Source of the DNA: a virus
Strand: one strand, 5' to 3'
Length of the DNA: 45,793 nucleotides
Virus record (IMG/VR): IMGVR_UViG_3300037189_007227
Coordinates: 1 to 45,793 of that record
In this document: piece after piece, positions 1 through 45,793 of the stretch
How the letters are laid out: every line of letters starts with the position of its first letter
How positions within the stretch are numbered: position 1 is the first letter of the stretch
Notes under the pieces: model-generated
The model's database searches: none
Told to the model about the DNA's origin: nothing
Seen by the model: only the letters and a program-made list of their open reading frames with translations
Translations under genes and position numbers: made by a program

Positions 1-1
1 G

Positions 2-208
2 AACAGACACATGCTCGTCGCTGCCCGCAAAGTGTGCGCTAAATGCCCGATAGCAGAAGCCTGTCTAGAAGAGGCTCTTACCCAGCCTTACATAGAAGAC
101 CACGGCATCTGGGGTGGCTCATCGTCGTATCAACGCAAGTTGATGCGTAGCAACCCAAAGCTAAAGACTGTCCACCTACAAGAACTACGCCGAGAGGGGC
201 GCAAATAA
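2..208 (+). CDS. WhiB-family transcription factor, 5'-truncated by window edge
   Basis: The frame is open to the left edge of the window, so the true start and the first cluster cysteine lie outside. What remains shows the WhiB signature: a C-x2-C-x5-C motif (VCAKCPIAEAC) followed by the GIWGG turn about 17 residues later and a basic C-terminal tail. WhiB proteins hold a 4Fe-4S cluster through four cysteines and modulate sigma-factor-dependent transcription in Actinobacteria and their phages. It lies on the plus strand with one further small gene and converges on the minus-strand genome. Here the cysteine spacing is canonical, unlike the second WhiB protein at 11521-11835. Family assignment is firm; target promoters are unknown. 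Confidence 0.85.
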   Translation, partial: NRHMLVAARKVCAKCPIAEACLEEALTQPYIEDHGIWGGSSSYQRKLMRSNPKLKTVHLQELRREGRK

Positions 209-235
209 TGTTTGGACTTACCAAGGAGAAAAAGC

Positions 236-433
236 ATGACCGAACTGAACGATTGGATGACCGCAAAAGAGTTAGCAGACTACGCTGGTATCGCCTACCC
301 AGGTCTTTGGACTTATCGAAAACGAGGCATCCTTCCAATGCCGGATATGTACATCGGGAACAAGCCTCTGTGGAGTCGCGACCTTATCGAGTCGTGGGAA
401 TTCACTTGGGAAAGAAGAATCACTAAAGCCTGA
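236..433 (+). CDS. Small excisionase/MerR-like helix-turn-helix protein
   Basis: A 65-residue protein. The ATG at 236 is chosen because AAGGAG at 223-228 sits seven bases upstream; in-frame upstream alternatives lack such a site. The sequence (MTAKELADYAGI, then a short wing-like stretch ending LWSRDLIESWE) has the layout of excisionase or MerR-type winged helix-turn-helix proteins, in which the helix pair recognises DNA and the following arginine-rich loop acts as a wing. It follows the WhiB gene by 27 bases on the same strand, so the two are probably co-transcribed regulators. No integrase is visible, so a role as a repressor or activator is as likely as excision. Confidence 0.7.
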   Translation: MTELNDWMTAKELADYAGIAYPGLWTYRKRGILPMPDMYIGNKPLWSRDLIESWEFTWERRITKA

Positions 434-504
434 CCAGATAGTTTGATTAGGGCCAAAATCCTAGTGACTATGGTTCTGGCTCTACTCACTAACTGTTATC
501 AGAT

Positions 505-523
505 AACTAGTCTTCTAGTTTTT
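505..523 (+). terminator. Weak intrinsic terminator between converging genes
   Basis: The plus strand reads AACTAG, a TCTT loop, CTAGTT and then TTTC, a six-pair stem with a short T run. It would end transcription of the two plus-strand regulators. It overlaps the TAG stop of the converging minus-strand gene. Immediately upstream a second perfect inverted repeat, GTTATC-A-GATAAC (495-507), overlaps it and could be an alternative hairpin or an operator. The stem is AT-rich, so strength is doubtful. Confidence 0.45.
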
Positions 524-2006
524 CTCGGATAATCATGGTGGTTTGCTCCTCTGAAGCAGCCTCTTCCATCTCTTTCATGGCCTGTACTCGGTCACCAAAA
601 ATAGCAGACAGAACTCCCTGTCCTGCGTTGCGTTGGGCGGTAATCTGAATGAACTCTTTTTGTTCATCCAACTCCTTCATGGACTTGAGCATCTTAAAGT
701 ACCTGTCCATTTCTTGTGACACATTCGGGTCTGCGTATCCACCGTTCAATTCCTCAGAAAACCGCATAAATGCTACTCTCTGGGCTTGCATCTCGAGGAG
801 GGCTGTGTTCATTGCGCGGAGTTGCTCGGGGGTCTCAACCTTGATTGGGAGATTGAAAGCACATGTTGTAGCGGGCTTAAAAGCAGGGCAATTAGCAGCC
901 ACAAAGCATGTGTCGCATTGGCGCAAAGAGGATGACTGCGACTGTACAAGAGGCACATCTTTGAGGACATCTACCCCGTCTTCGTTCTCTACAACGGTCT
1001 TCATCTTGTACCCAAAAACGGGCATGGAGATGACCTCTTCGGGGTCTCGTTGTGTCACTTCAGCAGGTTCAGACTTCCGCACTTCAGACCCGCTGTTATT
1101 AGAAGCACCCCCCATGAATTCCATCAAACCTGTATATAGGGTGTCATCACTGTTATCAGCTATCACGGGCTGTTTGCCACCCTTGATGGACTCGAGCTTA
1201 GGCTTGTCCTTATCCATGACTTTCTCCAACTGTTTGTATGACCAAACTGCGACTCGGGTTGCCTCCAAAGTGTCGTCTGCAATGAACTTATCAAAGTCCA
1301 AGCCAGCTTTCTGCACTACCGCCTTATATCTTGGGCGAGCCTGTGCCTTCATCTTCTTGGGGTATCGCACAAGCTTCATGCCGTCCCAGATGATGGTCTC
1401 CCCTCGACGCATAGGAGAGAGCCACGACAATGTAGAAGCCGTATCAAACGGTATCTGGCGTAGGTTGTCGGGCTTAGCAGTAGCAAGAGCATGTAGCTTG
1501 ACTGGATACTTAGTCTTCAAAGACCGAGTAATGCCAGACAGATTAGTCACAGACTCAATAGTCTCGTACGGAATGGCGATGTTGTGATACTCAGAAGCCC
1601 ATCTTTGCAAAACCATCGTGCCGTAGGACTCATGCCAAACCACCCACATCTTAGGGTCGTTCTCGTAGGCTGCTCGGTTCTGTTGAATAGCATGAAGCCC
1701 GAGCACCTGACTATCAAACTCTACCCAGCCCTCGATGCGCTCATGGTTCAGGGCAATAAACTCTTCGTAGTCAGCAGCGTACTCATCCAGCTCGCGCTTA
1801 GAGAGGTTAGCCTTATCAGCCTGGGTAGCACCGCTGTCAACCCAAACACGCGTCTCGGGCAGGAAGTGCTCGCCAATCAGGTAAGCCTTAGTCTTGGGAA
1901 GCCCGCGCTTACGCAAGCCCCAGTAGTTAAGCATGACCGTATCAACACCACTGCGCTCGAGCAGAGTGCGGTTGCTGGGTATCTCTACCCCACCAAAGAT
2001 AATCAC
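507..2006 (-). CDS. tRNA-guanine transglycosylase/DpdA-like protein with a Cys-rich C-terminal region
   Basis: 499 residues; GTG start two bases after the upstream stop (TAATCGTG). The first ~215 residues read like a TIM barrel of the TGT/DpdA superfamily: VWVDSGA (D57), EGWVEFD (residues 92-98), HALATAKP (172-179), and FDTAS (187-191) resembling the FDSAS nucleophile motif of archaeal TGT. Such enzymes swap guanine for 7-deazaguanine bases; DpdA proteins do this in phage DNA. The usual C-x-C-x2-C-His zinc site is absent; instead residues 364-382 carry C-x2-C-x5-C-x8-C, followed by a helical region. No preQ0 synthesis genes are in the window. Fold-level similarity is what I see; DNA-modifying activity is inference. 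Confidence 0.55.
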   Translation of the reverse strand: MIIFGGVEIPSNRTLLERSGVDTVMLNYWGLRKRGLPKTKAYLIGEHFLPETRVWVDSGATQADKANLSKRELDEYAADYEEFIALNHERIEGWVEFDSQVLGLHAIQQNRAAYENDPKMWVVWHESYGTMVLQRWASEYHNIAIPYETIESVTNLSGITRSLKTKYPVKLHALATAKPDNLRQIPFDTASTLSWLSPMRRGETIIWDGMKLVRYPKKMKAQARPRYKAVVQKAGLDFDKFIADDTLEATRVAVWSYKQLEKVMDKDKPKLESIKGGKQPVIADNSDDTLYTGLMEFMGGASNNSGSEVRKSEPAEVTQRDPEEVISMPVFGYKMKTVVENEDGVDVLKDVPLVQSQSSSLRQCDTCFVAANCPAFKPATTCAFNLPIKVETPEQLRAMNTALLEMQAQRVAFMRFSEELNGGYADPNVSQEMDRYFKMLKSMKELDEQKEFIQITAQRNAGQGVLSAIFGDRVQAMKEMEEAASEEQTTMIIREKLED

Positions 2007-2008
2007 GA

Positions 2009-2494
2009 TTACTCGAAGTTTAAGGACTCAGTGCGCGAAAGCCGTAGGTCATTAGCAATAGCAGTGTTCTGCTTCTCAATAGCTGCTTCAATATCATCCC
2101 AGGCTCGCACACGCTTGGGCGCATCGGGGCGAAACTCTGGGCGTACATACGAAGGAACACCGAACATAACAGCAGGGATGCCTTGGTCAAAAGCGTATGA
2201 CCACAGGTGCGGGTTTCCTGTAATAAAAAGAGCGACCTGCCCATGAGCACGAGCATAGTTAATCTGTCGCTTAGGAAGCTCTTCATCCTCAAGCCCTACA
2301 CGCTTATCGATGATGTCGTCGTAGTTGATAATTTTGTGAACAGCAAGCCAGTCTTCAGTAGAAGCTCTGTCCATGGAGGAGATGAAGGTGATGCGGTTGT
2401 GCACAATCAGAGTAGAGACCATAACGACACCAGTGCCAATAGGCTGGTCGTTTCGGTCTTTAAGTACGCCATCAAGTTCTACGAGTATGTGCAT
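2009..2494 (-). CDS. Degenerate HAD-like hydrolase-fold protein
   Basis: 161 residues from an ATG at 2494. The N-terminus MHILVELDGVL matches HAD motif I (normally DxDG) except that the nucleophilic first aspartate is a glutamate. ITFISSMDR could be motif II, and GQVALFITGNPHLWS followed by GIPAVMFG resembles the motif IV strand-loop, again without the usual acidic pair. It may therefore be a non-catalytic HAD-fold protein or have another activity. It ends two bases before the transglycosylase-like gene and follows the nucleotidyltransferase-like gene by nine bases, so the three look like one transcription unit. The family call rests on motif I and the overall strand pattern only. Confidence 0.5.
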   Translation of the reverse strand: MHILVELDGVLKDRNDQPIGTGVVMVSTLIVHNRITFISSMDRASTEDWLAVHKIINYDDIIDKRVGLEDEELPKRQINYARAHGQVALFITGNPHLWSYAFDQGIPAVMFGVPSYVRPEFRPDAPKRVRAWDDIEAAIEKQNTAIANDLRLSRTESLNFE

Positions 2495-2503
2495 GAAGTA
2501 ATC

Positions 2504-3412
2504 CTATTGTTTTGCTCCCTGAATAGCAGCGTATCTAATTGCACTGTGAGCGTCCGGAAGCTCTACGCCATAGAGCGACTGCTCACGCTGTTGCTGGGCA
2601 GAGACGGCATGTTCCTTTATTTTGCGAAGCATTTGAATAGTACCTTCGCGCTTTCCAGCCTGCCAACGGTAGTTATTGAAATCTGCGTAGCCCTCTCCCG
2701 TTGTGGAGAATGCTTTACTGCGGCTCTCGTGAATTTCGTCAAACAACGCCGTTCCCTGTTGGGCAGCTACAAGCAAACGGTTCTCAGCGTTGCGTCGGGT
2801 AGCGTCGTTGTGCGATACGGAAACATCGTTCAAAGCCTGTGTAAAGCGCGTAACAATTTGGGCTGCCATGGAACGGTCATTACTTACTTTAGCTTCCCAG
2901 GCAGGGTTCTGAGGGGCTGTGACGCTAGGGTCTGGGCTTACTGTCCACTCGTCGTACTTAAGGTCATAAGCGGCGTACGGCTTAATCGTACGAATGTCAG
3001 TGGCTCCCGGGTTAACGTAAAACGTCAGCTCATAGCCATTCCAGTTAGCTGTCTTGGGCTGAAGCTCGGAGCGGAACCCCTCATTCAGGTACTCGCTGAT
3101 TTCGCGGTCACCAAGACCCGCAAACTCTGGGTTGGCTTTGCGGAAATGAATGTAGTCAACACCAACCAGGCAGTCGAGGTCACCAGGCTGGCGAGCTGCT
3201 GACCACTGGTACGAAACACCCGAACCAGCCAACCACGCGTGTGCCCACGACTCTGGTTGACGGTAATCCTTGCCCAAGTGGTCATACAACAGCGTCAAGA
3301 TACCCTGTTTAACCCAGCTTTTGAGATGACGACCCTCAAACAGTGTGGGGTCTAGGGTTTGCGAGGGTTCGCTAAAGTACGAGGTGGCAAATGGCAAACC
3401 CGAATCATGCAT
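2504..3412 (-). CDS. Nucleotidyltransferase-fold (Pol beta superfamily) protein
   Basis: 302 residues. Residues 61-82 (LAGSGVSYQW ... GDLDCLV) reproduce the nucleotidyltransferase signature: a Gly-Ser turn (G63-S64) followed about 13 residues later by a D-x-D pair (D78, D80). A possible third carboxylate is E128 (YELTFYV). This family transfers nucleotides to proteins, small molecules or nucleic acids; the substrate here is unknown. No Shine-Dalgarno sequence precedes the ATG, but a TATACT box sits six bases upstream, so the mRNA could be leaderless. It heads the block with the HAD-like and transglycosylase-like genes. Confidence 0.55.
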   Translation of the reverse strand: MHDSGLPFATSYFSEPSQTLDPTLFEGRHLKSWVKQGILTLLYDHLGKDYRQPESWAHAWLAGSGVSYQWSAARQPGDLDCLVGVDYIHFRKANPEFAGLGDREISEYLNEGFRSELQPKTANWNGYELTFYVNPGATDIRTIKPYAAYDLKYDEWTVSPDPSVTAPQNPAWEAKVSNDRSMAAQIVTRFTQALNDVSVSHNDATRRNAENRLLVAAQQGTALFDEIHESRSKAFSTTGEGYADFNNYRWQAGKREGTIQMLRKIKEHAVSAQQQREQSLYGVELPDAHSAIRYAAIQGAKQ

Positions 3413-3424
3413 ACTTCTAGTATA
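3410..3424 (-). promoter_or_regulatory. Possible leaderless promoter (-10 TATACT)
   Basis: On the minus strand TATACT (plus-strand 3419-3424) is followed by six bases and then the ATG at 3412. Transcription starting seven bases after the -10 box would begin at the A of the start codon, as is common for leaderless actinobacterial genes. No -35 match is visible 16-18 bases upstream and there is no ribosome binding site. The 38-base gap to the preceding gene leaves room for little else. Confidence 0.35.
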
Positions 3425-3450
3425 CGGGTATGTGTTACACTTACCGCGCT

Positions 3451-3747
3451 TTACTTGGAGGGTGCGTCTTCCGGTGCTGGGGTCTCGGATGCCCGCTTTG
3501 CGAGGGCTTCCTTTACGACATCAGCGGTTGTCGGCTCTTCGGCAGGAACGAGTGCGGAAACAACCTGCTGGAAACCATCAAACAGAATCTGTCGCTCTAA
3601 GTCAGCAACAATCTTGCGGGAAGCATCGAGGATGTCGTACACGGTAGCTGTCTGTGCGAACGCCTCTCCGTTCTCATCAACCTCGAGCGGGGTGAGCGAA
3701 ACACCGCCGTTGTCGCGTACGGTTACGGTAAATGCGTAATTAGGCAT
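3451..3747 (-). CDS. Hypothetical protein
   Basis: 98 residues, not recognised. The ATG at 3747 overlaps the end of the preceding gene by eight bases. The N-terminal third (YAFTVTVRDNGGVSLTPLEV) looks like beta-strands, the middle is a predicted helix (TVYDILDASRKIVADLERQI), and the C-terminus is rich in Ala, Glu and Pro and probably disordered. It is translationally coupled to the zinc-binding protein upstream. Confidence 0.6.
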   Translation of the reverse strand: MPNYAFTVTVRDNGGVSLTPLEVDENGEAFAQTATVYDILDASRKIVADLERQILFDGFQQVVSALVPAEEPTTADVVKEALAKRASETPAPEDAPSK

Positions 3748-4303
3748 CGTATAGTCCAGCTTTCATTCGTTGTGTTTGAACTGCCACGCTGTGGAACGGG
3801 CAGAAGTTACAGAGGTAAACCTTGGGTCCAGGCGCGTTTTCTGGCGACTCGAGGCCAACGTCCTTGCGCTCTTTGGCGGTCTTGGGGAGCAGTCGCTTTT
3901 CTGGAGTCATGTAATCTCCACAACCAATCTTTGGACTGTTGTGTCGCTTGTAACACGACAGTGCATCCTCGGAAAACTGCATCTTTGTGGAGTAGAAGTC
4001 AGCCTCTGGGGTCATGGCATCCAGACCGGTTGCGCCCTTACCCTTGAGCTGGTCAATGATGGCCTTGCGCTGTTCGACGTTTGCCCACGTCTTTACTGGG
4101 AGCAAAAACAGCTTGCCACGGTGCGGGTCACCCGAAGGGAACACGTGCTTTTCGATGGTCATTTCCAGCAAGTAATCGTACTTGGGGTCACCATCATACG
4201 ACGGCAGTTCTTCCATCGTGTTGCATACGAGGCAGTACAACAGGCGGATAACCGGTCCCTGGTGCTCAAACTCGCGTTTGCCAATTAGTGGCGCGTCAGC
4301 CAT
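3740..4303 (-). CDS. Hypothetical protein with several cysteine pairs
   Basis: 187 residues with a strong AAGGAG site eight bases before the ATG. Cysteines occur as CLVC (24-27), single cysteines near residues 116 and 127 (SCYKRH, KIGCGDY), and CNFCPFH near the C-terminus, so one or two zinc sites or an iron-sulfur cluster are plausible. The rest is a charged, aromatic-rich globular sequence (FLLPVKTWANVEQ) without a family I can name. It starts a run of Cys-rich small genes with the next genes downstream. Function unknown. Confidence 0.6.
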   Translation of the reverse strand: MADAPLIGKREFEHQGPVIRLLYCLVCNTMEELPSYDGDPKYDYLLEMTIEKHVFPSGDPHRGKLFLLPVKTWANVEQRKAIIDQLKGKGATGLDAMTPEADFYSTKMQFSEDALSCYKRHNSPKIGCGDYMTPEKRLLPKTAKERKDVGLESPENAPGPKVYLCNFCPFHSVAVQTQRMKAGLYDA

Positions 4304-4327
4304 ATAATGCTCCTTGTAAATGTAGTG

Positions 4328-4897
4328 CTATGCTACTACGAAATTGTTCTTGGGCAACTCGTAAAACACATATGTCATGAAATCTGCGGGTTCGCCAACA
4401 ACCGTGTTGTCATAAACAACATTGTCGCGGTAACAGTACAGCGAATTGCGGAGTTTGTGATTGGACTTTTCCCACGAAAACCGTTGCCTTGAGGTTGCTG
4501 CCCAGATGATGGCTTGCGTTGGAAAATAAAGCAAAAACCCAATAAGAAAACCAAACGGCAATGACAAAATAAACGCGTACACAATGGGGTTTGAGAACGC
4601 GTTGTTGGGGCCACCAGCCAATGCTGAGTAAATCATGAGGCTGGCAATGGTTCCCCACAAAAACGTCCATCCCAACAGGTTCTTGGGGTTTGCTTGGCCT
4701 GGAACTGGTGGTGTGGAAAACCTCTGGGCTAGTGCCGTCGTGCTATTTGAGAAAAACACACTTGGGCTAACTGGTGAGTGACCTACGCCCATGGTCATTG
4801 CAAACCCTGCGGTTTTGGTGGTGTTGCTATCGATGATGTTCGATACTCGGTCTGAGTAGGCTATGCTGTCGCACAATGGGCAACAAATGGTGGTCAT
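4328..4897 (-). CDS. Membrane protein with N-terminal zinc-knuckle-like motif
   Basis: 189 residues. The N-terminus has CCPLC and is followed by a Ser/Thr-rich stretch; two hydrophobic segments then follow (about residues 74-94, GWTFLWGTIASLMIYSALAG, and 103-128, IVYAFILSLPFGFLIGF), separated by a short polar turn, so the protein probably spans the membrane twice. The last 50 residues are soluble with a YCYRDN motif. The size and topology do not clearly match a holin and there is no endolysin beside it. Function unknown; membrane location is supported by the sequence. Confidence 0.6.
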   Translation of the reverse strand: MTTICCPLCDSIAYSDRVSNIIDSNTTKTAGFAMTMGVGHSPVSPSVFFSNSTTALAQRFSTPPVPGQANPKNLLGWTFLWGTIASLMIYSALAGGPNNAFSNPIVYAFILSLPFGFLIGFLLYFPTQAIIWAATSRQRFSWEKSNHKLRNSLYCYRDNVVYDNTVVGEPADFMTYVFYELPKNNFVVA

Positions 4898-4911
4898 GAT
4901 TATCCTTTTCT

Positions 4912-4929
4912 ACTTGTCCCTCAACAAGT
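4912..4929. repeat. Inverted repeat in a gap between genes
   Basis: ACTTGT and ACAAGT flank a six-base centre (CCCTCA) in the 64-base gap before the membrane-protein gene. On the minus strand it lies downstream of a TATCCT -10-like box (4936-4941) and upstream of AAGGAT, where it could be an operator or an mRNA hairpin. There is no T run, so it is not an intrinsic terminator. Confidence 0.35.
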
Positions 4930-4961
4930 GCTCTAAGGATACACCACTTATGCGAAAACGC

Positions 4962-5414
4962 CTACTGGTACATGCTGGGCTTGGGGTCCGTGGGCCATGT
5001 CGGTGAGTCACCAAACGTATTACTCTTGGTAATCCGCTGTGTCATCTCGTTCGGCTTCCACGCTTTGTGCACACCGACGTTGGGGGCACTGTTGTCCGTG
5101 TAAAAGTGGTTGGGGTCTTCGTTCTTGGGGTCACCCTTGAGCTGGTAACGGTAACTGACAAACCCGTACTTACCTGCTGTCAATGCTGTCTGTAGGTATC
5201 CCAGCATACGGTGACGCTCTTTTGGCTGGTAGGTGTGCTCTTCTGAGAACTCTTCCCCACCGCCAATGGGCTTGTTGTCTGATGGAACGAACAACCCAAC
5301 ATGGTAATGCTCATTAATCCGCTTGGCCTTTGTGGGGTCAAACGACGGATTGGTAATCTCTTTGAACTGCTGACCTACGCGCGGGTCTTCAGGTTCTAGT
5401 TGATAGAACCCCAT
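4962..5414 (-). CDS. Hypothetical protein
   Basis: 150 residues, unrecognised. It is polar, rich in Pro, Asn, Tyr and charged residues (EEFSEEHTYQPKERHRML), with a more regular middle section (LGYLQTALTAGKYGFVSYRYQL) and a C-terminal PTWPTDPKPSMYQ tail that looks disordered. No cysteines, membrane segments or catalytic motifs are visible. It starts at an ATG five bases after the stop of the gene upstream and belongs to the same run of small genes. Confidence 0.6.
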   Translation of the reverse strand: MGFYQLEPEDPRVGQQFKEITNPSFDPTKAKRINEHYHVGLFVPSDNKPIGGGEEFSEEHTYQPKERHRMLGYLQTALTAGKYGFVSYRYQLKGDPKNEDPNHFYTDNSAPNVGVHKAWKPNEMTQRITKSNTFGDSPTWPTDPKPSMYQ

Positions 5415-5419
5415 TGAGT

Positions 5420-5626
5420 CTACTTACCTGGGTTTACCTGTGCGGGGTACTCTGACGTGGCAAAACCGTAACCGTAGAACGGGTGCAGGCTCTGCTTGTT
5501 GTCGAGTGTCTCTTCGGCGCTTACGCCAGGGATAACCTCGGTGTTGGGGCGTGCCTTGCGGTACTTACCGTCGGTCGAACCCTCGTTAAGGCTTTGGTTC
5601 ATCGAACGCGATGTGTTAACTGCCAT
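5420..5626 (-). CDS. Small hypothetical protein
   Basis: 68 residues. The ATG at 5626 (MAVNTSRSMNQ) is preferred over longer in-frame alternatives because it lies two bases after the upstream stop with AAGGAT placed correctly, the arrangement used by its neighbours. The sequence is polar and lacks clear secondary structure (NEGSTDGKYRKARPNTEV). Function unknown. Confidence 0.6.
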   Translation of the reverse strand: MAVNTSRSMNQSLNEGSTDGKYRKARPNTEVIPGVSAEETLDNKQSLHPFYGYGFATSEYPAQVNPGK

Positions 5627-5628
5627 GA

Positions 5629-5994
5629 TTAGTATCCTTCTGGTCGGCGTCGGTATTCCGACTCGGTTTCTTTCCAATCGGGGTAATTATCCCCATGCGA
5701 GTCATCCGAATAACTGTCCTCATCTAGATAACGACCACGCGGTGAGGAACCGTTGTATTCGTGCCAAAGGTCTTCGTTAGCACCCGAGTTGGTAAATCCT
5801 TCGTGGCATTTATCGCAGACATCCCCTCCCGCATTTGCTCGCGAGAAAAACAGCTCATCTTCGGGGTGATGTCCAAAGTCCTCATTTTTATCAACTTCAT
5901 GGCTTGTCAGCTTATTGCCGCAAGACTGGCATGTTGGAGAGAAGTCTACTTTGCGCTTGGGGTCGTGTGCACGGTTGGGTACTGGTTCGGACAT
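5629..5994 (-). CDS. Zinc-ribbon hypothetical protein
   Basis: 121 residues. Two cysteine pairs, CQSC (22-25) and CDKC (60-63), separated by 34 residues form a likely zinc ribbon with an acidic intervening loop (DKNEDFGHHPEDE). The C-terminal half is very acidic and aromatic (LDEDSYSDDSHGDNYPDW) and may be disordered or mimic nucleic acid. It is one of several adjacent Cys-pair proteins in this block. No family recognised. Confidence 0.6.
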   Translation of the reverse strand: MSEPVPNRAHDPKRKVDFSPTCQSCGNKLTSHEVDKNEDFGHHPEDELFFSRANAGGDVCDKCHEGFTNSGANEDLWHEYNGSSPRGRYLDEDSYSDDSHGDNYPDWKETESEYRRRPEGY

Positions 5995-6003
5995 GATTAA
6001 TCC

Positions 6004-6225
6004 TTAACGGTACTTGTAGCCAACGTGACCGGTGTGGTAACCGGTAACGATTGCTTCTGCGGAATCTTTGGTGGTAAATGGCTGACCGCAACCCTTGCAA
6101 GTACTGTGCTGCTTCAGGTCAGTGATGAGGGGGTTACCCTTGGAGTCAACATTCTTGGCGAGGAGGGCGTCAATATCTGCCTGACGTACCTTGTTGTTGG
6201 CGCGGTTCGGTGGGTTGGTTGCCAT
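6004..6225 (-). CDS. Small zinc-finger-like protein
   Basis: 73 residues from the ATG at 6225, which overlaps the upstream stop as TAATG; an upstream in-frame start would lie inside the preceding gene. CKGC is followed 21 residues later by HTGH (GYHTGHVGYKY), a C2H2-like arrangement suitable for one zinc ion. The N-terminal half is polar with a helix (RQADIDALLAKNVDSKG). A DNA- or protein-binding role is possible but unproven. Confidence 0.6.
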   Translation of the reverse strand: MATNPPNRANNKVRQADIDALLAKNVDSKGNPLITDLKQHSTCKGCGQPFTTKDSAEAIVTGYHTGHVGYKYR

Positions 6226-6425
6226 TAGGCCAACTTGCCTTTCACTCGCTTTGACATCCGGTGCTCTCGGCACTGGGGGCAAAGACCCTTACTCATCATG
6301 AACTCTACGGGGTTCATAATCACACCACATTGGGGGCATGGTGCAGACCCTTTATATAGGGTAGCATTTTTGGCAATCTGTTGTGCCTGAAGTTCTAGCG
6401 TAAATCCGCCGTCGCCATCATCCAT
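6225..6425 (-). CDS. Small zinc-ribbon protein
   Basis: 66 residues with two CPQC motifs (30-33 and 49-52) 15 residues apart, a classic small zinc ribbon, ending in a basic tail (REHRMSKRVKGKLA). The start codon overlaps the stop of the upstream gene (TAATG) and its own stop overlaps the next start. Proteins of this shape bind nucleic acids or other proteins; the target is unknown. Confidence 0.65.
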   Translation of the reverse strand: MDDGDGGFTLELQAQQIAKNATLYKGSAPCPQCGVIMNPVEFMMSKGLCPQCREHRMSKRVKGKLA

Positions 6426-6601
6426 TAGTCGTTCTCTTCCATGTTCTCTTGGATTGCCCTTTGCCTGTTGGCTTGACGGGAACCCTTCTCATCAGGACTC
6501 AGGTGCGGTTGAGCAATGCTGCTACGCAAGTGCTCGTTCTTTGCTTCCATCCACGCTTTGTTCTCGGTTGCGCGGCTTTTGCGGCCTCGTTTCGGGTTCA
6601 T
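6425..6601 (-). CDS. Very small basic protein (58 residues)
   Basis: Read directly from the sequence: ATG at 6601 overlapping the upstream TGA as ATGA, and TAA at 6425-6427 overlapping the next ATG as TAATG. It begins MNPKRGRKSRATENKAWMEA and is highly charged, with a basic N-terminus followed by helical, Glu/Gln-rich sequence and no hydrophobic core. The double stop-start overlap and continuous spacing argue that it is a real gene in the operon. It may bind DNA or RNA; nothing more can be said. Confidence 0.65.
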   Translation of the reverse strand: MNPKRGRKSRATENKAWMEAKNEHLRSSIAQPHLSPDEKGSRQANRQRAIQENMEEND

Positions 6602-6984
6602 TTCTTACCCGAACTCAAGTTCTCGTATGAATAATTATACACGTGGTCATTTAGCTCTTTAGCATCCAACGCGTTTTCTTGTGAACGGTCATCCTTTGGA
6701 ACGAATGCACCATTAATCAGCTGTGATGCGGAACGACCGTGCTCAGCTGCGGTGAACAGGTGAGCCATGGCTGATTCTGGGTCTCCTGCTGAGTGGTACA
6801 GAATCGAGTCTTCAATTGAGTTGTGCGCCTTGTCGATGTGGTGAGTAATTGCTCCGGCAAGTTCCGTTGTGGCTGCTTCGGGGTTACCCTTTGCGTGTAC
6901 CATTGCACGAATTGCAAACTCTTGGAGTGTGCGAGCCATTGCTTTGTGGTGCTCGGATGGCTTAGTTGAACCGAGTCTAATCAT
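6598..6984 (-). CDS. Hypothetical helical protein
   Basis: 128 residues; the ATG overlaps the upstream stop (TAATG). The sequence is alanine-rich and helical (KAMARTLQEFAIRAMVHAKG; LAGAITHHIDKAHNSIEDSI), with pairs of histidines and regular spacing suggesting a helical bundle. No catalytic motif or cysteine is present. It precedes the tiny basic gene, to which it is coupled by ATGA. Confidence 0.6.
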   Translation of the reverse strand: MIRLGSTKPSEHHKAMARTLQEFAIRAMVHAKGNPEAATTELAGAITHHIDKAHNSIEDSILYHSAGDPESAMAHLFTAAEHGRSASQLINGAFVPKDDRSQENALDAKELNDHVYNYSYENLSSGKK

Positions 6985-7367
6985 TAGTCAGACCCCAAAC
7001 TGTTGCGGGATGAACCGGAGTAACTTCCGATTCCACCGGAGTACCAAGAAACGCGAGGTTCCGTGTACACACGGTCAATGCTTACAACATCTTCAATTTC
7101 GGGCTGTGTGCGCGGTCCCCAACCAAAACGGTCTGGGAACTGACGAATCTGTGGCAGCGGTGGTTTTACCAACTGCTGGAGCTGTGCGCCTGGAATGGTG
7201 GCAACAACCAATGCTTGCTGAATCAATCGCTCTTGGTTGGATGCCCAAGGTCCCAGGTACGACCAGTTCTGCTCGTCTGAGGTCGGTGCCACATACGGGT
7301 TACCAGAACCACCGGGGCCATCCCACGGCTTTGTCTGGTCGTAATTGCCATCAAATCTGGAGGTCAC
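6984..7367 (-). CDS. Hypothetical protein
   Basis: 127 residues. The GTG at 7367 is chosen because GGAG lies just upstream and the spacing to the previous stop (TAATCGTG) matches neighbouring genes; an in-frame TTG at 7379 is less likely. The sequence is rich in Gly, Ser, Asn and Trp (WDGPGGSGNPYV; WSYLGPWASNQERLIQQAL) with a short helix in the middle and a Ser/Gly-rich end. It resembles its next neighbours in composition, possibly virion-associated, but no family is recognised. Confidence 0.55.
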   Translation of the reverse strand: MTSRFDGNYDQTKPWDGPGGSGNPYVAPTSDEQNWSYLGPWASNQERLIQQALVVATIPGAQLQQLVKPPLPQIRQFPDRFGWGPRTQPEIEDVVSIDRVYTEPRVSWYSGGIGSYSGSSRNSLGSD

Positions 7368-7369
7368 GA

Positions 7370-7903
7370 TTAGCTCCAAATAGGCTTGAGGTATGCCAGT
7401 TGGTCGGCACGGCGAACGTTAATCGTTCCTGGCTCATTGGCGGTGGTGTTTGCCTTACCGTCATTTACAAGGTGCGGTGCCGGAGTCAAACGGATGTCGG
7501 GCGCACTCCGCTGGGTGCGATACATTCTTACTCCATTGCTGGTGTCCAGCACCGCGTTCATTTGGCGCTTCAGACCATCCTGTGCGCCGAATTCTGGTGC
7601 CCAAAAGTACGCCGAAGGCTCAATACGCTCGCCCTTGTGAACGCCTCGTTGGTACGCTTTTTGGTTGACACGGTTTTTAACACTGTCCAGCAAACGGTCA
7701 TCACGACGGCTGCGAATAGTGCCAAGATAACCATCGGGATATTCAGCCGACGGAACGCGACCTGTACCAATGCGAATAGCGTCAAGGTCAGAGCGAGCAA
7801 TGGGCGTGCCGGAACCACCCTGGTTGTTGTACCCATTGAGGCCACCAGCTCCTAGTGACTGCCAGTTCTGTGACGGTGAGAAGTTATTTGCTGCACCCGC
7901 CAT
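7370..7903 (-). CDS. Hypothetical protein
   Basis: 177 residues from ATG 7903. The N-terminal 40 residues are Gly/Asn/Ser-rich and likely flexible; the centre is a charged region (GTIRSRRDDRLLDSVKNRVN) followed by KGERIEPSAYFWAPEFG. Three successive genes here share a disordered, small-residue-rich N-terminus and arginine-rich core. A structural or packaged protein is possible; I cannot assign a function. Confidence 0.6.
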   Translation of the reverse strand: MAGAANNFSPSQNWQSLGAGGLNGYNNQGGSGTPIARSDLDAIRIGTGRVPSAEYPDGYLGTIRSRRDDRLLDSVKNRVNQKAYQRGVHKGERIEPSAYFWAPEFGAQDGLKRQMNAVLDTSNGVRMYRTQRSAPDIRLTPAPHLVNDGKANTTANEPGTINVRRADQLAYLKPIWS

Positions 7904-7905
7904 GA

Positions 7906-8190
7906 TTACTGCGCTCCGTGGGCAACCGGAGGTGGGGTAATATTTGAACCTGGGTTAAAGTTAATCCATGAACCAAGGTTTGTTGCACCCTGACTTGCAC
8001 CTGAGAACTGGCTTGAACGCCAAGCGGTCAGGCGTGAAAGTCCAAAGTTTGCAGAACCGGCAGAATCGACACGGGTGTTAATCTGGTCGCTCTGCTTACC
8101 GAACCGAGCGGTATCAGCGTTCGAGTCAGGAATGTTACCGGGCATGCTCTGCACAGCAGAGAGCGCCGGACTCGTGTCGAACATGGGCAT
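7906..8190 (-). CDS. Small hypothetical protein
   Basis: 94 residues starting MPMFDTSPALSAV, with GGGG ahead of the ATG. It is dominated by Ser, Gly, Asn and Gln (FSGASQGATNLGSWINF), with no cysteines or membrane segment, and ends in a Pro-rich tail. It is similar in composition to the genes on both sides. Function unknown. Confidence 0.55.
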   Translation of the reverse strand: MPMFDTSPALSAVQSMPGNIPDSNADTARFGKQSDQINTRVDSAGSANFGLSRLTAWRSSQFSGASQGATNLGSWINFNPGSNITPPPVAHGAQ

Positions 8191-8199
8191 GGTTACCCC

Positions 8200-8607
8200 T
8201 TACTGAACGGACTGAATACCCGAATCAAAGTTCGGGTTTACGCGTCCCTGAATCGAAGGTACGATGCGTGCGTTTGCCATGGTGGGGCCAGCTGCGGGGT
8301 CTACGCTCACACCAATGTTTGCGGTGACGCGGTATGTGGCACCAACACGCTCGATGTTTGCGCGGTTGGCCTTGCCACCAGCGGTGGGGTCAGCAGACTG
8401 CGTGTTCTTGCGGGGTACGAGGGTACCCTGCAGAGCGGGTGCGGCACCAACTGGTACGCGTGCGCTGTTTGCTGCGGCTGCTGCCTCGAGGGCCTCGTCC
8501 GATGTGGGGTGGTTGCGTGTCACGCCTTTACCTGCCGATTCTAGATGATTTGACGGAGCGCCCGTACGACGACGCAATCCGTGACCGATACTTGCCCAGT
8601 TTGCCAT
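8200..8607 (-). CDS. Hypothetical alanine-rich protein
   Basis: 135 residues with AAGGAG ahead of the ATG at 8607. Composition is rich in Ala, Gly, Asn and Arg; the N-terminus (IGHGLRRRTGAPSNH) is basic and the remainder has repeating short beta-like stretches (ATYRVTANIGVSVDPAAGP). It is preceded by a promoter-like element and a hairpin, so it may head a transcription unit with the four genes that follow. No family recognised. Confidence 0.55.
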   Translation of the reverse strand: MANWASIGHGLRRRTGAPSNHLESAGKGVTRNHPTSDEALEAAAAANSARVPVGAAPALQGTLVPRKNTQSADPTAGGKANRANIERVGATYRVTANIGVSVDPAAGPTMANARIVPSIQGRVNPNFDSGIQSVQ

Positions 8608-8620
8608 GGGAACTCCTTAG

Positions 8621-8661
8621 ACTCTTATATCAAGAGTACGGCTTATTTAGCTCGCTGTAAC
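8621..8661 (-). promoter_or_regulatory. Candidate promoter with overlapping inverted repeat
   Basis: On the minus strand GTTACA (plus 8656-8661) and TACTCT (8633-8638) are separated by 17 bases, a reasonable -35/-10 pair. The arms ACTCTT (8621-8626) and AAGAGT (8632-8637) form an inverted repeat overlapping the -10 box and start point, as an operator would. The next gap upstream (8982-8987) carries the same TACTCT box without a clear -35. Strength and use are unproven. Confidence 0.35.
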
Positions 8662-8940
8662 TGTAAAAACAATTGCAGAAATCTCACCATCACGAGATTC
8701 GATTGTGGCAAACCCTGGCTTGCACACGAGGTCAAGTCCACGGGGTGCAACATACCCACGAGCGATTGCAATTGCCTTGGTTGCTTGGTTAACCGCTCCA
8801 GCACCAACAGCACGCAACTTGACGTTGCGGTTATCGTAGATTGCGTGAGCGATTGCTGATGCAACAGACTGCGGGTTGGACCCTGCGCTTACGCGGAGAA
8901 ACGGCTCTTCTGACGAATTGATTACGGGTTCTTCTGACAC
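8647..8940 (-). CDS. spoVS: SpoVS-family (Alba-like) protein
   Basis: 97 residues, GTG start with AAGGAC upstream. Residues 15-95 match stage V sporulation protein S closely: FLRVSAGSNPQSVASAIAHA, the GAGAVNQATKAIAIARGYV core, GLDLVCKPGF, and a terminal beta-strand AIVFTVTAS. SpoVS is a small dimeric protein of the Alba superfamily, thought to bind nucleic acid, best known from Bacillus sporulation and Thermus. In a phage it may bind phage or host DNA or RNA. A 14-residue acidic N-terminal extension is unusual. It sits just before the RuvC-like resolvase gene in the genome order. Family assignment is secure; role inferred. Confidence 0.9.
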   Translation of the reverse strand: MSEEPVINSSEEPFLRVSAGSNPQSVASAIAHAIYDNRNVKLRAVGAGAVNQATKAIAIARGYVAPRGLDLVCKPGFATIESRDGEISAIVFTVTAS

Positions 8941-8993
8941 GATTTGTAGTCCTTAGTAGTGAAGTGCCCGCCTCATCAATAAGAGTACAGAAG

Positions 8994-9560
8994 TTATTGG
9001 ACTGCGTCTCTATATTTTAAATCTTTTACCTGTTCAACGATTGCGGCTTCTGTGGCGTCGATTGCAATGCCACCAGCGAGTCTGGCAAGTCCGTAGGCAT
9101 CTGCGGCGTTATCGTCGTTGAACTCTACGCCCCAACGCTTGTAAATTTGCATCAGCATTTCTTGCTTCTTTGATGTTCCTTTACCTGACGCATACTTCTT
9201 GAGTGTCATGGGCGGAATCTGCAAGGGCAAAAAGTGCTTTGCCCACAACGTCAACTTGACAGTAGCGGCGAGTTCACCTAATACCAACGCTGAATGGCTG
9301 GCAAGTACGGTACCCTCCATGGCAACATCCGTAATCGCCTTGCCAGCCAAATCGTTAAACTTATTTGTAATCCATTGGCTAATATCTGCAAGTCGCTGTA
9401 CGCCGTTGTACGACGACTTGTAGACCCACACGTCGTAGTCATTGGGGGACTCGACGGAAACTACGGCAAGCGCAAACCCTGTTAGGGATTGGTCGATACC
9501 GATGGCTACCTTTCGGTGGTCACCGAGACCATTGCCAAAGTGCTTTTCTTTGCCACTCAA
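8994..9560 (-). CDS. RuvC-like Holliday junction resolvase
   Basis: 188 residues. The RNase H-fold acidic residues are in place: D23 in IGIDQSLTGFA, E82 in VAMEGT, and D150/D154 in the NDDNAADAYGLARLA helix, plus the basic LKKYASGKGTSKK segment typical of RuvC-type nucleases. It should cleave four-way or branched phage DNA before packaging. The start is the TTG at 9558-9560, overlapping the upstream stop as TTGA, with a GAAGAG site. It leads the recombination group (Cas4-like nuclease, RecA) on the same strand. Confidence 0.85.
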   Translation of the reverse strand: MSGKEKHFGNGLGDHRKVAIGIDQSLTGFALAVVSVESPNDYDVWVYKSSYNGVQRLADISQWITNKFNDLAGKAITDVAMEGTVLASHSALVLGELAATVKLTLWAKHFLPLQIPPMTLKKYASGKGTSKKQEMLMQIYKRWGVEFNDDNAADAYGLARLAGGIAIDATEAAIVEQVKDLKYRDAVQ

Positions 9561-9691
9561 TCTTGCTCTTCTTTAATAATGGCGATAATCTCTGCGTCAA
9601 CGTTTTTGCTCTCAAGCAACTTGATGATGCGCTTGCGTTCGTCCTTCTGTCCCGAACGGTACATCCAACGGTATCCTTGGTAATCACTCAC
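9557..9691 (-). CDS. Tiny hypothetical protein (44 residues)
   Basis: Read directly from the sequence: GTG at 9691 overlapping the upstream TGA as GTGA, and TGA at 9557-9559 overlapping the TTG start of the resolvase gene. The product starts MSDYQGYRWMYRSGQKDERK and continues as an amphipathic helix (RIIKLLESKNVDAEIIAIIK). Its C-terminal half resembles that of the tiny gene at 9903-10049 (ERERIIALIKGNDK), suggesting a duplicated regulatory peptide. Function unknown. Confidence 0.65.
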   Translation of the reverse strand: MSDYQGYRWMYRSGQKDERKRIIKLLESKNVDAEIIAIIKEEQD

Positions 9692-9906
9692 TTCTGTTCT
9701 CCTTCGGTAAAGTTTTGCTGGATAAAGTTTGTCAACTGGGTTGTTTGGTCAGCTATAAAGTTATTTGCGATTTCGGCAAACTTAGCGTCACCTATGTGGA
9801 TGGCTATGTACCCCAAGAAATAAGACGCACGACGCTCGAAGCTCCAGTCTTCATATTGAAGTTTGAGGGCAGCATCTACGAAAGCGATATACCCTAAGGA
9901 GTTCAC
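9688..9906 (-). CDS. Small hypothetical protein
   Basis: 72 residues; GTG start forming GTGA with the upstream stop, and its own stop overlapping the next GTG. It is mostly helical and aromatic (YIAFVDAALKLQYEDWSFER; FLGYIAIHIGDAKFAEIANN) with no membrane segment or cysteines. It lies between two tiny genes that share a helix motif. Function unknown. Confidence 0.65.
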   Translation of the reverse strand: MNSLGYIAFVDAALKLQYEDWSFERRASYFLGYIAIHIGDAKFAEIANNFIADQTTQLTNFIQQNFTEGEQK

Positions 9907-10049
9907 TTATCGTTTCCCTTGATAAGCGCAATAATGCGTTCACGCTCTTCATGCAGCACTCCTGCAAGCCACGAGTCAAATAACGCGGCGTCATAACCTT
10001 CCTTGACAAAGGCTTGACGAACCATGTCAGTTGCTACTTCGTAGCTCAA
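9903..10049 (-). CDS. Tiny hypothetical protein (48 residues)
   Basis: Read directly from the sequence: TTG at 10049 overlapping the upstream TGA as TTGA, ending at TGA 9903-9905 inside the next GTG. The product, MSYEVATDMVRQAFVKEGYD and then a helix ending ERERIIALIKGNDK, is soluble and helical. Four consecutive genes here are joined by stop-start overlaps with GTG or TTG starts, which implies re-initiation of translation and supports each being real. Confidence 0.6.
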   Translation of the reverse strand: MSYEVATDMVRQAFVKEGYDAALFDSWLAGVLHEERERIIALIKGNDK

Positions 10050-10210
10050 TCTTTACCCCAGCCAGTTCCTTTAAACTCGGTGGCGATTGCCTGTGGGCGT
10101 CGTTTCATCTGCTTACCGCAATCTGGGCAAGGTACTTCTGGGTCTTCCTTGACGGAGTGCTTGACGGTAATGAACGCCTTGCAATCGCAACGGTAAATGT
10201 AATCTGGCAT
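10046..10210 (-). CDS. FmdB-like single zinc-ribbon protein
   Basis: 54 residues, starting at the ATG that overlaps the upstream TAA (TAATG). The sequence MPDYIYRCDCKAFITVKHSV followed by PCPDCGKQMKRRPQ has the compact C-x-C ... C-x2-C layout of FmdB-type zinc ribbons, except that the first knuckle is CDC rather than C-x2-C. The tail is basic. Such proteins often act as small nucleic-acid or protein adapters; the partner is unknown. Confidence 0.75.
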   Translation of the reverse strand: MPDYIYRCDCKAFITVKHSVKEDPEVPCPDCGKQMKRRPQAIATEFKGTGWGKD

Positions 10211-10677
10211 TAGACTCCGTAATCCTTCCTAAATGCTCGCTGGTCATTGGTGCGTCGGGTAATCTCACGGCTTACAAGTGTGAGGTCACGTTCGTGGTTG
10301 TTGAGGAGCATCTCTACCAACTTACGGTAAGCATACTTTTCCTCGTAGGTATTAGCCAACTCTACGACCTTATCGTCAATAGAAACCTGTGCTTTGACGA
10401 GAGTAATGCGCTCACCACGAGCGGCGTTCCCCATGCGCTGAACAAGCAGACGGTTCTCTGCCAAATCGTGGCGACGGAGTGCGTCCCGCTCTTCAATGAT
10501 GGCTACCGCCAGCTGCGAAGCAATGTAATCCGCCCATGCGGTGAGGACGGTGAACTTCTCTGCAAGTTGCTCGCTGCTAAGAATGGTGATGTCTGTGGGC
10601 AGCTCAACCTGCTCCAAGTTGGGCTTGTTGAACTTCAGACCCAACTCATCAAACTTACTCAATACATCTGTGGTCAT
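10210..10677 (-). CDS. Hypothetical coiled-coil protein
   Basis: 155 residues from the ATG at 10677, preceded by AAGGAG; the longer in-frame extension lies within the nuclease gene and is rejected. Residues 25-150 are almost entirely helical and charged (EQLAEKFTVLTAWADYIASQ; IIEERDALRRHDLAENRLLV), with a likely coiled coil, and the C-terminus is basic (TRRTNDQRAFRKDYGV). It sits immediately after the Cas4-like nuclease, so a recombination accessory role is conceivable, but no family is recognised. Confidence 0.65.
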   Translation of the reverse strand: MTTDVLSKFDELGLKFNKPNLEQVELPTDITILSSEQLAEKFTVLTAWADYIASQLAVAIIEERDALRRHDLAENRLLVQRMGNAARGERITLVKAQVSIDDKVVELANTYEEKYAYRKLVEMLLNNHERDLTLVSREITRRTNDQRAFRKDYGV

Positions 10678-10681
10678 GTAG

Positions 10682-11521
10682 TTACTCCTTGTACGTTGCG
10701 CACTGCTTGCAGGTTCCACCAGGCTTGTTACTACATTCTGGCGCAACCTTGGCCTTAACGGCGTCTACGACTTGCTGTGCCCCATCAAAAATGTGGCGAA
10801 CAAGTTCAAAGTCAGCTTTGGTGCTGAACTCCTTGTAGGACTGGTCTGCTTTGAGTTCGTAAAGGAAAACAATCTCATCAACAGTTGTTCCCATGCGCTT
10901 CATGAGTTCGAGGTATACCTGACCCTGAAGGATGTGAGGGGAGAATGGGCGTCGAATCCCGTTCCATGCTTTCATGAAGTCACCGTCATTGTCCATCATG
11001 AGTGACGGTGCTTCGTGCCTAATGGTTCCTGGACCAATTGACTTAATCTCAATGAGGCAGTCGTTGCCCAGTCCCTTAAGCCATCCGTCTGTGTGCCCTT
11101 TGATACGCAACTCATCATCAAACAGGGTGACTTCTTCGTACGTTAACTTGTTCCACGGTGCGTCACAGGCAGCGCAGTTCTTTGGCGATGTGCCAATCGT
11201 GATGTGCTCACAGACTACGCAATGAAAGCGACCGTGCAGTACGCCCATATCCTGAAACCAACGCTGCCACTTTGCGTGGATAAGGTGACCCTCATCAAAG
11301 ATGTTTTGGAGGCGAAGTCCAATCTTCTCTTCTGCTTTGGTGGTTCCGCTAAGCAGGAAGTACGATGCCCTTTTGCACCAATCCTTCTTAATGATTTCAG
11401 ATGGGTGAAGTACCGTTGTCGAGCGGTCTCCTGGGGGACGCGTCAGCATGTACCGCTCAACATCGCCCAGCAACCTAGACGGCTTTGACTTGGCGTCTAG
11501 GAACTTCTTGAGGTCCGACAT
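10682..11521 (-). CDS. Cas4-like PD-(D/E)XK exonuclease with Fe-S cysteines and an inserted zinc knuckle
   Basis: 279 residues. Catalytic residues of the Cas4/RecB-type nuclease fold are visible: H80 (EGHLIH), D145 (GHTDGWL), E158-x-K160 (LIEIKS) and Q201 (QVYLEL). C49 near the N-terminus and C263, C271, C274 at the C-terminus are placed to hold a 4Fe-4S cluster, as in Cas4 and AddB. An extra CVVC (101-104) ... CAAC (116-119) knuckle interrupts the usual core. It probably resects DNA ends for RecA-mediated recombination or recycles host DNA. The start overlaps the WhiB stop (TAATG). Confidence 0.85.
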   Translation of the reverse strand: MSDLKKFLDAKSKPSRLLGDVERYMLTRPPGDRSTTVLHPSEIIKKDWCKRASYFLLSGTTKAEEKIGLRLQNIFDEGHLIHAKWQRWFQDMGVLHGRFHCVVCEHITIGTSPKNCAACDAPWNKLTYEEVTLFDDELRIKGHTDGWLKGLGNDCLIEIKSIGPGTIRHEAPSLMMDNDGDFMKAWNGIRRPFSPHILQGQVYLELMKRMGTTVDEIVFLYELKADQSYKEFSTKADFELVRHIFDGAQQVVDAVKAKVAPECSNKPGGTCKQCATYKE

Positions 11522-11835
11522 TACTTCTTTCCCGACTGCATGACGTACTCTTGCAACGTCATTTCATTTTTGCTGGTCTTGTGCCACTTTCGCACGAGGG
11601 CATTGCGCTCTCGGTGGCTCATGCCACCCCAGATTCCGTGTACTTCATCTGACTCTATCGCATACCACAGACACTCACGGCGTACGGGGCACTCATCTTT
11701 GCCGTTGGCACCAAAACACTGGAGCTTGGCTTGTGCTGCAATAGAGCGGTAACGCTCTTTGTCTCGGGGTGGGAAAAAGATTTCGGTGTCAACACCCATG
11801 CACCGCGCATCATCGCGCCATGACTCATCCCTCAC
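11521..11835 (-). CDS. WhiB-family transcription factor, variant cysteine spacing
   Basis: 104 residues, GTG start; this start keeps the first cluster cysteine C12 (WRDDARC), followed by EIFFPP, then C40, C49 and C55 in QCFGANGKDECPVRREC, and the GIWGGMS turn at 67-73 with a basic helix after it. WhiB proteins bind a 4Fe-4S cluster and a sigma factor region. The spacing between second and third cysteines is eight residues instead of the usual two, an insertion within the cluster loop. Phage WhiB proteins can repress host whiB genes or retune host transcription. Embedded between two nuclease genes, so probably expressed early. Confidence 0.9.
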   Translation of the reverse strand: MRDESWRDDARCMGVDTEIFFPPRDKERYRSIAAQAKLQCFGANGKDECPVRRECLWYAIESDEVHGIWGGMSHRERNALVRKWHKTSKNEMTLQEYVMQSGKK

Positions 11836-12142
11836 GGGTCTTCTCCCACAACTCTAGGAAGTCTGTCTCAGCCAAGATAACGTAGTCTTCTCCATCAAGA
11901 TGGATACCGAATACTGGGAGACGCCCATCCATGATGGCCTCTAAGCTAATCTTCTTGAGTTCAGCCGAGCTAATGGTCTTGGTCTTCTTACCAGTCCACT
12001 TGTGCTCAATAAGTAGTTCGCTATTTCTGACATCGCCTTTGCGAGACCAGAACGCACCAGAAGCAGCGGTGGTCTTGCCACCTACTGCTTTAGCTAAGCG
12101 CTTTTCGTGAGCTTGGGACTGCTTCTGTCCCTCACTCCGCAC
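11825..12142 (-). CDS. Putative PD-(D/E)XK nuclease, Holliday junction resolvase-like
   Basis: 105 residues. The GTG at 12142 is chosen, overlapping the end of recA by 11 bases; a longer reading would lie mostly inside recA. The core GAFWSRKGDVRNSELLIEHK gives the G-D-V ... E-x-K signature of the Hjc/VRR-type endonuclease fold, then the helix AELKKISLEAIMDGRLPVFG and strand EDYVILAE that complete it. It may cleave branched DNA, in addition to the RuvC-like enzyme nearby. The basic N-terminus (EKRLAKAVGGK) fits DNA binding. Confidence 0.7.
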   Translation of the reverse strand: MRSEGQKQSQAHEKRLAKAVGGKTTAASGAFWSRKGDVRNSELLIEHKWTGKKTKTISSAELKKISLEAIMDGRLPVFGIHLDGEDYVILAETDFLELWEKTREG

Positions 12143-13184
12143 TCGCTGCCTCCATGATGCTGTCTGGGGTGCTGAGAACCTTTTCGCGCAGTTCTTCCAT
12201 GAAGTCAACTTCTTCACGGATAGAGTTGACCAGAGCCTCTGCTCCCTGCCACTTACGCTCTCCGTAGTAAATCCATCCACCCTTGCGGTCAACGATTCCC
12301 TTGACGATTACCATGGATGCAATCTCCTTGGCAAAGTCGTAGTCACCTGCTGAGTAGATGCTGTGGTCTGCGAAGTAGTAGTCGATGTATGCCACGCGCT
12401 GTGGGGGAGCAACCTTGTTCTTAGTGGTGCGAATCTTGATGCGCTGACCTACGCGCTGCTTGTTCACTCCCGTGCCAGCCTCAATCCACTCATCACGACG
12501 AACCTCTGAGCGGGTGAAGAACGCGTAGTTCTTGCCCTCTCCACCAGGAGTGGTGCGGGGGTCACCGTGCATGACACCAATCTTCATGCGGTACTGGTTG
12601 ATGATGAGGCCAAGGATAGGTCGTTCGTCTTCGACAAGACTGCGCTTCATTGCGGCTCCAGCCTTACGGAAGAACTTATTGGTGATGAGTGCACCACGAC
12701 CAACAGTCATCTCTTCCATGGTCTTATCGTTCTCTGGGCTAGGAACGAGTGCTGGGAGCGAGTCGATGACAATGGCGTCTACGGCTTTAGACTCTGCAAA
12801 CTGAAGAACGGCGTCGTATGCCTCTTCCATAATGTTGGTCTCAACCACGATGACACGGCTGGTGTCTACACCACACATCTCGGCGTACTCGGGAACCCAC
12901 TGCTCTGCGGCTACCCACACGGTGGTGTGTTCAGGATTCAGCGCCTGATTAGCAGCAATGCACTTCAGGGCAATGGCGGTCTTTCCATGGCTGGCTTCAC
13001 CAACAAGTTCGTTCCACTGGTTTGCTGGAAACCCACCGCCAAGGATGTAGTCAAAAGTAGTTGAGCCAGTCGTAATCTTTGATACGAGTCCTGGTCGGAT
13101 GTCTTCTCCGAGTACGACTACGTTGTCTCCCAACTTCTTGTTGAGAGCGAGCATAATCTTGCGTGCGTCAGCGTTAATCGCCAT
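12132..13184 (-). CDS. recA: RecA-like recombinase
   Basis: 350 residues, close to bacterial RecA length. Walker A is GEASHGKT (62-69), the catalytic-glutamate strand is VWVAAEQ (E94), Walker B ends IVIDS (D141), and the L2 region with PGGEGKNYAFFTRSEVRR (213-230) matches RecA. The N-terminal helix used for filament formation is present but short, and the C-terminal domain contains a KGGWIYYGERKWQG element as in RecA. It forms filaments on single-stranded DNA and drives strand exchange. Overlaps the zinc-ribbon gene upstream (TAATG) and the resolvase-like gene downstream. Confidence 0.95.
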   Translation of the reverse strand: MAINADARKIMLALNKKLGDNVVVLGEDIRPGLVSKITTGSTTFDYILGGGFPANQWNELVGEASHGKTAIALKCIAANQALNPEHTTVWVAAEQWVPEYAEMCGVDTSRVIVVETNIMEEAYDAVLQFAESKAVDAIVIDSLPALVPSPENDKTMEEMTVGRGALITNKFFRKAGAAMKRSLVEDERPILGLIINQYRMKIGVMHGDPRTTPGGEGKNYAFFTRSEVRRDEWIEAGTGVNKQRVGQRIKIRTTKNKVAPPQRVAYIDYYFADHSIYSAGDYDFAKEIASMVIVKGIVDRKGGWIYYGERKWQGAEALVNSIREEVDFMEELREKVLSTPDSIMEAASAE

Positions 13185-13561
13185 TAACCGTCAATCCTTC
13201 CGATGATACCTTGTGGGTTCCAGTTGCTGGTGGGGTCATTTCCCATGGAAGCTTTTGCTGCTCCCTCAACGTGAGCGCCTGCCAGATTGCCGTAACGAGA
13301 ACCAGACTGCTCCAAAGGATACCCGCAATCAAAACAACGGGGAGCAGCATTAGCCACTGACATGAAGTTACTAGAACCGCAATCGGGACAGGAAGCCGTC
13401 TGCTTTGCACTCTGTGCCCTCTCCGTAGTTTGCTGTTGGAATGTAGGCATTGGGGCCAAAGGCTGCTGGCTCATTGGCATGGGAGGTGTCGGGTCTGGGC
13501 GACCCTGTGGAACCTGTGGCTGATTGCCCAGCTTCTTTGCCCACCAATCGGCGTTACTCAT
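13184..13561 (-). CDS. Zinc-ribbon protein with Pro/Gln-rich N-terminus
   Basis: 125 residues directly upstream of recA and coupled to it by TAATG. The first 50 residues are Pro/Gln-rich and disordered (PQGRPDPTPPMPMSQQPLAP). CPDCGSS and CFDCGY (about residues 58-79) form a zinc ribbon. The remainder is Gly/Asn-rich. An adapter that brings RecA or another factor to DNA is a guess from position; no family recognised. Confidence 0.6.
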   Translation of the reverse strand: MSNADWWAKKLGNQPQVPQGRPDPTPPMPMSQQPLAPMPTFQQQTTERAQSAKQTASCPDCGSSNFMSVANAAPRCFDCGYPLEQSGSRYGNLAGAHVEGAAKASMGNDPTSNWNPQGIIGRIDG

Positions 13562-13799
13562 CGATGACTTCTCCTACAATCTTGTTCACCAGGTCAATTA
13601 ACTCTTGATGAGCTGCGATGTCTTCTTCATCAGTTAGTTTATCAATGTCAGATTGCTTACCCAATTTCAACACGCCAATAACCTCTGGAAGAAGAGAGTG
13701 AAAGAACTTCGCTTCTGCGTAAGAGATGTGGTTTACGGAGTGCTCACTCATGCGAGTAAGCTCGCTGATGGCTAGGTCAAACTTGTCATCGTAATTCAC
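13554..13799 (-). CDS. Hypothetical acidic helical protein
   Basis: 81 residues, GTG start overlapping the upstream TGA as GTGA, and overlapping the next gene by eight bases. It is acidic and helical throughout (FDLAISELTRMSEHSVNHIS; EEDIAAHQELIDLVNKIVGE). No motif is recognised. Its position between the DUF3310 gene and recA suggests a replication or recombination accessory role. Confidence 0.6.
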   Translation of the reverse strand: MNYDDKFDLAISELTRMSEHSVNHISYAEAKFFHSLLPEVIGVLKLGKQSDIDKLTDEEDIAAHQELIDLVNKIVGEVIDE

Positions 13800-14011
13800 T
13801 TCTTAGTTGCTTCCATTCTCTGAATCTCTCGGTCAATATACCAACGTGCTTTTTTGAGGTCCTCAAGCTCTTTTTCTGGGTCTTTGAGTCCCGCTCTCGT
13901 TAGATACTTGACAGCGTTTCCTCGGCAAAAGTTGAGGTGCTCGGTGATTTCGATAACCTCGATGGGAAAAGCCGTGTAGTGAGTTGGGCTGTTTATCGGG
14001 TCAATGCTCAT
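13796..14011 (-). CDS. DUF3310-family protein
   Basis: 71 residues; the start forms ATGA with the upstream stop. The sequence SPTHYTAFPIEVIEITEHLN, GNAVKYLTRAGLKDP and the KARWYIDREIQ helix match the DUF3310 family, common next to replication genes in phages of many hosts and sometimes annotated as nucleotide kinase-like. The family has no proven biochemical activity. The HY and NAVKYL motifs are intact and the length is normal for stand-alone members. Confidence 0.85.
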   Translation of the reverse strand: MSIDPINSPTHYTAFPIEVIEITEHLNFCRGNAVKYLTRAGLKDPEKELEDLKKARWYIDREIQRMEATKK

Positions 14012-14424
14012 CGTTTACCTCTCTTGTTGATGCTTAGAATACCCATGTCTACGAGTTGAGAGATGGAGCCGATAAGAGTGTTGGTTGCCATCTCAGAAAA
14101 GACCTTACGAGTTGTGGCCCATACCTCTGGCGGTATCTCGGCCTCTTCTCCAACCTGGTCTCGCTGTGCCTCAATAACGCCCTCCGCCATTGCGTGAGCA
14201 AAGACATAAAGCAGGGAGGTGAGGTGTGCAACTTTGCTTACGCGGACGTCGCTAGCAGTAATCTCTGCGTCAAACACTTCGTCGCTTATCTCTGGGCAAC
14301 CCAGATACTTGGCAACAGTCTCTGCTTCATTTACCTGAGAGTCGTAGATGAATCCACGAATCCTGGAAGTGAGTTCTGCCAAAGACATGTCTGCTGCCCT
14401 ACGACGGCGCTTGCGAAGAATCAC
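14008..14424 (-). CDS. Hypothetical protein
   Basis: 138 residues. The GTG at 14424, which forms GTGA with the polymerase stop, is preferred over a GTG five codons upstream. The N-terminus is strongly basic (RKRRRRAADMS) and the body is helical (SLLYVFAHAMAEGVIEAQRD; KVFSEMATNTLIGSISQLVD), ending KRGKR. DNA binding is plausible from charge alone. It is translationally coupled to polA upstream and to DUF3310 downstream. Confidence 0.6.
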   Translation of the reverse strand: MILRKRRRRAADMSLAELTSRIRGFIYDSQVNEAETVAKYLGCPEISDEVFDAEITASDVRVSKVAHLTSLLYVFAHAMAEGVIEAQRDQVGEEAEIPPEVWATTRKVFSEMATNTLIGSISQLVDMGILSINKRGKR

Positions 14425-16421
14425 TTTGCTTGACCCCACTTGTCTACGATGTTGACTTCGGCTATAAGAGGAACTGTAATCTCTTTTAGCTTGATTCCTT
14501 CCATAGACACGCGGATGGCTTCAGCAACCTCTTCTGCGCGGTCTTCGGGGCAAACGGTTACGAGTTCGTCGTGAACTGTGAGGATGACATTGATGTCAGG
14601 CTCATCCACAAAACAGGAGTGAGCGCGAACAATGGCAAGTTTCATGATGTCCGCAGCCGAACCCTGAATAACCGTGTTGAAAGCCTGTCGCTCTGCACGA
14701 GACAGCAGCCCCTGCTCTTTACTCAGCAGGTCAGGGATGTAACGACGACGCCCGAAGATGGTCTCCACATATGGGATTGGCTTTGTCTGCTTAGCCAACT
14801 GAACAATGGTGGCCTTGTACTTGGCAATCGAAGAGAACTTCTTCTCAAAGTCATTCAGCAGGTTCTTTGCCTCAGTTACCGTACACCCAATGTTTGAAGC
14901 AATCTTGTCGGGGCCAACGCCGTATGAGATTGCAAGCACAAGTGTCTTTCCCGCCTTGCGGTCAACGCCCATGGTATCACCGATGGTGGTGTAGATATCC
15001 CCACCAGTCAGGTAGTTATTGACCATCACGGGGTCGTGCGAAAATGCGGCAATGACGCGTGGCTCAATCTGGGAGTAGTCAGCGACAACCAGCTTGTGGC
15101 CTGGGGGAGCAATGAACAAGTTACGGATAAGTTTTCCGTAATCACCAGACGAGGGGATGTTCTGAAGATTGGGGTTGCTCGAAGAGAAGCGACCAGTCTC
15201 AGCACCGTGCGCTTTGAAGTCGGTGTGTACGCGCCCCTTGATAAGCAGACTCTTGCGCTCGGTAACGGTCTCCTTACCGTTGGTGACGCGCTTGACCATG
15301 CCACCCTTGTAAGGGGTTACATAGGTGGTCATAAGTTTGTTCAAGTCCTGGTACTCCAAGATTGCGTCAACAAGGTCATCTTTTCCACGGAACACCTCAA
15401 GAGCCTCGGAGCTTACCGAGAAGTGCTCTGGCCTAAGTTCCTCGCCGTTCTTACGCGCATCCTTGCCCTTAGGGGTTAGAGCCTGATTGAACTTGGGGTT
15501 TGGCTTTACGCGAGGCTTCTTGCCGTCCTCAGAGGCAAACAACAGTTTCTGCTTGACAGGAACAGAGTTGATGGAGAACGCCTTTCCTGCTGCCTTGTAC
15601 ACTCGAGCCTCGGCGTCAATCTTGTCTTTACCGATTTGCTCAGCGAGGATGTCGAGTTGTGCTTCGTCAATGGTTGCTCCGTGAAGTTCCATGTCGCACA
15701 AAGCGGCAAGTACATCCATCTCAAGTTTCCACACACGCTTGAGGTTTCCAGCAAGCTTAGGAATGAGTGCTTGATACAACTTCCACGTAACATCAGCGTC
15801 AATGCCCGAGTAGTTGGCAACATCGGCAAACGAGTACTCGGCAACGTTCTCACCGATGCCCTTGACAATCTTGATGCCGACTTCGCGCTCAACGCAGTCC
15901 ACAAGTTTCATCTTGTGCCGATTGAGGTTGTTGGTGATGAATGACGCCATAAGGGTGTCGAAGTGAGGTTTGCTAGGCACTACGCCTTTGTAGTACTTAG
16001 CAACCGACTTGAGGTCAAACTTGAGGTTGTGACCAATCTTGAGTGCAGGTCCAAACATGATGGGCTTGATTGCCTCAAACACATATGCTGGGGTAAGTTG
16101 CTTTGGAGCCTCGCCAAATACGGGCGTCCACAACTTGGTGTTCTTGGAGTAGTGTGCGTCGGTAAGTTCCTTGCCTTCTGCGGCACGGCGCGTTCCTGAA
16201 AGCAGGAGTGGCTTCTTGTAGTACTCAAACTCACCGTTGGGGTGTCCCATGGGGATAACGTCTGTACGACCTTCGGTGGCAAAAGACAGCCAGCACACGT
16301 CGTTGATTACAGGATTGATTCGGTCTTCACCGATAGTCTCCACGTCAAACGCAAACGCGTCTACTTTGGAATACGCTTCGACAAACTCTTGAAGTTGTTC
16401 TTCAGTGGTAATGATATTCAT
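14421..16421 (-). CDS. polA: Family-A DNA polymerase with 3'-5' exonuclease domain
   Basis: 666 residues from ATG 16421, which has GAGGG upstream; a GTG five codons earlier lacks a site. Exonuclease motifs: D26-x-E28 (FDVET), N132 ... D136 (GHNLKFDLK), Y204 ... D208 (YSGID). Polymerase motif A is ADYSQIEPR (D448), motif B RKAGKTLVLAISYG (R488, K492, Y500), motif C VHDE (617-619). There is no 5'-3' nuclease domain. At the position equivalent to E. coli Phe762 in motif B it has Leu (L496), a substitution tied in viral surveys to slower, possibly temperate replication. It is the replicative polymerase, with primase and DnaB encoded nearby. Confidence 0.97.
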   Translation of the reverse strand: MNIITTEEQLQEFVEAYSKVDAFAFDVETIGEDRINPVINDVCWLSFATEGRTDVIPMGHPNGEFEYYKKPLLLSGTRRAAEGKELTDAHYSKNTKLWTPVFGEAPKQLTPAYVFEAIKPIMFGPALKIGHNLKFDLKSVAKYYKGVVPSKPHFDTLMASFITNNLNRHKMKLVDCVEREVGIKIVKGIGENVAEYSFADVANYSGIDADVTWKLYQALIPKLAGNLKRVWKLEMDVLAALCDMELHGATIDEAQLDILAEQIGKDKIDAEARVYKAAGKAFSINSVPVKQKLLFASEDGKKPRVKPNPKFNQALTPKGKDARKNGEELRPEHFSVSSEALEVFRGKDDLVDAILEYQDLNKLMTTYVTPYKGGMVKRVTNGKETVTERKSLLIKGRVHTDFKAHGAETGRFSSSNPNLQNIPSSGDYGKLIRNLFIAPPGHKLVVADYSQIEPRVIAAFSHDPVMVNNYLTGGDIYTTIGDTMGVDRKAGKTLVLAISYGVGPDKIASNIGCTVTEAKNLLNDFEKKFSSIAKYKATIVQLAKQTKPIPYVETIFGRRRYIPDLLSKEQGLLSRAERQAFNTVIQGSAADIMKLAIVRAHSCFVDEPDINVILTVHDELVTVCPEDRAEEVAEAIRVSMEGIKLKEITVPLIAEVNIVDKWGQAK

Positions 16422-16447
16422 GCTTGCCCTCGACACAAGTTAGAAAA

Positions 16448-16491
16448 TGGGGGCTGAAGAGAGAAAGGAAAAGAAAGACTCTTCAGCCCCC
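16448..16491 (-). terminator. Strong hairpin terminator downstream of the SSB-like gene
   Basis: A perfect 13-bp stem (GGGGGCTGAAGAG at 16449-16461 and its complement at 16479-16491) with a 17-base loop lies between the stop of the single-strand-binding-like gene and polA. On the minus strand it is followed by ATTTTC, a short U tract. It would limit read-through from the highly expressed SSB-like gene into polA. The long loop is pyrimidine-rich in the transcript. PolA presumably relies on partial read-through or a promoter within this gap. Confidence 0.75.
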
Positions 16492-16508
16492 GTTTAGGGG
16501 AATGGAAG

Positions 16509-17183
16509 TTAGACCAGCGAACGAGCGATGGTCAAGAGTTCAGAACGTGGGGTCACGTAGACTGAATCCTTGCCGTGCAGAGGAACATTGGCGGCAATTG
16601 CGTCGATGTTCTCTGGGTCAAGCTCCCATTCTTCGGCAAGGTCCGTAGCACGAACACGGTCGAGGGTATACGTGGTCTGGGGACCGGAACCCTGCCGAGA
16701 AATGGCCCAGTAGTACTTGGTCAACGGACCGCGCTTCGGGTCGTCGCTAGCAGCGCGGAGCTGGCGAGCAAACGTCGGAGGAGCGGTCAGAATCTGTACC
16801 GAGGGTGTCTCGTCTGAAACAACGAGTACATTGAAAGCGAACTTTCCACGAGGCTTGTCGCCAAGAACGTCGCACAGGGGGCAACCCTCAGCGTCGTCTC
16901 CGAGGCAGACAAAAGACTTCTTGCCTTCGCGGTCAATCCAGTGCTGGTAGTACACCGAGAACGGCTCGTCCTCAAGGAAGCGCACAAGCTGTGCGTTGTC
17001 CGAGAACTTGAAGTCATTCGGGTATGCCGAATCCTTGGGCTTCAGCAGGGCGTCAGCAGCGCCCCAGCCAGCCTGCACGGAAGTGCCGTGCTTAGGAGTT
17101 GCGGTGGGACTGTCTTCGGCAAGCACCGCAGGGGTGTCGTCGATGTCGTAGTCATCAGCTTGGGTGGTTGGTAGGTTTACCAT
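16509..17183 (-). CDS. Single-stranded DNA-binding-like protein (gp32-like layout)
   Basis: 224 residues; ATG 17183 with AAGAAG upstream is chosen over longer in-frame frames lacking a site. The N-terminal 50 residues are acidic and low-complexity, then LLKPKDSAYPNDFKFSDN, a YYQHWIDREGKKSFVCLG strand pair, and a CLGDDAEGCPLC cysteine cluster (with H nearby) reminiscent of the zinc-containing OB-fold of T4 gp32. It is followed by its own terminator and preceded by a small gap, which fits an abundant stoichiometric protein. Position between polymerase and helicases supports the role; no sequence search was possible. Confidence 0.6.
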   Translation of the reverse strand: MVNLPTTQADDYDIDDTPAVLAEDSPTATPKHGTSVQAGWGAADALLKPKDSAYPNDFKFSDNAQLVRFLEDEPFSVYYQHWIDREGKKSFVCLGDDAEGCPLCDVLGDKPRGKFAFNVLVVSDETPSVQILTAPPTFARQLRAASDDPKRGPLTKYYWAISRQGSGPQTTYTLDRVRATDLAEEWELDPENIDAIAANVPLHGKDSVYVTPRSELLTIARSLV

Positions 17184-17235
17184 TTGGTTTCTTCTTTCGG
17201 TCGTGAGGCTTACGCACTCTATCGGTAGTGAGGCA

Positions 17236-17718
17236 TTACTGCTCTCGTGACACGGATTCCTTCCAGCGACGCACAAGCGTCTCTGTTAGGTCACCGAGTT
17301 GACTCCACTCTACACGAGCAGCGCCAAGAAGTCTACGCTTTCCAAACTCTTCGATAGCAATCTCAATTAGTTCCCGAGTGTAGACTCGGTTTCCGTTGAC
17401 CTTTTTATCGTTGAGCGTTTTTGAGCGAAGACGGTAGGGAGCGATAGGGATATACCCTTTCTTCTCCCATAAGCGGATAGTGACAATTTTTTTCTCAAGT
17501 GCCTCTGCAAGCGCACCGATAGTAAATACCTCAGTTTCCACTCCCTGTAGGGTCTTTATGATGGGATTTGCATCCCAGCCGTTTGACTCTCCACGAAGCT
17601 TAGCATTGCGCTTTTCGTTTTGTGGAGTTGCTTCACGGCGTGGCTTATTAGAGCCTGGAACTTTATCGAGACCCTGAAAGGCTTCAAGAATCTCTTTCTC
17701 ACTGCGTAGTCCTGGCAT
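17236..17718 (-). CDS. MerR-like helix-turn-helix regulator
   Basis: 160 residues. Residues 64-120 have the MerR winged helix layout: EVFTIGALAEALEKKIVTIR (helix-turn-helix), LWEKKGYIP, an arginine-containing wing and GNRVYTRELIEIA. The N-terminal 60 residues are polar and basic (KPRREATPQNEKRNAKL), and the C-terminal helix (LLGAARVEWSQLGDLTETLV) may dimerise. It could regulate the replication operon. The start forms TAATG with the coiled-coil gene upstream. Confidence 0.75.
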   Translation of the reverse strand: MPGLRSEKEILEAFQGLDKVPGSNKPRREATPQNEKRNAKLRGESNGWDANPIIKTLQGVETEVFTIGALAEALEKKIVTIRLWEKKGYIPIAPYRLRSKTLNDKKVNGNRVYTRELIEIAIEEFGKRRLLGAARVEWSQLGDLTETLVRRWKESVSREQ

Positions 17719-18161
17719 TACTTCTTCTTAGTCATCAAGGCCCAGGTAATGCTGACAGGGAACATCTCGTCCAGTTCCTCTTCACTAATCTTGTCCTGGT
17801 ATAGGCAAGCCATGAGGGCGTCTTCGTCAATCATGCGAACCATCTTGTAGACATCATCCTCAATGCCATTGCGAGAAATGATTTCATCGGCAACCTGCTC
17901 ATTGAGTTTGCGCGAGCGACGAGCAACCTTCTCAAGGCGAACGATGCCTTCGATGGGCATAGGCAGGTCAAGCAGGATGTTACCGCTTTCCTCTTCAAAG
18001 CCCTCTTGCTCAAGCTGTGCAAACAACTTCTCACGGAGTTCGCTCTTGCGCTTTTCCATGAACTCAATAGAAGACTTGAGCTTCATGTACTCGCTTACTT
18101 GAGTCTCCAGTGCATCGGGGTCGGCAAACCGAGCGCCCTCTTCTTCAATCCTGTTAGCCAC
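17718..18161 (-). CDS. Hypothetical coiled-coil protein
   Basis: 147 residues, GTG start with AAAGGAG upstream. The first 60 residues are a charged coiled coil (YMKLKSSIEFMEKRKSELRE KLF is split by no break in the heptads), then two short strands (ILLDLPMPIEGIVRLEK) and a second helical, acidic half. Similar coiled-coil proteins lie beside helicase or polymerase genes in other phages, but I recognise no named family. It is coupled to the MerR-like gene. Confidence 0.6.
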   Translation of the reverse strand: MANRIEEEGARFADPDALETQVSEYMKLKSSIEFMEKRKSELREKLFAQLEQEGFEEESGNILLDLPMPIEGIVRLEKVARRSRKLNEQVADEIISRNGIEDDVYKMVRMIDEDALMACLYQDKISEEELDEMFPVSITWALMTKKK

Positions 18162-18170
18162 GATTCTCCT

Positions 18171-19739
18171 TTAGGTGGACTGTACTGAAAGAAAGCTTAG
18201 CAGACTGCCTACGGAAAGGTCGATACCGCCACGCGCGTTGATTCCCTCACCATCAAGAACCGCTCCTGCTACCGCACTCTTTTGCTTGAGCATGTCGTAC
18301 TGACGCTGCTCAATGGAACCGTCTACCAAGAAATCTTGAATGGTAATGCTAGGCCACTTGGAAGATGTTCGGTTGATGCGACCGTTGCGCTGAACCGACA
18401 TACCCGCTGACCATGGCTGGTCAAAGTTGACGAGCAGGTTTGCTTGTGGGAGGTCAACGCCGTAACCACCAGCGTCCGAGCTAACGAGTACGCGAACGTC
18501 TGGTTCTGTCTGGAAACTTACTTTGCTCTCTTCTTTTTCCTTGGCGTTCATCTTGCCTGTGTACGGAAGTGCCTTGTAACCCTTTGCGTTGAGTCGCTCA
18601 ATGATGTGGGATACCGAACCGAGGTACGACGAGAAAACAACCGCCTTGTATGTAGGGTCGATTTCGAGGTGGTCGGAAAGATAAGCTACACAAGCGTCGA
18701 GTTTTGGATACTTGGTAAACCCTTCAAGTAAACCGTCCTCACCCAACTCAAATGCGTAACTACTTCCGGAACCATTCTGTGCTGCAAAGTTGTGGTAGCT
18801 GTCAATCAGCAAGTCGGGGCTGGAGCACAGCTGACGAAGAGCGGTGATTCGAGCCATGAGTTCTCCGCGCATGCCGTTGGCTGGGTCGCTGGAGTCATTC
18901 CACTGACCATAGTGCGAAGCAACATTGAAGTTTGCTCCGAACATCAAGCTGGCTTCCAACAGCATCTCTTGAAGGTCTTTGGCAATGTAGTTGTAGAGTT
19001 TGCGCGTACGCGAATCAAGCGTGACAAGTATTGGCTCGCGGTACGTGGCATCGGGTAGGAAGGGCTTTACATCCTCGTCGGTCTGTGACTTGCGCACCGT
19101 GTGCTCTTGGAGTCGTTCGTGCAAAACGGGGAGGTTGCGGTAACGCTGTACTCCACCAAAATGATTGCGGACAATAAAGGTGTTGTCAAACAGGTCAAAG
19201 CGTCCCAGGACATCTTTGTTTACGAACTGCATGATTGAGTACACCTCTTCTGGGCGACCGTTCTCAATTGGAGTTCCTGTAAGCGCAAACTTTACGGGGA
19301 TGTTCTTGGCGAGTTCCTTTACCTTCTTTGCTCGCTTTGCCCTGAAACCTTTAATGGCGGTTGCTTCGTCGCAAACGATTGACGAGAAAGAGAACTGCTT
19401 GAGCGTCTCCCAGTCATTGACTACCTGTTCGTAGTTCATGATGACGTAGTTGTACTCAGTGCTCTCTGCGTACTGCTTCTCTCGCTGCTTTGGAGTTCCG
19501 TCGATGACAATCGCGGTAGAGTCGCTGAACTTCTCAATCTCCGTCTTCCACTGATACTTGAGGCTTGACAGGCACAGTACCAGCGTAATGTCCGAGGGGT
19601 CCTTGCGGAGTTCCTCGATAGCAGCAATGGTCATGGGCGTTTTGCCTAGACCCATTTCATAGGCAACAAGAATCTTTTTCTTGTCAACCATCTTTTCTAC
19701 AGCCTCAATTTGGTAAGGCTTAAGTGTTCCCTTAAACAT
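18171..19739 (-). CDS. SNF2-family DEAD/DEAH-box helicase
   Basis: 522 residues from ATG 19739 (MFKGTLKPYQ), nine bases after GGAG; ATGs a few codons upstream, inside the primase gene, cannot be excluded. Motifs in order: Q-motif YQIEAVEKM, Walker A EMGLGKT (28-34), CDEATAIKG (motif II), LTGTPIENG (motif III), and in the second lobe SSDAGGYGVDLPQANLL with SVQRNGRINR (motifs V-VI). SNF2 ATPases translocate on duplex DNA and strip proteins or remodel forks; phage members probably act in replication or recombination. It overlaps the primase gene by eight bases. Confidence 0.9.
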   Translation of the reverse strand: MFKGTLKPYQIEAVEKMVDKKKILVAYEMGLGKTPMTIAAIEELRKDPSDITLVLCLSSLKYQWKTEIEKFSDSTAIVIDGTPKQREKQYAESTEYNYVIMNYEQVVNDWETLKQFSFSSIVCDEATAIKGFRAKRAKKVKELAKNIPVKFALTGTPIENGRPEEVYSIMQFVNKDVLGRFDLFDNTFIVRNHFGGVQRYRNLPVLHERLQEHTVRKSQTDEDVKPFLPDATYREPILVTLDSRTRKLYNYIAKDLQEMLLEASLMFGANFNVASHYGQWNDSSDPANGMRGELMARITALRQLCSSPDLLIDSYHNFAAQNGSGSSYAFELGEDGLLEGFTKYPKLDACVAYLSDHLEIDPTYKAVVFSSYLGSVSHIIERLNAKGYKALPYTGKMNAKEKEESKVSFQTEPDVRVLVSSDAGGYGVDLPQANLLVNFDQPWSAGMSVQRNGRINRTSSKWPSITIQDFLVDGSIEQRQYDMLKQKSAVAGAVLDGEGINARGGIDLSVGSLLSFLSVQST

Positions 19740-20709
19740 ACGCTGCATCTCCATACAGGAAAAACTTGGAATTGTCAATACCCCAAGCTATTTCTTCGTC
19801 TGTCAAATCTCCTGGGTCTTTCTTTCCGGAATCCCCGTAGTTAAAGAAGGATAGGTTGAGACCATAGGTCAGCGCAAGGTCGAGCATTTCTTTGGACGCC
19901 TTTTGACCTGCAGGGTCGACCTTGGGGTTGTCGAAAGCAGCGATGACACGGCTTGCGCTACGCAACAGCTTTATCTGGTCTTCGCTCACTGACGAACCAC
20001 AGATTGCTACCGCTCCCATGAATCCAGCAGTGTAAAGCCGTGCGCAATCCAAGGGCGACTCAACAACATACACGGTATCTTCATCAAGCATGTTGAGGCC
20101 AAAAAGAGTTCGTGACTTAGGAAGACCAGGTGGTCTGTTCATAAAACTCCTGGTCAGAGTGCCTTTCTCCTGCCAGCCAAGCAGCCTGTGAGTGCGAGGC
20201 TCGCGGAAAGGGAACACCCACGAAGAGTTCTTAGCGTCCCACAGGATGCCGTAAGCACGAGTTGACTCCAGAGAAATGTTTCGTGACTGGAGTTGCTCTA
20301 GCGGAGGGTCAACAAATACTGCGAGTCGTGCGTCCGACATCTCGAGCGGCTTTGGTGCCGAGGAGATACGGGTTGGGATACGGCTAAGTTCTTCTGCCAG
20401 CTTGTCTGGTGAAACTTCGGTGATGGTTGACAACCACACCTTTGCGGAGTCGTAGTCATACTCCCTGACATCGCCCCAAGATGTGAGGTAAAACTCTTTG
20501 ACATCGCAGATGAGTTGGTAGATGTTTCCCTTGTAGTGGCAAGAAAAACAAATGTGCTGACCCGTGCTGAGGTTGACCCACCACGAAGGAGAGTTATCCT
20601 GCTTTCCAGTACGCTCAAGGTGCATCGGGCAAAGACCCAACGCCTCATTGCCTCGGACGTCTGTCTCGAGGCCAAGTTCTTCTAGAACGAGTTCAATGTC
20701 AAGTTCCAT
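19732..20709 (-). CDS. DnaG-like primase (zinc finger plus TOPRIM)
   Basis: 325 residues; ATG 20709 overlaps the helicase stop (TAATG). The N-terminal zinc finger has CPMH (27-30) and CFSC (54-57), then SPSWWVNL and the primase core. A TOPRIM domain is shown by TVYVVESPLDCARLY (catalytic Glu) and the later VIAAFDNPKVDPAG aspartates. It synthesises RNA primers for lagging-strand replication by the phage polymerase. It lacks the long C-terminal helicase-binding domain of bacterial DnaG and is encoded apart from DnaB rather than fused to it. Confidence 0.88.
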   Translation of the reverse strand: MELDIELVLEELGLETDVRGNEALGLCPMHLERTGKQDNSPSWWVNLSTGQHICFSCHYKGNIYQLICDVKEFYLTSWGDVREYDYDSAKVWLSTITEVSPDKLAEELSRIPTRISSAPKPLEMSDARLAVFVDPPLEQLQSRNISLESTRAYGILWDAKNSSWVFPFREPRTHRLLGWQEKGTLTRSFMNRPPGLPKSRTLFGLNMLDEDTVYVVESPLDCARLYTAGFMGAVAICGSSVSEDQIKLLRSASRVIAAFDNPKVDPAGQKASKEMLDLALTYGLNLSFFNYGDSGKKDPGDLTDEEIAWGIDNSKFFLYGDAAYV

Positions 20710-21959
20710 TAGAGGTTCCCGTAGGGTACGCAGAACTTGCAACTGTTTCCAGCAACCTCATCGTGGAAGCAACCAGTGTCCCACTTCCAAGTCATCAGGT
20801 TTTCCTCGGGTCCACAGTTACGCGACTGGACCACACGGAGCAAACGCTGTTCCTCGTTAGCCTCAACAGGCTCGAGACCAAGGATTACATCCGAGTCTTG
20901 GAAGAACGATGACGAGTAACCGATGGAGTCAGCAGAAACCTTACTGCCCTTCATCTTCCAAAGCAGGGTCTGCGTGGTGATGACGACAGGGATGTCGAGT
21001 TGCTGTGCTACGCGCTTGAGTCCACGAGTGATGTTGGTCAGTGCCTGAGGCGTGTTGGAATCTCCCGTGACTTGGTCAAGCATCAGGTACACACCATCAA
21101 CAAAAAGAATGTCTGGCTTTAGCTGGTCTGCCTTTGCCAGCAGAGCGTCAATCGTAAGTCCGTTGACGGCATCTACGAGGTGGAAGGGGTGCTGAGTAGC
21201 CATCTCCTCAAGCATGGATTTATACCGCTCCTCTTCCTGCTGGTTCAGCTTTCCTCGACGCAGGCTGGTGTGGTTGAGGTGGGCACGCATGGCGTCGTGA
21301 CGCTGAGACTGCTCGTGGTTGTTCATCTCAAAAGACTGGAACATTGGAACTTTGCCGACCTTGTGGGTGTTGATTGCAACCTGCAAAGCAATCTGCGACT
21401 TACCCGTCTTGGGTGGAGCAATGACGGTAATCAACTGTCCCCCTTGCAGTCCTGCGGTTGCCTCATCAATCTTTGCAAAGCCTGTGGGAATGCCAAGGAA
21501 CTCTGCGCCCTGAACATTCTCATACTCAAGAAAACGATTCGTTGGGTCTTTCGACAGGTCGATGTGGTGAGTACCAATCTGACCCTGCTCGTTGACAAGG
21601 GTAACCGTCTTCGACATCTCGTTGACGGCTGCCTCGTGGTCGTTTGTGCGAAGCAACTCAACAACACTGTTGGCACCAACTAGGGCGAGGCTACGGCGAC
21701 GGAACTCGACCATCTTGTCGATGAGGTAGTCAATCGAATCTTCAACATTGATTGCCTCAAAGTTTGGGAAGTTATCCCGAACCGTGGTGTAGGTGGGAAC
21801 CTCACGGTAGCGACCGTAATGTTCTCGCACAAACTTCCATACGCGACGAAGGTCATCGTCAACTACCCAGTCATCCTGAATACCCTGCTCTAGTACAGGG
21901 ATGATGTTGCGGTCAATGATGACCTTGCTGAGTAGCCGATACTCGTTGTCGTGTGCCAT
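20709..21959 (-). CDS. dnaB: DnaB-like replicative helicase
   Basis: 416 residues, ATG with GAGGG upstream. The N-terminal ~110 residues are the helical DnaB_N-like region; the RecA-like motor has TGFAKIDEATAGLQGG, Walker A APPKTGKS (181-188), FEMNN (E211) and Walker B DILFVDG, then VVITTQ. It is a hexameric 5'-3' helicase loaded by the DnaC-like protein encoded at 22702-23424. The C-terminus ends with CFHDEVAGNSCKFC (C397, C407, C410), a possible zinc knuckle not usual for DnaB. Coupled to primase downstream. Confidence 0.92.
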   Translation of the reverse strand: MAHDNEYRLLSKVIIDRNIIPVLEQGIQDDWVVDDDLRRVWKFVREHYGRYREVPTYTTVRDNFPNFEAINVEDSIDYLIDKMVEFRRRSLALVGANSVVELLRTNDHEAAVNEMSKTVTLVNEQGQIGTHHIDLSKDPTNRFLEYENVQGAEFLGIPTGFAKIDEATAGLQGGQLITVIAPPKTGKSQIALQVAINTHKVGKVPMFQSFEMNNHEQSQRHDAMRAHLNHTSLRRGKLNQQEEERYKSMLEEMATQHPFHLVDAVNGLTIDALLAKADQLKPDILFVDGVYLMLDQVTGDSNTPQALTNITRGLKRVAQQLDIPVVITTQTLLWKMKGSKVSADSIGYSSSFFQDSDVILGLEPVEANEEQRLLRVVQSRNCGPEENLMTWKWDTGCFHDEVAGNSCKFCVPYGNL

Positions 21960-21980
21960 TATTACCCTCGATTTTTGTTA

Positions 21981-22400
21981 CTAAAGATTTTGGATTTCGA
22001 TTCCCCATGAACCGTATCGTGCAACCCTCTCGGTTATATCAATAACACCCTTGAGGTTTGCTCTGTAGGGCAACTCGCCCACAAAGTCGGAAATGCTGTC
22101 GTAAAGTTCTGCGTAGTTAAACGGGTTTCCACCCCGACTATCCAAGCGAGCCATCAGTTTATCCAGATGTTCCTGTGTCCACAACTCGTCAGCAAAAGCG
22201 GCAAGTTCTACAGATAAACCATATTGTGCTGCTCTGTTCCACAACAGGGACAGCACTGGATTATTGAGAGACTTTACTACCCGAGTGAGCTTAGAGCCAG
22301 TAAACAGACGCTTGCTCTCATCTAAATCAGAGACTACTGCGACGTCAATAACAACAATGATTCGTGGGGGAGTCTCGTTTGAGATGTCCCCCCCTTTCAT
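21981..22400 (-). CDS. Hypothetical protein
   Basis: 139 residues; the start forms ATGA with the upstream SWIM-protein stop. RIIVVIDVAVVSD could be an N-terminal beta strand-loop, followed by helices (NPVLSLLWNRAAQYGLSVEL) and LDKLMARLDSRGGNPFNYAE. The pattern of strand, helix and acidic loops recalls a small alpha/beta fold such as HAD or Toprim but no motif is convincing. It lies between the helicase and loader genes, so a replication role is possible. Confidence 0.6.
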   Translation of the reverse strand: MKGGDISNETPPRIIVVIDVAVVSDLDESKRLFTGSKLTRVVKSLNNPVLSLLWNRAAQYGLSVELAAFADELWTQEHLDKLMARLDSRGGNPFNYAELYDSISDFVGELPYRANLKGVIDITERVARYGSWGIEIQNL

Positions 22401-22705
22401 TTCAGTACCTGAATCGGTGCGTGGTGCAGGAGCAGGTCCCTGAACAGGTCGGCATCTTCCATAGCCGTCTTGATGGTTTCATCGCTGACATCTTCGGGGA
22501 GCCGAACTGAGAAAACACCGTTGTTCTCTTCGATGATGTTCTTTACATAGCGAACGTGCTTGCAACGCTTACCTTGCTTGTATACATCACAGGTGCAACG
22601 CATCCGCTTGTACTCTTCAGCATCAGCCTCAACTTCATGGACGCCTTCGTCGGACAAGAAGAACTGAACTGTTCGCCAATCAATTCCCACGCTCGCGCCT
22701 TTCAT
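22397..22705 (-). CDS. SWIM-like zinc-finger protein
   Basis: 102 residues, coupled on both sides by ATGA overlaps. After an N-terminal beta-hairpin (TVQFFLSDEGVHEVEADAEE) comes C-T-C-x8-C-K-H (MRCTCDVYKQGKRCKHVRYV), the C-x-C-x(n)-C-x-H signature of SWIM zinc fingers, in the usual position after two strands. SWIM domains mediate DNA or protein contacts in recombination and chromatin factors. Its place between DnaB and the helicase loader suggests it joins the replication or recombination complex; this is inferred. Confidence 0.75.
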   Translation of the reverse strand: MKGASVGIDWRTVQFFLSDEGVHEVEADAEEYKRMRCTCDVYKQGKRCKHVRYVKNIIEENNGVFSVRLPEDVSDETIKTAMEDADLFRDLLLHHAPIQVLK

Positions 22706-23424
22706 CGTGCTTTCCTCAAGTCTTCTCCTCCTAGTTTAACCCTTCTGAAAGCTTCGTGTGCGAAACTCTGCATTGCTTCAGAATAAGTTTCATCCCAATC
22801 GTTGAGGTCAACGTTGGTCGTAATAATCGTGGGCAGTCCTTTGTCGTACCGCATTCGAATGATGCTGTCGAAAGAGAACTTGTCGTACTCTGAGCCGTAC
22901 TCCTTGCCGACATCATCTAGGACGAGTAGGCGGACGTTGTAGGCGTCATCTCGTGCTCGCCCATAAAAGCCATCGAGTTCATCCTGAAGTCGTGCCCGCT
23001 CATCCGAGTCTGCGTCAAACAGCGCCTTGGTTCGGTAAAGCAAGTCTGTCATCGTCAGGTAGTAGACGGGTCGGAACTTGAGACCGTACGAGTTGGGGCT
23101 GACGTGAAGAAGCCGACACGCCTCGAGCTTGTCATCAGGGATTGCGCGAACAAACTCATTGAGGACGGATACCGCGTGAGTAGTCTTACCGCGCCCTGGA
23201 GCACCATCAAGTAGGAGTCCGACACCCGTAGTGCCAACGTCTCCGAGGTTGAGGATTACCTTGCCAGAGGTCAGGTCATCAAACCAGTCCGTGAGACTGA
23301 AGGGGAGCTTTCCTAGACCATCGACAATGTTCTGGAAGTCCCACTTCTGGTAGCGCATTGGGATGTTTGCACCCTTGGTTAGCCAATGGCGTTTCATCGG
23401 CTCCATGGTGGTGAGGTCAAACAC
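22702..23424 (-). CDS. DnaC-like helicase loader (AAA+ ATPase)
   Basis: 240 residues from GTG 23424, seven bases after AAAGGA; the longer frame lies inside the initiator gene. Walker A is GAPGRGKT (74-81), Walker B LLVLDD (D170, D171), followed by sensor-1 IITTN and an arginine-rich end (FRRVKLGGEDLRKAR). It should load DnaB at the origin, like lambda P or DnaC. It overlaps the initiator gene by eight bases, giving the same initiator-loader order as lambda O-P. The last residues form ATGA with the SWIM gene. Confidence 0.88.
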   Translation of the reverse strand: MFDLTTMEPMKRHWLTKGANIPMRYQKWDFQNIVDGLGKLPFSLTDWFDDLTSGKVILNLGDVGTTGVGLLLDGAPGRGKTTHAVSVLNEFVRAIPDDKLEACRLLHVSPNSYGLKFRPVYYLTMTDLLYRTKALFDADSDERARLQDELDGFYGRARDDAYNVRLLVLDDVGKEYGSEYDKFSFDSIIRMRYDKGLPTIITTNVDLNDWDETYSEAMQSFAHEAFRRVKLGGEDLRKAR

Positions 23425-24517
23425 TCTTGTTCCTTTCAATGAGTTTCTGCTCGTAACGCGCCAGTGCTGCTCGACCAGCAAGCGTGTTCTCGAACTCCTG
23501 TCCGTCTGAAGCATACAGGGGCAGAGTTTCGTCTACGTAAGCAATGCCCTCTTCCGGCGTGTCGCCCGCTGGGTCTGTGTCCATGCCCAAGTTTTTGTAT
23601 GCCTTCTGCAGGTGGCTCTTGAACATGTTGAGGTATCGCCCATGTACCTTTGCGGGGTCTTTCTCAATGTTGTAGAGATTGTGGGCATCCGCGAAAAACA
23701 TCCGCATGAGTTCCAGCTCCACTGGGGCAGTGATGCCGTACTGGTTGCGGTACTTCCGTAGCGCACCAGTCAATGCCTGGATGTTGATGAGTCCTGGGGT
23801 GTAGGGGAACTTCCGCCCCATGCGGTAACTGAACTCTGCGGCAACATCGTATGCCGACCACTCATGCTCTGGACGACGTCCACGAGTCTTGGCATCCCGC
23901 TTGTTGACGGGCTTACCTGAAACCTTCTGCGGTTCATCCAGAAGTCCGAAGCCTCCAAGGTCATCATCGCCACTGGTGTCCTCACCGCGTGGTCGCCACT
24001 TCTCAGAACTCAAAACAACCTCCTTCATTTCGGACACACCCTCGGTGTGTGCATGTAAATACGTAGTATTTACTTCCCTACTTACTTGACTACTAGTAGT
24101 TAACTTACCTGTACCAACTGGTACCACCTGACCACCTGTTGACCCCACAGCCTTGTGGGATGGTGACTCCGACCACCCCACAGCCTTGTGGGATGGTGAC
24201 TCCGACCACCCCACAGGTTTGTGGGATGGCTCAGGTTCTGAATCCACAGGATTGTGGGATGGTAGAACCAACTGATAAATGTTGCGCGACCACTTGCCCA
24301 AGTTGCGCTTGGTTCGTGTGGTTGCCAAAATACCTACCTTCTCCAGCCCTCTGAAGGCCCTACGAAGGCTTTCGGAGCTATACCCAGTAAGGATGCTCAA
24401 CTCGTCCGTTGTGGCCTCTACGCGCCCCTCAGGGCTTGCTAGGTGGTACAGAGAAACGGCAGTCTTAAACTCGACCGCGCTTAATGGGGTCGCAAAAAAC
24501 TCAGATGGTAGATTCAT
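23417..24517 (-). CDS. Replication initiator with internal iterons (lambda O-like)
   Basis: 366 residues, ATG with GAGGG upstream. Residues 10-88 form a winged helix (TTDELSILTGYSSESLRRAF, wing around TKRNLGKWSR). Four 11-residue repeats beginning PSHN/PSHK (86-129) are encoded by DNA that forms four inverted-repeat iterons, then a linker of about 90 polar residues and a helical C-terminal domain (about 225-320). This is the domain order of lambda O: DNA-binding head, origin inside the gene, C-terminus for the loader. It should bind the iterons and recruit the DnaC-like protein. No homology is claimed beyond architecture. Confidence 0.8.
   Translation of the reverse strand: MNLPSEFFATPLSAVEFKTAVSLYHLASPEGRVEATTDELSILTGYSSESLRRAFRGLEKVGILATTRTKRNLGKWSRNIYQLVLPSHNPVDSEPEPSHKPVGWSESPSHKAVGWSESPSHKAVGSTGGQVVPVGTGKLTTSSQVSREVNTTYLHAHTEGVSEMKEVVLSSEKWRPRGEDTSGDDDLGGFGLLDEPQKVSGKPVNKRDAKTRGRRPEHEWSAYDVAAEFSYRMGRKFPYTPGLINIQALTGALRKYRNQYGITAPVELELMRMFFADAHNLYNIEKDPAKVHGRYLNMFKSHLQKAYKNLGMDTDPAGDTPEEGIAYVDETLPLYASDGQEFENTLAGRAALARYEQKLIERNKSV
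24034..24258. other. Predicted replication origin (iterons plus AT-rich palindromic region)
   Basis: Inside the initiator gene. Four iterons occupy 24144-24258. Adjacent, at 24034-24124, are an ACACACC/GGTGTGT repeat (24034-24050), GTAAATAC-GTA-GTATTTAC (24055-24073), the palindrome ACTACTAGTAGT (24089-24100) and GTACC-AACT-GGTAC (24111-24124), in a visibly AT-richer stretch around 24053-24110 that could unwind. Lambda has the same order: iterons within O, then an AT-rich segment further along the gene. Function is inferred from layout. Confidence 0.75.
24144..24258. repeat. Four 16-bp inverted-repeat iterons at exact 33-bp spacing
   Basis: Copies at 24144-24159, 24177-24192, 24210-24225 and 24243-24258 read CCCACA-NNNN-TGTGGG (the last begins TCCACA). 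Starts are exactly 33 bp apart, about three helical turns, so bound proteins would face the same side. The shared block extends to GATGG after each right arm. 33 bp equals 11 codons, so the protein repeats too. The symmetric arms are not needed for coding the peptide, which argues for selection on the DNA. Confidence 0.9.
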
Positions 24518-24543
24518 TTGCCCTCGTTCAGTAAAGTATTGAG

Positions 24544-24552
24544 ACTATACCA
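24544..24552 (-). promoter_or_regulatory. Extended -10 promoter for the replication operon
   Basis: On the minus strand TGGTATAGT (TGn plus TATAGT) lies about 27 bases before the initiator ATG at 24517, leaving a leader that contains the GAGGG ribosome site. It overlaps the stop of the membrane-protein gene and marks the boundary between tail and replication modules. No -35 element is evident, as expected for extended -10 promoters. Confidence 0.5.
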
Positions 24553-24831
24553 CTACCGAACTCGGTTTGATACGACCTGCTGAACTTGCACTGGGCGGTT
24601 CATCCAATGCAGAATGACGAGGGAGACAAACCCTGCAGCCAATCCAAGAGGAATGAGCTGCCATCCAGTAACGCCAAAGGTCCACGCAAACAGTGCGCCA
24701 AATGGCGCAGACAAAAGCTGCTTGAGAATCCTTGAGTCAAAGGATGTGAAGTAGTCGATGGGTAGGCCAACAAGTTCTGTGGCAAACCCAACAGCGAATC
24801 CGGAAATAAGTACAACAGTTAGTAGGCTCAT
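24553..24831 (-). CDS. Small membrane protein
   Basis: 92 residues with hydrophobic segments at about 3-22 (LLTVVLISGFAVGFATELVG), 38-55 (QLLSAPFGALFAWTFGVTG) and 58-75 (LIPLGLAAGFVSLVILHW), and a polar basic tail (NRPVQVQQVVSNRVR). Three short membrane spans and the size are compatible with a holin, and it ends the tail gene block, but no endolysin is adjacent, so the assignment stays open. The stop overlaps the operon promoter that follows. Confidence 0.6.
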   Translation of the reverse strand: MSLLTVVLISGFAVGFATELVGLPIDYFTSFDSRILKQLLSAPFGALFAWTFGVTGWQLIPLGLAAGFVSLVILHWMNRPVQVQQVVSNRVR

Positions 24832-24843
24832 GCCTACAGTGTA

Positions 24844-27366
24844 TTATGCAAATCCGATAAACGGCCCAGAACTTCCCGTAACAAGTTGATTATTTATTGT
24901 TACGAGGTACGGCGTGTTCATTGCCAAGTAGTTTGCCAACTCAATCTGCAGACGGTTGATTCGCGAACCCTTGTTGGGGTACAGGTATGAGACGGAAGCA
25001 TTGGCTGTGCCTGTCCACAATGCACCAGCAATAGTCATGGAACCATCAAAGTAGTCCGTGGCGCTATATGCCCGCTCGAGCTGAGCTGCATCAAAAGCAA
25101 CGCTTCCACTTGTTCCTGTACCAACGACCTGTGCAGTAAGGGTTGCTCCGGAGTAGTTGCTGGGAACATAAACCGTTGTCTGATAGCGAGACCATGAGTT
25201 CGTCAAAGTAACTGGGGTGGTAGCTACCTGCGTGAGTGTCATAGTTCCCGTTCCAGGACTTCCACTGGGGGCGCTTCCTAAGACCTTTACCGTGACCGAC
25301 GAAGATGTCGAGCTTACTACCGCAACAGCAGTCGATTGGTTCCAGTTGCTGCCACCAAGACCGCTCACCGTAATCAAGTCACCGATGTTTGCATTGAAGG
25401 TGGTCAGGTAAGTGATGAAGTAACCACCACCCGTTGCCGCAACAGAGCTTGCTCCGGTGATTGAACCTGTAGCCACAGCCGTCAACGACACGTTAACCGG
25501 AAAATTGGTAGCGGACTTACTGTATAGCGAGAACGTGTAGTACGAACCTGCAACATCGTTTGCACCAAGGGTGTATGTGGTAGAGATTGAACTGGTTGGC
25601 GAGATTGTTGCCAACAGACTCTTAGAACCAGAGATAAGTCCGTTTGGAACATCCGAAGGTGTGGTTGCTCCACTGTCGGTGATTGTCCAACCAGACTTGT
25701 TTGCCTCAAACGAAGGGTTTGTGATGTAGTTCTTTTTACTGGGAATCAAATCAATCTTTACGCCACGAGCCTCTTCGAAAGCACCGCCTGATGCGCTTTG
25801 CGTAAAGCTGAACATATCAAGGTAATAGGTTCCAGTTGCACTGGGTACCAGCTCAATGCTTGCGTATGCCGCATTGCTCGGAGCAGTAGCTGTGTAGGAC
25901 AGCTTTGACCAAGAAGAAGTTACTGATGAACTACTTCCGTTAGATGTTGAAAGAAGGTTTCCGTAAACATCAAACCACTTGATGAATTTACCAAAGGTGG
26001 CTGTTGCAGAACTCTGCTGGTAGAACGAGAGTGTGTACTGCAAACCTGCGGTTACGGGGATACCCTGAGTAACTGGTGCAAAAGAACCGTTTACAATTCG
26101 AGCACCCACCGTGCTCACAACCAGCTTGGCGCTGTAGATAAGGTCTGCAGCCAAAGCAAGGTCAGTGGCAAAGCTTGCCTGAGTAGGTGTTGGGTTAATC
26201 TGCTCAACGGCAAGTGTGCATCCACCAATAGTTTGCCAGCTACCGAGTCCACCCCTAAAGGTGCTGTCCTGATTGGTAAGCATCAAGTTGCTAGAAACAG
26301 TAATCGTGTTTCCATAACCAGTCATTGCTTCTACCAAATCGTGGACACCAATAAGCGTGCTCTTGTTGGCGATGATGTGTCGAGCATCGCGCACCAATCG
26401 GCGCTGTGCAGCTACAGACTTTTGACTGTCCGGAGACACCGCAAGTTCGTACGCCTTAGCCTCAACGAGTTGGGGTGAAAGGTTCTCTTGCGTGTACTGA
26501 GGAAGCAGCAAGTCAATGTAAGTGTAGAACTCATCGAGCGTGTACGAGAAGGCCAACAAGAAGAGGTAGAGGTCAGACTCCTTATCGACAACATCGAGAG
26601 CGTTTTCGCTGAGCGAAGTAAACACCTTAGGGAACAAGTCCATAAGCTTGTCGTGAGTACTGCGAGTCTTTGTTAGTCCCTTGACAGCATCTGTACCCAA
26701 GTAAGACGAGTGGTCTTTAGCCAAAAGAACGGTGGTGTCATTTACCTTGTCCCAAAAAATGTTTCCACCATCGTTCTTCAGTAGCCAGATAGAGTAGTAA
26801 ACATACTTGCCAGGGATAAGCTGTGGTTTTGGGCTGGTACCCAACGCGTAAGAGTGTGGGGATGCCTGAAAGGTTCCAGTAACACTGCTGCTTACTGAAA
26901 AGGTTGTTCCCGTCCTAGCTATAACTATCGCGTTGCTCAAGTTCCACACGGCAGCGGTTCCCGAAAGCTCTTTGACCGTGACAGTGTCACCAGCGGAGAG
27001 AGAGTTTGCTGCTGTAAAAGTTACCGTAGTTCCATCGGCAACGATGTTGGTAATAGTTCCCGAGGTACTTAGGTGACCGTCCACAAAACTGGGTTCACCA
27101 AACGATGAGAATGAAGTATTTGCTGGAACAATGTTGTCAACGAGAATAACGCCGTCTTCCTGGGTTTCAGACGGGTTGTACTGGTTTCGGACAAGGCGAA
27201 AACGTGTGGAGTACTGAGTCAGGTTATAGTTAGGCCACACCCAAGAAACAATGATTTTGTCATAGTCAATTGCTCGCGCAACAAACGGCCCGACGTCGTA
27301 AACAACGGCTGATGTTTGCCCGTATTTTACGCCGGTATTGTATATGAATGTGTCATACCGAGCCAT
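24844..27366 (-). CDS. Tail protein I-like baseplate/fibre protein with carbohydrate-binding-like domains
   Basis: 840 residues; ATG preceded by AAGGAAC. Residues 240-355 (DLFPKVFTSLSENALDVVDK ... STLIGVHDLVEAMTGYG) resemble P2 tail protein I, which links the baseplate to tail fibres. A small beta module at 104-166 (TFTAANSLSAGDTVTV) recurs inside the baseplate J protein. The C-terminal half contains at least two jelly-roll-like domains (LQYTLSFYQQSSATATFGKF; SYYTFSLYSKSATNFPVNVS) like carbohydrate-binding modules, probably for host-surface contact. It is the last tail gene in transcription order. Confidence 0.75.
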   Translation of the reverse strand: MARYDTFIYNTGVKYGQTSAVVYDVGPFVARAIDYDKIIVSWVWPNYNLTQYSTRFRLVRNQYNPSETQEDGVILVDNIVPANTSFSSFGEPSFVDGHLSTSGTITNIVADGTTVTFTAANSLSAGDTVTVKELSGTAAVWNLSNAIVIARTGTTFSVSSSVTGTFQASPHSYALGTSPKPQLIPGKYVYYSIWLLKNDGGNIFWDKVNDTTVLLAKDHSSYLGTDAVKGLTKTRSTHDKLMDLFPKVFTSLSENALDVVDKESDLYLFLLAFSYTLDEFYTYIDLLLPQYTQENLSPQLVEAKAYELAVSPDSQKSVAAQRRLVRDARHIIANKSTLIGVHDLVEAMTGYGNTITVSSNLMLTNQDSTFRGGLGSWQTIGGCTLAVEQINPTPTQASFATDLALAADLIYSAKLVVSTVGARIVNGSFAPVTQGIPVTAGLQYTLSFYQQSSATATFGKFIKWFDVYGNLLSTSNGSSSSVTSSWSKLSYTATAPSNAAYASIELVPSATGTYYLDMFSFTQSASGGAFEEARGVKIDLIPSKKNYITNPSFEANKSGWTITDSGATTPSDVPNGLISGSKSLLATISPTSSISTTYTLGANDVAGSYYTFSLYSKSATNFPVNVSLTAVATGSITGASSVAATGGGYFITYLTTFNANIGDLITVSGLGGSNWNQSTAVAVVSSTSSSVTVKVLGSAPSGSPGTGTMTLTQVATTPVTLTNSWSRYQTTVYVPSNYSGATLTAQVVGTGTSGSVAFDAAQLERAYSATDYFDGSMTIAGALWTGTANASVSYLYPNKGSRINRLQIELANYLAMNTPYLVTINNQLVTGSSGPFIGFA

Positions 27367-27378
27367 GCGTTATGTTCC

Positions 27379-27819
27379 TTATGCTGCGCTTCCGCCGTCA
27401 ATCGTCGGAGTATAAAAGCTTCCATCAGCTGCGATATATGTTACAGGAGTATTGGACCCAGATGCTCGGGCTTCCAGGAGGTTAGCCGTACCACTTGTGA
27501 CGCCCTTGAGAACCAAACCAATGACACCGGTTCCAGATGGCGTAATAGTTGTTCCACCTACGTTGCTAACCAAAAGGTCGTTAGCTTTTTTGGCACCGTT
27601 CTCAACGTTGTCAATGCGAACCTGCACAGTGTTAAACGTAGTTGAGGTAGTGTCGAACGTTGTGCTCCAACCAGTAGAGCGGTCACTGGGGTTAATTCCC
27701 AGCTCAGTAGTGATGGCTGTAATTTCCGAGTAAGCGTTGTTTACCTGGTATGCCTGAACTACGTCGGTACCGTCAACAACTGGGGTAAATGTGCTGAGCG
27801 CGTTGGGGTAATTAGCCAT
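27379..27819 (-). CDS. Tail fibre-like structural protein
   Basis: 146 residues, GGAG before the ATG. Low in charged residues and rich in Thr, Ser, Gly and Val. The N-terminal third (NALSTFTPVVDGTDVVQAYQ) and the line AYSEITAITTELGINPSDRS are typical of phage fibre N-termini that dock on a baseplate; the end (TYIAADGSFYTPTIDG) resembles the strand preceding a fibre trimerisation domain. A 27-base sequence upstream is repeated ahead of the fibre gene at 44910-45728, suggesting shared regulation. Confidence 0.7.
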   Translation of the reverse strand: MANYPNALSTFTPVVDGTDVVQAYQVNNAYSEITAITTELGINPSDRSTGWSTTFDTTSTTFNTVQVRIDNVENGAKKANDLLVSNVGGTTITPSGTGVIGLVLKGVTSGTANLLEARASGSNTPVTYIAADGSFYTPTIDGGSAA

Positions 27820-27830
27820 TGCTATCTCCT

Positions 27831-27879
27831 AAAGTCTTACTTCTATTTTGCCTTGTTGTAAGGCCTGTTATTGGCTATA
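27831..27879 (-). repeat. Conserved leader/promoter-like element, copy A
   Basis: 27831-27857 is identical over 27 bases to 45741-45767, and TATTGGCTATA follows at the same distance (38 bases between element starts) in both copies. Both lie directly upstream (minus strand) of a fibre gene's AGGAG site. On the minus strand the core reads CAAGGCAAAATAGAAGTAAG, which does not match a sigma-70 promoter well; it may be a phage-specific late promoter or an mRNA element. This copy extends into the end of the spike gene. Confidence 0.7.
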
Positions 27880-28483
27880 GCTTGATGATGTAGTTAGGAA
27901 CAACAGATACTGCGCTTCGCATATCCGGAACCTTAAACGCAGTTGCCCCTGTCCCACCATAAGTAGTTCCAATAAGAGCAAAGAGCGGAGCGTACTGAGT
28001 ATTGGCTACAGAGTTATAGGTTGTCCCATCACAAATGACATATCCTGAAGGTGCAACAGAAGTCGAAAAGGGGAACAGTGTCCCGGTTGGAACACCTACG
28101 TTTACCCATGTATCCGTAGATTGGTTATACGTCAGCACTTGTCCATTATTTGGAGTGGGAACCGTAACATCGGTCAAATCGTCAAGAGCCAAGTTGACAG
28201 AGTCCTTACTCAACTTAGAGGTATCATCCCCAAAGATTCCGCCCCATACGGGAAACGACGGGTCCCCACCCTCAAACTCTACCCAGATACCCTGACCAAC
28301 GGGCGGGGGAGAGGTGTGTATTCCTAGAGTATTTTTTGCCCAAGCCCAGTCTGTTACTGCGTCAAAAAGAACTTGTGGAACCTGCAACTTGAGACGACCA
28401 TTACCGAGGGGGTCGTTATTGTCCACGACCACACCTCGGTAAACACCGTAAAATCTACGGTTACCGTACTCGTCGATTATCAT
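27875..28483 (-). CDS. Baseplate spike-like protein: OB-fold plus tail-collar domain
   Basis: 202 residues, TAATG with the baseplate J gene. Residues 12-85 (FYGVYRGVVVDNNDPLGNGR, then GQGIWVEFEGGDPSFPVWGG) match the gp5/VgrG-type OB-fold that starts the membrane-piercing spike of contractile tails. Residues about 130-190 (GTLFPFSTSVAPSGYVICDG ... ATAFKVPDMR) match the phage tail-collar domain found in fibres. The fusion joins hub spike and collar in one short polypeptide, with no beta-helix needle or lysozyme domain. Confidence 0.8.
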   Translation of the reverse strand: MIIDEYGNRRFYGVYRGVVVDNNDPLGNGRLKLQVPQVLFDAVTDWAWAKNTLGIHTSPPPVGQGIWVEFEGGDPSFPVWGGIFGDDTSKLSKDSVNLALDDLTDVTVPTPNNGQVLTYNQSTDTWVNVGVPTGTLFPFSTSVAPSGYVICDGTTYNSVANTQYAPLFALIGTTYGGTGATAFKVPDMRSAVSVVPNYIIKL

Positions 28484-30570
28484 TACGTGGTTCTGATTAC
28501 CGTGACCGTGTATGTCTTGATAGTGACACCATCAGCAGCAGTAACTGTAATCGGAATCTGAGTTGTCGAGTTAGTAGCGATTCCGCTGAGGGTGTATGGC
28601 GAAGTTCCACCGTTGATGCTAAGCGTTGCAGGTGAGGCGGAATCAGTCGGTGCAGCAGTAATGACTGTTGATGACTGACCCGAGGTAACTGCAAACGAGT
28701 AGTTGTATGTTCCAGAAGAAAATGCTGGGCTGAGCGTACCGTTCGTCATAGTCAACGAAGCGAGGGTAGCGTCAGTTGACCAAGCAGTAACCGCTACAGA
28801 AGACGGCTTCAAAACAAAAATTTCAGAAGCTGCACCAACCAGTGTGCTGAGTCCCGAGCCAACCGATGTACGGTAAAGCGCTTTCACTTTAACGTTAATG
28901 ACTCCAGGGACCGCCCGCAAGTACGTCTCTATTTCCTGTGGAGAAAGGATTTGGGCAAAAATAGTTGACGTGTAATCGTAATAGTTAGCCAAGTACGCAC
29001 GAATGTCAGACTCAACTTGTGTAGTTGTGTACGCACCATATTTGCTATACAAAACGCTCAAAGAAACATCTACATAAGAAGGTGGAGCAACTGTCAACGA
29101 TGTTCCTATTTGAAGTTTTGGGGTAATAGCAGAAACAACACTAGACTGGAGTTGTGTCCACTCAGTTGTAGTCGTTGTGTTTGTATCGTCTTTTCCGGGG
29201 TAGTAGTCATTTGCTCCAAACGAACGAACAGGAGAAACATAAACCGTTACTGAGTTCCAAACATTTGCCGTTGAGTTTGCTTTACCCACAGAAGGTAGTT
29301 GCAGGGCCAGTCCGGAAAAATCACCGAGAGTAACCGCCCTATTATTTGCGTAAAAAGCATTGGGTGCCTTGTTCCTAATGCTTTCAATATTTTCTGGTGA
29401 AGACCCGCCAACAGCGGGAGAAAGATTGGTCACTGTAACTGCAGCCTTAGCGGTTTTTACCTGGTCAGTATCCGACGTAAAGGTGACCACTTTTGTCAAA
29501 GTTCCAGCAGGAACGTTAGCAGCTTCTCCACCACCAACAACATACTGCGCTTTAATAGTTGCGTAGTTATTTGGAATCGCACCAGAAACACCGTCACCAA
29601 ATTGGACGTAAACATTATTCAGTGAGTCCAACTCAACTGCGTACACAAAATCATTAGGTCCGTAGTCAGCGAGGTTACTTACTTGCAACCACTGACCGTA
29701 GTTGTTTCCAGACTTAACAAAGATAGAAACACTGCCGTCAACTACTTGGTTGTTTGAAAGTATATAGTATTGGTTTGCTGTTCCATCAGACGTACCAATA
29801 ACCTCCCCAGAAATGTCTGGAGCAATAGCGAGGTTACCCGTAAGAGTCGATACGTTGTATCCGTGGGTTGCAGAAACACTCCTTGACGCAGAGTATGCGC
29901 TTGCTGAAGCCGTAGACGTAGAACCCGTAGCACTTCCGGAAACCGTAAACTGGGTACTTGTTGCTGAGGCAACAACTGCGTTGGTAACATTGAAGCCTGA
30001 CGTTGATGCGCCAGTAACACTAACAACATCTCCAGCTTGGAATGAGTTAGCGGCAGTATACGTAATAACTGTTCCAGAACCAGAGATGGCTGTAATTGAA
30101 GCCGTTGACGACAGCACAACGTCAGCTTGAGTTGTAAACGTAAATGTTTGGACAATCTCGTTGTTTGTAACTGTTCCAGTAACCTGTGTTCCTGCTGGGA
30201 TTGTTGCCAAACCTTCAGTTTTGTTTGTAAAAGTCAATGTACACGACGCGGCAATGTACCCAGAAGGAATATAGCCATAAGACTTTGCCAAGTTAATTAC
30301 GCTATCGCGCTGAGTGGCGGTAAGGATATTTGATTCATTTGCAATGCGGTCAATGTAGTAGTTAACAACATCTCCCATGTATGAAAAGGCTTCGACAAGG
30401 GCAACACCAAAGTCGGAAGGGTCATTACCGTACCAGTTGTTTCCAGTTCCATTATTCACACGGTCTTTAACTCGCTGAATAAGCGCTTCACGAAGAGCGT
30501 AATAATCCCTGTTGGTATAGTCAACCAGTACGGGGATTGCCGATGCGGCTACTGTCTGTGGGTCGGTCAT
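28483..30570 (-). CDS. Baseplate J-like wedge protein with Ig-like modules
   Basis: 695 residues, ATGA with the gp25-like gene upstream. Residues 1-130 carry the baseplate_J signature (DYTNRDYYALREALIQRVKD; YYIDRIANESNILTATQRDS; YGYIPSGY). A TAANSFQAGDVVSVTG beta module (158-222) is inserted, followed by the J core (about 230-595), and residues 600-695 (STDATLASLTMTNGTLSPAF) are a cadherin-like beta-sandwich domain. It is the main wedge protein that ties sheath, hub and fibres together. The terminal sandwich may contact host glycans or another baseplate part. Confidence 0.9.
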   Translation of the reverse strand: MTDPQTVAASAIPVLVDYTNRDYYALREALIQRVKDRVNNGTGNNWYGNDPSDFGVALVEAFSYMGDVVNYYIDRIANESNILTATQRDSVINLAKSYGYIPSGYIAASCTLTFTNKTEGLATIPAGTQVTGTVTNNEIVQTFTFTTQADVVLSSTASITAISGSGTVITYTAANSFQAGDVVSVTGASTSGFNVTNAVVASATSTQFTVSGSATGSTSTASASAYSASRSVSATHGYNVSTLTGNLAIAPDISGEVIGTSDGTANQYYILSNNQVVDGSVSIFVKSGNNYGQWLQVSNLADYGPNDFVYAVELDSLNNVYVQFGDGVSGAIPNNYATIKAQYVVGGGEAANVPAGTLTKVVTFTSDTDQVKTAKAAVTVTNLSPAVGGSSPENIESIRNKAPNAFYANNRAVTLGDFSGLALQLPSVGKANSTANVWNSVTVYVSPVRSFGANDYYPGKDDTNTTTTTEWTQLQSSVVSAITPKLQIGTSLTVAPPSYVDVSLSVLYSKYGAYTTTQVESDIRAYLANYYDYTSTIFAQILSPQEIETYLRAVPGVINVKVKALYRTSVGSGLSTLVGAASEIFVLKPSSVAVTAWSTDATLASLTMTNGTLSPAFSSGTYNYSFAVTSGQSSTVITAAPTDSASPATLSINGGTSPYTLSGIATNSTTQIPITVTAADGVTIKTYTVTVIRTT

Positions 30571-30980
30571 CGGTTCTCCTCATATACTGGAAGGTCACCG
30601 TTGGTCGTAACGATGCCTAGCGAAGTAACAACTTCTTCTTGATTTGGTAGGGTATATTCCACCGTAGCGGTTAGTACGTTTGAAAACTCATCATGCACAA
30701 GGTCAATGTTTGTCAAAACCAACGTAGGAAATGCTGCCAAAAACATACTTTCTAAGTTAGCAGTGAGAGTTTTTTTCATAGCATCCACAGTCCCGAACTG
30801 CGCATCAAGCAAATCGGTTCCGTAGTATGAATAGAATAGGCGCTCACCGGTAGCGGTTCCAAGTGCAGCCTTGACGCGGTCTGACCAAATCTTTTTTTGG
30901 TCACGAGAAGACCCGATGTTTCCCTGGCTAGTAATTACAAAAGGCAAAGAAATTGCTGTTTCAAAAATTGGTCCAGCCAT
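30567..30980 (-). CDS. gp25-like (GPW/gp25) baseplate wedge protein
   Basis: 137 residues, TAATG with the hub gene. The sequence SRDQKKIWSDRVKAALGTAT, GERLFYSYYGTDLLDAQFG and VTATVEYTLPNQEE follow the GPW/gp25 family, whose T4 member initiates sheath assembly on the baseplate. Length is normal. It directly precedes baseplate J in transcription, the conserved order gp25 then J seen in contractile tails and contractile injection systems. Confidence 0.88.
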   Translation of the reverse strand: MAGPIFETAISLPFVITSQGNIGSSRDQKKIWSDRVKAALGTATGERLFYSYYGTDLLDAQFGTVDAMKKTLTANLESMFLAAFPTLVLTNIDLVHDEFSNVLTATVEYTLPNQEEVVTSLGIVTTNGDLPVYEENR

Positions 30981-32284
30981 TATGCCCCCCTTCCATAAGC
31001 TGTCCAGTAAGCAGGAGTTCTACGGTAGCCCTGTGATGTAGGTACAATCACTGGAGAAACTTGGTTGAGTACAGGGGTTGTTTTTTTAGAAAAGTTTTCA
31101 AGTGTTGCTGACTCAGAAACCATTTTTGGAATGTTTACCGTGCTCATCGTACTGCTCTGCTGTCCTCGAAAACTAGAAGTGGTGTTTGACCCAGTTCCAT
31201 CGGTGACAACATCCATTTCAACGTTGTAGTTGTCGTCTCGCTTTATAACATGGGTAACGTTTTTGACCACCCAATACCCGTCCGTATATTCCCCAGTACC
31301 AAGTACTTGAATTGGAGTAAACGGTCTGATTCTTGGGTCTCCTTGTCCTTTTATTTTAGCAGGCATATTAAGGCGAGCAAGAGTAGAAGCACCCGAAGAA
31401 GAGGACAGTGTTGCCGCATTGCTTTCGGTTACCTGGTCGGACCTGTAGTCTTTAAAAAATACATCACTAACATTTGTTCTTAAGTTTGTACCCACATCAA
31501 TAGGATTGCTTGATGAAATGTAAGGTTGAGCGGTTACGGGGTCAACGCCACCAGTAAACTTTTCTGCTCGAATGTTTTCCGTGTCCTCAAGGTACTCCCC
31601 CTGTAGAACGACAATGCTATCCAGCGTCGTGTCAAGAAGTTGTGAGTTGTAAACAGTACCTTGTTGAGAAGTTTGGAACAACGGAAGAGAGTACATCCCC
31701 GAGTCTAAGTATGAGTCTAAACTCTTAAAGTAAAGGTCAGTACCATCAACAAAGAATACAAATCCAATTTTCTTAGCTTGTTCGACAATCCACTCCCAGT
31801 ACGAGTGTCCAACAATATTTAACTGAGAAAACCTGCGGGCCTCTTTATCACCAATAAAGTTAAAACCATTTTCCGCAGCAATCGTTGCCACAGCCTCAGG
31901 AATGGTCGTATTGGTAAACACTCTATTGACGCGTTCTTTTAGGGGGAAAGAGGAGCCAATGCAGTGGATGTCCATGTGCTGCTCGCGTTGTTGTGGGGCA
32001 TTTGTTTTGGAAACAAAGGATACGTATCCGTACCACTCTTTAGCAAACCCGCCTTGAGTCCAAGATACTTTAATTGGAACTCCAGTTTTAAGAGTTTCAG
32101 CCCAAAGGTTACTTGTTGTAAGGTAAGACAATACCAAAACATCATGTTGGTATTGTTTTTGATGAATAACAATACTTCGTGGAGTTTGAGTGATGGACGG
32201 AATGGTGGGGTACACCACTTGAAACTTAGTATCCCTGCGGTGCTTTGCTTTCGGATTATTGCTGTAGTTAGCTCTATCCGACAT
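30980..32284 (-). CDS. Baseplate hub protein (gpD/gp27-like)
   Basis: 434 residues. The first half has the beta-rich tube-initiator domains expected of late-control protein D or gp27 (PRSIVIHQKQYQHDVLVLSY; GVPIKVSWTQGGFAKEWYGY), then AVATIAAENGFNFIGD and SYWEWIVEQAKKIGFVFFVD, a common gpD-like element, and ends with a Ser/Thr-rich tail. It should form the trimeric hub between tube and spike. It overlaps the LysM-like gene by 11 bases. Confidence is from order and these motifs. Confidence 0.78.
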   Translation of the reverse strand: MSDRANYSNNPKAKHRRDTKFQVVYPTIPSITQTPRSIVIHQKQYQHDVLVLSYLTTSNLWAETLKTGVPIKVSWTQGGFAKEWYGYVSFVSKTNAPQQREQHMDIHCIGSSFPLKERVNRVFTNTTIPEAVATIAAENGFNFIGDKEARRFSQLNIVGHSYWEWIVEQAKKIGFVFFVDGTDLYFKSLDSYLDSGMYSLPLFQTSQQGTVYNSQLLDTTLDSIVVLQGEYLEDTENIRAEKFTGGVDPVTAQPYISSSNPIDVGTNLRTNVSDVFFKDYRSDQVTESNAATLSSSSGASTLARLNMPAKIKGQGDPRIRPFTPIQVLGTGEYTDGYWVVKNVTHVIKRDDNYNVEMDVVTDGTGSNTTSSFRGQQSSTMSTVNIPKMVSESATLENFSKKTTPVLNQVSPVIVPTSQGYRRTPAYWTAYGRGA

Positions 32285-32552
32285 TAGGAATCCTAATTAC
32301 TGTTCCCACCGGTATGTTAAACGGATTTATGATTTCCGGATTTCGGTCCATAATTTTGTACCAAGGAGTAGATGTGCTCAAAAATTTTTGTGCAACCAAA
32401 TCAATGCGGTCATTTTCCTGCCAGGTATACAGAAAAAAGTCAGTGGAATCAGATGGAAATACCCTGAGAACAGTTACGTCATAATCCTGCTTGTTTTTGT
32501 TATAGGCAGTAAAAAGCTTGCCATCAACATACCGGCTATCTGTGTAAATCAT
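32274..32552 (-). CDS. LysM-like baseplate protein
   Basis: 92 residues, ATG at 32552. The C-terminal half, TWQENDRIDLVAQKFLSTST, PWYKIMDRNPEIINP and IPVGTVIRIP, is the LysM-like fold used by gp53-type or gpX-type proteins that link tube to hub in contractile tails rather than a cell-wall enzyme. The N-terminal beta-hairpin (VTVLRVFPSDSTDFFLYTW) is normal for this group. It starts five bases after the upstream gene's reading ends. Confidence 0.8.
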   Translation of the reverse strand: MIYTDSRYVDGKLFTAYNKNKQDYDVTVLRVFPSDSTDFFLYTWQENDRIDLVAQKFLSTSTPWYKIMDRNPEIINPFNIPVGTVIRIPNVG

Positions 32553-32553
32553 A

Positions 32554-33759
32554 TTAAGCCATTCCCTTGTAGTCAGGCAGACGGCTGAACTCTAGGCTTA
32601 CCGTACTGAAGATTGGGACCATCCGCTCATTAAAGATAGTGTGCTTCACTGACAGTGAGTTAAGGACGCCCAAGTAATGTAGGGATGTTCCCAAACTAAC
32701 TTCAACGGGACGACCAATAATCCACCCAACGTCAGCGGTTACTCCACGGAAAGAAGTAGAGAGTTGATATCCAAGAACCGTAGAAAGTAGGAAATCAAGG
32801 TCGTACATTGTTCCCTTGTTATAAATTTGCTTTTGCTCAGCGGTAGTTGGCGTCCTGGGACTGTAGTCGGCACCAGAGTTTGCTGCAAGGAGTTGGGTTG
32901 TAGGGTCATAGTATTTCATATCCGCAATACGATTAAGGACAATGTCAAAGGAAATAGTGCTTTGAGAAACAGCTTGACCAAAAAGGTTTAACGGCATACC
33001 CCCAGAAGCAACCGCACCCTGGTCTTGATTTGGGGACCCCGAGTACACCATGTCAATAGTCGTTGGATTATAGTGAAACTGAAACGCATACTTTGCGTAA
33101 GCATAGGGCTGCAGGTTAGCGTTGTCGGGGAGTGTAACCCCATCCTGGTTAACTTTTGTGTCCTTAGGAATGAATAAGCTAACCATTCCCTTGTTAGTTC
33201 CCGACTTAGACCAAAGTTCCTTTGAACTCTTGACAGTAACGGGGTTATTCTGCGAACCACCAGCTTCCGCATGAAGCAACGTATCAAAAGCCGATTTTGG
33301 ACTAAAATAAGCCTCGGATACGCACCCCACATTATATGTGAAAGCTTTTTTACCGTAGTTTAACTTTGGCGCAGCTTTAGTGGTTCCACCGCCAGAGCCA
33401 CCATTTCCAGAAGCTAGCTTCTTTTCAAGGTTGTTTAAGTAAACCCTACCCTTAGCAATAAGCTTTGGGTTTGGGGTATACCCCTTAGCAATGTAGTTCT
33501 CATACCCCGCAGCACTAGAGCTTGCTATAACATAACTGGGGGTTCCCAAACGGCTACGTTGTCCCGCATCTTGAGTCAGGTTAGTAATTACGTCGTTTAT
33601 AAACGTTCCAGAAGCTTTAGGCGTGCCTTTTCCGGTAGGAACCACGCGGGGAGCGGACGAGTGCCCCGGTGCCGAGGTACCCCTAATCCCGTTTAAAAAA
33701 CGAAGAGTAGGAATACTTTTTTGGTTTTCAAAACCTGTAACTGTGTTTAGCAAACCCAT
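32554..33759 (-). CDS. Tube-initiator/baseplate structural protein
   Basis: 401 residues, TAATG with the tape measure gene. The first 120 residues are Gly/Ser/Lys-rich and contain NYIAKGYTPNPKLIAKGRVY. The central FQFHYNPTTIDMVYSGSPNQ is a hallmark of tail tube-initiator or gp48/gp54-like baseplate proteins of contractile tails, and the C-terminal domain (SLGTSLHYLGVLNSLSVKHT) resembles tube-like beta barrels. It probably seats the first tube ring. Exact homologue not determined. Confidence 0.68.
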   Translation of the reverse strand: MGLLNTVTGFENQKSIPTLRFLNGIRGTSAPGHSSAPRVVPTGKGTPKASGTFINDVITNLTQDAGQRSRLGTPSYVIASSSAAGYENYIAKGYTPNPKLIAKGRVYLNNLEKKLASGNGGSGGGTTKAAPKLNYGKKAFTYNVGCVSEAYFSPKSAFDTLLHAEAGGSQNNPVTVKSSKELWSKSGTNKGMVSLFIPKDTKVNQDGVTLPDNANLQPYAYAKYAFQFHYNPTTIDMVYSGSPNQDQGAVASGGMPLNLFGQAVSQSTISFDIVLNRIADMKYYDPTTQLLAANSGADYSPRTPTTAEQKQIYNKGTMYDLDFLLSTVLGYQLSTSFRGVTADVGWIIGRPVEVSLGTSLHYLGVLNSLSVKHTIFNERMVPIFSTVSLEFSRLPDYKGMA

Positions 33760-36353
33760 TATTTACTTCCCATCTTGTGGATGAGGCTGTCTGCCTCAAT
33801 GTAGTTCTTTACCAACTCTGCAAATCTGCGAGCTTCAGTCTCTGATGCTTGGGCAATACTCAAGTTAATGGTGACGTTGTTTCCGCCACCGCGTCCCCCA
33901 CCAGCGGCGATTCCTTCACGCCAAACCTTAGCTTGCTCTGCGGTAAGGATTGCTTCGCCAGCGTGAACGTTTACGGGACCATCGTTAGCAACGTTAGAGT
34001 CACCATCCTTAGCGCGAGGTGCTCCCGGAAGATAGATTCCCATGTTTTTGTTTGTTAAGGAGTTAACTCCACTTGTTCCTACCCCTACCCCCATATTGCC
34101 TGAGGCACCAACTACAGAGCTTGAAGAAGAGCCTGCCCCAGCACTACCTGCGCCATTATATGCCGGAACACTGATTGCTCCAGTTTTTGCACGAGAATCA
34201 ATGATTGAGTTGATGTCTGGTGCCGCCGTTCCGCCACCACCATAGATTGTTCCACCCGAACTTGCTCCCGTACCGGAACCATTGATGACTTTACCCGCAA
34301 TACCTGTAAGGATTTTTGCAGGGTCAAAAAAGTTACCAGCAGCATCTGTGACGCCAAAGTGAAGGTGAGCACCGGTAGAGTTACCCGTTGAACCAACATA
34401 ACCAATAACTTGACCTTGCTTAACTTCTTTTCCGTTAGTACAGGCAATTCTTGATTGGTGGGCGTAGTAGGTAACCATTCCATTGGCGTGTTTGATTTTT
34501 ACGAGATTACCGTAATCACCGCTAGGACCAGTAAAAATAACTGTTCCATCGGCAGACGCCTGAATTGGGGTACCCATTCCTGCCCCAAAGTCAATTCCAT
34601 GGTGATAGGTGTTTGTCCCATTGTGGAAGGGAGATGGGCGCGGACCAAAGTCATCAGTAATCTTTGCATTTACTGGAGGGTTGAACTTTATGTTTGTTTT
34701 TGAGTTTCCCGTTACTCCAGAGTTACTGATTGTGCTTGACTCACCACCGTAACCAGCTCCCTGCATTGCTGCGTTGTAGGACGAAAACCATCCACCGACA
34801 CCACCAATAAGACCACCAGCAACAGCTCCAATTGCTGTACCAATACCGGGAGCAAACATGCTTCCAATCATGGCACCGGAGGCCGCCCCACCAAGACCGT
34901 TTTGAAGTGCAGATGACCATGCTTGACCGGTTGCTGCTTGGTCCGCCTGCGACCTAGTTGCCTTCATTGCTTTTTGTTGAAGACCAATCTGCCCCGCTTG
35001 GTCAGCTTGGTTTATGATGTTCATAGTTGTCATCACTGCTCCAGCAACACCAAGGCCACCACGTGCCACTTTCCCCGCAGCAGAGAGATACTTACCAGCA
35101 TTACCGCCAGGAGCAGTACCGCCTCCGCCACCCATTCCGCGCATAAGCATTCCTGCACCAATTGCGCCACCCACAGCATTCATCACCCCACCACCAACAC
35201 CGGACGCACCTTGCACAAACCCAGCACCCGCAGTGTTTCCTTGGAAGAAAGAGATTTGCGCTTTTGCATACCCAGCAAACGTTTGAGCAAGCTTACCCGC
35301 AGTTTCATTCAACGATTTCAATGCCGGGAGGCTATCGTTAATCGCTTTAATGTAGTTAGCCTGAGCATCGTTCATCGCCCCAGCAGCATAGGTGTTACTC
35401 TCAAGCTGTGCTTTAGCAGGGTTAATGCCGTTTTTCTTAGCAAAATCTTGCATAGCTTTATCACTTGTTAGGTCAAGGTTATTACCCTTTGCCGCTTCAA
35501 GCATGTACTGCTGGAACAACTGAGACTGGTCATTTGAAAAGCCCATGCTTGTAAGCATCTCTTGACCACCCAATTGGCGGAAAAACTTATTGGTGTCAGT
35601 AACACTTGCCTGTTTGTGTCCAGCTTGAAGGCGTGAGCGCATTTCAGCAAAAATTTGACCCTGGCTCTTTGTCGCACCGGTCACAGGGTCAGTAGTATAA
35701 ATACCCATGTTTCGCATAAGCGAAGCCGACATCGACCCAGTAGTCAACCCGTTGAGAGCGGCAGCGGCACGGTCATTGCTCATATTCAGGTACTTGGCGG
35801 CGTTTGAAACACCGCGAACAGTCTGCATATACAGACTTCCTGGGTTTGTACTGAAGTTCATGCCCTGAGCAGAGAGGTACTGCGCAACTTCGGCGTCAGA
35901 CGTCGGTGAGGTTACTCCTCCGCGCATGGCGTTATATGTTGCTGACTGAACCCGAGCATCACCACCCGCACCCAAACCAAAACGAACTGACGAGTTATAG
36001 TAGTTTGTCGCACGGTTCACTGTTGGACCGACGTCTGGCATCATCGCCAAAGCACCCGTCATTACTGACTGACCAGCTTGAATAAGTCCTGGGGCAGCAC
36101 CCAAAAGCATATTGGTAAGACCAGATGATGCCCGACCCATAGGCTGTTGCCCAGGAACGTTTGCCAAACTATTTGGCATCATGGAGCTTCCGGTAGTAGC
36201 TGTGCCACCACCAGAACTCTGACTACTGCCGTTAGCAGCATGAATGGCAGACGACGTCTGAGTAAGCCGAGAAACGACACCAGCAAGAACTGTGTCTAGT
36301 TTCTTCAGCTCTTTGGTCGCCTCGGCTACTTCTGTTTTGAAGTCGTCTGCCAT
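33759..36353 (-). CDS. Tape measure protein with M23 peptidase domain
   Basis: 864 residues, helical N-terminus (AEATKELKKLDTVLAGVVSR) and Gly/Ala-rich hydrophobic stretches (about 380-420 and 505-540, e.g. GAMIGSMFAPGIGTAIGAVA) that could insert into the host membrane. An M23 metallopeptidase lies at about 570-685 with zinc ligands H584 and D588 (HHGIDFG) and H665 in AHLHFG, plus H632 (TYYAHQS). The M23 domain would cut peptidoglycan cross-links during DNA entry. Tape length suggests a tail of roughly 130 nm by the usual 0.15 nm per residue rule. Confidence 0.92.
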   Translation of the reverse strand: MADDFKTEVAEATKELKKLDTVLAGVVSRLTQTSSAIHAANGSSQSSGGGTATTGSSMMPNSLANVPGQQPMGRASSGLTNMLLGAAPGLIQAGQSVMTGALAMMPDVGPTVNRATNYYNSSVRFGLGAGGDARVQSATYNAMRGGVTSPTSDAEVAQYLSAQGMNFSTNPGSLYMQTVRGVSNAAKYLNMSNDRAAAALNGLTTGSMSASLMRNMGIYTTDPVTGATKSQGQIFAEMRSRLQAGHKQASVTDTNKFFRQLGGQEMLTSMGFSNDQSQLFQQYMLEAAKGNNLDLTSDKAMQDFAKKNGINPAKAQLESNTYAAGAMNDAQANYIKAINDSLPALKSLNETAGKLAQTFAGYAKAQISFFQGNTAGAGFVQGASGVGGGVMNAVGGAIGAGMLMRGMGGGGGTAPGGNAGKYLSAAGKVARGGLGVAGAVMTTMNIINQADQAGQIGLQQKAMKATRSQADQAATGQAWSSALQNGLGGAASGAMIGSMFAPGIGTAIGAVAGGLIGGVGGWFSSYNAAMQGAGYGGESSTISNSGVTGNSKTNIKFNPPVNAKITDDFGPRPSPFHNGTNTYHHGIDFGAGMGTPIQASADGTVIFTGPSGDYGNLVKIKHANGMVTYYAHQSRIACTNGKEVKQGQVIGYVGSTGNSTGAHLHFGVTDAAGNFFDPAKILTGIAGKVINGSGTGASSGGTIYGGGGTAAPDINSIIDSRAKTGAISVPAYNGAGSAGAGSSSSSVVGASGNMGVGVGTSGVNSLTNKNMGIYLPGAPRAKDGDSNVANDGPVNVHAGEAILTAEQAKVWREGIAAGGGRGGGNNVTINLSIAQASETEARRFAELVKNYIEADSLIHKMGSK

Positions 36354-36354
36354 T

Positions 36355-36511
36355 TCAATCCTTTGTCAATTTTCCGTAACCCTTGGCTATTTCTATCCAG
36401 TTGCTACGCTCTCGGGAGGTCAATTCCTTAATGTCGGATAATGTCCAGCCTTCAAAGCTTCGAGCAAGTGCAGTCCACTCAGTGATGAGTTCTGCGTACT
36501 CAAACCTTTTA
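36355..36511 (-). CDS. Frameshift-encoded C-terminal extension of the tail assembly chaperone
   Basis: This reading frame of 51 codons (after the slip) has no start codon and follows directly on the chaperone stop, ending two bases before the tape measure ATG. It reads KRFEYAELITEWTALARSFE and later SRERSNWIEIAKGYG, typical of the second part of tail chaperones. It is joined by a +1 shift at CAG-TTT-TAA-A: the Phe tRNA on TTT can slip to an identical TTT, leaving AAA as the next codon. A stop lies upstream in this frame, in TGGTGA, so only frameshifting gives access. Confidence 0.75.
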
Positions 36512-37327
36512 AAACTGAAACAAACTTCCGAAACTAATCGGAATCACCACCTCACCTTCACAATCAGGGCAAGTTACCTTGATGTCATCGAACTTCGGTC
36601 CCGGAGTGCGGTCAGCGATTTCTTCGCTGATTTTGCGTCGGTCCTGAATCCCGATGTTGGCGACAGCGTTCGGGCTATAAACCGGAACACCGTCAATTTC
36701 CAAAACCGTGTGCTGAAGCAGGATGGTTCCCAGTTCAGCCAAAGTTTTGTCTACACCGCTATTAAGTTCTTTTTGTACGTGTCCAGTGGGCAGGGTTACC
36801 TTATAGGTGTGTCCCCGACCTTCGACTGTAAATACGCGGTCAGCAATCGGGTCTGCAAGAACCTTGCTCTTGATGTCCGAGAGAAGGTCTACAGCGGCAA
36901 TCTTTTGCTCATTGCATCCTTCACACCAACCAGTTACTTCTACTGGGTTACCAAAAGTAACTCGGTAGATGCCAAGAAGTAGAGCGTCACGGTCACCGGC
37001 AAACAGGTTGTCCAAGACACTCTCGTCAACCTTGTTTCCGCCGATAGTAGCGACTCCACGACTCAGGATGATGTTCAGCATTCGCCCAAGCGTAGATGCC
37101 CGAGAGATTGCTTCCTCATCACGTCCGTTTAGTTCTCGCACCTCGGCACTCCGGATGACCTCCCCGGTTGGCGTAATGTAGCCACCAGGAAGGTCAACCG
37201 AAGTATCCGCAGGCAGATTGATAGGAATTTCTTTATTCTGTTCTTGTTCTGGTTCAGCCATTGCTTTGGCCCCAAGCTCATTGAGGAGGTTAGGGTTTGA
37301 GTTGGCGGTTACGATATTTTCTTCCAT
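36509..37327 (-). CDS. Tail assembly chaperone (frame-0 product)
   Basis: 272 residues from an ATG with GGAG upstream. It lies between tube and tape measure genes, the conserved place for tail chaperones, and includes GYITPTGEVIRSAEVRELNG and DALLLGIYRVTFGNPVEVTG. CEGC (133-136) and CPDC (near 256-259) cysteine pairs give a likely zinc site, unusual for a chaperone but seen in gp26-like baseplate proteins. The gene stops at TAA right after a TTT slip site; the +1 product adds 51 residues. Both forms should coat the tape measure during assembly. The frame-0 form alone could also have another role. Confidence 0.78.
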   Translation of the reverse strand: MEENIVTANSNPNLLNELGAKAMAEPEQEQNKEIPINLPADTSVDLPGGYITPTGEVIRSAEVRELNGRDEEAISRASTLGRMLNIILSRGVATIGGNKVDESVLDNLFAGDRDALLLGIYRVTFGNPVEVTGWCEGCNEQKIAAVDLLSDIKSKVLADPIADRVFTVEGRGHTYKVTLPTGHVQKELNSGVDKTLAELGTILLQHTVLEIDGVPVYSPNAVANIGIQDRRKISEEIADRTPGPKFDDIKVTCPDCEGEVVIPISFGSLFQF

Positions 37328-37349
37328 GAGATACTCCTAGTAGTTAGTG

Positions 37350-38009
37350 TTAGAGACCGTTTGCAGCCTTGGCATTTGCAGCAGCATTTGCAGCAGCAGC
37401 AGCCTGGTCAAGTGCGTCAAAGAACGGCGCACTGTTGTCAAGGTCAGTTGCCCAGTTGACATCAAAGCCCTCGTGAACAAGTGCCATCTGCTCAACAAAG
37501 AGCGCGTTGTCACCTGCGTTGAGGTCAGAGTACGCAACCGATGTAATCCAAGCGTTGTACACCTGGAATCGCATGGCAACGTGGTCCTTACCCTGAGTCT
37601 GGTTCGGGTCTTCTGGGTTAGCGCCAGCAATCGGGTGGCTCAGCACCTTGATTTCGATGTCGCAACGGAAGTCCGAGAGCTTACCCGAGCTACCAGTAGA
37701 CTGAACAGTCTGGAACAGTCGCTTCATCCAGTCCCAGTTCTGGTGGGTGCCAAGGATGACACCGCGCTGGAGCGTGATGGGCGAGAACGCAGTCTGACCA
37801 GGAATCTGGTGAACCGTCGTGTTGTAGCCACCCTCACGGTAAGGGATGCTGTCAGTGGTAACCGACAGACCCGATACCGAAGTGAACCCAAGGGTGGTGG
37901 TGAAGATGTTCAGGCCATTGGGGTCGTGCGGCTTGAACGTGACCAGGAATCGGAAATTCCTAATCGGGTCAGTGGTCAGATTTGACCGGTTGTTGAGAAT
38001 AGTAGCCAT
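37350..38009 (-). CDS. Tail tube protein (gp19-like)
   Basis: 219 residues. The motifs DPIRNFRFLVTFKP, VSGLSVTTDSIPYREGGYNT and ITLQRGV are characteristic of the T4 gp19-type tail tube family, which stacks into hexameric rings inside the sheath. The C-terminus adds an Ala/Asn-rich tail (FDALDQAAAAANAAANAKAA) that may be disordered or seal the tube. It sits between sheath and chaperone genes as expected. Likely one of the most abundant proteins of the virion. Confidence 0.92.
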   Translation of the reverse strand: MATILNNRSNLTTDPIRNFRFLVTFKPHDPNGLNIFTTTLGFTSVSGLSVTTDSIPYREGGYNTTVHQIPGQTAFSPITLQRGVILGTHQNWDWMKRLFQTVQSTGSSGKLSDFRCDIEIKVLSHPIAGANPEDPNQTQGKDHVAMRFQVYNAWITSVAYSDLNAGDNALFVEQMALVHEGFDVNWATDLDNSAPFFDALDQAAAAANAAANAKAANGL

Positions 38010-38026
38010 TCTTCATTTCTCCTTAG

Positions 38027-39553
38027 TTAGGCCGCAGTCTTCTGACTGAGTGTGATTACAACAAACTCAGCCGGGTACTCAAGAGCAACACCGACCTCGA
38101 TGTGAACTTCACCGTTAGCAATGGTTGCTGCGGTGTTGTTTGAGCTGTCACAACGAACGTAGAATGCCTGAGCAGGAGTCTGTCCTGCAAGGCCACCCTG
38201 GTTCGAGTACTGCGTCAGGAACGTGCTGATAGCAGTACGAATCTGCGACCACAGGTTCTCGTCGTTGTTCTGGAACAGAGCGAACTGTGTCGTGTCTGTG
38301 AGCTGGCGCTTGATGTACAGAAGCGAACGGCGCATCGAAACGTAACGGTTGGCAGTGCCATCCTGCTTCAGTGTGCGTGCTCCCATAACAACAACTCCGG
38401 CACCCGGAATGTCACGAACAGCGTTGATGGGCTTTGCAGCCGAGTTCAGCGTGTCGAGGTCCGTGTTCGAGAACTGGCGCTCAAGAGCAACTGCGCTACC
38501 GATGTTAGCGGTAAGACCAGCAGGAGACTTGAACGGTCCGTAGATGTTGTCAGTATTCAGGTACAGACCAGCAACAGGACCAGCAGGGCCGATAAGGCGA
38601 AGCGAAGTCGAGTTACGTCCAACGGGGTCTACGATGTAGACGTTGGGGTAGTACACGGCAGCGTTGCTGTACGAACCACGCGAGGTAGCGTAAGCAAGAG
38701 CATCCGAAACCGAGAGACCGTTGTCGGTGTCGATAACAGCAAATCCGTCGTTAGTTGCACACCACGAGATGATTGCGTCGTGAACAACGGCTCCGTTTGT
38801 TGCACCCAAGTCAGTGATGATTTCGGGAGCAAAGAACACGAGAGAACGGTTTACGTTGTTGAACTCGTTGAGTACAGCAGCGTTTGTTCCAACGTAGTCC
38901 GAAGCAATCGGAGCGGTTCCGTCGGTTCCACTAGCAAGCGGAAGCGGGTTAAGCGCAGGAGTCTTTCCCGAAGTCGGCGTAGCAAGAGTGATGTAGTTCG
39001 AGTAACCGTTTACAACGGTAAGAACGTAGTCAGACGAAGCCGAGTTGTTGAAAACAACGTTGGGGAAAGTCTCCACAACGAGGTCATCAGCAAGAGCAAT
39101 CGTTGGGTTCCCCGAGTAGTCAGTTGCTGCGCCGCCCTCAAGGTAAACCGTAAGGTTATAGTGAGTAGCGTCTACACCTGCAGTGAACTGTACGCGAAGC
39201 TTGTTACCGGCAGCACCAACATTCTTAGCCGAAACAACAACACAGTTTCCCGAGCTAGCGTCGGGAACGGTTACTGTAGCAGCGGTAGCGTCTGCGTGAA
39301 CAACACGACGGACATAGAGTTCGGTTCCGCCAGCCTTGAAGAAGGCTCCGATTCCGAAAGTTGCCGGGAAAGCAGCGTCGTAGCCACCGAACAACTGGGT
39401 GAACTGGTACCACGAAGTAACGCGGGTAACAGTGGTGGGACCCTGAGCCAACTTAGCCACACAAGCTCCGGCTGCGGAGACATTGTTAGAGGCAGCGATA
39501 GGTGCAGGGAGAAGGCGCTCAGTTACGTAAACGCCGGGGCGACCATAGGTCAT
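38027..39553 (-). CDS. Contractile tail sheath protein
   Basis: 508 residues, AAGGAG before the ATG. The start MTYGRPGVYVTERLLPAPIA, the GPTTVTRVTSWYQFTQLFGG segment and the C-terminal KRQLTDTTQFALFQNNDENL and YVRCDSSNNTAATIANGEVH domain match phage tail sheath proteins. It polymerises around the tube and contracts on infection, defining this phage as a myovirus. A beta-rich insertion (about 105-210) decorates the outer surface. Followed by the tube gene after 17 bases. Confidence 0.95.
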   Translation of the reverse strand: MTYGRPGVYVTERLLPAPIAASNNVSAAGACVAKLAQGPTTVTRVTSWYQFTQLFGGYDAAFPATFGIGAFFKAGGTELYVRRVVHADATAATVTVPDASSGNCVVVSAKNVGAAGNKLRVQFTAGVDATHYNLTVYLEGGAATDYSGNPTIALADDLVVETFPNVVFNNSASSDYVLTVVNGYSNYITLATPTSGKTPALNPLPLASGTDGTAPIASDYVGTNAAVLNEFNNVNRSLVFFAPEIITDLGATNGAVVHDAIISWCATNDGFAVIDTDNGLSVSDALAYATSRGSYSNAAVYYPNVYIVDPVGRNSTSLRLIGPAGPVAGLYLNTDNIYGPFKSPAGLTANIGSAVALERQFSNTDLDTLNSAAKPINAVRDIPGAGVVVMGARTLKQDGTANRYVSMRRSLLYIKRQLTDTTQFALFQNNDENLWSQIRTAISTFLTQYSNQGGLAGQTPAQAFYVRCDSSNNTAATIANGEVHIEVGVALEYPAEFVVITLSQKTAA

Positions 39554-39593
39554 GGTATCTCCTTAGATAGATGGTTATTCTGTAGGGTCCGAG

Positions 39594-40244
39594 TTATGTC
39601 GTAATGGTGAATTCCGCTGGCCCAAGATACGTATTCGGAAGGTCGCCAGGACGAACTCCCAAGTACTCTGCACTTGGCGGAGTAATTGTGATGGATTGAA
39701 CTTTTGCAAGCTCAAAGATTTGACCGTCCAGCAACTCCGAAGAGACGCGGGCAGTAATCGCGTTAACAAAAAGACGCTTTGCCTGCTCAGTGCTATCGCG
39801 CTTTGAAATGTCGGTGATGTCCAAACGTCGAACAGTACCGTCATCCAACTCAAGATACCCAAAACGAATTGGGAAAACAGTGGAAAGAAGTTGCGAAATG
39901 ATTGCGCGGTCATGCCGTGGGTGACGAGCATACGTAGTGATTTGGTAGTCGATAGTTACCGGAATGGGGTAGTGAGTATTGAAGCTCGAGTTTTCCGGCA
40001 AATCTGAGGGGGTAAGGTACGAGGGCGATACCATTCCGCGCATTTCTCGCGAAGGGTCGCGCATGACATCAATCATGTCAATGGTGATGTACGGGTAGTT
40101 CTGGGTACGGATTTCCTGGTCAGGCTGCCCAAACCAAACACCAACCGGACGGGGCGTAGAAGCGCCATCCGCTTTCTGGTCGTTTACAGTAATGCCCTGA
40201 AGCTTCTCACGAAGGGCCTTGTCTTCAGAAAGTAGGAACGTCAT
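39594..40244 (-). CDS. Tail terminator/completion-like protein
   Basis: 216 residues, ATGA with the neck gene. The sequence EKLQGITVNDQKADGASTPR, VRDPSREM is preceded by YPYITIDMIDVM, then PVTIDYQITTYARHPRHDRA, a line frequent in tail completion proteins that cap the tail and join it to the neck. Position between neck and sheath supports it. Family is inferred from motif and place; I cannot tell terminator from sheath-stabilising protein. Confidence 0.6.
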   Translation of the reverse strand: MTFLLSEDKALREKLQGITVNDQKADGASTPRPVGVWFGQPDQEIRTQNYPYITIDMIDVMRDPSREMRGMVSPSYLTPSDLPENSSFNTHYPIPVTIDYQITTYARHPRHDRAIISQLLSTVFPIRFGYLELDDGTVRRLDITDISKRDSTEQAKRLFVNAITARVSSELLDGQIFELAKVQSITITPPSAEYLGVRPGDLPNTYLGPAEFTITT

Positions 40245-40552
40245 AGGATTCCCTTCAAGCTGTTCGATAGGTGCTCCATGTAACTCTTTGCACCAACGCC
40301 AGGGGTGTTACCGTACTTGCGCAAAACAGCGGTAGGACGAGTGTTCTCATCACCAAACTCGTGCACAAATGCACGGCCCGATACCTCAGGGTCAACCTGA
40401 GTAACGTATGCGTCACCGTCATACTTCACGTGAAGACCAGCAACAACGTCGGGGTGCCACCCACTCTTGAGCGCACGTTCGCGAAGTTCTGCGGTCATCT
40501 GGGTAGCAGCGTGCTCGGCGGCCTGCTTCATGTGCTCTTTATGATGAGCCAT
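40241..40552 (-). CDS. Head-tail joining (HK97 gp10-like) neck protein
   Basis: 103 residues, GGAGG upstream of the ATG. The helical start (KEHMKQAAEHAATQMTAELR), GLHVKYDGDAYVTQVDPEVS and the GRAFVHEFGDENTRP stretch follow the gp10-like neck family, where the F-x-E-x-G motif is conserved. It should sit between portal/adaptor and tail terminator. Small, soluble, normal length. Assignment rests on position and these residues. Confidence 0.65.
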   Translation of the reverse strand: MAHHKEHMKQAAEHAATQMTAELRERALKSGWHPDVVAGLHVKYDGDAYVTQVDPEVSGRAFVHEFGDENTRPTAVLRKYGNTPGVGAKSYMEHLSNSLKGIL

Positions 40553-40672
40553 TACTTACCTCCTTCAGGTGCGAAATGCGAGTGTGCGGGTACGCCAAAC
40601 GACGTACGGCAAATTCGTTCAAACATTTCGCAAAATCCCCAGTAGAGGCGCAGGTCCGGCAAGCCGGGTAGA

Positions 40673-40686
40673 TATTCGCACGAATA
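40673..40686. promoter_or_regulatory. Palindrome downstream of a TATCCT box
   Basis: TATTCG-CA-CGAATA is a six-arm inverted repeat. It lies 12 bases downstream (minus strand) of TATCCT (40698-40703), a box also found at 4936-4941. A second hairpin, CCGGC-AA-GCCGG, follows at 40656-40667. Together with the terminator at 40707-40730 these occupy most of the 196-base gap 40553-40748, the longest in the window. It looks like a terminator then a new promoter with an operator, but no -35 is evident. Confidence 0.4.
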
Positions 40687-40706
40687 CCTACTCTTCTAGG
40701 ATAGAG

Positions 40707-40730
40707 AAAAGCCCCACTAAAAGCGGGGCT
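40707..40730 (-). terminator. Intrinsic terminator after the lysine-rich gene cluster
   Basis: AGCCCC (40710-40715) and GGGGCT (40725-40730) pair around a nine-base loop; on the minus strand the stem is followed by TTTTC, a normal U tract. It follows the last small lysine-rich gene by 19 bases and separates those genes from the neck and tail operon downstream. Confidence 0.75.
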
Positions 40731-40748
40731 AACTCTTGATGCTTGAGG

Positions 40749-40946
40749 CTACTTTTTGGTGGATTTAATCCGTTTTGCCAAAGCATTGTCCTTCTTGGTG
40801 TCCTGCGCCTTGGTAAGGGTCTTGTCCTTATCCATCTTGGCGTCTTCCTTCTTGAACTTTGCCTTCTGTGCAGGAGTCATGCCCTTCATGGTCTTTGCGT
40901 CCTGCTTCTTGTCGGCAGCGGTGCCGATGTACTTCTTGGTTGCCAT
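40749..40946 (-). CDS. Lysine-rich small protein
   Basis: 65 residues, coupled to the next gene by TAATG. About a third of residues are lysine (KKYIGTAADKKQDAKTMKGM; KAKFKKEDAKMDKDKTLTKA). It has no hydrophobic core and is probably disordered or a single charged helix. Composition suits nucleic-acid binding or virion-packaged basic protein. It is the first of five small Lys-rich genes. Confidence 0.6.
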   Translation of the reverse strand: MATKKYIGTAADKKQDAKTMKGMTPAQKAKFKKEDAKMDKDKTLTKAQDTKKDNALAKRIKSTKK

Positions 40947-41119
40947 TACTTCTTCTTGCCCTTCTGAGCCATTGACTCCATCTTCTTTACGCCGTACTTC
41001 TTGATACCGGCGGCTGCAGCTACAGCGGCGGGGTTCTTTGCTCCAGACTTCTTTGCCTCTGCTTCAACCTTCTTGAAGCGCGAGCCTTCGCCCAATGCGG
41101 CTTTCTTCTTCTCAGCCAT
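40946..41119 (-). CDS. Lysine/alanine-rich small protein (57 residues)
   Basis: Read directly from the sequence: ATG 41119 overlapping the upstream TAA, TAA 40946-40948 overlapping the next ATG. It begins MAEKKKAALGEGSRFKKVEA and contains AAVAAAAGIKKYGVKKMESM before a basic end. The stop-start overlaps on both sides make it a real member of the cluster. Histone-like in composition; function unknown. Confidence 0.65.
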   Translation of the reverse strand: MAEKKKAALGEGSRFKKVEAEAKKSGAKNPAAVAAAAGIKKYGVKKMESMAQKGKKK

Positions 41120-41430
41120 TACTTGTCCTTCTTGTTGTCGAGCCGCTTGCCGATTGCTGCGGCCTTCTTCTTTGCGTCAGCCTTACTACTTGCTCCCCAC
41201 GCCTGAAGAGACAGCAGAAGTCTAGTTGGTTTGCCGTTGATTGTGTGCTCAGGTCCCGGCATGTTTCCCATACGCGCCAAGAACGAGGCACGACGAGGGT
41301 TGTCGCCAGACTTTACGGGAGCCTTCAAGTCAGAGCCAGGGTGTGCCTTCTCATAGGACTTACGGCCCTTTTCATTGAGGCCACCCTTAGCGTTCTTGCC
41401 CTCTTTACGCTGCCAAGCTTCACTTGCCAC
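41119..41430 (-). CDS. Basic small protein of a phage-associated family
   Basis: 103 residues, GTG start overlapping the neighbour by 11 bases. The line WQRKEGKNAKGGLNEKGRKS, then YEKAHPGSDLKAPVKSG and FLARMGNMPGPE, is a pattern I have seen in several phage hypothetical proteins (DUF6321-like, recalled from memory and not verified). It is basic with no cysteine or membrane part. The role is unknown; it may be a small structural or DNA-associated protein. Confidence 0.6.
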   Translation of the reverse strand: MASEAWQRKEGKNAKGGLNEKGRKSYEKAHPGSDLKAPVKSGDNPRRASFLARMGNMPGPEHTINGKPTRLLLSLQAWGASSKADAKKKAAAIGKRLDNKKDK

Positions 41431-41626
41431 TGGTCTTCTTCTTTCGTGCGATTGCGATGTTATCTACAGCGTTGGGGTAGGGACGACCCGCCGCCTTAGC
41501 TCGAGCCTTAGCCGCAGCTTCCTGCTTTGGGGTCAAGTCTTTGTGAGTTTTCTTGGGATTCTTCTTGTCCCAGACTTCTTTAGCCATTCTTTTGGCTTTT
41601 GTCTTTACCGCACTTGCATTGTCCAT
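41420..41626 (-). CDS. Lysine-rich small protein
   Basis: 68 residues, ATG six bases after the HNH-like gene's stop. It is strongly basic (KTKAKRMAKEVWDKKNPKKT; KQEAAAKARAKAAGRPYPNA) and mostly helical or disordered. It overlaps the following gene by 11 bases. Similar in composition to its neighbours, suggesting duplication and divergence or one shared biochemical need. Confidence 0.6.
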   Translation of the reverse strand: MDNASAVKTKAKRMAKEVWDKKNPKKTHKDLTPKQEAAAKARAKAAGRPYPNAVDNIAIARKKKTSGK

Positions 41627-41632
41627 TACACA

Positions 41633-41923
41633 TTATTTTTTGTGCTTCTTTCCCTTACGGAGGTGGTCTTCTTTTGCTACGTTCTTGCTGTGGCTCATTG
41701 CTTGGAGATTACTGAGGGCGTCGTGGCCCTTGTTGCTGTCTTTGTGGTCAACATCAGTATTTTTATCTAGCTTGCCGTGCTTCTGCTCATACTCAAAACG
41801 AGCAGCATCAGTGCTAACAGTCTTCCACTTACCGTCAACTTTTTTGTGCCCAACTTTGATGCGACGACCGCCGTTTTTCTCAGAACCCTTGAAGGTTCCC
41901 TTTACCCAGTGAATCTCAGCCAT
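41633..41923 (-). CDS. HNH-like endonuclease protein
   Basis: 96 residues. The C-terminal part DVDHKDSNKGHDALSNLQAM, SHSKNVAKEDHLRK has the D-H ... N-x2-H-D-x-L-x-NL layout of HNH endonucleases of the AP2/HNH_3 type, with the second histidine and the helix that follows. The N-terminal half is basic with strands (RIKVGHKKVDGKWKTVSTDA). It could be a free-standing homing-type nuclease or a packaging nickase; cysteine knuckles are absent. Confidence 0.7.
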   Translation of the reverse strand: MAEIHWVKGTFKGSEKNGGRRIKVGHKKVDGKWKTVSTDAARFEYEQKHGKLDKNTDVDHKDSNKGHDALSNLQAMSHSKNVAKEDHLRKGKKHKK

Positions 41924-42053
41924 TTTTCTTTTTCTTCTTAGTAACTTTTTTAGGAAGCGGCTTTCCCTTAGGAGTGTGCTCTTCCCATTCTTTTGCCATT
42001 TTCGGATGTTGAGAGTACATCCAGGCCCGCTGTGCTTGAGACTTAAACGGCAC
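41916..42053 (-). CDS. Tiny basic phage protein (45 residues)
   Basis: Read directly: GTG 42053 two bases after the upstream stop (TAATCGTG), TGA at 41916-41918, overlapping the HNH-like gene by eight bases. It begins MPFKSQAQRAWMYSQHPKMA and continues KEWEEHTPKGKPLP with a poly-lysine end. This MPFKS-AQ-WMY-HP-A-W-HTPKG pattern recurs in small proteins of many unrelated tailed phages. Function is unknown but conservation argues for a real gene. Confidence 0.7.
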   Translation of the reverse strand: MPFKSQAQRAWMYSQHPKMAKEWEEHTPKGKPLPKKVTKKKKKNG

Positions 42054-42055
42054 GA

Positions 42056-42760
42056 TTAACCTACGTTGAAGGTATTGATGCGAACACTCGCAGACTGTGG
42101 ACGAGTCGGGTTAGTTCCCGCTGCCGTGGGTGCAAGCGTCATGCCTGTAGCAGGTGACCACCAATAGAACTGGAAGTAGTCTCCGGCAGTGACATCGACA
42201 ATATCCTCAACGTTCGCGAGAATCTGTGCCGCCTGAGCACTCGTAGTCGTAAATGTAGACGCCGACCCACTCACAATCGTGCCATTCTTTGCATACCACA
42301 CCGTAATGTTGTAGTTACTTGCTCCTCCAGAAAACTGGAATTGTCCAAGGAAGTTGAACAAGTAAGACCCGGAATTAGCAAAAGTAATCTTGGAACCAGC
42401 AACAACACTTACTCCTCGCGCGGTTGAGGTTGAGCTGATAGAAACGAGATTTGCCGAAGTCGCCCCGGCGTTGGTCTGGGTTGTATAGTCCTCAAAAGAA
42501 CCGTAATGAAGAATAGCCGCAGGGACCGCAGCGGTTGTTTGCACTGTTCCATCGGGGAAGGTCAGCCCCGTGCCCAAGTAAAGGTTAGAGAACCTGTGGC
42601 TCGAACCACCCAACGCAACAGCATTATCTGCGGTAGGTACAATGCTTGTCCCCACAGAAGACAAATTTACGTTTGTCTTGTTGGTGTCAAGATAGGTCAG
42701 CGCAGTGTTGAGGGTAGTTCCCCAATTTGTCTGTCCAATAGTAGGAAGTACAACAGCCAT
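42056..42760 (-). CDS. Tail fibre-like structural protein
   Basis: 234 residues, starting MAVVLPTIGQTNWGTTLNTA, a typical phage fibre docking N-terminus, and containing GTGLTFPDGTVQTTAAVPAA, a common collagen/fibre junction. The C-terminal 150 residues are beta-rich (SGSYLFNFLGQFQFSGGASN; AGDYFQFYWW) like a C1q/TNF-type receptor-binding head. Probably contacts the host surface. Lies beside the lysine-rich cluster. Confidence 0.75.
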   Translation of the reverse strand: MAVVLPTIGQTNWGTTLNTALTYLDTNKTNVNLSSVGTSIVPTADNAVALGGSSHRFSNLYLGTGLTFPDGTVQTTAAVPAAILHYGSFEDYTTQTNAGATSANLVSISSTSTARGVSVVAGSKITFANSGSYLFNFLGQFQFSGGASNYNITVWYAKNGTIVSGSASTFTTTSAQAAQILANVEDIVDVTAGDYFQFYWWSPATGMTLAPTAAGTNPTRPQSASVRINTFNVG

Positions 42761-42762
42761 AA

Positions 42763-43389
42763 TTAATCTCCATAGGCTCCGGAACCGTATGCACCGGCTC
42801 CATAGGTTGATAAGCGGGGTTCTTCCACCACTCCACTGGCGAAGTTTGTAAACTGCGGGTCATTGACGAGTTCTTCGGGGTTGACCTGGTTGCAGTCAAT
42901 GGTGACAACAGCAAAGCGGTAGCCAAAGGCACCACGAGGCAGAACACGGGTAGGCGTAAAGACTTCACCACGATAGATGATGCGGTCCTTGATGTGCGAG
43001 CTGGGGTCGCTCAGCATTCCGGGAACAAGACGCTGTACATCACCAACATTGAGGACAAGGCGCAGAGTATCGGTGACGTAGTAACCGCGCTCGTTCATGA
43101 TGTTTGTCGAACGGATAAGTTGCGCCATGACTACGGGCAGCTTAAACGGAAGCGCCCAACGCCGACCATTACCAACACCGTCAGTAAATCCAGCGTTGGA
43201 TACATCGTAGATGTCATCTACAACAAGGTTAAAGTTATCCGCCAAGTAAGTTGCTGACCACTGGAACCAGTCAACTTCCTGACCAACAGTTCCGCCCAAA
43301 TCCTCGGCAATACCTTCATACATGGACTTAGCTTCATAGTCCATGTTGAAGCGTGTACTGGTGTTTGTACCCTGATTACCGCCGCGCAT
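42763..43389 (-). CDS. Putative head-tail connector/virion structural protein
   Basis: 208 residues, ATG with GAGG upstream. LPFKLPVVMAQLIRSTNIMN, TDTLRLVLNVGDVQRLVPGM and FTPTRVLPRGAFGYRFAVVT suggest a beta-rich structural protein; the stretch DCNQVNPEELVNDPQFTNFA is reminiscent of connector or closure proteins in other actinobacterial phages. It lies upstream of the neck genes in transcription. Tentative. Confidence 0.5.
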   Translation of the reverse strand: MRGGNQGTNTSTRFNMDYEAKSMYEGIAEDLGGTVGQEVDWFQWSATYLADNFNLVVDDIYDVSNAGFTDGVGNGRRWALPFKLPVVMAQLIRSTNIMNERGYYVTDTLRLVLNVGDVQRLVPGMLSDPSSHIKDRIIYRGEVFTPTRVLPRGAFGYRFAVVTIDCNQVNPEELVNDPQFTNFASGVVEEPRLSTYGAGAYGSGAYGD

Positions 43390-43448
43390 GAAGCCTCATT
43401 TCATCAACTTCTAGTTTGGCAGATATACCTTGCTTAGGGTGCCTAATC

Positions 43449-43937
43449 CTAAGACTCGGCAGGTATTTTAGTTGCCTTATCTTTCCAAGAACCAGTAGCT
43501 TCATCCCAGAAATAACGCCAACCATTCTCTGGCCTTGGCTTGGGAGCTACCCATACATGGGAATCAACATCAAATGTCCACGATGGAAAAGGCTGACCAA
43601 GATTACTTACGTCAAATGTCGATAGTTTCTCAAAGTAATCTGTACCATGGATAGTCCAGACCAAAATTTCATAAGACTTATTTGGCTCAAGAATGTCGAT
43701 TCGTTCGGATACAAGGTGGTCTTGGTCAGTAGATACAAACTTAGTATCTCCCACCGGATAGCTTCCAGTAGCAACACTTGTTTTGCCGTCAAGCAGATTG
43801 TACCCAAAACGAAATACGGAGTTAAATGTAACGTTCTTTGTAGCCGAAAAAAATACCTCAAAGTTAGGCGCAGCAAGTTCTGACGAATCCGAGGTAATTT
43901 CAATCGTCTTTTTTTCTGTGTCAATAAAGATTTTCAT
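43449..43937 (-). CDS. Fibre-associated structural protein
   Basis: 162 residues, TAATG with the glycine-rich gene. The N-terminal 110 residues are an Ig-like beta-sandwich (IFIDTEKKTIEITSDSSELA; FEVFFSATKNVTFNSVFRFG). The end, WTFDVDSHVWVAPKPRPENG, WRYFWDEATGSW, is a motif frequent at the ends of phage fibre chaperone or connector proteins. It may help assemble or attach the neighbouring adhesin. Function inferred from motif and place. Confidence 0.6.
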   Translation of the reverse strand: MKIFIDTEKKTIEITSDSSELAAPNFEVFFSATKNVTFNSVFRFGYNLLDGKTSVATGSYPVGDTKFVSTDQDHLVSERIDILEPNKSYEILVWTIHGTDYFEKLSTFDVSNLGQPFPSWTFDVDSHVWVAPKPRPENGWRYFWDEATGSWKDKATKIPAES

Positions 43938-44896
43938 TACAAACTTCCTACTGTTGGGTAATAGATAATAACAATACCAGAGGCTCCTGATTCTGGGGCG
44001 CTTCCAGTGTACGGGCCGTTAGAGCCACCACCTCCAGTATTAGCTGCTTTTCTGGGAGCGCGGTTATAGTCATCTCCTCCAGCACCGCCCTCTGCATATG
44101 TTCCGCCAAGTTCAAAAGTGTATCCACTTCCACCAATAGCGTAGTAGCTTGAGTTTATGTAAGACCTAACGTTTGTTCCTGCGCCTGTTGCCCCACCGCC
44201 ACTAGCCCCGTAATAGGTGTCGGAGCTAGTAGCGGCAGATGATAGGTCACCATCACCGCCCTTATTTCCTTGACCACCTACACCGCTGCCTCCACCAGTA
44301 AACTGGGGAGGATAGCCGGTAATACCTCCACCGCCAGACCCACCGGATGCTGCTTGCGCCCAAAAACCGTTGGTTCCAACATAGCCGTAAGCACCAGAAC
44401 CACCACCATACGCAGTGTAGCCCAAAGCAGAAGAGTTTCCACCAACTGCTTGAGAGTTACCTCCAGGGCTAGACGCACCTCCACCAACAGTTACCCCGTA
44501 GTTACCAGAGCCTACGGTCGGAGTTACGAGCATCAGACCGCCAGCACCACCGCCCGCTCCCTCAAGAAGCAGGTCTCCGTTATTGCCAGACCAACCCCCC
44601 GGACCGCCCCCAGCAACAATAAGCATTTTTACTCGACCGCTAGTTGTTCCAATAGATGACACCGAAAAAGTTCCACTACCAGTAAATGTGTGTACCTTGT
44701 AGGGCACACCGCCCAGCGTTGTTGTGGATACGCTTCCGCCAGTTGCAGAAAGCGGAACGTATCGCTGGTAGAACTGTCGCCAACTACCACTAACTTTGGT
44801 CCAACCCTGCGTAATGTTGCGCCAACTACTGCTGACGTTTACGCGGGGGTCAATGCCAGTCTTCCAGGTTCCACCGACTTTTGCTTCAATATCCAA
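43937..44896 (-). CDS. Glycine-rich tail adhesin
   Basis: 319 residues, TTG start nine bases after GGAG. After a short docking N-terminus (IDPRVNVSSSWRNITQGWTK) and a beta strand pair, residues ~95-310 are runs of Gly broken by aromatic and small residues (VAGGGPGGWSGNNGD; SGGGGITGYPPQFTGGGSG), ending IVIIYYPTVGSL. This is the layout of polyglycine-sandwich adhesins such as gp38 of T2-like phages, where loops between glycine helices bind receptors. The host receptor is unknown. Adjacent to two fibre genes. Confidence 0.8.
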   Translation of the reverse strand: MDIEAKVGGTWKTGIDPRVNVSSSWRNITQGWTKVSGSWRQFYQRYVPLSATGGSVSTTTLGGVPYKVHTFTGSGTFSVSSIGTTSGRVKMLIVAGGGPGGWSGNNGDLLLEGAGGGAGGLMLVTPTVGSGNYGVTVGGGASSPGGNSQAVGGNSSALGYTAYGGGSGAYGYVGTNGFWAQAASGGSGGGGITGYPPQFTGGGSGVGGQGNKGGDGDLSSAATSSDTYYGASGGGATGAGTNVRSYINSSYYAIGGSGYTFELGGTYAEGGAGGDDYNRAPRKAANTGGGGSNGPYTGSAPESGASGIVIIYYPTVGSL

Positions 44897-44909
44897 TTAA
44901 TGCTCCAGG

Positions 44910-45728
44910 TTATACGTAGACAAACCAAATGTCTCCATCGGAGCCGCCAGTTGGAGCCGATGTTGAAACAGTGATGTTTCGGAAACCGTTAGAACTAGAG
45001 GATATAGAAACACCTGATACAGTTCCCGCCAAAGTCTGGGCAGTGTTAGATGTCTTAGAGAGGTAGTTTGTAGAAACACTTGTTGTTGTCGGGTAAGTTG
45101 AAGCTGCGGTTTCCGCAGTAAGAAGAGTGTTTCCGGTTTCTGCGGGCAAAAACAATGATGTTGTACCAGCAACAGCCTTAGCCTTGAGGACAGTTGTTCC
45201 CGAGCTAGAGCCTGTAAAAGTAATTCCACCAGAGCTGATGGTTGGAGTTGTTAGTGTGGGCGAGTTGCTAAAGACAGCGACACCACCGGCAGCCCCCGTG
45301 GCATCCGTCAGGATAGTCGCAAAGTTTGCCGAGGTAGTGGGGGTGAAGTACGTTGTGGTTGTTGTCAAAAGACTCAGAGCAGGTACTCCACCCGAGATAA
45401 CCACAGACTTACCATTGTCCCCAGCCGAAGTGGTCACAATAGAGGTAGTGTTTGCAGCTGACTGGTAGGGTAAACCAACACCAGCACTTGCTAGGTTAGT
45501 GGCGCGGTCAACAACAGCGTTTGTACCTGACGAGTAGGTCAGTCCTACAGGGCCATACGGAAGCGCACCCCACAGAGTCGTTCCATTACCAATCTTGAAC
45601 TTACCAGTATCGGTCTCAAATCCAAGTTCACCGGCCCCCAAAATAGGGGTAGAACCAGCAGAAGTTTGTGCACTAACCCAGTTGGCTGCTGTATCGCGGC
45701 GCAGATAGATGCGTGTTTTTACCGTCAT
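44910..45728 (-). CDS. Tail fibre protein with Mtd-like N-terminal domain
   Basis: 272 residues. Residues 1-60 (KTRIYLRRDTAANWVSAQTS, then PILGAGELGFETDTGKFKIG, NGTTLWGALPY) match the N-terminal domain of the major tropism determinant and other fibre docking modules. The rest is a Thr/Ser-rich shaft (TTTTTYFTPTTSANFATILT) and a closing TGGSDGDIWFVYV. A leader repeat precedes it and also the fibre gene at 27379-27819. The C-type lectin variable domain of Mtd is absent. Confidence 0.78.
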   Translation of the reverse strand: MTVKTRIYLRRDTAANWVSAQTSAGSTPILGAGELGFETDTGKFKIGNGTTLWGALPYGPVGLTYSSGTNAVVDRATNLASAGVGLPYQSAANTTSIVTTSAGDNGKSVVISGGVPALSLLTTTTTYFTPTTSANFATILTDATGAAGGVAVFSNSPTLTTPTISSGGITFTGSSSGTTVLKAKAVAGTTSLFLPAETGNTLLTAETAASTYPTTTSVSTNYLSKTSNTAQTLAGTVSGVSISSSSNGFRNITVSTSAPTGGSDGDIWFVYV

Positions 45729-45740
45729 AATGGCTCCTAG

Positions 45741-45789
45741 AAAGTCTTACTTCTATTTTGCCTTGTTATAGGCGGATGTATTGGCTATA
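45741..45789 (-). repeat. Conserved leader/promoter-like element, copy B
   Basis: Shares a 27-base identical core with copy A (27831-27857) and the same TATTGGCTATA at equal spacing, about 12 bases upstream of the fibre gene start with an intervening AGGAG-like site. Between core and this second block the copies differ in sequence and by one-base shifts, so the two blocks are each conserved. It lies at the right edge of the window, so what it follows is unseen. Confidence 0.7.
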
Positions 45790-45793
45790 AGCC

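Follow-up and report, generated by a model that had tools for sequence, protein, structure and literature searches.

It is rare for the replication origin of an uncultured phage to be placed with confidence. A 45,793-nucleotide viral sequence (IMG/VR record IMGVR_UViG_3300037189_007227; hereafter, the window) carries regularly spaced inverted repeats inside a gene for a winged-helix protein, and we asked whether these repeats mark the origin of the phage and how such an origin might work. An earlier note on the window had proposed a lambda-type origin inside the initiator gene. This proposal is well supported by an O-like profile, by the loader, DnaB, and primase genes, by the register of the repeats in relatives, and by covariation. 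Judging from sequence comparisons, we consider it highly likely that the locus is a lambda-like, initiator-embedded replication origin with a two-domain initiator, hairpins, and a second translation start. Comparison of 69 nonredundant relatives took us from the repeats of one window to an origin that is defined, has named parts, and can be tested.

Initiator gene and replication operon

The initiator gene (positions 23417 to 24517, minus strand) encodes 366 amino acids, comprising a winged helix (residues 1 to 85), a disordered linker (residues ~90 to 205) whose coding DNA holds the candidate origin, and a helical C-terminal domain (residues 208 to 365). AlphaFold2 predicted the two folded domains with confidence and the linker as disordered. 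The profile PHROG 678 (replication initiation O-like) matched 44 of 46 family members through the winged-helix part (best value, 1e-11); in the window's initiator, the match extended from the winged helix into the beginning of the linker. The earlier note claimed no sequence similarity to lambda, which, at the level of profiles, was slightly too cautious. No Pfam O model for the initiator was present among the matches listed (25 families). In fold comparisons, the winged helix resembled transcription regulators and proteins deposited as replication initiators. The C-terminal domain had no Pfam or PHROGs match, no convincing PDB match, and no Foldseek match below an E value of 1. A lambda P-like assignment of this domain was set aside because the best aligner match, which was to lambda P (Z score of 5.2 over 82 residues), was tied with designed helical repeats.

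The initiator gene opens a replication operon, in which it is followed by a DnaC-like helicase loader gene (22702 to 23430, minus strand), two small genes, and genes for a DnaB-like replicative helicase (20709 to 21959, minus strand) and a DnaG-like primase with a zinc ribbon and a Toprim domain (19732 to 20742, minus strand). The order loader-DnaB-primase was constant in relatives wherever the contig was long enough. The earlier note described the loader gene as overlapping the initiator gene. A DnaC-like loader does follow, and the overlap reaches 98 bp only when the first possible start of the loader is used. The GTG near 23430, which is preceded by AAAGGA, is a likelier start than the alternative ATG at 23514, because most relatives align from approximately residue 31; the real overlap is therefore probably only a few bases.

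Palindromic iterons within the coding sequence

Four CCCACA-N4-TGTGGG repeats are located in the initiator gene between 24144 and 24258. Copies of CCCACANNNNTGTGGG begin at 24144, 24177, 24210, and 24243 (three exact and one with a single mismatch), giving start-to-start distances of 33, 33, and 33 bp, and the match scan thus confirmed the arrangement that had been reported earlier. In gene sense (minus strand), iteron 1, which has the mismatch, occupies 24243 to 24258, iteron 2 occupies 24210 to 24225, iteron 3 occupies 24177 to 24192, and iteron 4 occupies 24144 to 24159. No other copy with zero or one mismatch exists in the window; at up to two mismatches, seven matches were found across the whole window, compared with 2.2 expected. 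The perfect spacing is in part the product of recent tandem duplication, since the units of iterons 3 and 4 (24142 to 24207) are identical over all 33 bp.

The spacing also equals 11 codons, and the iterons encode an 11-residue repeat, PSHKxVGWSES, in the open reading frame (ORF) from 24517 to 23417 (minus strand). When codons were resampled synonymously, a mean of 11.7 of the 24 dyad positions were paired, compared with 23 in the actual sequence (0 of 20,000 trials as high), and the three perfect palindromes were never regenerated.

Relatives of the initiator and covariation with the iterons

Direct searches found no similar initiator in sequenced phages, and short peptide patterns of the window's initiator had no match among viral contigs. 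DnaB was therefore used as a bait. This search yielded 80 viral contigs, to which the initiator alignment added more, and removal of sequences at least 90% identical left 69 nonredundant initiators. A scan of the collection for paired iterons of the window type found none. The pattern TCAACAGC...TACTWCGTA led to 117 newly fetched loci, only 17 of which belonged to the family, and the rest were treated as chance matches.

The earlier note had suggested checking whether the spacing is conserved in relatives. Initiators that are approximately 46 to 57% identical to that of the window have in most cases retained the repeats, which are then spaced by 33, 66, or 99 bp. More distant relatives, whose winged helices are of other types, have different palindromes as iterons (TGTTTCA, TGCCTC, and AGTAACA types) at varied spacings; the 33-bp spacing is thus a feature of the window's clade. 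Relatives with unrelated linker peptides still encode palindromic iterons. Among 28 genes in which the iterons were clear, their similarity was correlated with that of the winged helix (Mantel r of 0.62; 0 of 2,000 permutations as high), and this correlation was the same after controlling for the C-terminal domain, whose own correlation with the iterons was 0.12. This covariation is the best sequence evidence in support of the winged helix reading the iterons. Iterons above the codon null were undetected in about a third of the relatives, and the major class of the hairpin described below (hairpin 1, C-TNC-G loop) is missing from about 40% of them; each element therefore appears to be dispensable across the family.

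Junction and AT-rich zone

The family linker has a common order: iterons, a TCAACAGCTGA junction, an AT-rich TAG/TAA zone, hairpin 1, hairpin 2, a Shine-Dalgarno sequence, and an in-frame start. In the window, the conserved junction motif reads TCAACAGGTGG (24132 to 24142, minus strand) and follows the last iteron. It is adjoined by an AT-richer zone (24074 to 24131) with TAG/TAA-type triplets and two palindromes (24111 to 24124 and 24089 to 24100), which is a candidate unwinding element. AT content peaks, at 65%, between 24060 and 24119. Across the family, the AT content before hairpin 1 was 66%, compared with 52% for whole genes, and TAG/TAA triplet pairs in this zone numbered 46 and 46, compared with 6.5 and 10.5 expected from synonymous codons.

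An AT-richer stretch with four more inverted repeats beside the iterons had been described previously, and these palindromes were recovered between 24034 and 24124 (24034 to 24050, 24055 to 24073, 24089 to 24100, and 24111 to 24124). All four are real; what had gone unrecognized is that two of them (24034 to 24050 and 24055 to 24073) form a hairpin pair conserved in the family (hairpins 2 and 1, respectively).

Other searches were negative. No near-consensus DnaA box was found between 22.2 and 25.0 kb, and the region thus lacks the combination of DnaA boxes and DnaA-trios. Cumulative GC skew gave no origin signal, and its range was matched in 179 of 500 block shuffles of the sequence. An Rfam search gave no match. 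Elsewhere in the window, an unexplained excess of T over A on the plus strand was observed at 5001 to 7000 and 40001 to 42000 (AT skews of about -0.23 and -0.26, respectively).

A conserved hairpin with an N4-type loop

Hairpin 1 (24055 to 24073, plus strand) has a perfect 8-bp stem and a 3-nucleotide loop. The template (plus) strand reads C-GTA-G, and the coding strand reads C-TAC-G. A hairpin with a 3-nucleotide loop and arms 8 bp or longer was detected in 52 of 69 genes (1.1 expected). Forty of the 69, all among these 52, have a C-TNC-G loop (C-GNA-G on the template strand); in this class, the stem is exactly 10 bp in 31, and 27 different arms occur. Coding versions mostly have stems of exactly 10 bp, and the split-gene versions described below have stems of 12 to 14 bp.

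The stems vary and remain paired. Among sequences selected for carrying the hairpin, 420 of 440 stem positions were paired (195 expected), and positions 2 to 10 each showed two to four Watson-Crick pair types. Nearest relatives differed by 44 two-sided and 6 one-sided changes, an excess that this selection favors. G.T pairs occurred at only 2 of 760 positions. In L083, from a Microbacteriaceae metagenome assembly, hairpin 1 is preserved in another reading frame. DNA folding energies did not distinguish the two strands of hairpin 1. A terminator reading of hairpins 1 and 2 was rejected after a scan gave no terminator-like site there.

In the early promoters of phage N4, a C:G closing pair and a loop with a 5' G and a 3' A are required for hairpin extrusion, and the stem can have any bases that pair (PMC4496689). 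The C-GNA-G loop on the template strand and the variable but paired stem of hairpin 1 both correspond to this type. Additionally, GNA loops give DNA mini-hairpins of unusual stability, although the examples studied require two or more G-C pairs (PMC4686876), which is more than hairpin 1 has next to its loop. Because of the N4-type loop rule, the paucity of G.T pairs, and the stability of GNA loops, we favor, with moderate confidence, the view that hairpin 1 acts as a DNA hairpin.

A sister clade (L111, L120, L123, L125, L135, L143, L146, L147, and L149) is without hairpin 1. Ahead of the ribosome site, its members have GAAACACC-GAA-GGTGTTTC (GGA in L149), which places C-GNA-G on the coding strand and not on the template strand.

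Probable internal translation start and split initiator genes

Hairpin 2 (24034 to 24050, minus strand; ACACACC-GAG-GGTGTGT) lies just upstream of an internal ribosome site. The Shine-Dalgarno sequence AAGGAGGT (24018 to 24025, minus strand) ends 4 nucleotides before an in-frame TTG, from which a 198-amino-acid product consisting only of the C-terminal domain is predicted (23417 to 24013, minus strand). Of the three start codons, TTG is usually the least efficient. In the family, a Shine-Dalgarno match of at least 5 nucleotides precedes the internal start in 48 of 66 genes, compared with 22 expected under synonymous resampling (maximum, 28) and with 6 to 8% of control windows. G.T pairs were present at 26 of 325 positions of hairpin 2, a count biased upward because G.T was allowed when stems were chosen.

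Four relatives (L069, L188, L220, and L232) have a split initiator gene. Their winged-helix ORF ends just after the wing; the junction, the AT-rich zone, hairpins 1 (with arms of 12 to 14 bp) and 2, and the Shine-Dalgarno sequence sit between two ORFs; and the C-terminal domain is an ORF of its own with an ATG. The frame of the C-terminal domain happens to be open for longer upstream in L188 and L232, but its only start preceded by a Shine-Dalgarno sequence adjoins the domain. The four are similar to each other, lack demonstrated repeated iterons, and probably represent one lineage rather than four independent events. Since the junction, the hairpins, and the ribosome site are kept in the split genes, they would act as DNA or RNA and not via the peptide; the split-gene phages are thus a natural experiment that separates the role of the DNA from that of the protein linker. 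The internal start is real at least in these phages, because the C-terminal domain is a separate ORF there, and a separate C-terminal protein is probably made in the unsplit phages too.

In one further contig (L193/L100), the winged-helix and C-terminal parts lie in different frames and overlap within the iterons (positions ~2061 to 2198). This may be a second kind of split, but the contig was left out of the split count because a sequencing frameshift is possible.

Proposed mechanism and alternative explanations

We propose that the origin is the DNA that codes for the disordered linker between the two folded domains of the initiator. The winged-helix domain would bind the palindromic iterons, probably as one dimer each, and this binding would open the adjoining AT-rich zone of TAG triplets. 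The phage DnaB helicase may then be loaded onto the opened strand by the C-terminal domain together with the DnaC-like loader. Supercoiling or opening of the region would probably let hairpin 1 extrude as DNA on the template strand, where it may mark the distal boundary of the bubble or a site of priming. Hairpin 2, the Shine-Dalgarno sequence, and the in-frame start would form a second translation start, by which the C-terminal domain may be supplied as a short protein besides the full-length initiator. A more speculative form of this model is a double-stranded DNA phage origin in which an N4-type, supercoil-extruded template hairpin is the priming or loading signal and a two-protein initiator has a start codon inside the origin; we advance it tentatively, as possible rather than probable.

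One alternative is that hairpins 1 and 2 are RNA elements controlling only translation from the internal start, with the origin being limited to the iterons and the AT-rich zone. In split and unsplit genes alike, the internal ribosome site comes directly after the two hairpins, and hairpin 2 tolerates G.T pairs (26/325). However, hairpin 1 is nearly devoid of them (2/760), although RNA would tolerate G-U, and its loop fits the C-GNA-G rule for the N4 template strand (PMC4496689). We judge this purely RNA-level role unlikely, though deserving of serious consideration.

The palindromes themselves might instead be operators through which the winged-helix protein represses its own operon, with replication starting elsewhere. 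Such a role would agree with the likeness of the winged helix to Crp/MarR/DnaD-type regulators and with the covariation between this domain and the palindromic sites. The sites nevertheless lie deep inside the gene, with no sigma-70-like promoter found near them; the conserved AT-rich zone, triplets, and hairpin would be unusual for operators; and the gene heads a loader-helicase-primase operon and encodes a protein of a family with the O-like initiator profile in 44 of 46 members. Autorepression is therefore quite improbable as the explanation. Selection on the peptide repeat PSHKxVGWSES, with the DNA palindromes as a by-product, would account for a 33-bp period of 11 codons and for the two identical, duplicated units. 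Pairing far above that in synonymous resampling, the predicted disorder of the linker, and the palindromic iterons of relatives with unrelated peptides make this explanation scarcely credible. The initiator-embedded origin remains our preferred reading.

Comparison with known replication origins

In lambda and its Stx phage relatives, the origin lies in the middle of the initiator gene O and consists of inverted-repeat iterons and an AT-rich stretch, followed by the loader gene (PMC5043065, PMC7466680). The window shares inverted-repeat iterons inside the initiator coding sequence, an AT-rich region directly on their C-terminal side, a helicase loader gene directly downstream, and an O-like profile on the winged helix. 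Unlike in lambda, the loader is DnaC-like, its profile not being that of lambda P; DnaB and primase are encoded by the phage itself; and searches with the C-terminal domain found no relative. The papers on lambda cited here describe no C-GNA-G hairpin, triplet zone, or internal translation start (PMC5043065, PMC7466680). The oriL of SPP1, in gene 38, contains repeats and an AT-rich unwinding element, and SPP1 has its own loader and DnaB-family helicase (PMC6316719). The window resembles it in all of these respects, a likeness drawn from the description and not from sequence; the SPP1 repeats are described as direct, whereas those of the window are palindromic.

The basal unwinding unit of bacterial oriC combines DnaA boxes with DnaA-trios, TAG-type triplets in the melting zone (PMC10201434). 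The window likewise has double-strand sites followed by TAG-type triplets, but it differs in having no DnaA boxes nearby, a winged-helix initiator, and triplets on both strands. Hairpin 1 is like the N4 early promoter hairpins in its three-base loop, C:G closing pair, 5' G and 3' A on the template strand, and variable paired stem. In contrast to those hairpins, the stem in the window's family is longer (8 to 14 bp), and the position is an origin rather than an early promoter. No N4-type single-subunit RNA polymerase was found among the larger phage proteins scanned, in a record that may be incomplete. If hairpin 1 acts as DNA, N4-style hairpin signals would be extended from promoters to a replication origin.

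Short in-frame initiators are known from plasmids, namely, TrfA-33 of RK2, pi30.5 of R6K, and RepR' of pIGRK; the internal start of RepR' has been mapped, and RepR' still binds origin DNA (PMC6854812). The internal Shine-Dalgarno sequence and in-frame start of the window likewise predict a second, shorter initiator from the same gene. Unlike RepR', the predicted short form is entirely without the winged helix. The internal start suggests a two-module supply of the initiator, for which we found no description in a phage. The combination of elements, the hairpin above all, was not found in the open-access full-text literature searched.

Host and gene content

An actinobacterial host for the window phage is plausible, if weakly supported. 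The hint comes from a single metagenome-assembled Microbacteriaceae contig (L083; CANGGL010000064.1) with a hairpin-bearing relative; this contig may be a phage binned into a Microbacteriaceae metagenome-assembled genome. Besides the replication operon, the phage encodes a family-A DNA polymerase, RecA, an SSB-like protein, an SNF2-type helicase, and a contractile tail.
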